This document shows, one piece after another, positions 1 through 32,680 of a stretch of DNA of 32,680 nt. The number at the start of each line of letters is the position of its first letter. Positions within the stretch are counted from its first letter, which is position 1. Below the pieces are notes generated by a model, which saw nothing but the letters and a program-made list of their open reading frames with translations, was not told the DNA's origin and ran no database searches. Made by a program: the position numbers and the translations under genes. Location: contig JASBUS010000086.1 of NCBI GenBank assembly GCA_030147745.1, positions 1 through 32,680 of the forward strand. Reading direction: 5' to 3'. The stretch is from Alphaproteobacteria bacterium. GTDB lineage: Bacteria; Pseudomonadota; Alphaproteobacteria; Micavibrionales; Micavibrionaceae.

Positions 1-419
1 ACCCTACACAATGTGAAGCGATGACCATGGTCTGTGCACAAGTGATGGGCAACCACACAACGGTCACAATCGCCGGTTCAAATGGTCATTTTGAACTCAA
101 CGTCTTTAAGCCAGTCATGGTTTTCAACGTACTTCAATCTATCCGCCTCCTCAGCGATGCATGCAAAAGCTTCACCGAGCGCTGCGTTGTCGGTATTGAG
201 CCAAATTACGAACGTATTGATGAACTGCTGCACGGCTCATTAATGCTTGTGACCGCGCTTAACCCACATATTGGTTACGATAACGCTGCGAAAATCGCTA
301 AGAAAGCGCATTTGGATGGTTTAACACTCAAAGATGCCGGCCTATCGCTTGGCCTCTTCACCGAAGAACAATTCAAAGAGTGGATTAAGCCAGAAGAAAT
401 GGTGAAACCAAAAGACTAA
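1..419 (+). CDS. fumC: Fumarate hydratase class II, C-terminal part (5' end outside window)
   Basis: This is the C-terminal 138 residues of the class II fumarase, which interconverts fumarate and L-malate in the citric acid cycle in the cytoplasm. The reading frame is open to the window edge. The first complete codons read PTQCEAM, the stretch that directly follows the GSSxMPxKxNP signature of the fumarase/aspartase superfamily. The next conserved piece is MVCAQVMGN. The C-terminal domain is complete, with [18 protein letters not shown] and a GLTLKDA segment as expected for FumC. The catalytic serine loop lies upstream of the window apart from its last residues. The stop codon overlaps the next gene by one base (TAATG), so the two are probably translated together. 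The family assignment is firm. Only the missing 5' part limits the annotation. Confidence 0.96.
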
Positions 420-643
420 TGGATATTCATATCCCCAATGAACAACCTGAAAAACGTTCTGTGACCATCGCCGGTCACAGAACGTCTTTATCATTAGAGC
501 CAACATTTTGGAAAGCCTTAAAACGCATCGCCGATGATGCCGACATGTCCCTATCCGCCCTCATCACCGCCATAGACGACGCACGACCAGAAACTACTAA
601 TTTATCGAGTGCAATTAGGCTGTATTTGTTTAATTGTTTATAA
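419..643 (+). CDS. Ribbon-helix-helix domain protein, probable DNA-binding regulator
   Basis: This is a 74-residue protein whose core (about residues 14-70) fits the ribbon-helix-helix fold. A basic strand reading KRSVTIAGHRTSLSLEP is followed by helix FWKALKRIADD, and then by MSLSALITAIDDAR and LSSAIRLYLF. This resembles the short alphaproteobacterial RHH_4-type family. Such proteins usually dimerise and insert the N-terminal strand into the DNA major groove. The ATG overlaps the fumC stop by one base, so translation is likely coupled to fumC. From general knowledge, small RHH genes sit beside fumC in other alphaproteobacteria, but the target is unknown. Autoregulation of the fumC operon is inference only. 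There is no antitoxin partner next to it: the following gene is convergent and unrelated. Confidence 0.75.
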   Translation: MDIHIPNEQPEKRSVTIAGHRTSLSLEPTFWKALKRIADDADMSLSALITAIDDARPETTNLSSAIRLYLFNCL

Positions 644-644
644 A

Positions 645-1259
645 TTAGTTTCTAATTACACTTTTAAAAAACAAAGGGTCGGTTACGCCATCTTTATTAA
701 AGTAAAATGTTTCTGTACACATCTTAACAACAGCTTCTATTTTTTCTTTCAATGAATCATAAAGCTCATTTTTTTCGACCAGAAAAGCTTCAAAACAATG
801 ATTTTGCATCCCTTCCGCAGAAGTTTTGTTACCGCCGAACATTCTGATGCTTATTTTCACCATATTTTGATCCAATTCTAAATTAGACCAAACTGACAAA
901 ATATGCTCTTGCTGGAATTCTGGCCAATAAAACATATGATTTTTTCTTTCTTTAATTACCTCAACAGGTACATCCACATACCGCTCTATCTGTTCTTTTG
1001 TAATCTGCCCAAGATCCAAGCGCAAAATTCCATACTCAAAATCTGCATCTTCATAGAAGCTCCGCGTTGGCCAGATTACAACTTTGTCTAATCCTTTATA
1101 CATAGATTCAAGACTGTTATTTTTTTCAACAGCAGGGGAAATCAATACGTAAGACGGGTATTGCCCATCGGGGGTATATCTATTGGCGAAACTATTTAAT
1201 CCAAACGTTATTACCGCGAAAAAAGTAACAATTATAAATAGCAATGTCCTTGATATCAT
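645..1259 (-). CDS. Hypothetical exported or membrane-anchored protein
   Basis: I do not recognise this 204-residue protein. Its N-terminus is a hydrophobic stretch (about residues 5-21) after a short basic start, followed by NSFA-N, which could be a signal peptidase I site near residue 25. It could also remain as a membrane anchor. The rest is a mixed, polar and fairly acidic domain with few hydrophobic runs, so it is probably periplasmic. An AAGG ribosome site lies about 10 nt before the ATG. The gene is convergent with the RHH gene with only one base between stops, so it is not in the fumC operon. About 70 nt of AT-rich sequence separates it from the HAD gene upstream on the same strand. 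No conserved motif suggests a reaction. Confidence 0.6.
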   Translation of the reverse strand: MISRTLLFIIVTFFAVITFGLNSFANRYTPDGQYPSYVLISPAVEKNNSLESMYKGLDKVVIWPTRSFYEDADFEYGILRLDLGQITKEQIERYVDVPVEVIKERKNHMFYWPEFQQEHILSVWSNLELDQNMVKISIRMFGGNKTSAEGMQNHCFEAFLVEKNELYDSLKEKIEAVVKMCTETFYFNKDGVTDPLFFKSVIRN

Positions 1260-1328
1260 TAAATTATTACCTTTTATATTTTTCTAAACTTGCAACTTCC
1301 AGACAATACTCAAAATTATAAACTATAT

Positions 1329-1961
1329 TTATAAACCAAGCCAACTTTGTATGGATGTAGACTTCTTCAAATCCTTCACGCCATCAAATTGATGCGCTTC
1401 CCAGCCATGGGCGTTGGCGGCATCAATAATCGCTTGTGTATCATCAAAGAAGATGACCTTACGTGCGGGGTCGCGGCCGAGCTGTTGATCAACACCTTTA
1501 AAATAACCATCACTTGGTTTTCTGTGGCCTATCGCAGCAGAATGAAATATCGCTTTGAAATACTGCCCTAGCCCCAAATCTTGCATCAAATAATCCGCAC
1601 GTTCATGCGCTTGGTTGGTAGCGATATATAAATCCACCCCATCAATCGCGGACAAAGCTTTGACCTGCGCCAGTAAATCCTGATTTAAACGCGCATCGTT
1701 TTTAAGCCAATAATCAATGAAATCCTGCGGGTTGCCCGTATAACCAATGCGTGGCAGCACAGCGCTTAATGTATCGAGCATATTGGCCTTACCGACCAAG
1801 ACCTCTTCCACAAATACACCCGAGATATAATGATCAAAAAAATCCTTACGGCTTATACCGAAATCACGCTCAATATGCTCATCCCAACAATGGCGAAGTT
1901 CAGGCTTTGCGTGATAGCCATTAATCAAAACACCATCAACATCGAATAAGACATAGGTCAT
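1329..1961 (-). CDS. HAD-superfamily hydrolase (phosphatase-like)
   Basis: This is a 210-residue cytoplasmic hydrolase of the haloacid dehalogenase superfamily. All four HAD motifs are visible. Motif I is FDVDGVL, with Asp7 as nucleophile and Asp9 as acid/base. Motif II is the Thr in LYIATNQ. Motif III is the Lys in GHRKPSDG. Motif IV is the acidic pair in VIFFDDTQ. The cap between motifs I and II is helical, as in subfamily I enzymes such as phosphoglycolate phosphatase and beta-phosphoglucomutase. The substrate cannot be read from sequence. I chose the ATG at 1961 because AAGGA stands 8 nt upstream and the DVDGV motif follows immediately. A longer reading would run into the aspC terminator hairpin. 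It lies downstream of aspC on the same strand, separated by that hairpin. Confidence 0.85.
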   Translation of the reverse strand: MTYVLFDVDGVLINGYHAKPELRHCWDEHIERDFGISRKDFFDHYISGVFVEEVLVGKANMLDTLSAVLPRIGYTGNPQDFIDYWLKNDARLNQDLLAQVKALSAIDGVDLYIATNQAHERADYLMQDLGLGQYFKAIFHSAAIGHRKPSDGYFKGVDQQLGRDPARKVIFFDDTQAIIDAANAHGWEAHQFDGVKDLKKSTSIQSWLGL

Positions 1962-1975
1962 CAGAAAATCCTTAA

Positions 1976-2014
1976 AAATAAAAAAGCGGGCTACATGAAT
2001 ACGCAGCCCGCTTT
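1976..2014 (-). terminator. Intrinsic terminator after the aminotransferase gene
   Basis: A perfect 10-bp stem (arms 1983-1992 and 2005-2014, AAAGCGGGCT on both strands) with a 12-nt loop is followed on the minus strand by a T-rich tract. It ends the aspC transcript 17 nt after its stop. The T-tract runs almost into the AAGGA ribosome site of the HAD gene, so it could also act as an attenuator for that gene. Confidence 0.85.
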
Positions 2015-2030
2015 CGTTAAACACTTAAGT

Positions 2031-3272
<1,242 letters not shown>

Positions 3273-3376
3273 TCAATTTCGCTAAAGATTAGTTAGCAGC
3301 TTTCCTAGCAAACAACAAGCCTCAGCCCATATAAAATTACAAATTTTAGGAGGTAAAAATAATTTTCATAATATTA

Positions 3377-3405
3377 TTGACAGAAACATTAAAGTTATGT
3401 TAACA
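3377..3405 (+). promoter_or_regulatory. Sigma70-like promoter for the helical protein gene
   Basis: TTGACA at 3377-3382 and TTAACA at 3400-3405 are separated by exactly 17 nt, and the stretch is AT-rich. The predicted start site falls about 35 nt before the ATG at 3448. The -35 box is a perfect consensus match and the -10 is a 4/6 match. No other promoter this good is seen in the gap. Confidence 0.6.
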
Positions 3406-3447
3406 ATCAAGCCAATATTTTTATGAACTAATAAGGTGTGTAAGAAA

Positions 3448-4857
3448 ATGACCACGGAAAACATCAAATCAATTCTAGGTACACTTAAACCTGAAGACGC
3501 TAAGTCAGTTAATGCAATAAAGACGATTGTTAACGGCGAATTAGACAGCGCAGAAACAGAATTAAAACAAACAACAAACGATTCACTAAAACAAATCGAT
3601 ACAGAATATGACGAATATATTCTCGCTCTTTTGCAAGAACGCGATGCCCGCAAGCAAGGCGTTCTTACAGAGCAGCAAGAAAAAGCAGATCAAATTCGTA
3701 AAGAGCGTGATTCACAAATCGTTTTCTTCGCTGTTGCGAAACAGCTTGTTGAAAGTTTTGATCGCAGTGATAAAGGCCTCCCTGTCCCTGTCGCAGACTG
3801 CATAACATCGAAATTAGATATTCTCGCTAAATACGACTATGACATCACAGATGATGAAACAGTTGCATTACTTTTCTCTGAAGATGTTTGCGGTGCAGCT
3901 AATTATAAAATCGAAACATATGCTGACCTAGAAACACAAATTGCAAAGGTTGATGAAAATAACAAAGATTTTTCAATCAAACAAACAAGCGAGCTTGCCC
4001 TTCCTAAATTCACGGCGATTGCTGACCTTCCAAAAACAACTTTGCGTGATGTTGCTGTAAACGTGACATTATCCAACAAAGAAGGCACTGAAAGCTTTGT
4101 CGATGTATGGCAGGAAGAAAGCCATAACGAAGATTATTATACAGCTCTTACATCTGCCCTTGCGGCATTTAAAGGCAAGCTTGACGCCGCCGTTGAAAAA
4201 ACAGGCCGCAGCCCAGCTAAAGTTTACGGCGCATTCTTCAAAGCTGCGAAAAGCGAAGGCGTTGATACTGGCCTTAAAACAAAAGCAAACTTTGATGCTT
4301 ATGAAGCTGACTTACTTGCTGAAGCACAAAAATTGGATATTCAATATATCACAGACCTCTACAACGAAATTCGCACATTGCCTTACGATACAGCGAATTT
4401 TGAAGGCAAAATCCAAACAAATATCGTCACAATCCAAGACCAGATTGCTGAAGTTTCAGCACGCTATGGCCTAGATAAAGACGCTGTGATCACAAAAGCT
4501 TTTGCTAAACAAAACATCACAAACGAAGCGGAATTGAACAAACGTCTTCTAACAGACAGCTTTGAAATCAACATTCGTGGTATTGTTAACGGTATCCGCG
4601 CCCTATCAAACAAAGACGCAGCATCAACAGGCGAAACACTAGCACAAGTCCAAACAATTGACTTAAGTGAAAAACGCCTGAAAGCCGCTGGCGTTTCTAA
4701 CGATAGCATCAAAACAATCGTCACATTGAAAAGCGACTTCATCGACGCGCTTTCAACTGGCAAGCCAACAAGCGAAATTGAAAAGCAGCTTGGTACTGTT
4801 GCAATTAACGCGCAGTCAGAGATGAACAGCAAGCATTTGAAACGCACATTTGCTTAA
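3448..4857 (+). CDS. Unknown helical cytoplasmic protein, paralogue of the next gene
   Basis: I do not recognise this 469-residue protein. It has no signal peptide or membrane segment and is rich in Lys, Glu, Ala and Thr. Residues about 30-100 look like a charged coiled coil running through ARKQGVLTEQQEKADQIRK. It shares blocks with the next gene: ALLFSEDV against ALLFSKKL, then Y/K-ADLETQIAKVDENN against KADFDALRIQLAENN. Further pairs are YGLDKDAVITKAF against LALDEDQLTQMAL, and LKSDFIDAL against LQSEFLDAI. It carries about 130 extra residues in the middle. I chose the ATG at 3448 because an upstream in-frame GTG at 3436 lies inside the AAGGTG ribosome site. A consensus promoter lies upstream and a palindromic terminator downstream. 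The codon choice (many ACA and AAA) suggests good expression, but this is inference. Confidence 0.75.
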   Translation: MTTENIKSILGTLKPEDAKSVNAIKTIVNGELDSAETELKQTTNDSLKQIDTEYDEYILALLQERDARKQGVLTEQQEKADQIRKERDSQIVFFAVAKQLVESFDRSDKGLPVPVADCITSKLDILAKYDYDITDDETVALLFSEDVCGAANYKIETYADLETQIAKVDENNKDFSIKQTSELALPKFTAIADLPKTTLRDVAVNVTLSNKEGTESFVDVWQEESHNEDYYTALTSALAAFKGKLDAAVEKTGRSPAKVYGAFFKAAKSEGVDTGLKTKANFDAYEADLLAEAQKLDIQYITDLYNEIRTLPYDTANFEGKIQTNIVTIQDQIAEVSARYGLDKDAVITKAFAKQNITNEAELNKRLLTDSFEINIRGIVNGIRALSNKDAASTGETLAQVQTIDLSEKRLKAAGVSNDSIKTIVTLKSDFIDALSTGKPTSEIEKQLGTVAINAQSEMNSKHLKRTFA

Positions 4858-4880
4858 TATCGCTTTGTAAACGAATACGT

Positions 4881-4900
4881 AAAGCGGCCTAGGCCGCTTT
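4881..4900 (+). terminator. Palindromic terminator between the two paralogues
   Basis: AAAGCGGC-CTAG-GCCGCTTT is a perfect 20-nt palindrome 23 nt after the stop of the first paralogue, followed by ACTTTT. The stem is GC-rich with flanking A/T runs on both sides. It should reduce or stop readthrough into the second paralogue. Confidence 0.7.
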
Positions 4901-4923
4901 ACTTTTATCCAATAGGCCAAAAG

Positions 4924-5919
4924 ATGATTTTAGACGCATTAAAAGAATATGTAACAGCAGAACCAGACGCAGAGTTATCTGACGAAGAAAACTTCAGCGC
5001 CGTAGCCGACCGTATCCGCAATAACGTAATGGACGAGCTCGCAGAAAAAGAGCGCGAAATAGAAGCCGCCTATCAAAAAGCGCGCGATGAATTTAAAGCA
5101 CTTCGTGACGCTAAATATCAAGACCTAAGCACAATGGGCCGCGCCCGTCGCTGCGCTTCAGGCTTGGAACATCTTATCCTCACAAGCCTTAATGCAAATG
5201 AATATGTAGACCTTGAACATAAATTTGATGGCGAATTAAACCGCCTCACCCATAACTGTGAACTCGATATGGATTGCGATGAAGTCTACGCATTGTTATT
5301 CAGCAAGAAACTTATGCCATCTTTGGAGCTAGAGATTAAATCCAAAGCGGATTTTGATGCCTTACGCATTCAACTCGCTGAAAATAACACCGCCGTTTTG
5401 CGTCAGCAACATTGCAAAATCATCCAAGACGAATACCGCATTATTCAACAAGAAGCTTACGGCGATAAATTTGCCGAACGCTTAATGACAGGCTTCGTCA
5501 ATTTAACGGAACAGATTAAAGACAGCGCGGAAGTTTTAGCGCTCGATGAAGATCAACTCACGCAAATGGCGCTCAATATTTTTGATATGCGCAGCACAGC
5601 CGACATTGCCGCACGTTGGCAAAAGGCGCAGCATAAAATTGCCGCCAATGCCATTTTTCAAGATGTCGATAAATTCGACCTTGGCCGTGAGGTCGTCATT
5701 AACGATGAATTGATTTTTGCACTCTCTCAAATCAGCTTCACAGCTAAACGCTTTAAACACGCTATGCTCACCAACAAAGCCGAAGAACTGAGCGCCCTAC
5801 AAAGTGAGTTTTTGGACGCGATCCAAAATAAGCGTAATTATCGTAAACCTGCACAGGAAATGAAGCAGTTAACCCAAATACTGAAAAATCCTGATTTTAT
5901 TGTGCACTCAATATTATAG
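4924..5919 (+). CDS. Unknown helical cytoplasmic protein, shorter paralogue
   Basis: This 331-residue protein has no recognised family. It has no signal peptide or membrane segment and is predicted by eye to be almost all helical. A charged coiled-coil-like stretch runs through ADRIRNNVMDELAEKEREIE at about residues 29-48. The blocks shared with the preceding gene keep the same order: ALLFSKKL, a KADFDALRIQLAENN block, LALDEDQLTQMAL and LQSEFLDAIQNK. This suggests tandem duplication followed by loss or gain of a middle segment. A weak AGG site precedes the ATG. A terminator palindrome separates it from its paralogue, so it may be transcribed at a lower level. It ends exactly where the convergent kinase gene ends, with no spacer. 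Confidence 0.7.
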   Translation: MILDALKEYVTAEPDAELSDEENFSAVADRIRNNVMDELAEKEREIEAAYQKARDEFKALRDAKYQDLSTMGRARRCASGLEHLILTSLNANEYVDLEHKFDGELNRLTHNCELDMDCDEVYALLFSKKLMPSLELEIKSKADFDALRIQLAENNTAVLRQQHCKIIQDEYRIIQQEAYGDKFAERLMTGFVNLTEQIKDSAEVLALDEDQLTQMALNIFDMRSTADIAARWQKAQHKIAANAIFQDVDKFDLGREVVINDELIFALSQISFTAKRFKHAMLTNKAEELSALQSEFLDAIQNKRNYRKPAQEMKQLTQILKNPDFIVHSIL

Positions 5920-6984
5920 TTAAGCGGCGACTAAAGCGGCATCATTAACTAAGTCAATTTCAACGACATGGTCAAAATCCATGCCTTGCGCCTTTAACCA
6001 CGCATAAACTGGTGCAAGCACTGGCGCGCGCATATCTGCCTTAAACTGCTGTAGCAGCCCCGGTAAATATTGCAAATATTGCGGCTTACCTTTGAAGGCA
6101 AGCTCAATAAACTGCCCTAAACAGCGGCTATGAAACTGCGCCGCCAAAATCGCGTAATGCGCATGGAATAAAGCGACCTCGTCATCCGACATTTCAGACG
6201 TAAAGGCCTGCTTCGCCGCTGTCTTTATATGATCAGGCACAATACGGCGCGCATCATCAAGCAAATTGACCAAGTCATAAACATAAGGCGCATGCATCGC
6301 CCCCTGATAATCAAGCACGCCAACGCAATCCACGTCAGATGCACCATCCAAATACATTAAATTCATCAAATGAAAATCGACATGTGAAAAACATGCGCGC
6401 GGCGCGGCGACGGAGGCCTCGACCTCATCCCATACATGCAGATATTCCGCCGTAAATTCAGCGCTGACTGGACGTTTAAGCAATATCGGCAAATACCATT
6501 CAGCCAATTTACTACGCCCCGCATGAACATGGCTGGCGCGATAATCTATCAAACCATCGATATCATCAATCTTCGCCATATTGCGGGCAATCTCTGCTGC
6601 ATATTGATAAGCAGCTTCCATTGAGATTTTACCCGCCGCAATCGCCAAATCCATCCGCATATCGCCGAAGTCTTCGATCAAGACAAAACCATGATCAGGC
6701 GCCGCGGCGAATACCTTAGGCACACGTATATTATGACGTAGCAGAGCTTTGGATAATCGGTCTGTATTACGCACCAAATGGCCAATATGAGCGCTTGGGT
6801 CATTATCAGGCGGGCCAACACATAATAATTTGCCTTCTGCGCCCTGCCCGCTCATGCGGTAATAACGGCGCGGCGCCATATCTTCACCAACCGATGAAAA
6901 TTGATCCACCACGATGCCTTCAGCGCACAAAAAAGCCTCAAGCGCACGCATGTCATTCGTAATCGCCGTCATAGAAGTCATCAT
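5920..6984 (-). CDS. amgK: APH/AmgK-family sugar kinase (probable MurNAc/GlcNAc anomeric kinase)
   Basis: This is a kinase of about 354 residues with the aminoglycoside phosphotransferase fold. The catalytic loop reads HVDFHLMN (Brenner motif HxDxHxxN), and the metal-binding Asp lies in LDYQGA about 20 residues later. An EDFGDM segment sits at the N-lobe/C-lobe hinge. The domain order and acidic profile match AmgK, which phosphorylates the anomeric carbon of MurNAc or GlcNAc in a peptidoglycan recycling route that continues with the uridylyltransferase MurU. No murU is visible here, and a different small-molecule kinase is possible. The start is uncertain: GTG 6987 and ATG at 6984, 6981 and 6972 are all in frame without a good ribosome site. 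The stop of the upstream gene lies only 8-11 nt away, so translational coupling is likely. Confidence 0.72.
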   Translation of the reverse strand: MMTSMTAITNDMRALEAFLCAEGIVVDQFSSVGEDMAPRRYYRMSGQGAEGKLLCVGPPDNDPSAHIGHLVRNTDRLSKALLRHNIRVPKVFAAAPDHGFVLIEDFGDMRMDLAIAAGKISMEAAYQYAAEIARNMAKIDDIDGLIDYRASHVHAGRSKLAEWYLPILLKRPVSAEFTAEYLHVWDEVEASVAAPRACFSHVDFHLMNLMYLDGASDVDCVGVLDYQGAMHAPYVYDLVNLLDDARRIVPDHIKTAAKQAFTSEMSDDEVALFHAHYAILAAQFHSRCLGQFIELAFKGKPQYLQYLPGLLQQFKADMRAPVLAPVYAWLKAQGMDFDHVVEIDLVNDAALVAA

Positions 6985-6995
6985 CACATTATCAA

Positions 6996-7403
6996 TTAAT
7001 AATTATCGTCAGATTTTGGAATTTTGCGCGCAATTTTATGGATGGCATTAATATGCTGCTGCGAAGCTTGTTTGCGCTTATGACGTGGCGCGGCGCTTTC
7101 ATGGCCAAATTGCGCGGTATCTTGCCCTGACATCGCGCCAAGCAAACTTTTCCCGAAACTACTTGGCCCTAAATCCATAGAAACTGGTTCTTCTGGCAAT
7201 GGTTCGTCATCGCGATCCATTTGTGTCATCACACGGCCAACTGCATGGGCTGTGATACCGTTCAAATGCGGCTTACAAAGCTGCTGCAACAGCTTGGCAT
7301 CACTCAATGCCCATTGAATGACAAGCTTCTGTGCCTTCGCAGAATTTCCACTCGCGAGGACCAATGCATCTTTGATTTTATCTTCGAGATATTTGCGGCT
7401 CAT
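6996..7403 (-). CDS. Small hypothetical protein upstream of the kinase
   Basis: This is a 135-residue cytoplasmic protein without a recognised family. The N-terminal half (residues 1-60) looks like a compact helical domain, from SRKYLEDKIKDALVLASG to WALSDAKLLQQLCKPHL. The C-terminal half is low complexity, with acidic Pro/Glu and then basic KRKQ segments, and is probably disordered. The ATG at 7403 is preceded by GAGAG at a good distance. An in-frame start at 7433 would add ten residues but lies further from any ribosome site. It is followed by the kinase gene after 8-11 nt, so the two form an operon. The context suggests a link to the kinase pathway, but no motif supports a specific role. 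Confidence 0.65.
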   Translation of the reverse strand: MSRKYLEDKIKDALVLASGNSAKAQKLVIQWALSDAKLLQQLCKPHLNGITAHAVGRVMTQMDRDDEPLPEEPVSMDLGPSSFGKSLLGAMSGQDTAQFGHESAAPRHKRKQASQQHINAIHKIARKIPKSDDNY

Positions 7404-7491
7404 TATAGACTCTCTTTCATCCATCTGCAGCAAGCTTATCTATTAAGCATGACATAAATTTGCGTTTACAGCAATGGACAAGCAAGAATTG

Positions 7492-7519
7492 TGCCGAAAT
7501 GCCCTAACAGCTTTCGGCA
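7492..7519 (-). terminator. Probable terminator of phaR
   Basis: Arms TGCCGAAA (7492-7499) and TTTCGGCA (7512-7519) form an 8-bp stem with a 12-nt loop just after the phaR stop. The following minus-strand bases (CAATTCTTG) are only moderately T-rich, so efficiency is uncertain. Confidence 0.5.
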
Positions 7520-7526
7520 TCAAATA

Positions 7527-8003
7527 TTATTTTTTACCGCCAACGATGTCGATACCTGTGAAGGTTTTCATTGTGCGCTGGAAAATATCCATATTGATTT
7601 TGTTCATTTCCTCAAACGCACCGAATGGGAACACGCCGCCAAATGATTTATTCAACTGGTCTTGGAACTGTTCTTGGTTAGCTTTGAAAACTTCCATAGT
7701 TTGTTCCAGATAATTCGGGATTACGCCACCAATATTATCGCCATAATAACCAATGATATCTTTCAGGAAGTTAATCGGCAGAAGATTTTCGCCTTTTGAT
7801 TCTTGTTCCATGATGATTTGTGTCAAAACTGAGCGTGTAATGTCTTCGCCGCTTTTGGCATCAACAACAACAAAGTCATAACCTTCTTTGACCATGTCAC
7901 ACAAATCTTCGAGCGTCACATAGGAGCTGCGTCCTGTGTCATATAGACGTCTATTCGCATATTTTTTAACGACTGTCGGCTTATCTGTTTTTGTCTTTGC
8001 CAT
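7527..8003 (-). CDS. phaR: Polyhydroxyalkanoate synthesis repressor PhaR
   Basis: This 158-residue protein matches PhaR, the DNA-binding regulator that senses PHA granules and represses phasin and PHA genes. The N-terminal PHB accumulation domain is clear: VVKKYANRRLYDTGRSSYVTL at about residues 11-31, followed by EDLCDMVKEGYDFVVVDAKSGEDITRSVL. The second domain follows as LTQIIMEQESKGENLLPINFLKDII and IGYYGDNIGGVIPNYLEQTM. An AGGAGAGG ribosome site precedes the ATG at 8003. The gene is divergent from the short phaC with 107 nt between starts, the usual place for a regulator to act on its targets. The length and domain layout are normal. The family call is firm. Which promoters it binds here is inference. 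Confidence 0.95.
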   Translation of the reverse strand: MAKTKTDKPTVVKKYANRRLYDTGRSSYVTLEDLCDMVKEGYDFVVVDAKSGEDITRSVLTQIIMEQESKGENLLPINFLKDIIGYYGDNIGGVIPNYLEQTMEVFKANQEQFQDQLNKSFGGVFPFGAFEEMNKINMDIFQRTMKTFTGIDIVGGKK

Positions 8004-8110
8004 TTCTAGCCTCTCCTATTATTTTAAAAGCTATTCTCTATAAAATAGTACGCTACGCAAAAAAGTAATAATGCTATTATGCACAAATGGTACAAAATTA
8101 AAACAAGAAT
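8004..8110. promoter_or_regulatory. Divergent phaR/phaC promoter region
   Basis: This 107-nt AT-rich gap must hold the promoters of both phaR and phaC. TATTAT at 8075-8080 is a fair -10 box for phaC, but no good -35 is seen. TGC-containing repeats (ATGCTATTATGCA) could be part of a PhaR site, which is TGC-rich in Paracoccus. This is suggestive only. Confidence 0.35.
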
Positions 8111-9214
8111 ATGATGCAGAGCACACAAGCCCATAAAACCAAACGTCACGGCCCTATGCCAATCATGATGCATCTGGCGTTGATGGCCTTAAGCCAAGAA
8201 AATATGCAGCATATTTTACAGGGCATACATAACTATCATCACCATGATTTTTATCGCGGGGACGACCTTCCACCGCTCGAATCGGTTTGGACATCGGGGG
8301 CATCACGCTTATTAAAAGCGCCTGCGACATCTGCACAAAAACAGCCCATCCCGATGCTACTGATTCCCTCTTTTATCAATGGCGCTGAAATCTTTGACCT
8401 GACGGCAGAGCGGTCTTTTATACGCTGGCTTGCCATGCAAGGTTTTGATTGTTACCTCTTCGATTGGGGGCCCCTAACCGAAGAGACTGAACAACAAAGT
8501 TTAGACCGCCTAATTAACGGCAAATTAGCAGCGGCGTTATCTTTCATATCTGATGAACATAAAAGCTCTGCCCATATTTTGGGCTATTGCCTCGGCGGCA
8601 ATTTAGCGCTCGCCCTTGCCACCGTACAGCCAGAAAAAGTGAAGAGCCTCACCCTACTCGCAACCCCGTGGGATTTTCACCATCGCGATAATACATTACG
8701 CCCGCTGCTATTAAATAGTGACAAAATGGTGCGCGCCTTGGCCGATAAAAATGCTGCGCTTTCGACATCTTATTTACAGTCCTTATTCATTCAAACCAAT
8801 ATCATGCAGAGCGCTGAAAAATACGCCAATTTTGGTCAGCATGATCCACAATCTCCAATCGCCAAACATTTCGTTGCAACTGAAGATTGGGTCAATGGCG
8901 GCGCAGATATTCCCGCCGAACTCATCGCTGAATGTATCCGCGTATTCTATAAAGACAATGCCGCATCAAAAGGCCATTGGGCGTTAAACCCACAGCATAT
9001 AGTCAGCGCATCCGCCCTGACCTGCCCATGCTTAATTATCGCCCCACGGAACGATTCCATTGTCCCCTATGCCACATCCATGGCTTTAGCGGCGCAAATC
9101 CCATCTGCAAAAGTGATTGCGCCTGAAAGTGGTCATATTGGTATGTTGGTTGGACGCAAAGCGCAGGATATATGCTGGCAGCCCATTTTTGTTTTTATTG
9201 CGATGCAGCAATAA
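8111..9214 (+). CDS. phaC: Short poly(3-hydroxyalkanoate) synthase (PhaC-like alpha/beta hydrolase)
   Basis: This 367-residue alpha/beta-hydrolase fold enzyme has the PHA synthase lipase box GYCLGG, in which the nucleophile is Cys160 instead of Ser. The rest of the triad is visible as Asp315 in APRNDSIVPY and His342 in PESGHIGMLVG. Other family marks are LLIPSFINGAEIFDL and FDWGPL, equivalent to the VPPxINK and DWGxP blocks. It would polymerise (R)-3-hydroxyacyl-CoA into storage polyester at the granule surface. At this length it resembles class III PhaC, which normally needs a PhaE partner, and none is seen here. It lacks the N-terminal extension of the roughly 570-residue class I enzymes. 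It is followed by phaA and phaB and diverges from phaR, which supports the role. The ribosome site is weak. Confidence 0.85.
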   Translation: MMQSTQAHKTKRHGPMPIMMHLALMALSQENMQHILQGIHNYHHHDFYRGDDLPPLESVWTSGASRLLKAPATSAQKQPIPMLLIPSFINGAEIFDLTAERSFIRWLAMQGFDCYLFDWGPLTEETEQQSLDRLINGKLAAALSFISDEHKSSAHILGYCLGGNLALALATVQPEKVKSLTLLATPWDFHHRDNTLRPLLLNSDKMVRALADKNAALSTSYLQSLFIQTNIMQSAEKYANFGQHDPQSPIAKHFVATEDWVNGGADIPAELIAECIRVFYKDNAASKGHWALNPQHIVSASALTCPCLIIAPRNDSIVPYATSMALAAQIPSAKVIAPESGHIGMLVGRKAQDICWQPIFVFIAMQQ

Positions 9215-9310
9215 TAATCTGTACCCCCAGTGCATATTGCGCTTGAAATAAATAAGCGTGCTGCTAAAGTCGTCGCAATATTTATATATATTTTTATTTC
9301 TGGAGGGAAA

Positions 9311-10522
9311 ATGTCTTACGAAGATCCAATCGTTATTGTATCGGCTAAACGCACGGCTATCGGCAGCTTTGGCGGCAGCCTATCAAAAATCCCAGCATCT
9401 GAACTTGGCGCGAAAATTATCAGCGCCGTTTTGGAAGACGCTGCAGTCAACAGCAATGAAGTTGATGATGTTATTATGGGTCAAGTTTTGACCGCGACAA
9501 CAGGTCAAAATCCTGCGCGTCAGGCCGCAATCGCCGCCAACATCCCGTCAGAAAAAACAGCGCTAACCATCAACCAAGTTTGTGGCTCTGGTTTGCGTAG
9601 TGTTGCCCTTGGCATGCAAGCGATCCTTTCAGGCGACAGCAATATCGTTGTTGCAGGTGGTCAGGAAAATATGTCCCTTGCCCCGCACGCCATGAATTTG
9701 CGTGAAGCCACAAAAATGGGTCCAGGCACAATGATTGATACCATGATCGTTGATGGCCTTTGGGACGTTTATAACGATTACCACATGGGCATCACAGCTG
9801 AAAATATTGCTGAGAAATACCAAATCACACGTCAAGACCAAGACAACTTCGCAGCAGCCTCTCAGCAAAAAGCTGAGAAAGCGATTGCCGCAGGTAAGTT
9901 TAAATCTGAAATTATGCCCGTGACCGTTAAAGAACGTAAAAGCGAGTTTGTTTTTGAACAAGACGAATTCCCACGTGCAGGCGTAACAGCGGACGGTCTT
10001 TCAGCCCTTCGCCCTGCCTTCAAAAAAGACGGCACAGTCACTGCAGCGAACGCATCAGGCATTAACGATGGCGCAGCCGCTGTTGTCCTTATGCGTCAAA
10101 GCGAAGCAGAAAAACGCGGCCTAAAACCATTAGCACGTATTGCATCTTGGGCGACAGCAGGTGTTGACCCAAGCATTATGGGCACAGGCCCAGTTCCAGC
10201 ATCTAAAAAAGCGCTTGAAAAAGCGGGCTGGAACATCAGCGACCTAGACCTTGTTGAATCAAATGAAGCATTCGCTGCACAAGCATGCTGCGTGATGAAA
10301 GAACTTGGCCTAGACAGTGAGAAAGTCAATGTTAACGGCGGCGCAATCGCCCTTGGTCACCCAATTGGTGCATCAGGTACACGCGTCTTGGTGACATTGC
10401 TACACGAAATGGCGCGCCGTGATGCGAAAAAAGGCCTAGCGACACTCTGTATTGGTGGCGGCATGGGCATCGCAATGTGTGTTGAGCGCAGCGAAGGCAC
10501 TGAATGGAAAAAAGTGGCTTAA
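9311..10522 (+). CDS. phaA: Acetyl-CoA C-acetyltransferase (beta-ketothiolase)
   Basis: This 403-residue thiolase condenses two acetyl-CoA to acetoacetyl-CoA, the first step of PHB synthesis. It can also run in the degradative direction. The catalytic residues are all present: Cys91 in [11 protein letters not shown], His350 in [16 protein letters not shown] and Cys380 in [14 protein letters not shown] (317-322) adds the oxyanion-hole Asn. The length is typical of biosynthetic thiolases. The start at 9311 is set by a strong GGAGG at 9302-9306. An in-frame upstream extension to 9230 would add a hydrophobic stretch not found in the family. It lies 96 nt after phaC and 88 nt before phaB on the same strand, completing the acetyl-CoA to polymer route. 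Confidence 0.96.
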
Positions 10523-10610
10523 TTTAAGCCCCTTTTGAAAAATCATAGAAATTATACGCGTAGTCTTTGTTGCTGACATACGAGAAACGGAATTTATCAT
10601 GAGGTCTAAA

Positions 10611-11339
10611 ATGGTAGGACAAGTAGCTATCGTTACGGGCGGTACACGGGGTATCGGCCTTGAAATCACACGCGCATTAACCAGTGAAGGTTACAAAGTT
10701 GCGGCAATTTACTTCGGCAATGACGAAGCAGCCAAACAATGTGAAGCTGAAACAGGCGCAAAAACATATAAAGTGGATGTATCTAAATTCGCACAATGCC
10801 AAGCCGTTGAAAAACAAATCGAATCCGATCTTGGACCGATTGATGTATTGATCAACAATGCTGGCATTACACGTGATGGCATGATGCATAAAATGGGCGA
10901 AGATGACTGGCATGCCGTCATTGAAACCAACCTTACATCATGTTTCAACATGTGCCGTGCCGTGATCACAGGTATGCGTGAGCGCCAAAGTGGCCGCATC
11001 ATCAATATCAGCTCGATCAATGGTCAAAAAGGCCAGCTTGGTCAATCAAATTATGCCGCGGCAAAAGCAGGCATTCTTGGCTTTACCAAGTCACTTGCCC
11101 TTGAAAGCGCACCAAAAGGCATAACCGTTAACGCGATCTGCCCAGGTTATATTGAAACGGACATGACCGCACATATTAACCCAAAAGTTTTGGATAATAT
11201 CATTCAGCAAATTCCAGCAGGCCGCATGGGTCAGCCACAAGAAATTGCTGAAATGGTGCTTTATCTTTGCTGCGAACGCGCCTCATTCGTGAATGGCTCA
11301 ACATTCTCGATCAATGGCGGTCAATATATGGCAGCTTAA
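10611..11339 (+). CDS. phaB: Acetoacetyl-CoA reductase (SDR family)
   Basis: This 242-residue short-chain dehydrogenase/reductase reduces acetoacetyl-CoA to (R)-3-hydroxybutyryl-CoA with NADPH, the monomer for PhaC. The Rossmann motif TGGTRGIG lies at residues 9-16 and NNAGI at about 82-86. The catalytic set is Asn107, Ser135 (in NISSINGQKGQ), Tyr148 and Lys152 (NYAAAK). The C-terminal PGYIETDMTA and FVNGSTFSINGGQYM are typical of PhaB. I chose the ATG at 10611 because GAGG at 10601-10604 stands 6 nt before it, whereas the ATG at 10599 has no ribosome site and overlaps GAGG. FabG is the main alternative. The location directly after phaC-phaA and the PhaB-type C-terminus favour PhaB. A strong terminator follows. 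Confidence 0.93.
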   Translation: MVGQVAIVTGGTRGIGLEITRALTSEGYKVAAIYFGNDEAAKQCEAETGAKTYKVDVSKFAQCQAVEKQIESDLGPIDVLINNAGITRDGMMHKMGEDDWHAVIETNLTSCFNMCRAVITGMRERQSGRIINISSINGQKGQLGQSNYAAAKAGILGFTKSLALESAPKGITVNAICPGYIETDMTAHINPKVLDNIIQQIPAGRMGQPQEIAEMVLYLCCERASFVNGSTFSINGGQYMAA

Positions 11340-11352
11340 GAATACGCAATTT

Positions 11353-11390
11353 AAAACACCCAGCGGATTAATCCTGCCGGGTGTTTTTTT
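11353..11390 (+). terminator. Strong intrinsic terminator after phaB, probably bidirectional
   Basis: Arms AAAACACCC (11353-11361) and GGGTGTTTT (11379-11387), with a further inner palindrome GGATTAATCC, end in a run of seven T. On the minus strand the left arm also gives TTTT, so it may end the convergent AsmA transcript as well. Confidence 0.88.
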
Positions 11391-11408
11391 ATGCCTAAAT
11401 AATCTGAA

Positions 11409-14400
11409 TTATTGACCCAAGATTTGTTTCAGCAATAGCTGCGCAGGATCAATTGTTTTCTGCTGCGTTGGCGCGGGTGCATTATCTTTTGCCGCATCGC
11501 CGCCTTCGGTGCTTTCACCACCGCTCGTTTGCGGGGCTTGCTGCGCTGGCAATAAATCCTGCAGCACGTTATTCAATGCTTTGTTCAGTTTGCGGTTAAT
11601 CTTGTTACGAATAAACTCTTCAACAATGCTGCTCGCCAAATCTTTAACAGGCGCTTTAAACGGCCCTTTAACAGTGAACGCCACCTGCGGCAAAGCTTCT
11701 TCCCCATCAGCCTTATAAGTGATCATATTTTTGATATCGAGGGTCTTATTTGTCAGTAAGATTTGCCCTTTGCTCCAAAGCTCAAAGCCATCTGCTGTAA
11801 ATTTTGCATCATCAAGCTGCACAATACCGCCTGCAATTTTATATGGGACATTAACCGTTTTGAAGTTGGTCTTACCTTGGTTCATTGCGCCACTCATCAG
11901 GCTATCAATCGCCTTCAAGTTATTCTCAAGCTTGGTATCAAGGCGCAAGACTTGACCAATTTTAGCAAGGTCAACACCATTGACGGTAACATCTTGCCCC
12001 GAAATTTTGCCGCTGCCATTTAAACCATAAATCAAACTTGATGCACTACGGCCAACACTGGCAAACACACCTTCACCGCTAAATACACCTTCAGCAAATG
12101 GCGGCTTATTATTGTTCGTCTTCTTATCAATCGCTTTGATCAATGCACCAATATTAACATTCGCAGCTTTATAATTCAGGTCAAAACGGCCATTTTCAGC
12201 CAGTTTATAGCTGCCCGCGCCACTAACATTGCCGTCATAGGCATTGAAGTTGAGCCCCGTCACCATCAATGTTTTATCTGATAGCTGCACCTGCCCCACG
12301 ACATCGCGCATCAAGATATTATCGATCTGTAATTTTTTGACATCAAAATCAACGGCGGCTTTGATATTCGCGGCAACAGGCCATGTGATTTCTTGACGCG
12401 ACCATTCCGCCTGTTTCGCGGTATTTGATGAGGATTTATTCGCGCCGCGCGGCGTATAATGCAGGTTATCAGCCTTCAATGTCAGGCTATATTCTTGTTT
12501 TTGCGCCACAAATTTTGCGCGCCCGCTTGTATCCAAATTCGTGTTACCAATTTTCCCTTTCAGATAATCAAGCTCAATTGATTTATCTTTCAAAACGCCA
12601 ATCTGCGCCTGTAAATTCGCCTTGCCCGTCAAATGTGCATCCTGCAATGCTTGGCGGAAAGCCTGATGATTTGAAAAGGCCTGAAGGTTTGATGCATCAA
12701 CATCAATGATCAACAGGGATGCATGATCCTTCGGTAGCTGCGCCTTATGTAGCGCTTTAAATTTCAGAACATTCGCACTGCCAACACTTGTCTGCCCTGC
12801 CCAGCTATATTTAACCGGATCACCCGACAAATTCAAAGTCACATCAGCGGCTTCTTTTGGCAGATAGCTATATAACCCTGCGGGGTCTTTTACCGTCACA
12901 CCGAATTGTAGGTCATAGCTTGGCTGCTTATCGTTATCGACAATATGACCTGATAGGCGCAAAGCATCGCGCCCTTTATAAAGGCCGCTTAAAGTCTTCA
13001 CATGAATATCGCCATTTTTGTTAAACGAAAAATCAGCCTTAATATTCGTCAGGTTATTTTTCTGATAGGTCAAATTGCCTAAATCAATAGTCCAGTTTGA
13101 CAGCGGCAAGACCGGCAATTTACGAATATAATCGAGGACCATTTCGTGGAAATAATCTTGGCCTTTTTCCAAATACACATCGAATAATGGTTTATTTTCC
13201 TGTGCAACGACCTGACGTTTTTTATAGATCTCGCCAATATTTAGACGATCACTTTTAATCACGATATTCGCGGCCTTGTCAGGCGCAGGGCGTTTAAAAG
13301 CAATGTTAAATTTATGTTGCACGCTATCAACATCCGCGCGCACTGATAAGCCCGCGTCGCGGCTAACATCAATTCGTGATGCGGCTGAAAGATTCCCCAA
13401 AATACGTGCCACAACGCTATCTAAGACGACATCAGCATCAAGGTCACTTTGGATTTTTACATCTACGCCTGCGAGCTGATCCCCTTTCAGCAATGCACCT
13501 TCAACACTGCCGCGGTAACGATATTGACCGCCATTAATTTGCAGCTTGGTGGCTTTAATGTCATAGCCACCATCTTTTTGCGCAACCGATAACATCGTGC
13601 TCGCGGCTAATTTTTTATCTGGTGTGATATGCGCCAACACGTCAAAGTCTTTTACATCAAGGCGTGTTTCCCCTTGGTAAGACACGCCATCCATCCATGA
13701 CAAAATACCTGCGCCGCCAAGTTTAATGCGATCATCCTGAAGCGCGATAGAGCCATCAACACCAAGGATCTTATTCGCGACATCTTGAATATTGACCTTC
13801 AACTGGCTTTTAATCGCCTGCCCGCTATGCTCAGCGCTTAAATTAACATCATAATGCCCCAGCAATAAATTTTGCGCCAATTTAACATTCAACGCACGGA
13901 CATCTTTACGCGCATCGCCCGCACCAATTTTTACCGCGCCATCCAGAATTTCAAAACTACGCAATGTGAAGGATGAACCTTCTTTCACCTGCGTGCTTTT
14001 ATCTTTGTTCGCGGAGCTCATCGCTTTAATTTCATCGGTCTGCCATGACATAAAATCACTCAAGACCAAATCAGGCTTATTGAGTTTGAGGCTATCGACA
14101 ACAAATTGACCTTTAAGCAAATCCATTAATGAAATATAGAGATCAACCTGACCGACTTTGGCTTCAAAGTCATCCTTATTGCCAGTGACCTTATTGATCA
14201 CCGTGTCATTCACGCGCACATGCGGCGCAGGCCATATTTTATAGGCAATTTCACCATTAATACTGACATTATAGCCGAGGCGATCATGCACCGTATCGAC
14301 CACATAAGGCTTGATACTATCCCCTGAAATCGCGCCACTAAACAGCAAAGCCGCCCCTAGTGCCACCGCAGAAAGGATAAGAAGAAAAACACCTAAAATG

Positions 14401-14417
14401 AGTCGTTTTATACGCAT
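11409..14417 (-). CDS. AsmA-family envelope protein
   Basis: This protein of about 1002 residues has a basic N-terminus and one membrane helix (about residues 5-27, LILGVFLLILSAVALGAALLF after RIKR). A long beta-rich periplasmic region follows and matches the AsmA family. The N-terminal AsmA domain has RLGYNVSINGEIAYKIWPAP, and the conserved C-terminal block includes YGLNGSGKISGQDVTVNGVDL. AsmA-like proteins form long beta-groove bridges and are linked to outer membrane assembly and phospholipid transport. The C-terminal tail is Gln/Pro/Ala/Gly-rich and probably disordered. The ATG at 14417 is preferred because the longer reading begins with TTG at 14429 with no ribosome site. It shares orientation with the cNMP-binding gene 88 nt upstream. 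I cannot separate AsmA from its paralogues YhjG or TamB-like forms beyond the family level. Confidence 0.85.
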   Translation of the reverse strand: MRIKRLILGVFLLILSAVALGAALLFSGAISGDSIKPYVVDTVHDRLGYNVSINGEIAYKIWPAPHVRVNDTVINKVTGNKDDFEAKVGQVDLYISLMDLLKGQFVVDSLKLNKPDLVLSDFMSWQTDEIKAMSSANKDKSTQVKEGSSFTLRSFEILDGAVKIGAGDARKDVRALNVKLAQNLLLGHYDVNLSAEHSGQAIKSQLKVNIQDVANKILGVDGSIALQDDRIKLGGAGILSWMDGVSYQGETRLDVKDFDVLAHITPDKKLAASTMLSVAQKDGGYDIKATKLQINGGQYRYRGSVEGALLKGDQLAGVDVKIQSDLDADVVLDSVVARILGNLSAASRIDVSRDAGLSVRADVDSVQHKFNIAFKRPAPDKAANIVIKSDRLNIGEIYKKRQVVAQENKPLFDVYLEKGQDYFHEMVLDYIRKLPVLPLSNWTIDLGNLTYQKNNLTNIKADFSFNKNGDIHVKTLSGLYKGRDALRLSGHIVDNDKQPSYDLQFGVTVKDPAGLYSYLPKEAADVTLNLSGDPVKYSWAGQTSVGSANVLKFKALHKAQLPKDHASLLIIDVDASNLQAFSNHQAFRQALQDAHLTGKANLQAQIGVLKDKSIELDYLKGKIGNTNLDTSGRAKFVAQKQEYSLTLKADNLHYTPRGANKSSSNTAKQAEWSRQEITWPVAANIKAAVDFDVKKLQIDNILMRDVVGQVQLSDKTLMVTGLNFNAYDGNVSGAGSYKLAENGRFDLNYKAANVNIGALIKAIDKKTNNNKPPFAEGVFSGEGVFASVGRSASSLIYGLNGSGKISGQDVTVNGVDLAKIGQVLRLDTKLENNLKAIDSLMSGAMNQGKTNFKTVNVPYKIAGGIVQLDDAKFTADGFELWSKGQILLTNKTLDIKNMITYKADGEEALPQVAFTVKGPFKAPVKDLASSIVEEFIRNKINRKLNKALNNVLQDLLPAQQAPQTSGGESTEGGDAAKDNAPAPTQQKTIDPAQLLLKQILGQ

Positions 14418-14505
14418 CGCCGCAGACAAGAATTTGGATTAAGTTTAGGCTTTCTGCGCAAGACACAGAAACATCACCACCACTTAATTAAATATGGCGT
14501 AGGCG

Positions 14506-15084
14506 TTATAAAGTAAAGTCGTCTGAAGAGTTATCCGCGTCTTTTTCTAACGCACGTTCACGTGAGAAGCGCGCGACCGCATCAAGGAAGTTATTAAGCT
14601 CTGGCAAGACCGCATTTCTGAACTGACGGCGCTCGTCTTTTTCCAATGTTTCAACAACATTGTTATATATATTTAGGACGACGTCTTGCATATCATCAAG
14701 GCCATCATTTTTATTCAGCAGCGCATTATTCGTTTCAAGAATACGCTTCGTCAGCATATTCACAATGGCGCGGATCGTCACATCACTGCGGGTCAATTTA
14801 TCATTAAAAACATTGCGAGTAATGACAATCAAATTACAATGTTCCGTCGCACGCACGGACGCTGAACGTGGGTGATCAAACACCAAGGACATTTCACCAA
14901 AAATTTGCCCCGGGCCCATTTTGCCAAGGATAATTTCACGGTCACCGGCCATTGAAAAGACTTCAACTTCACCACTCTGCACCAAATACGCGTTATTGCC
15001 GCGCTCGCCTTCTTGCAGGATAATCTCACCACAGGGCACAAAGCGACGCTCTAATATCGTCATATCTTTTGATGATTTAACCAT
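14506..15084 (-). CDS. Stand-alone cyclic-nucleotide-binding domain protein
   Basis: This is a 192-residue cytoplasmic protein. Residues about 10-115 form a cNMP-binding beta-roll: ILQEGERGNNAYLVQSGEVEV opens it, and the phosphate-binding cassette is FGEMSL (62-67) with Arg73 in HPRSASVRA. These are the residues that hold the cyclic nucleotide phosphate in CRP-like proteins, so nucleotide binding is plausible. The C-terminal part is helical and lacks a helix-turn-helix, so it is not a CRP/FNR transcription factor. It may act by protein contacts or as an orphan regulatory subunit. The ATG at 15084 is chosen because GAGG lies 10 nt upstream. A GTG at 15093 would overlap that site. It lies between DUF502 and AsmA on the same strand. 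Confidence 0.82.
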   Translation of the reverse strand: MVKSSKDMTILERRFVPCGEIILQEGERGNNAYLVQSGEVEVFSMAGDREIILGKMGPGQIFGEMSLVFDHPRSASVRATEHCNLIVITRNVFNDKLTRSDVTIRAIVNMLTKRILETNNALLNKNDGLDDMQDVVLNIYNNVVETLEKDERRQFRNAVLPELNNFLDAVARFSRERALEKDADNSSDDFTL

Positions 15085-15173
15085 TCTGCTCACGCCTCAT
15101 AAAAATTATTATTATTCAATAACATAATAAATAAATTATATTAACAAACTCTTATGATACAGCAAAGCGCAAT

Positions 15174-15869
15174 TTATGCGTCTTTCTTATGTGCAGCTTT
15201 CTTTGGCTTTGGCACTTTTATGTGCTCTGAGTCAGGCGTAATGATACCTGCAGACACCACAAGCTTCACACCTTCTTCGACCGTCATGTTCAAATATTTA
15301 AGTTCGGACTTTGGTACAAAAAGTAAAAAACCTGATGTCGGGTTTGGGGTCGTCGGAACAAAGACATTCGCGGTTTCTTCTGATGTTATATCCTGCACCT
15401 CACCATGTGTTGTGCCCGTGACAAAACCAACAGCCCAGCAGCCTTTACGTGGGTATTCAAGCAGGACGACATCACGAAACGCTTGCGATTGGCTCGCCAT
15501 AATCGTTTCAATAATTTGTTTTACAGCGGCATATAGCTTTGAAATAATCGGCATGCGATGCATCACATAATCCGACAGACGCAATAATAAGCGCCCAAGA
15601 ACATTACGTGCAAACCACCCGACCAAAATAAAGAAAACGATTGCCGACAAAATGCCGAAACCTGGCAAAGCATAGGGTTGATAATGCGTTGGCAACAAAT
15701 CAAGCGGCAGAATTTTCTTTACGGTCGTATCAATGAAGTTAAAGAAAATATAGGTCAGGTAAATTGTAATGGCGATCGGCGCAGTAACCAGAATACCTGC
15801 AAAGAAATAGCCACGCAAACGTCCACCAAAACCTATTTTGCCTTCAAACTGACTTTCAATCGGGGTCAT
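15174..15869 (-). CDS. DUF502 family inner membrane protein
   Basis: This 231-residue protein matches the DUF502 family. Two membrane helices (about residues 22-46 and 69-88) flank a short periplasmic loop. The conserved cytoplasmic-side region has IPIISKLYAAVKQ-like MPIISKLYAAVKQIIE, VVLLEYPRKGCWAVGFVT and VFVPTTPNPTSGFLLFVP. The TPNPTSG block is the family signature. The family is widespread in proteobacteria and plants (COV-like proteins) but its biochemical role is not established. The C-terminus is Lys-rich. The AAGG ribosome site lies in a leader reading AAGGCGTGTGTAA before the ATG at 15869. It diverges from the large GGDEF-like gene, with 167 nt between starts. Confidence 0.9.
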   Translation of the reverse strand: MTPIESQFEGKIGFGGRLRGYFFAGILVTAPIAITIYLTYIFFNFIDTTVKKILPLDLLPTHYQPYALPGFGILSAIVFFILVGWFARNVLGRLLLRLSDYVMHRMPIISKLYAAVKQIIETIMASQSQAFRDVVLLEYPRKGCWAVGFVTGTTHGEVQDITSEETANVFVPTTPNPTSGFLLFVPKSELKYLNMTVEEGVKLVVSAGIITPDSEHIKVPKPKKAAHKKDA

Positions 15870-15953
15870 TTACACACGCCTTTCTTTGTGATTTATATGA
15901 CTATAGATCACCTATAATTAACTTCAACAATTATCGGTGTAAAATGGTAAAAA

Positions 15954-15970
15954 CATGCACATAATGCATG
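15954..15970. promoter_or_regulatory. Palindromic operator-like site
   Basis: CATGCA-N5-TGCATG is a perfect inverted repeat (17 nt overall) in the divergent region between DUF502 and the GGDEF-like gene. This is the size of a dimeric regulator site. No regulator can be named from it. Confidence 0.4.
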
Positions 15971-16003
15971 ATGTAACCTAAATTTAACTCTTTTTGCATA
16001 AAA

Positions 16004-16028
16004 TTACCCTACGTAAGTGGGTAAGGAG
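16004..16028 (+). promoter_or_regulatory. Hairpin overlapping the ribosome site of a TTG-start gene
   Basis: TTACCC (16004-16009) and GGGTAA (16019-16024) form a 6-bp stem with a 9-nt loop. The right arm includes the first two A of the ribosome site AAGGAG (16023-16028), which sits 8 nt before the TTG at 16037. Folding would partly hide the site. Confidence 0.45.
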
Positions 16029-16036
16029 TTTTTAAA

Positions 16037-19000
16037 TTGCCATATAATCCATCTGAAATCATGCATATGAAAGAGCTTGAATCTTGGGTTCAGCCTTATG
16101 CGGAGCTAAGCGGTCAAAGTCGCGAACAGGTGATTGGCGATATCATCAATATTTGGCAAGATGAAGGCAAATTAATCGACTCTGGCGAGCTCGCCGTTAA
16201 GCTCACCGAGAAATATCTTGATCAAAAAGACGTTAGTGAAGCCGCGAAACAACAAATTTTAGCCGATGTCCGTGACGCAGAAGCAATTAAACGCTCAGCA
16301 GACGGGACAACAGGCGTCTTGAAAAAAGACCATAAAGGCGTTGAAACCGCCCTATCCCATATTTACGCGAAAGAAACAGGGAAACCTGTGATGATGCTCG
16401 AATTCGATTTCGGCAATATGGGCGGCACAAACGAACATTTCCAAAAGAAATACGCGATTGAGAAATTCCAGCAGGATCATGGCCATGCAACATTTGCTGA
16501 TGCTGAAAAAGCATTTAAAGCCCTGCCCCTAGAAGAACAAAAAGTCTTATCTGATGCCATCAACATCAAACAGACTTTTTCAAAAACCGACATTGCCGCT
16601 AAAATTATTACGCAAAGCGTATATTCAGATCTGCAAGCACATTTCCCAGATAGCCAAGTCACCGCCATTCGTACAGGCGGCGATGAGCTGCGCTTTATTG
16701 TCGAAGGCGTTGAGCCAAGTAAATATAACGACATCATTATGGCGACCACCCATAACGTTGAAATTAAAATGGCCGAGCTCGGCCTGTTAGACCACGAACA
16801 TGCGAAAGGCCGCAATAACCGATTTAAGGATGGCTTCGGCGGCGGTCTTGCTGCAAAAGACATGCGCGAAATTAATGACCCAGATAATATCATCGCGCAA
16901 ATGGATGAAGATGTAAAAGCACATAAAGACAGCATCGGCGAGGTCCGTGTCGGCCGTCATATGAATATCGAAGAAACAGTTAAAAGAAACTTTGGCCTTG
17001 CTAAAGATGCAGATATATCCGCATTACCTGCCGCTGAACAACAACGTTTCAATGAAGAAGTTAAACGCCAAGGCGAGTATCTTGAGAAAAATGCCACGAA
17101 TATCCGTGCGCATGCGCCAGAGCCTGCAGCAACCATTGCTGATTATGATGAAAAAGCCGCGAAGATTTTAGCCGAAGTTGACCGCACGCCACAAAACACG
17201 GTTAATGACCCGAATTTAAAAGCCGCAGATGTTGATGGCCTCGCCTATGATCAATATGCCACAATCGAAGAACGCCGCGCCGCTTACATGGAACAGCAGC
17301 GCGTTCCAGAATACGAAAAAGCCAATGGCGGCCCACTTGATGAATCCATCAAAAAATTTATGGATCACGAAGTTCGCAGCATTAACCCTATGGATCCTTC
17401 CGCGGGCGTGCATACCGTCAGTGATTTTTATCAAAATGCTAAATTATGGCACGAAGCCGCTGGTGATGGTCCAAAACCAAGCACGATGTTTGTCGGCTTC
17501 CAAAACCTTGGCGGTTTAAACAACTTACTGGGACACGATGGCGCCGATGCTGTCCTAACCGACATGGCCAAAATTGTTAAGACATCCCTTAACGAAGCAG
17601 GCATAGAATCCGATAAATTCGTGATCGCCCATAACGGCGGCGGTGAATTCCGTTTACTTGTTCAGCCCGGTTATGAAGACCAGTTAATACTAGCCCAGCA
17701 AACAATCGCGGATAAAACCGCTGATCTTAACCGTGGAAATATATCTGAATATCTAGAGAAGAAAGGCATTAATCTTGATGCCGATACACAAGAAAAAATC
17801 GTAGGTAAAAACTTTTCCGTCGTGGAAGATCCAAAGGTACGTGAAACCGCGATTAATGGCCAAAAAATTGAAGGCTATGCCGATGGCTTAGCGGTCATAT
17901 CAACCCATAGCGAAATAGAGATCGCGCCACATGGCACGCCAGATAAATCTTGGGATATGGATCACGTTCTCACCGATCAGAAGAAACATTTAGATGCCGC
18001 CACGGATCAATTCCGCCACGAAGAAATTCTACATTATCAAGGCATCAACGAAAACAACCCGCCTGACCCGAATAAAGAATATAAGGCCACACGTGAGGCA
18101 GCAGCCAAACCAGAAGTCAAAAACATTCAGCCCGAGTTTACAAAGGTTGTTGAACAAGGCATTGAATCAAATGCCGAATTAGCCAATAAAGCCGATAGCG
18201 CCTTAAAAATAAGCGATGAAGCAGCAGAGTTATCTGTAGATGCCGCGCGCGGCCTCATTAAAGCAGGTAAACTCGCCAAACTTTCTGTAGTCGGTGGTAT
18301 TGCCTTAACTGGTGGCGTTGGCGCGTTAATCAATTATGTACATGAAAACCAGCGTGAAGACGCTAAAGACATGCTTGATAAAGGCGATATTTCACAAGAA
18401 GCATATGATGACTATATGAAGCTTAGTGAAAATGTAGAAAATATGATGCAAGCTGAAAATATTGGCGGGCAAGGCTTTTTCTTTATTGTCACCACGCCGC
18501 TTGTCGAAATTGAAGCCCAACGAAAATTCGAAGAATTTGCCAATCGTCACAGCGATATTCCGCAGCATCTCCTCGAAAAACTTAACGTCAGTATGCTTGA
18601 TACACAAACACAGCGCGGCGCATTTAATGATGTCATTCTGAAAAACCTACCGAATGATCCCTCAGCCGTATCACCAGAGCTCCGTGATTTAATCGAAGCC
18701 AAAAATGATATGGACTCTATTCATAACCGCTATAAACAAATGCTGCGCGTAGAAAATAGAAATGGCCGCATCGTTAATGATTTAATCCAAGAGGCAAAAG
18801 AAAAATCAGCCGAAGCCAAGCAGGGTTACGAAACCAAGTTAATCGAAAAATTAGGTGATCCGCAAACTGCGCGTGAAATACTGAACATGCTGCCTGAAGA
18901 CGACAAACTCGATATGGCTTTAACCATCGCGAAATTTGATAAATCCGTGGGCACTGAATTTCCACAAATTGCACGCATCAATGAGCTACAAGAAAAAATT

Positions 19001-19297
19001 GATAATATTAAAGGCGCAGGCCGCGGCGTAAGTGATCGTAAAGCGCCCCTTGAGAAAGAACTCCGCGCATTATCTAATGAGCTTGAGAATAATCCAGAGC
19101 TTGTCGATCAATTCTTAATAAGCCATATGGAACAAGATGATGATTCCACAATGGAGGCTGATCATAATAATGAGGGCGTAAATCCACAACGTGATTTCAC
19201 CGCTATTGTCCAGCAAACCAATGATACGCCCAAAATTGATGACAATAACAACCAGAATAGAGCCCCTTCATCTTCTGTGCAAAACCTTGGGTTATAA
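16037..19297 (+). CDS. Large protein with two divergent GGDEF-like domains
   Basis: This 1086-residue protein starts at a TTG, set by AAGGAG 8 nt upstream; the next ATG is at 16061. Two regions resemble diguanylate cyclase GGDEF domains. The first (about 95-265) has LEFDFGNMGGTN (121-132) at the metal-binding position and RTGGDEL at 212-218, close to the active RxGGDEF form but with an extra insertion between them. The second (about 480-640) has VGFQNLGGLNNLLGHDGAD (486-504) and NGGGEF (533-538), where the Asp is replaced by Gly, so it is probably inactive. A hydrophobic Gly-rich stretch at 746-768 may be a membrane segment. The C-terminal 300 residues are charged and helical. No signal peptide is seen. 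Synthesis of cyclic di-GMP or another nucleotide by domain 1 is possible, and a purely sensory or structural role is also possible. Confidence 0.72.
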   Translation: MPYNPSEIMHMKELESWVQPYAELSGQSREQVIGDIINIWQDEGKLIDSGELAVKLTEKYLDQKDVSEAAKQQILADVRDAEAIKRSADGTTGVLKKDHKGVETALSHIYAKETGKPVMMLEFDFGNMGGTNEHFQKKYAIEKFQQDHGHATFADAEKAFKALPLEEQKVLSDAINIKQTFSKTDIAAKIITQSVYSDLQAHFPDSQVTAIRTGGDELRFIVEGVEPSKYNDIIMATTHNVEIKMAELGLLDHEHAKGRNNRFKDGFGGGLAAKDMREINDPDNIIAQMDEDVKAHKDSIGEVRVGRHMNIEETVKRNFGLAKDADISALPAAEQQRFNEEVKRQGEYLEKNATNIRAHAPEPAATIADYDEKAAKILAEVDRTPQNTVNDPNLKAADVDGLAYDQYATIEERRAAYMEQQRVPEYEKANGGPLDESIKKFMDHEVRSINPMDPSAGVHTVSDFYQNAKLWHEAAGDGPKPSTMFVGFQNLGGLNNLLGHDGADAVLTDMAKIVKTSLNEAGIESDKFVIAHNGGGEFRLLVQPGYEDQLILAQQTIADKTADLNRGNISEYLEKKGINLDADTQEKIVGKNFSVVEDPKVRETAINGQKIEGYADGLAVISTHSEIEIAPHGTPDKSWDMDHVLTDQKKHLDAATDQFRHEEILHYQGINENNPPDPNKEYKATREAAAKPEVKNIQPEFTKVVEQGIESNAELANKADSALKISDEAAELSVDAARGLIKAGKLAKLSVVGGIALTGGVGALINYVHENQREDAKDMLDKGDISQEAYDDYMKLSENVENMMQAENIGGQGFFFIVTTPLVEIEAQRKFEEFANRHSDIPQHLLEKLNVSMLDTQTQRGAFNDVILKNLPNDPSAVSPELRDLIEAKNDMDSIHNRYKQMLRVENRNGRIVNDLIQEAKEKSAEAKQGYETKLIEKLGDPQTAREILNMLPEDDKLDMALTIAKFDKSVGTEFPQIARINELQEKIDNIKGAGRGVSDRKAPLEKELRALSNELENNPELVDQFLISHMEQDDDSTMEADHNNEGVNPQRDFTAIVQQTNDTPKIDDNNNQNRAPSSSVQNLGL

Positions 19298-19467
19298 AGC
19301 ACCAAAGCATACAATATTGCTCCATGCGTATAAATTCGTTGCTTTTTCTTTGATTTCATGGCATCACTATATCAAACATCTACGAAATACCTTGCTTTAA
19401 TGAGAATTAGGCAGACTTTCTACGATGCCTAATACACTACTACTAACTACAAGCAAGGAGTCCTTAA

Positions 19468-19674
19468 ATGGCAACCGGTACAGTCAAATGGTTTAACCCT
19501 GATAAAGGTTTTGGTTTTATTCAACCTGAAAATGGCGGCAAAGACGTGTTCGTTCACATCTCTGCAGTTACAGAAGCAGGTCTTAATACACTTAACGAAG
19601 GTCAAACTGTTGAGTATGATATTGTTGAGAGCCGTGGCAAAGAAGCAGCAGGCAATCTTAAAGCTGTTGCATAA
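19468..19674 (+). CDS. Cold shock protein (CspA family)
   Basis: This 68-residue single cold-shock-domain protein binds single-stranded nucleic acid and melts RNA structure. It opens with [13 protein letters not shown]1 is KGFGFI (13-18) and RNP2 is VFVHI (27-31), with the usual aromatic surface. The length is standard. AAGGAG at 19455-19460 precedes the ATG. The 170-nt gap upstream may be a long 5' leader, as in many csp genes, but I could not fix a promoter. A clean terminator follows. Which CspA paralogue it is cannot be told. Confidence 0.96.
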
Positions 19675-19697
19675 TTCTTTCACGATATGCAATTTTC

Positions 19698-19727
19698 AAA
19701 CGCCGTTGTAACCCAGCGGCGTTTTTT
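19698..19727 (+). terminator. Intrinsic terminator after the cold shock gene
   Basis: AAACGCCG (19698-19705) and CGGCGTTT (19717-19724) form an 8-bp stem with an 11-nt loop that ends in six T. It stands only 14 nt before the ATG of the M48 lipoprotein, so that gene has little room for its own promoter. Confidence 0.85.
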
Positions 19728-19740
19728 ATATGATAAAGCT

Positions 19741-20895
19741 ATGAAAAAGCTGCGCGCCTTATTGCTACTCACCCTATTTTGTTGCCTTGGCGCCTGCCAG
19801 TCACCAATATCGCGGTATCACGGTGCGAGCAAAGATGAAATCAATGCTGAAATTCGCACTCAAAAAGAAATGGCCTTTCAGCAGCGCATTAAAGAAACAT
19901 CACATCTATATGGCATCTTTTTTAACATCATCCGCAAAAATGCCGATCTATGCAGCAAAACAAAATATTCCTTAGGCTTTTCGACGTGGAACATAAATAC
20001 ACTCAGCGGTGAACAGCAAGAAATTGCCGAAAATCTCTATGGCCTAGACCATGTTCATCAAGTTCATGAAGTCTACCCTGGTACAGATGCCGCACAACAT
20101 ATTCAACTGGGCGATAAAATCATTGCGATTAATGGCACAGATGTATCAAGCAGCAAGAAACATGCAAAAGCCATTAAATCATCCGTGAAGGATGATGATG
20201 AAGAGATCGAATTCTTGATGTTACGCGGTAACAAAACCTTTACCTTTAAACCCAAAGCCTACAAAGTCTGCGATTATAAATTCCACTACCAATATCACGC
20301 CCCTGAAATTAACGCCTATGCCCATGGCACAACTGTCATTTATGCCCGCGGCATGTATCGCTTTAACAAAACAGATGAGGAAATTGCCAATATCATCGGC
20401 CATGAAGTTGGCCATAACCTGATGAAGCATGTTGAAAAATCAACAATAAACAGATTCATCGCCAAAGCAGGCATCCTTCTAACGGATTTAATAATGCAGG
20501 ACACATCTTATCTTGATGATTACTATGCCAATATCATCGTGGATGCCGCCACAAATATATATAGCGTCGAATTTGAACGTGAGGCCGATTATATCGGCAT
20601 GTATTTCGCGGAACGTGCAGGATATGATATGCGTGATGCCATAAATCTCTGGCGCCGCATGGCGGTCGAAATCAGTGCCGAAAGCATTGATAAAAGAAGC
20701 TCTCACCCTGCTACGGCTGAACGTTTCATTTACTTACAAAAAACCTATGATGAAATTCAGGATAAAAAAACAAAAGGCCAAGCTTTAATCCCAAATATTG
20801 ATTGGGCTAAGACTGGCCTAGATGTTGATTTAGTACATGAGCCGCAACCAACGCCGCAGCCCACATATAATAATGATTTAACGGCTGTAGAATAA
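19741..20895 (+). CDS. M48-family metallopeptidase lipoprotein with PDZ domain
   Basis: This 384-residue protein starts with a lipoprotein signal, MKKLRALLLLTLFCCLGAC, and the lipobox Cys is residue 19. It is therefore anchored in the periplasm or outer membrane. A PDZ-like domain follows at about 85-170, with VYPGTDAAQHIQLGDKIIAI and NGTDV. The M48 zinc motif HEVGH lies at 221-225 and the third ligand Glu279 in EFEREADYIG. A C-terminal SSHPAT motif (around residue 320) is typical of M48 proteins. It is likely a periplasmic quality-control or processing protease, like BepA or LoiP with an added PDZ domain. The start at 19741 is fixed by the lipoprotein signal; an upstream in-frame ATG at 19687 falls inside the csp terminator. 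It overlaps the next gene's 3' end by 18 nt. Confidence 0.88.
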   Translation: MKKLRALLLLTLFCCLGACQSPISRYHGASKDEINAEIRTQKEMAFQQRIKETSHLYGIFFNIIRKNADLCSKTKYSLGFSTWNINTLSGEQQEIAENLYGLDHVHQVHEVYPGTDAAQHIQLGDKIIAINGTDVSSSKKHAKAIKSSVKDDDEEIEFLMLRGNKTFTFKPKAYKVCDYKFHYQYHAPEINAYAHGTTVIYARGMYRFNKTDEEIANIIGHEVGHNLMKHVEKSTINRFIAKAGILLTDLIMQDTSYLDDYYANIIVDAATNIYSVEFEREADYIGMYFAERAGYDMRDAINLWRRMAVEISAESIDKRSSHPATAERFIYLQKTYDEIQDKKTKGQALIPNIDWAKTGLDVDLVHEPQPTPQPTYNNDLTAVE

Positions 20896-22131
20896 ACGTA
20901 CAGCTTGGAACAATTCACTGTCCAAATCAGGTACGTGGTCAATTTTCACATCACCATTTACAGCTTGTTCAATTTCCGCTTCACCATAGCCCTGTTTACG
21001 TGCGATAGACGCCAATGCTGCAACACGTTTATTTGTCGCAGGGTGTGTTGCGTTTAATTCGCCCCATAACTTAGACAATTGACCTTTTTTCGGCATTTCA
21101 TCGACACCGAAATAGTTACATTTACTACGGTCAACTAATGCTTCCATTTTACGAAGTGATGTTATCAACGCTAATGGACTTGCGCCCAATTTAACTGCAC
21201 CTGCATCAGCCTGAAACTCATTGCTGCGTGACATGCTTTTTTCAGTGAAGGTCAAACCAAGGTTAATCCCTTTCGCCCCCGCATATATTGGCAAGAACGC
21301 AGGGTTAAAGCAGGTCATTGTACCAACCATAGCGACTTGACCAAATATGTTAGACAAACGCTTTGCTTCGCGCACTTCTTCAAAATCATTCGGGTCAACA
21401 TCCTTGGCCTTCTTACCAATTAAATGCCCTTTCGGATGCATATCGCGGCCAACAAGTGTACCAACCACGCCAGCGGCCATACCTGTAATAAAGCCAACAA
21501 TACCTGTCTGAATATACCCCAAATAAATCATACATTTATTGCTGATTTTGGTTGCCATAGACACCAAATTTTTAGGTGTCGCAACGCGCTGATGTTCCGC
21601 CGCTGCATGGGTAAATTCATGTGCCAATACGGCTTTTTGCTCATCTTCATTCAATAAAGCCAAAAGCTTTTCTGAAATAATGATCACGGGTTTACCGAAG
21701 TTAGAAGCCGCCGCATTTGGTGTGCGCTCCGCTTCTTCAAAAGTTTTGCGGAACATATAATCCCAAAGGCCCTTGCCTTTTTCCTTACGGCTTTCCGCTT
21801 CATAATCAATATCTTCGGCCAATTGCTTAGGACGGAAGCTGAAAATTTTCTGGCGCTCTTGCGTTAGGCCTGATTCACGGCTCAAATCATCAACCATTTT
21901 ACGCAAATTCGGCGACAAATTATGTGTATCTGGGTGTTCTTGTAATTCATTTTCCAAGAAACGTGCCGCCGCTTTGGTCATTGCAGGCGCAACAGCCATC
22001 GTTACACCAGCGCCAATCGCCAATGCCCATGGTGAACCAAGCACGACCGCACCAGCCGTCAGCGCACCAACGGCGGTATAATGCAGCGCGACGCTCGCAT
22101 AATTTTTGAAAGAATATAGCTTGGATTGCAT
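20878..22131 (-). CDS. M48-family membrane metallopeptidase, HtpX-like
   Basis: This 417-residue integral membrane protease has hydrophobic segments at about 18-50, 203-228 and 262-297. The zinc motif is HEFTH (171-175) and the third ligand is Glu305 in SRSNEFQADAGAVKLG, the HtpX-type signature. ATHPATNKRVAAL near the C-terminus is the usual M48 end motif. An extra charged stretch at about 110-135 precedes the catalytic helix. HtpX-type enzymes cleave misfolded inner membrane proteins. The length exceeds the roughly 290 residues of E. coli HtpX, so this is a family relative and not a strict orthologue. Its 3' end overlaps that of the M48 lipoprotein. GGGAG lies close before the ATG at 22131. 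Its upstream region carries an AT-rich repeat set. Confidence 0.85.
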   Translation of the reverse strand: MQSKLYSFKNYASVALHYTAVGALTAGAVVLGSPWALAIGAGVTMAVAPAMTKAAARFLENELQEHPDTHNLSPNLRKMVDDLSRESGLTQERQKIFSFRPKQLAEDIDYEAESRKEKGKGLWDYMFRKTFEEAERTPNAAASNFGKPVIIISEKLLALLNEDEQKAVLAHEFTHAAAEHQRVATPKNLVSMATKISNKCMIYLGYIQTGIVGFITGMAAGVVGTLVGRDMHPKGHLIGKKAKDVDPNDFEEVREAKRLSNIFGQVAMVGTMTCFNPAFLPIYAGAKGINLGLTFTEKSMSRSNEFQADAGAVKLGASPLALITSLRKMEALVDRSKCNYFGVDEMPKKGQLSKLWGELNATHPATNKRVAALASIARKQGYGEAEIEQAVNGDVKIDHVPDLDSELFQAVRLFYSR

Positions 22132-22141
22132 CCTGATCTCC

Positions 22142-22237
22142 CTGTATATATTTATTTTTTTTATTTATTAAATTCTATTTAGCACAGAAAAAATGGCTGT
22201 GCAATAGAATATATACAAACAACAACAATATATACAG
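22142..22237. repeat. AT-rich inverted and direct repeats upstream of the membrane protease
   Basis: CTGTATATATT (22142-22152) and AATATATACAG (22227-22237) are exact inverted copies. A third near copy, AATATATACAA, lies at 22208-22218. Between them GCACAG and CTGTGC (22182-22202) form a small hairpin. The set lies in the 125-nt region before the M48 gene and could be an operator array, though AT richness makes chance matches easier. Confidence 0.4.
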
Positions 22238-22256
22238 TTATATAACAGGCGCTAAT

Positions 22257-23435
22257 TTATATCCCAAATTGAGGGCGGCAAGTCTTGATAATAAAGCCGT
22301 CTTGCGCTGAATTTGCCTCAACCTTACAAGCAGATGGATCAAAGCCTGCTTCACGCATAGCCGCTTCTTGCGCCTCTTTGATCGCTTGTTCTTGCGCTAG
22401 ATTAATGAACTTATAACCTTCATCGCCCAATTTCTCGACACGGTAATCATTAATATCCGTACCTTCAGGCATATTCGCAACAAACAGCTCTCTTGCTTGG
22501 TCTAAGTGAACTTTATCAAGCACGCTGTCACCATGTAACCAGACACGGTCTAATTCAGCGACGGTTTTAAGCGCGGCCGCTTGGTCTTGTGCAATCGCGT
22601 CATTAACGCCAGTATATTGGAAATATGCATAATCAATACGCGCCTTAACATCACCCGTTTCAACGGCATCTTTCAAAAGCTGCGCGCCCCATGCATCGGC
22701 ATCAACAAGATCCGTAAGCTCACCTAATTGGTCAAAACCATAGAAACCATTAATCAAACCAAGGCCAACATCACGTACCGCCCATGTTTGCCCCTTAAGC
22801 GCCGCATCAATCATTTCACGCGCTTGGTCGCTTAAATCAGGGTTTTGTGCCAATAACGCCAATTTCTCATATGGGCTTTCTGGAATAACCAAAGCTGGTT
22901 CTTCTGGAATTATCTCTGTCTCTTCTTCTGGAAGTTCTTCAACTGGTGGCTCAACAGGTACTTCTGTGCCGCTTTCAGGGATAATTTCAGGAATATCATC
23001 GGTTGGCACTTCAATAATTTCAGGTGCGCCGACAGTAAAATAGTTGTCCGCAATCCAATCTGCCCCACCAAAACCAATAAAGGCTGATGTTGTTGTTAAC
23101 GCCAAGCGTAATGAATACCCCTTCCAACGTGATTTAAAGAAATCGAGCGCATTATCATGCTCTGTCTGTTGCTTATAATCTTTATTAAAGCTGTAAGCCG
23201 TTAAACCGACACCTGCAGCTACCGTAAAGACTGGCCCTAAAATCGCCGCCCCTGCTGCCATCGCGGCAATCTTTGCACCAACACCAGCCGCAATACCCAA
23301 GGCCGCAGGCGTGAAAGCTTTTTTCAGCGTATTCTTACTTGGTAAACGCTGCGTAACGCCGCGCCAAACTGATTTAAGTGAAAATTTGCTTTTGCTCTCG
23401 CTCGCTTGAACTTCTTGTTTTTCAATATCGCTCAT
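22257..23435 (-). CDS. Hypothetical membrane-anchored protein with Pro/Glu-rich linker
   Basis: I do not recognise this 392-residue protein. The N-terminal 40 residues are polar and basic. A Gly/Ala-rich hydrophobic region follows (about 43-82, probably two helices) and then another hydrophobic stretch near 108-128. Residues about 138-188 are a Pro/Glu-rich linker with repeated IIPE and PEE units. The C-terminal domain is helical. One part, LLKDAVETGDVKARIDYAYF, looks like a weak Sel1/TPR-type repeat. Two cysteines lie near the C-terminus (DPSACKVE and TCRPQ). The gene diverges from the Asn/Gln-rich secreted protein gene and shares its 236-nt upstream region, so a functional link is possible but unproven. 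The C-terminal half is probably on the periplasmic side. Confidence 0.65.
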   Translation of the reverse strand: MSDIEKQEVQASESKSKFSLKSVWRGVTQRLPSKNTLKKAFTPAALGIAAGVGAKIAAMAAGAAILGPVFTVAAGVGLTAYSFNKDYKQQTEHDNALDFFKSRWKGYSLRLALTTTSAFIGFGGADWIADNYFTVGAPEIIEVPTDDIPEIIPESGTEVPVEPPVEELPEEETEIIPEEPALVIPESPYEKLALLAQNPDLSDQAREMIDAALKGQTWAVRDVGLGLINGFYGFDQLGELTDLVDADAWGAQLLKDAVETGDVKARIDYAYFQYTGVNDAIAQDQAAALKTVAELDRVWLHGDSVLDKVHLDQARELFVANMPEGTDINDYRVEKLGDEGYKFINLAQEQAIKEAQEAAMREAGFDPSACKVEANSAQDGFIIKTCRPQFGI

Positions 23436-23546
23436 GGTCTTGTCCTAACATTGCGGTAAATTCGGGCATAGTTTTCACATAATCCAAAACAAAAATCAAC
23501 AAAATTCACAAAAACATAAGGAAAACATAATGTTAAATAAAGTTTG

Positions 23547-23576
23547 TTGACACACTATACATAATCATGGCATAAC
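23547..23576 (+). promoter_or_regulatory. Promoter-like site for the Asn/Gln-rich protein gene
   Basis: A perfect -35 TTGACA (23547-23552) is followed at 17-18 nt by CATAAC or GCATAA, a weak -10. The leader to the ATG at 23672 would be about 90 nt and contains CACCGTT/AACAGTG, a small hairpin. Confidence 0.4.
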
Positions 23577-23671
23577 CCATCACCGTTGAAACAGTGTCAT
23601 AGAAGGCGAAAAGCTTTTAAGGGCCCAAAACCCCGAGATGTATAAGCCGAGATTTAATAGAGGAATTTAAA

Positions 23672-25237
23672 ATGACGACCACTAAACTATCGAATTTGAA
23701 AAACGCAGCCATCCTAGCAGCAGCTTTGGGCACATCAGGTGCAGCATTTGCAGGTGGCACACAACAAACACAGCCAATCATTAATGTTGGTGGCCCTGAA
23801 AACTTTATAACTGTTGAACCTGCCGTTGTTGAAAACAACCCAGTCGTCACAGCAACTGGCACAGCCACAGCACAAGGCGGCGACCAAAATAACCAAGTGA
23901 GCATTGCGCCAATTTCATCTGTCTCATCAGGCGGCAACGTAAACGGTACAATCGCTGATTATTCACAAACATTGAACAACGCTGGTGGCGCTGAAGTATT
24001 TGTTGGCGACACAAGCGCAACAAACGGTGATGTAAACGGCAATATCAGTGGCACAATCACTGACAACTCACAAACACTAAACAATGCTGGCGGCGCTGAA
24101 TTGAATGACAATTCAATCACGAACAACAGCAGCATCGGTGGCGGCGCGGAGCTTCTTTCAAACATTGAAAATGGCGGCGTAACAGGTAACATTGCTGATA
24201 ATTCAACAACCAATAACAGCAACATTGCTGGTGGCGCTGAATTGTTGTCAAACATCGAAAACGGTGGCGTAACAGGCACAATCGAAGATAATTCAACAAC
24301 CAATATTGATGCATCTTCACAAAACGATCTTGCGCAGAACAACAACCAAGAGCAAAGCAATAGCCAAGCGCAAGAAAACAACCAGTCGCAAGACAATAAC
24401 CAAACCAACAGCCAATCTACATCAGTAGACAATAGTGGCAGCGGTAACAGCCAAAACCAGAATACACAAAACACATCTGTTGGCGGTAATAACAGCAGCT
24501 ACACAAATAACAGTGTATACAAAGCGGGTGCGGCATCTAACATTCCACAAGCTGCGGCAATTTTGGCAACGAAGCAGTGTTCAGCGTCATTCTCATTCGG
24601 CGCTGGTGGCGGTAACGTATACGCAGGCTACGGCGGCCTATCATTTGGTTTTGTTGGCAGCGAAGCGGTTGCCCTTACAGGTAAAATGAAAGTTGACGGT
24701 AAAACTGTCGAAGTAGCATACACAATCCCTGAACTTGCAGATCTTGCGCCGACTGAACGCGCACCAGTATTTGCAAACCTTCGTAAAGGTGAACAGGAAA
24801 AAGCGACATGTTTGATGGGCAATTACATTGCACAGGAACGTTCACTGCAAAAAGCTTACGACCAAGCGACTAAAGTTGCAGAAATTAATGCAAATGCCCA
24901 CACAACAAGCACAAGCATTAACGCACAAGCCAACATGTATATCGCTGAAGTCCAAGCAAACAGCGCCGTTCAAGTTGAACAAACACGTGCAATCGGCCAA
25001 GCGTTCAACCAAACAGTGACTCATAGCTGTAACTTAAAGCCAACAGTCATCCAAGACGGTGCAAACAAGCAAGCTGTTGTGAAAGAAACCCTCGCTATTC
25101 GCGGTCAAGGCCATGAAAACTGCGAACAAGTTATGTGGGGCACATTTAACGCCCTTACAAACGGCGCGCCAGTAAGCACACAAAAGCCAGACTTTACAAA
25201 ATACACTCAGAAAGTCGCGCCAGCGCCAAAACAATAA
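23672..25237 (+). CDS. Secreted Asn/Gln-rich repeat protein, possible surface fibre or amyloid
   Basis: This 521-residue protein has a Sec signal peptide (1-27, ending GAAFA) with a likely cut after Ala27. Residues about 85-210 hold four degenerate repeats built on V(N/T)G(T/N)I-x-D(N/Y)S-x-T-N and GGAE. The last two are 90 nt apart and almost identical. Residues about 215-285 are extremely Asn/Gln/Ser-rich. Then comes a Gly-rich segment, CSASFSFGAGGGNVYAGYGG, and a helical Ala/Gln/Asn region around 375-450. Four cysteines lie in the C-terminal half. The composition is like that of functional amyloids and adhesins, but it lacks curli (CsgA) and FapC repeat motifs, so the family is unknown. 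GAGGAA precedes the ATG. A terminator follows, then a lipoprotein gene on the same strand. Confidence 0.72.
   Translation: MTTTKLSNLKNAAILAAALGTSGAAFAGGTQQTQPIINVGGPENFITVEPAVVENNPVVTATGTATAQGGDQNNQVSIAPISSVSSGGNVNGTIADYSQTLNNAGGAEVFVGDTSATNGDVNGNISGTITDNSQTLNNAGGAELNDNSITNNSSIGGGAELLSNIENGGVTGNIADNSTTNNSNIAGGAELLSNIENGGVTGTIEDNSTTNIDASSQNDLAQNNNQEQSNSQAQENNQSQDNNQTNSQSTSVDNSGSGNSQNQNTQNTSVGGNNSSYTNNSVYKAGAASNIPQAAAILATKQCSASFSFGAGGGNVYAGYGGLSFGFVGSEAVALTGKMKVDGKTVEVAYTIPELADLAPTERAPVFANLRKGEQEKATCLMGNYIAQERSLQKAYDQATKVAEINANAHTTSTSINAQANMYIAEVQANSAVQVEQTRAIGQAFNQTVTHSCNLKPTVIQDGANKQAVVKETLAIRGQGHENCEQVMWGTFNALTNGAPVSTQKPDFTKYTQKVAPAPKQ
24140..24305 (+). repeat. 90-nt tandem repeat inside the secreted protein gene
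   Basis: Two consecutive units encode GGAELLSNIENGGVTG followed by NIADNSTTN or TIEDNSTTN with a 90-nt (30-codon) period. Nucleotide differences are mostly at third positions, which fits a protein-level repeat under selection and not a very recent duplication. Two weaker copies lie upstream from about 23939. Confidence 0.75.
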
Positions 25238-25295
25238 TTAGTTTAAATTGAGAATATTATGTTTGCTCTGATATAGACCAAACATCAGAATGATG

Positions 25296-25333
25296 AGGCC
25301 GCTTCCCTTCCCCTATAGCGGCCTTATCTTTAT
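25296..25333 (+). terminator. Terminator after the secreted repeat protein gene
   Basis: AGGCCGCT (25296-25303) and AGCGGCCT (25317-25324) form a perfect 8-bp stem with a 13-nt loop, followed by a T-rich tract. A second weaker hairpin (TGTTTG...CAAACA, about 25260-25284) lies just before it. Confidence 0.75.
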
Positions 25334-25425
25334 TAAAATCAATGCGTTAACAACAATACTTGATTTTAATATGGAAAATATATAAATTACCTCACGGTAA
25401 TATAAAAAACTAATGGTGTGTAAAA

Positions 25426-26007
25426 ATGAATCTTAAAAAAATCTTCGTTACAGTGGCACTTCCTGTTCTGCTCTCTGCCTGTGCATCACAGCGCATAATC
25501 CATAGCTTATCTGATGACTGCCTGCATGAAGTAAAAGACGAAGACGGCAAAGTCATTAGCGTTGATTTTAGCCAAGCTTGCGGCGAGCATAAAAAAGAAC
25601 TCGCACGCCTGACCATTACCGAAGAAACCGAAAAAGCGTTAAAAACCATCGAAGCCACACAGCAAGGTGAAATTAACATCATCAATCAGGAAAAAACCAA
25701 AATCTTCTGGCAAGCCCTTGCCCAGCGCGCCGCCGTTGAATTGGGCAACCCACGCCAAGAAGACACCGCAACACGTTTGTTAATTGCTGCACGCACCCAT
25801 GAAGATCCTGAAATTCGCAAGATGCTGAGCGATGCACAGCAAGATTTAGGCATCACAAACGAAGCCCTAAACAGTAAAAACGCAACATGGGATAAAATCC
25901 GCGAAGCACAAGCCACACCAGGCATTCAAATTGTCGACCTCGGCAACGGCGAATTCTATATGGATAAATACAAACACAGCTACGGCCCACTAAGCCGCCC
26001 GAATTAA
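25426..26007 (+). CDS. Small outer membrane or periplasmic lipoprotein, unknown function
   Basis: This 193-residue protein has a lipoprotein signal, MNLKKIFVTVALPVLLSAC, with the lipid-modified Cys at 19. The mature part is helical and charged, with a coiled-coil-like stretch at about 65-95 (TEETEKALKTIEATQQGE) and two cysteines (DDCLHE, QACGEH) near its N-terminus. No family is recognised. Its start is set by GGTGTG about 6 nt before the ATG. A small hairpin, TTACC-TCAC-GGTAA, lies at 25387-25400. It follows the secreted Asn/Gln-rich protein gene on the same strand after a terminator, so it may have its own promoter. The pairing of a secreted repeat protein with a lipoprotein suggests export or anchoring, which is inference. 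It abuts the convergent beta-CASP gene with no spacer. Confidence 0.72.
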   Translation: MNLKKIFVTVALPVLLSACASQRIIHSLSDDCLHEVKDEDGKVISVDFSQACGEHKKELARLTITEETEKALKTIEATQQGEINIINQEKTKIFWQALAQRAAVELGNPRQEDTATRLLIAARTHEDPEIRKMLSDAQQDLGITNEALNSKNATWDKIREAQATPGIQIVDLGNGEFYMDKYKHSYGPLSRPN

Positions 26008-27366
26008 TTACAGTTCTTCTTTTTGTAAGTATTCAGGAATAACTACATTCCAGCCATAACGCTCTTCTATCGCCGCTTTTAAGCCTAGCGCAGCTTCTGG
26101 CTCACCATGGGTGAGGAAGACTTTGCGTGGTGGCTTGGTGAAGCTTGAAAGCCATTTCAAAATCTCGTTACGGTCAGCATGAGCGGATAAGCCGCTTAAG
26201 TTATCAACCTCTGCCCGCACAGGGAATGTAAAGCCATGGATTTTAACTTCGGTATCACCTGATGTTAAATTCGCACCACGTGTGCCTGCGGCCTGAAAAC
26301 CTGCGAACAACATTGTGTTTTTCGGGTCGCCACAGTAATTCTTCATATGGTGCAGCACGCGCCCGCCTTCCGCCATACCGCTCGCGGAAATAATAATACG
26401 TGGCATGTTATTCATCTCATTAAGGGATTTAGACTGCTCTGGCGTACGCATATATTTCGCGATTTTGAAAATCTCGTCACATTGCTTTTCTGACAAGCGG
26501 TGGTCAACATGATGCTTTTTCCAAAGCTGTGTTGCATCAATCGCCATCGGGCTATCAAGGAATATCGGCACATCAGGAATGGCATTGGCTTCTTTTAACT
26601 GGTGTAAATAATAAAGCAAAGTCTGCGCACGTCCGACGGCAAAAGCTGGGATCAACACCACCCCGCCACGCGCTACTGTGCGGTTAATAATCTCCGCCAA
26701 TTTAATTGATGGATCTTCAGGGTCATGATCACGGTCGCCATAGGTCGATTCTAACACCAAATAATCAGCCTCTTGATGCCCAACAGGTTTCACCATCATC
26801 GGATCATTCATACGGCCAATATCGCCTGAAAAGACAATCGATGTTGAACCATCGTCAATACGCACACTGCCTGCACCCAAAATATGGCCTGCACGGCTGA
26901 AGGAGAAATTCAGCATATCATTCAGCGCGTATTTCTGACCAAAGGCAACGGGCTTAAACGCTTCCATCGCTTCCCATGCCTCTTCCATCGTATAAAGCGG
27001 CTCTGCAGGATGGTGGCGGCTATAGCCATATTTATTGGCACGGCGCGCGTCTTCTTCTTGGATATTACCGCTATCAGGCAGCAAAATATCACAAAGCTCC
27101 GTCGTCGCGAGCGAGGCATAAACCTTGCCTTTAAAACCTTGCTTAATAAATTTAGGGATATACCCGCTATGGTCGATATGCGCATGGGTCAGAATCATAT
27201 CATCAACATCAGCAGGATTTATCGGCAACCCACTCCAGTTACGCTCACGTAATTCTTTGAGGCCTTGAAACAGACCACAATCAATCATTAGCTTATAGCC
27301 TTCATCTTCAAGAAGATATTTAGACCCTGTAACCGTGCCTGTTGCACCCATAAACGTTAAATACAT
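26008..27366 (-). CDS. Beta-CASP metallo-beta-lactamase-fold nuclease (RNase-like)
   Basis: This 452-residue enzyme has the metallo-beta-lactamase fold with an inserted beta-CASP domain, as in bacterial RNA-processing nucleases of the TTHA0252/Ysh1 (CPSF-73) type. The zinc motif HAHIDH lies at 61-66. Further ligands are in SRAGHILGAGS and VFSGDIGRMND. The beta-CASP motifs follow: IPAFAVGRAQ, DSPMA, SASGMAEGGRVLHH, LSAHADR and LTHGEPEA. Together these are diagnostic of the family. The expected activity is zinc-dependent endo- or exonucleolytic RNA cleavage in the cytoplasm. It is not the RNase J subfamily, which is longer and has an extra C-terminal domain. It diverges from the LOG gene with a 68-nt gap. 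Confidence 0.9.
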   Translation of the reverse strand: MYLTFMGATGTVTGSKYLLEDEGYKLMIDCGLFQGLKELRERNWSGLPINPADVDDMILTHAHIDHSGYIPKFIKQGFKGKVYASLATTELCDILLPDSGNIQEEDARRANKYGYSRHHPAEPLYTMEEAWEAMEAFKPVAFGQKYALNDMLNFSFSRAGHILGAGSVRIDDGSTSIVFSGDIGRMNDPMMVKPVGHQEADYLVLESTYGDRDHDPEDPSIKLAEIINRTVARGGVVLIPAFAVGRAQTLLYYLHQLKEANAIPDVPIFLDSPMAIDATQLWKKHHVDHRLSEKQCDEIFKIAKYMRTPEQSKSLNEMNNMPRIIISASGMAEGGRVLHHMKNYCGDPKNTMLFAGFQAAGTRGANLTSGDTEVKIHGFTFPVRAEVDNLSGLSAHADRNEILKWLSSFTKPPRKVFLTHGEPEAALGLKAAIEERYGWNVVIPEYLQKEEL

Positions 27367-27400
27367 AGATTACCCTGTTTTTAAATTATTGAATTGTCTT

Positions 27401-27406
27401 TATAAT
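27401..27406 (+). promoter_or_regulatory. -10 box upstream of the LOG-family gene
   Basis: A perfect TATAAT stands 28 nt before the ATG at 27435. A clear -35 at the right distance is not seen (TTTTTA is the best), so this is a weak call. The same bases could serve the divergent nuclease gene on the other strand. Confidence 0.35.
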
Positions 27407-27434
27407 ACTTTGAAACTGATGACGGAAGCAAAAC

Positions 27435-28115
27435 ATGACAAAAAACGGCATTGATAAAGATTATAAACTCTTCCAAGGCGCGGAAGATTACGTCCACGAC
27501 CTTATGCGCAGCTTCCGTATATGGGGCGAGTTTCGCAAGGGGTTTAACGCCCTACGTAAGGTAGAAAACTGCGTCACTATATTTGGCTCTGCCCGCCTTA
27601 CGCCAGATAACCCATATTACCAAATGGCTTATGACACTGCCTATTTGCTCGGCCAGAACGGGCGCAGCATCATGACAGGCGGCGGCCCAGGCATTATGGC
27701 AGCCGCCAATAAAGGCGCAAAAGACGCAGGCGCATTATCGATTGGCTGCAGTATTAAACTGCCTCATGAAAGCCCAAACCCATATACCGATATTAATATT
27801 AACTTCGACCATTTCTTTGTGCGCAAAGTTATGCTGCTTAAATACTCTTCCGCCTTCATCCTCCTCCCCGGCGGTCTTGGCACTATGGATGAAGCCTTCG
27901 AACTTGCCACCCTCATGAACACCCAAAAAATCGGCCAATTCCCCTTCATCCTGATGGGCCAAGACTATTGGCGCGAACTTCGCCCCTTCATCAATTGCAC
28001 CATGATCAAAAACGGCACACTCAGCGAACACGAACTCGGCAACGCCATCATCACCGACGACCCAAAAATCGCACTAGACATCATCACCGATAAACGGATG
28101 TATGATACGATTTAA
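27435..28115 (+). CDS. LOG-family nucleotide 5'-monophosphate phosphoribohydrolase
   Basis: This 226-residue Rossmann-fold protein belongs to the LOG (TIGR00730-type) family. GGGPGIMAAANKGA begins at 82 and PGGLGTMDEAFE begins at 145, with Glu153 in the conserved PGGxGTxxE motif. These motifs bind the phosphoribosyl group and cleave the N-glycosidic bond of nucleotide monophosphates, giving free base and ribose 5-phosphate. In plants and some bacteria the substrates are cytokinin ribotides. In most bacteria AMP or similar nucleotides are the likely substrates. The length matches the short LOG forms, not the longer PpnN. It ends 10 nt from the convergent membrane protein gene. The family is certain and the substrate is not. 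Confidence 0.9.
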   Translation: MTKNGIDKDYKLFQGAEDYVHDLMRSFRIWGEFRKGFNALRKVENCVTIFGSARLTPDNPYYQMAYDTAYLLGQNGRSIMTGGGPGIMAAANKGAKDAGALSIGCSIKLPHESPNPYTDININFDHFFVRKVMLLKYSSAFILLPGGLGTMDEAFELATLMNTQKIGQFPFILMGQDYWRELRPFINCTMIKNGTLSEHELGNAIITDDPKIALDIITDKRMYDTI

Positions 28116-28125
28116 ATGCCATATT

Positions 28126-30087
28126 CTAATTTAAACGGAATTTATCAACACGCCCATCCTCACCATAGGTGAAGAATAAATACTGCCCCTCGGCATCCCA
28201 CTGGAATGGTTTATTCGTATAAGGATTATAATATGCTGTTGCGTCTTCGATATAAGCCGCAGCTTCATCCAAGGGTACATTTTCCGCCCGCATTGTAATG
28301 CCGAGCGAAGCGAGTTTGAAACGAATTTCGTTAACTTTCATGCTTTGCGCTAAAGAGCCCCCTTTAAGCATACCTGGATACAAAATAGCCAAAACAATAT
28401 TCGGATAAAATATACCTGGTTTCAACGCCCCATAAAGTAGCCATGACTCCTCATCTGTCACCCGTTGAATTGGGCAGTCCTTAAAATCATGTACGTCTAG
28501 AGATTGCGTAGGTAAACGATCAAATTCATCATAACAGACATTCATATCATTCCGCACGGCATTGACATTGCCCAAATACCAAATCAAAGATGGCTCGATT
28601 AACCCCATATCATCAGACGGATTAAATCTGAAAATTTCTTGATTAACATATAGTACCGAGATCAACGCCTCCTCATATTGCTGCGCGAGCCGCGGCGCAA
28701 TATGCAATAATTTTTCTAAAGCATGGAAGTGCGACTTAACCGCAATTAAAATCACTGCCTTATTCACCATCGTATCGCGACTTGGCAGGATTTTCTTATA
28801 AAGCGTCATAAAACGTAGCCATTCATCCATCGCCGCATCATGTTGCCCTTGTTCAGCCAAATAAATGATCTGCGCTGCTTTCAATTGAGAAAGTGGATTT
28901 ATCTCTGACATCTGGCTCCCCAAAAACATAGGGACAGAATTATACGCATAATCCAAGTCCGCCAATGCATTAAAGCGATCCCACATCACTGTATATTCAG
29001 CCACATAACTTTGCCAATCGTCCCAACTGGCGCAGCTAAAATTAGCTTGCCAATCTAAGTTATAGAGGCAATCAAGTTTCTTCATATTTTTGCTATTAAT
29101 TTTTAACGCGTTTTGCGCATCAAGCTTAACTGCATCATCGTCTAACTTAGGCACGTCATATAAATATTTAGGGTCAATTTTTGCGTAATGCTTCATCTCC
29201 TCAAATATTTTGAACTTCTTATAAGCTGATTTTCGCCCATAGGCATAAAAATCCTCGACTTCCGCAGGCGCAGTTATGCCCTCAACCGCAAAAAATAAAT
29301 TATCATCCCACACCAATTCATAACCACCATAAAGCCGTGCTTCATAACGCGGGTCAACGTCTGGTGCGCGGTAATTTTGTATAATCAAAAATGCAAAAAT
29401 CAGCGTAAAGACAATAATGTTAAAAAGACCACCCCCGTGCTCCACACAAAGCACTCCACGACCAAATCGACTTCTCAACCTCTTTTCAAATTTCCCACGA
29501 ATTCTATCTCGATATTTCTGTGGCAGAATTAGGCGTACACCTAATAAAATTTCGTATAAATTGCGCCCTTTAACATGACGTAATAATATAAGACACCATA
29601 TAATTTGCGCACCTATGACGCTGACAATAAAGCTCTCAAAGGCATAAACCGTCTGCTCAAAACCAATGGTAAACACATAAATCGCCCCCAATATGATGGG
29701 CATATTCTCAACCAATAAATAGATAAGCAGTTGCCACAAACGCCAGTCCTGCCCATCCACGCGCGCTAATTGTCCCAACTTATCTGGATTTGGCTGCTTA
29801 AGAATTATTGGAATAAAGCATAAATATAAAAACAGCCACAAAAGTAAAAACAAATGTATCCGTGCCTGTTCCGCATGCACACTGACGTATGAATCCAACC
29901 ACTGCCGAACCCATTCGTCAGGCGTTTCCAACATTTCGCCCAACACGGGCGGAAGGTTATAAAATTCAAAATAAAAACCCAGTAAAAATTTAGATGCAAA
30001 AAAGCAAACGACAATCAAGCCAAGCAAAACGCCCATATATGCTTCGCGCTCCTTTTGAGCCAAATACTTATCAAAGTTTGCTTCCAC
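28126..30087 (-). CDS. Large membrane protein of unknown function
   Basis: This 653-residue protein has about five membrane helices in its first 240 residues (near 18-40, 77-97, 118-141, 150-170 and 219-237) and then a 410-residue soluble domain. The segment GRNLYEILLGVRLI (174-187) resembles the RDD-family signature (G-x5-LLG-x-R), so the membrane part may be a divergent RDD module. The soluble part is helical with TPR-like character around AAQIIYLAEQGQHDAAMDEW. It ends in YNPYTNKPFQWDAEGQYLFF, a C-terminal block like that of type II pseudopilins (NPxTGxPFxW). I know of no characterised homologue. The soluble domain is probably periplasmic by charge placement. The upstream region (30088-30224) separates it from a divergent gene. 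Confidence 0.7.
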   Translation of the reverse strand: MEANFDKYLAQKEREAYMGVLLGLIVVCFFASKFLLGFYFEFYNLPPVLGEMLETPDEWVRQWLDSYVSVHAEQARIHLFLLLWLFLYLCFIPIILKQPNPDKLGQLARVDGQDWRLWQLLIYLLVENMPIILGAIYVFTIGFEQTVYAFESFIVSVIGAQIIWCLILLRHVKGRNLYEILLGVRLILPQKYRDRIRGKFEKRLRSRFGRGVLCVEHGGGLFNIIVFTLIFAFLIIQNYRAPDVDPRYEARLYGGYELVWDDNLFFAVEGITAPAEVEDFYAYGRKSAYKKFKIFEEMKHYAKIDPKYLYDVPKLDDDAVKLDAQNALKINSKNMKKLDCLYNLDWQANFSCASWDDWQSYVAEYTVMWDRFNALADLDYAYNSVPMFLGSQMSEINPLSQLKAAQIIYLAEQGQHDAAMDEWLRFMTLYKKILPSRDTMVNKAVILIAVKSHFHALEKLLHIAPRLAQQYEEALISVLYVNQEIFRFNPSDDMGLIEPSLIWYLGNVNAVRNDMNVCYDEFDRLPTQSLDVHDFKDCPIQRVTDEESWLLYGALKPGIFYPNIVLAILYPGMLKGGSLAQSMKVNEIRFKLASLGITMRAENVPLDEAAAYIEDATAYYNPYTNKPFQWDAEGQYLFFTYGEDGRVDKFRLN

Positions 30088-30224
30088 ACCGCCCCACTGT
30101 ACTTAAGATGTAATTACAAAGAAATATCATGCCCTACAAAAGTGCATAATTTGTTAATGCAGCGCTATTTAACCCTTCATTAGGAGTATTCTTATAGAAT
30201 AGCCTTACAGTTGAGGGGGCTGGG

Positions 30225-30932
30225 TTGACGTTTATGCAGGCTGATTTACCAAAGACATATAAGACCCTGACGATTAGTAAGCAGGATCTCATTGATTTTT
30301 CTGAACGCTTAGCGGCGTGCATTCCGCCTGATTTCCTCAAACAGCTTGGCCGTCCCCTGCGCGTCAGTATTGAGGGGTCGTTTTCATCTGGTAAAAAAAT
30401 CATCCCCGATTATATGCGCGATACATTATTAAGCGCCGATGCCGTTAATGGCCGTACAGGTAACGTCAATTATGATGAAAAAGTCTCTGGCCGTCTGGCG
30501 GATCAAGAGATTGAAATATCCTATATCGACCTTGCATGGGAACGGCGTCTCTTTTCTTTTTATGATGAAGACGCACATGGCAGCGGCTGTTCTTGGTCTG
30601 ACCAAGCCATTTTAAACGCGCATTTAGAAGGCCATAGCGAAATGGGTGTTGCCTTCATCCAAAATGCTGATTCTAAACGCGTGCTCGGTCACATAAATGC
30701 CGAAGCAGATATCTCTATATGGGTTGAAAAGGATGATTACCGCCAAAACCAACGTTTTTTGAAAAGCCAAAAATGCTACGGCCTAGGTCAAAAACTGGCT
30801 GAAAATTTTTCCAAAGCATCAATCGATGAAGGCTGGGGACGATATATAGAGGTCGAACTGCATAACCCAGAATTACAGCAATCTCAGCCGGTGCAGAAGC
30901 TATTAAAAGATTTCAAATTTGAACAAAAATAA
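30225..30932 (+). CDS. Hypothetical protein with a possible P-loop
   Basis: This 235-residue cytoplasmic protein is not recognised. Residues 46-58 read RVSIEGSFSSGKK, a beta-strand followed by GxxxxGK, which looks like a Walker A motif with Lys in place of the final Ser/Thr. ISYIDLAWERRLF (about 100-112) sits where TsaE-like small ATPases have HxDLYR, and RYIEVELHNPE lies near the end. The overall plan loosely recalls TsaE, but the spacing and sequence are too divergent to assign it. The TTG at 30225 is chosen because GAGGGGG lies just upstream; the ATG at 30234 would be about 14 nt away. The gene is isolated: it diverges from the large membrane protein and is followed by a tRNA gene on the other strand. 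Confidence 0.65.
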   Translation: MTFMQADLPKTYKTLTISKQDLIDFSERLAACIPPDFLKQLGRPLRVSIEGSFSSGKKIIPDYMRDTLLSADAVNGRTGNVNYDEKVSGRLADQEIEISYIDLAWERRLFSFYDEDAHGSGCSWSDQAILNAHLEGHSEMGVAFIQNADSKRVLGHINAEADISIWVEKDDYRQNQRFLKSQKCYGLGQKLAENFSKASIDEGWGRYIEVELHNPELQQSQPVQKLLKDFKFEQK

Positions 30933-30985
30933 ACACACAATGCGTATCGTATTTATTTGCTCTTTAATGATTTAAGTAAGAAAAG

Positions 30986-31061
30986 TGGTGACCGCTCGGG
31001 GATTCGAACCCCGGACCTACTGATTAAAAGTCAGTTGCTCTACCAACTGAGCTAAGCGGTC
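30986..31061 (-). tRNA. tRNA-Lys (anticodon TTT)
   Basis: A complete 76-nt cloverleaf is read on the minus strand. The acceptor stem is GACCGCT/AGCGGTC, the D arm is AGCTCAGTTGGTAGAGC and the anticodon stem is ACTGA/TCAGT with loop CTTTTAA. The T arm is GGGGTTCGAATCCCC. The discriminator is A and the CCA end is encoded. Anticodon TTT reads AAA/AAG. Confidence 0.98.
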
Positions 31062-31102
31062 ACTTTGAATGTTTTTGATGTGCTTCCGAAAAAGCTGACC
31101 CA

Positions 31103-31131
31103 TATATATGGATTTCACTTTCCTGCGTCAA
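31103..31131 (-). promoter_or_regulatory. Promoter of the tRNA-Lys gene
   Basis: On the minus strand TTGACG (31131-31126) and TATATA (31108-31103) are separated by exactly 17 nt. The start site would fall about 35 nt before the tRNA. It lies in the 126-nt gap between coaD and the tRNA. Confidence 0.7.
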
Positions 31132-31187
31132 GCATTATTTATTAGATAATACGAAATTTCTAAAAAATCCGTTAATTTTCAATGGGC

Positions 31188-31679
31188 TCAAGATACATTT
31201 TTTAATTTATCAAGCACAGACGGCGTGACAAACTCTGAAACATCCCCACCGAGGGCGCAGATTTCTTTGACAAAACTGCTGGAAATAAACTGCCATTCAT
31301 CCGACGCCATCAAAAACACCGTTTCAATGGATTTATTCAGCTTGGCATTCATGCCTGTCATTTGAAATTCATATTCAAAGTCAGATATCGCGCGCAGACC
31401 ACGAATAATACATGACGCGTTTTTCTCCGCCGCATAGTGGATCAACAAATGATCGAATCCCTCAACCGTAATCTCGCAATGCTTGTCGGGCATATTGGCA
31501 ATATCAGTTTGCGCCATAGCCACACGTTCTTCGGCGCTAAAACGTGGGTTTTTACCCGCATTAACCGCCACACCAACAATCAAATGATCGACCAATTTGC
31601 TTGCACGGCGAATGATATGCAAATGGCCCTTAGTGATCGGGTCAAACGTGCCGGGGTAGATTCCTATACGCTTTGTCAT
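31188..31679 (-). CDS. coaD: Phosphopantetheine adenylyltransferase
   Basis: This 163-residue nucleotidyltransferase catalyses the penultimate step of coenzyme A synthesis: ATP plus 4'-phosphopantetheine gives dephospho-CoA and pyrophosphate. The family motifs are all present. GIYPGTFDPITKGH (6-19) holds the T/HxGH nucleotide-binding signature, RGLRAISDFEYE lies in the middle, and ISSSFVKEI replaces the usual ISSTxVRE near the C-terminus. The length is standard. The ATG at 31679 is preferred; the longer reading starts at a TTG (31691), and GAGAAAG precedes the ATG. It diverges from carA across a 137-nt gap that contains a strong hairpin. Identity is firm. Confidence 0.96.
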   Translation of the reverse strand: MTKRIGIYPGTFDPITKGHLHIIRRASKLVDHLIVGVAVNAGKNPRFSAEERVAMAQTDIANMPDKHCEITVEGFDHLLIHYAAEKNASCIIRGLRAISDFEYEFQMTGMNAKLNKSIETVFLMASDEWQFISSSFVKEICALGGDVSEFVTPSVLDKLKNVS

Positions 31680-31753
31680 GAACTTTCTCAAAAAAACACT
31701 TTAAATTTATACCGAAAACGGATAATAACGATACGGTGTCAGAATACAATATA

Positions 31754-31780
31754 ATTTTGCCCTGTAGAATACAGCAAAAT
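31754..31780. promoter_or_regulatory. Hairpin in the coaD-carA divergent region
   Basis: ATTTTG (31754-31759) pairs with CAAAAT (31775-31780), and inside it CTGTA (31762-31766) pairs with TACAG (31770-31774) around a GAA loop. This gives 11 bp with a two-C bulge. There is no T-run for a terminator in the carA direction. It could be an operator or a leader element for carA, 37 nt before its ATG. Confidence 0.45.
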
Positions 31781-31816
31781 ACTGCGCCATGAACCAATAC
31801 ATATGGAGAATGCCTG

Positions 31817-32680
31817 ATGACGAACTTTGTCCCCCAGCCGAAAAATGCTAATGCACTCATAATGCTAGAAGACGGTACAATATTTTGGGGGAAAGGTTAC
31901 GGCGCTGAAAAACTCAATATTGGCGAGATTTGTTTCAATACCTCGATGAGTGGCTATCAAGAAATTTTAACTGACCCAAGCTATGCAGGCCAAATCATCA
32001 CATTTACTTTCCCACATATCGGCAATGTTGGCATTAACGATGAAGACATCGAAAGCCCTGCCCCACAATGTTTAGGCTTAATCACCCGCGAATATCCAAC
32101 GGCCCCATCAAACTGGCGCAGCGCGAAAACACTCGAATCATGGCTCGCGGAACATAAACTACCGGCAATTTCAGGCATTGATACCCGCGCCCTAACGCAG
32201 CAGCTGCGTGATAATGGTTCAGCACGCGGCGCGATTGCTTATAAAGCCGATGGCCAATTTAACCTTGAAGAGATTTTTGCCGCCATCGAAGAATGGAGCG
32301 GCCTAAGCGGTCTTAACCTCGCGAAAACTGCACAGCGCGGCGATACATCGAACTGGGATAGCGGCGTATGGCAATTGGGTCACGGCTTCCAAAGCGCCAA
32401 TGACGCCCATGCCATACAAAAAGGCATCTTTAAAGTTGTCGCTCTTGATTTTGGCGCGAAAGATAACATCATGCGAGGCCTAACCAATGCAGGCTGCGAT
32501 GTCACCCTCGTCCCAGGCACATCAAGCTTTGATGAAATTATGAAGCATAATCCAGACGGTATCTTCCTTTCAAACGGCCCGGGTGACCCTGCCGCGACAT
32601 ATGCGGAAATTAAGGACACTCTACAAGCAATCATAAAATCAGGCTTACCACTATTCGGGATTTGCCTTGGCCACCAACTC
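31817..32680 (+). CDS. carA: Carbamoyl-phosphate synthase small subunit (3' end outside window)
   Basis: The first 288 codons are visible, open to the window edge. CarA is the glutaminase subunit: it hydrolyses glutamine and passes ammonia to CarB to make carbamoyl phosphate for arginine and pyrimidine synthesis. The N-terminal domain has EDGTIFWGKGYGA, FNTSMSGYQEILTDPSY and GLITREYPTAPSNWR. A short linker is followed by VVALDFGAKDNIMRGL, SNGPGDPA and, at the very end, GICLGHQL with the nucleophile Cys283 of the class I amidotransferase domain. The two catalytic partners (His, Glu) would lie beyond the edge. GGAGAA precedes the ATG. carB is not visible. Confidence 0.96.
   Translation, partial: MTNFVPQPKNANALIMLEDGTIFWGKGYGAEKLNIGEICFNTSMSGYQEILTDPSYAGQIITFTFPHIGNVGINDEDIESPAPQCLGLITREYPTAPSNWRSAKTLESWLAEHKLPAISGIDTRALTQQLRDNGSARGAIAYKADGQFNLEEIFAAIEEWSGLSGLNLAKTAQRGDTSNWDSGVWQLGHGFQSANDAHAIQKGIFKVVALDFGAKDNIMRGLTNAGCDVTLVPGTSSFDEIMKHNPDGIFLSNGPGDPAATYAEIKDTLQAIIKSGLPLFGICLGHQL

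What the first reader, a model, noticed from the sequence alone, without database searches (positions are those of the whole stretch)
23672..25237. Secreted Asn/Gln-rich repeat protein resembling a functional amyloid of unknown family
A signal peptide, four degenerate GGAE/DNS-type repeats, a 70-residue Asn/Gln/Ser run and a Gly/aromatic segment all appear in one protein. Curli and Fap systems share this style of composition, but their repeat motifs are absent. It may define a new surface fibre or matrix protein.
Basis: partly seen in the sequence, partly recalled or inferred. Interest (0 to 1): 0.65.

Follow-up and report, generated by a model that had tools for sequence, protein, structure and literature searches.

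The report
Variable exported surface-protein cassette in Micavibrionales
The gene encodes an exported, repeat-rich protein that is one part of a three-gene cell-envelope cassette seen so far only in the bacterial order that includes the predator Micavibrio; the cassette can differ almost completely between related species, which suggests a variable surface layer or fibre, while the proposed amyloid nature is neither shown nor shared by most relatives.

Summary
In detail: window 23672-25237 is a real gene for an exported 521-residue protein with a signal peptide, GGAE/DNS repeats (period 30 residues), an Asn/Gln-rich run and a Gly/aromatic segment. The repeats are the fast-changing part; what is conserved is a Cys-containing C-terminal core (94% identical to the nearest relative, dN/dS about 0.05). 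The gene belongs to a three-gene cassette: a divergent gene for a membrane protein with Sel1-like (once LysM) repeats, the exported protein, and a lipoprotein. The lipoprotein follows in 18 of 18 family loci; the divergent gene is present in 17 of 18. A class-wide sample of 289 genomes gave matches only inside the window's own family. Only 3 of 30 cassette proteins are strongly Asn/Gln-rich; 13 of 30 carry GGxGG repeats instead, so amyloid character is not a family trait. Curli/Hfa membership fails: no CsgG in the genome. In one genus the cassette proteins are 20-33% identical at one chromosomal slot with flanks at 71-95%, and one species carries a different type, so whole cassettes seem exchanged. 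Best reading: an abundant, exchangeable exported surface or matrix protein held by a partner lipoprotein. M. aeruginosavorus ARL-13 has a cassette of this layout.

The parts
22257..23435 (-). UP: divergent gene, 392 aa; hydrophobic membrane segment(s) at about residues 48-78, Glu/Pro-rich linker, Sel1-like repeat region
   Evidence: hydropathy; profile A4 hits SEL1L 5b26 E 9e-4; Sel1 E 3e-10 in the homologue of L104 and LysM E 2e-10 in L038; a gene aligned as UP lies divergent in 17 of 18 family loci
23436..23671 (.). shared intergenic region between the divergent genes; ribosome-binding site at its right end
   Evidence: the promoter scan found no site here
23672..25237 (+). NQ: exported low-complexity protein, 521 aa: signal peptide 1-27, polar repeats 28-213, Asn/Gln-rich run 214-285, conserved core 286-521 with Cys303, Cys380, Cys453, Cys484
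24105..24305 (+). 90-bp tandem repeat (30-residue unit GGAELLSNIENGGVTG.I.DNSTTN)
25292..25328 (+). 12-bp-stem, 13-base-loop hairpin after NQ, possibly a terminator or attenuator, before the lipoprotein gene
   Evidence: fold z -5.05 for 25268-25345, 0 of 200 shuffles as good; not listed by the terminator scan, whose loop limit is 8; a hairpin below all 60 shuffles in 19 of 21 cassettes with gaps of 40 nt or more
25426..26007 (+). LP: lipoprotein, 193 aa, lipobox LLSAC with Ala at +2; predicted long helix 50-106; HEAT-like helical stretch
   Evidence: (Cys aligned in 18 of 18)

Best explanation
NQ is the abundant product of a three-gene envelope cassette. It is exported by Sec (inferred from the signal peptide). 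Its C-terminal core, probably disulphide-bonded, docks on the co-encoded lipoprotein at the outer membrane (inferred from adjacency and co-segregating subtypes). The low-complexity N-terminal part forms an extended, polar layer or fibre outside the outer membrane (inferred). UP sits in the inner membrane with its Sel1/LysM part in the periplasm and anchors or regulates the assembly (inferred). The exposed part changes freely in length and composition, and in some genera the whole cassette appears to have been exchanged, as expected of a surface structure under selection by phage, prey or competitors. Shown: the gene set, its conservation, the variable and conserved halves, the hairpin, the codon bias and the slot-level variability. 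Inferred: location, docking, layer formation and selective cause.
For: LP directly downstream in 18 of 18 family loci, with the lipobox Cys aligned in 18 of 18 and A, S, V or I, never Asp, at +2; UP divergent in 17 of 18. Of 19 further loci drawn around UP or LP matches, 12 carry a similar exported low-complexity gene. NQ codon adaptation 0.676, third of 27 window ORFs and within the 0.60-0.79 of 20 genes taken as ribosomal; LP 0.545. Hairpin right after the NQ stop in 19 of 21 cassettes with room for one. Core 94% against N-terminal part 75% identical to the G001 gene, the latter with 53 gap columns. Same slot in four species of genus g11: flanking proteins 71-95%, NQ 21-33%, LP 20-26%, UP 25-28% identical, one shuffled NQ pair about 24%; the G117 NQ and LP match cassettes of other genera and not their g11 siblings among their best three hits. 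NQ and LP subtypes co-segregate, 11 long and 7 short.
Against: No outer-membrane export route is encoded beside it, so NQ may stay in the periplasm. NQ has no usable model and the LP model is weak (mean pLDDT 62.7). NQ-LP contact rests on linkage; linked genes inherited together would co-segregate anyway. In genus g1 (the window's own) and in g23 the NQ core is not more variable than its flanks. The hairpin could end the NQ unit and leave LP on its own promoter, and 6 of 18 family loci lack one by the strict measure: four with gaps under 40 nt, L039, and L045 just short of it. A strict lipobox pattern was met at the aligned Cys in 15 of 18, not in L039, L042 and L044.
Confidence: 0.42

Rival explanations
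1. Periplasmic scaffold: NQ never leaves the periplasm. Its disordered part is a spacer linking the lipoprotein at the outer membrane to UP at the inner membrane or peptidoglycan.
For: No OM secretion gene in the cassette; UP has Sel1-like and in L038 LysM repeats, typical of periplasmic parts; NQ matches no surface-anchoring family.
Against: The extreme variability at the g11 slot and the apparent swaps of whole cassettes are more typical of exposed structures; a spacer would not need ribosomal-level codon use.
Confidence: 0.27
2. Functional amyloid: the Asn/Gln/Gly repeats polymerise into amyloid fibres at the cell surface.
For: 34 N/Q in 80 residues and 30-residue repeats in the window protein; in G086 a UP-like gene sits in a run with a CsgG-type lipoprotein (PF03783 E 4.7e-6) and Asn-rich exported proteins, that is a curli/Hfa-like set.
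Against: Only 3 of 30 cassette proteins are so N/Q-rich; repeats about 2% aromatic; no curlin repeat; no CsgG in G000-G002; no confident beta structure, though the model is too poor to exclude it.
Confidence: 0.17
3. Prey- or host-directed adhesin: the variable part binds a partner cell, and cassette exchange changes partner range.
For: The order includes the epibiotic predator M. aeruginosavorus, and ARL-13 has a cassette of this layout (G079 contig of 2,481,983 bp, the size given in PMC3189940; L141).
Against: No binding domain found; no mention of this locus in the passages and sections of PMC3189940 that were seen; the predatory habit of the window organism is unknown.
Confidence: 0.14

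Closest known systems
Curli (CsgA/CsgB with CsgG/E/F)
   Same: Exported polar repeat protein, outer-membrane-type lipoprotein beside it
   Different: No curlin repeat, no CsgG in the genome, the lipoprotein is not CsgG, a conserved Cys core is present, GGx repeats in many relatives
Holdfast anchor HfaA/HfaB/HfaD of Caulobacter (recalled; papers seen only as a search listing)
   Same: Alphaproteobacterial; small exported proteins plus an outer-membrane lipoprotein
   Different: HfaB is CsgG-like (recalled), absent here. Among the loci looked at, a curli/Hfa-like set lies beside a UP-like gene in G086 only
Fap fibres of Pseudomonas (recalled)
   Same: Asn/Gln-rich exported repeats (recalled)
   Different: No Fap family appears among the Pfam or NCBIfam matches of the three proteins; the rest of the genome was not searched for Fap
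Polyglycine-II GGX repeat proteins such as T-even phage adhesins (recalled)
   Same: GGxGG runs in 13 of 30 cassette proteins
   Different: No match of the window's NQ core or LP in phage records, and none of the NQ core in viral contigs; the window protein itself has no GGxGG
Sel1-like repeat proteins (PF08238)
   Same: UP has a Sel1-like repeat region behind a hydrophobic segment
   Different: The window's own UP is below detection by Pfam; it is recognised through relatives only

Membership tests
Curli system | CsgG (PF03783) export channel in the genome | tested here: not met
   12 of 142 genomes of the order match, none of G000-G002 (G000 98.6% complete, G002 about 85%); controls ring in 4 of 14, E. 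coli and Caulobacter among them
Curli system | Curlin repeats in the subunit | tested here: not met
   no Pfam family at E up to 1 for the NQ protein
Fap system | FapA-F homologues / FapC repeat motif | tested here: inconclusive
   no Fap family among the matches of NQ, LP or UP; I did not check which Fap models the libraries hold, nor search the genome for Fap
Hfa holdfast anchor | HfaB (CsgG-like) beside the subunit | tested here: not met
   the CsgG model rings in Caulobacter
Functional amyloid (works like) | Cross-beta fibres, dye binding | not testable with these tools
   Needs protein; AlphaFold model unusable
Prion-like domain (30 or more N/Q in 80 residues, threshold recalled) | Composition | tested here: met
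   34 in the window protein, but only 3 of 30 cassette proteins
Bacterial lipoprotein (LP) | Signal with lipobox and invariant Cys | tested here: met
   Window LLSA-C; Cys aligned in 18 of 18; strict pattern at that Cys in 15 of 18
Sel1-like repeat protein (UP) | Sel1 repeats | tested here: inconclusive
   No Pfam hit for the window UP; family profile hits SEL1L at E 9e-4 and a homologue has Sel1 at 3e-10
Phage-encoded protein | Match in phage or viral collections | tested here: not met
   PHROGs gave nothing for NQ, and only weak matches for LP (E 0.17) and UP (E 0.017)

The most novel reading that the evidence does not exclude
Micavibrionales carry a serotype-like surface-fibre locus: exchangeable UP-NQ-LP cassettes in which the exported protein's material (Asn/Gln run, GGX run or other low-complexity design) is swapped while the docking core and lipoprotein are exchanged as a matched pair, giving epibiotic predators a variable coat or attachment fibre that does not use any known fibre-secretion machine.
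Probability: 0.2. Interest if true: 0.75.

Novelty: new variant of a known kind. Interest (0 to 1): 0.52.

Why it matters
If right, it adds an undescribed, in some genera hypervariable envelope system to an order that includes bacteria which attach to and feed on other bacteria. Little is known of the molecular mechanism of such predation (abstract of PMC3189940). M. aeruginosavorus ARL-13, which is grown on prey, has a cassette of this layout, so the question can be tested directly. It also cautions against naming an amyloid from composition alone, since the composition is the least conserved feature of the family.

Tried and rejected
Amyloid as the family trait: rejected on composition across 30 cassette proteins. 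Curli/Hfa membership: rejected, no CsgG. Phage or viral origin: no match of NQ core or LP or NQ core. A common domain in NQ and LP: suggested by a 26-residue BLAST match in L112, rejected by profile comparison (hhalign probability 0.2 and 0.5%). Structure of NQ: AlphaFold mean pLDDT 32.7, useless. The LP model (62.7) gave no Foldseek match at E up to 0.001. Profile matches of LP to artificial alphaRep/HEAT proteins (best E 6e-11 for the whole chain, no single stretch passing on its own) suggest a HEAT-like helical stretch only. The consensus scan of 23300-26100 found fewer promoter-like (2 against 4.2) and terminator-like sites (3 against 5.0) than shuffles do, and none upstream of NQ. Whether the cassette is mobile within genus g1 was not settled: the flanking gene used as marker was not found in G002. 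Literature: searches for Micavibrionales (29 papers, 15 listed), Micavibrio with Sel1 (1) and Micavibrio with amyloid (4) showed no paper on this locus by title or start of abstract; some searches were seen as listings too. Only PMC3189940 was opened (abstract, passages, sections 5 and 14); its supplementary tables could not be read.

In the co-segregation test the script gave L040 (short-type NQ) an LP spacer of 45 because its Cys was misaligned; counted by hand from the real Cys it is 26. With the script's values the ranges overlap (Mann-Whitney p 5e-4). The subtype split was first seen by eye in the same alignments, so the p-value is not a blind test.

Full report
What is there. Window 23672-25237 (+) encodes 521 residues. 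Residues 1-27 look like a Sec signal peptide ending in AFA (by eye). Residues 28-213 are polar repeats with four GGAE motifs; the self-match at lag 30 (39 identities) exceeds the maximum of 2000 shuffles (28), and the DNA shows a 90-bp tandem repeat at 24105-24305. Residues 214-285 are 44% Asn/Gln; the best 80-residue window has 34, while none of the other 26 window ORFs counted exceeds 19. From about 286 a different part begins, with a Gly/aromatic stretch, a predicted strand pair and helices (low confidence), and the protein's four Cys.

The conserved half is the C-terminal core. Against the G001 gene (same genus) the core is 94% identical over 248 residues with dN 0.034 and dS 0.642, while the N-terminal part is 75% identical over 240 aligned residues with 53 gap columns. 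In G027, another genus, the core is still 50% identical but the GGAE repeats are gone. For the NQ protein there is no Pfam or PHROGs match at E up to 1, and one NCBIfam match at E 0.07, far under its cut-off. LP and UP fare alike (best: LP NCBIfam E 0.05, UP PHROGs tape-measure model E 0.017, both taken as chance).

Distribution (own genome counted). With the single protein, 7 of 58 relatives match; with a core profile, 18 of 142 genomes of the order, in 11 of 54 genera; the lipoprotein profile matches 23 of 142. In a sample of 289 genomes drawn from the class, the core and the lipoprotein profiles each match 2, the window's own genome and G009 of its family; UP was not searched there. Seventeen of the 18 core-matched genomes are in the window's family and one (G057) in another family of the order. 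Named relatives from genome contigs are an Alphaproteobacteria MAG (ARS11) and two Micavibrio MAGs (UBA2705, UBA2638), whose contig lengths equal those of G001, G002 and G027, so the window is from a Micavibrio-like organism. That scan reaches close relatives only. The order name Micavibrionales is taken from these names and from PMC9933672 (listing); NCBI taxonomy still files Micavibrio under Bdellovibrionota, while PMC3189940 places it in the alpha-proteobacteria. The phage collection (NQ core and LP) and the viral contigs (NQ core) gave nothing.

The cassette. In the 18 core-matched loci a lipoprotein gene follows on the same strand in 18 of 18 (Cys aligned in all; strict lipobox pattern at that Cys in 15). 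A divergent gene (UP) lies upstream in 17 of 18; in G012 the neighbour is a panD-like gene (the UP of G035 runs off its contig and was left out of alignment A4). UP has a hydrophobic segment over the threshold used in 14 of 17 members tested (not L039, L041, L042) and a Sel1-like region (SEL1L, E 9e-4; Sel1 E 3e-10 in the homologue of L104; LysM E 2e-10 in L038). The UP profile matches 54 of 142 genomes; not all were inspected. Of 20 further stretches fetched, chosen from UP or LP matches, one (L106) holds only the lipoprotein of a genome whose other two genes are on another contig (L105). Of the other 19, 12 have a similar exported low-complexity gene beside UP (judged by eye), 6 do not (L113-L117, L122), and one (L120, G086) has instead a CsgG-type lipoprotein with Asn-rich exported proteins. 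Of those 12, ten have an adjacent lipoprotein-like gene; L105 has it elsewhere and L121 has a partner without a lipobox. Several of the 12 NQ proteins (for instance L109, L110, L121, L123) show little or no similarity to the NQ profile, so for them membership rests on gene order.

Micavibrio aeruginosavorus. Genome G079 is one contig of 2,481,983 bp, the size given for ARL-13 in PMC3189940 (section 5). It has UP, an exported Asn/Gly-rich protein and a lipoprotein in the same layout (L141: 7370-8986 +, 6154-7077 -, 5288-6133 -). UP similarity is clear (A4 match E 4e-25), but NQ and LP similarity is weak (for the near-identical G024 counterparts E 8e-4 and 0.015-0.19 in a test set of 48 sequences whose best shuffled controls, over the five profiles, reach E 0.05). 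The paper says nothing about this locus in the passages and sections seen.

Expression. Measured against 20 genes of the same genome that I took for ribosomal proteins by sequence and order around L2, NQ has a codon adaptation index of 0.676 (third of 27 window ORFs; reference genes 0.60-0.79), LP 0.545 and UP 0.590. Just after the NQ stop is a hairpin with z -5.05; the terminator scan does not list it, its loop being too long for that scan. Of 29 cassettes measured, 21 have a gap of at least 40 nt between NQ and LP, and 19 of these hold a hairpin more stable than all 60 shuffles; L039 and L045 do not, and 8 have shorter gaps. L104 and L141 are near-identical and count twice. This fits an abundant protein made in excess of its lipoprotein, though it could also separate two transcription units.

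Low-complexity design. Over 30 cassette proteins only 3 reach 30 N/Q in 80 residues (window, L031, L112), and 13 have at least two GGxGG motifs. Aromatic residues in the low-complexity part are rare (about 2% in the window). Amyloid is therefore possible for the window protein but is not what the family conserves. AlphaFold with four sequences gave no structure for NQ (mean pLDDT 32.7) and a modest model for LP with a helix at 50-106 (mean 62.7).

NQ and LP as a pair. In 11 of 18 loci the NQ core ends in a long helix-like stretch with an HxC motif, or a close variant in L039, and LP carries a spacer of 37-66 residues; in 7 NQ lacks it and the LP spacer is 25-26 by hand count (the script gave 45 for L040 because of a misaligned Cys). 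Both subtypes occur within genera g8 and g29. This is consistent with the two proteins working together, but linked genes inherited as a block would show it too. They do not share a detectable domain.

Variability. Four species of genus g11 have the cassette in the same slot, between genes read by eye as HIT/panD and hisE/hisF. Flanking proteins are 71-95% identical, NQ 21-33%, LP 20-26%, UP 25-28% (three species); one shuffled NQ pair gives about 24%. The G012 and G118 cassettes resemble each other in NQ and LP; that of G117 has its best hits in g29 (NQ) and in g7 and g50 (LP); that of G119 has no hit in NQ and LP. In g30 a flanking transporter-like protein is 91% identical both between G031 and G121 (UP 61%, LP 43%, NQ 35%) and between G120 and G121 (UP 86%, LP 54%, NQ 66%). 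Against this, ARL-13 and G024 differ little (NQ core 99%, N-terminal part 85%, LP 98%, UP 91%, one flank 99%), and in the window's own genus a flanking protein is only 75% identical where the NQ core is 94%. Hypervariability is thus a feature of some genera, and replacement rather than fast drift is inferred, not shown.

Mechanism and verdict. The best reading is an abundant exported protein, tied through its Cys core to an outer-membrane lipoprotein, whose low-complexity part forms a variable surface layer or fibre. Export and the lipoprotein rest on sequence; docking, surface exposure and layer formation are inferred. The main rival is a periplasmic scaffold. Curli and Hfa membership are not met and no Fap match appeared; 12 of 142 genomes of the order have CsgG, and among the 18 core-matched genomes only G105 does, on another contig. 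The family is real and undescribed as far as Pfam, NCBIfam, PHROGs and the paper searches go, and of moderate interest; the amyloid label should be held back until tested.

Noticed in passing
L120 (G086): 2999-6689: A CsgG-type lipoprotein (PF03783 E 4.7e-6) lies with two Asn-rich exported proteins and a UP-like Sel1 gene on one strand: a possible curli/Hfa-like set in a Micavibrio relative.
   Followed up: partly
L132-L134, L136-L138 (G129, G131, G141): Two partial CsgG matches per genome about 1 kb apart, one of each pair in an open frame of 1200-1420 residues; unusual CsgG architectures in order family f3.
   Followed up: no
L105 and L106 (G048): The cassette is split: UP and NQ on one contig, the lipoprotein alone on another, although both contigs extend beyond the genes.
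   Followed up: partly
L113-L117: UP-like Sel1 regions in other families of the order occur without the exported protein and lipoprotein, with other neighbours.
   Followed up: no
window 28126-30087 (-): 653-residue ORF without Pfam or NCBIfam match, present in G001 (75% identical) but not found in G002, G027, G008 or G035.
   Followed up: partly
window 2031-3251 (-) and 3436-4857 (+): The two window ORFs with codon adaptation slightly above that of NQ (0.682, 0.681); not identified.
   Followed up: no
L037: NQ gene: Part of the NQ core reads as N (masked or unknown) in this stretch, so its row is incomplete in alignments A2 and A11.
   Followed up: no
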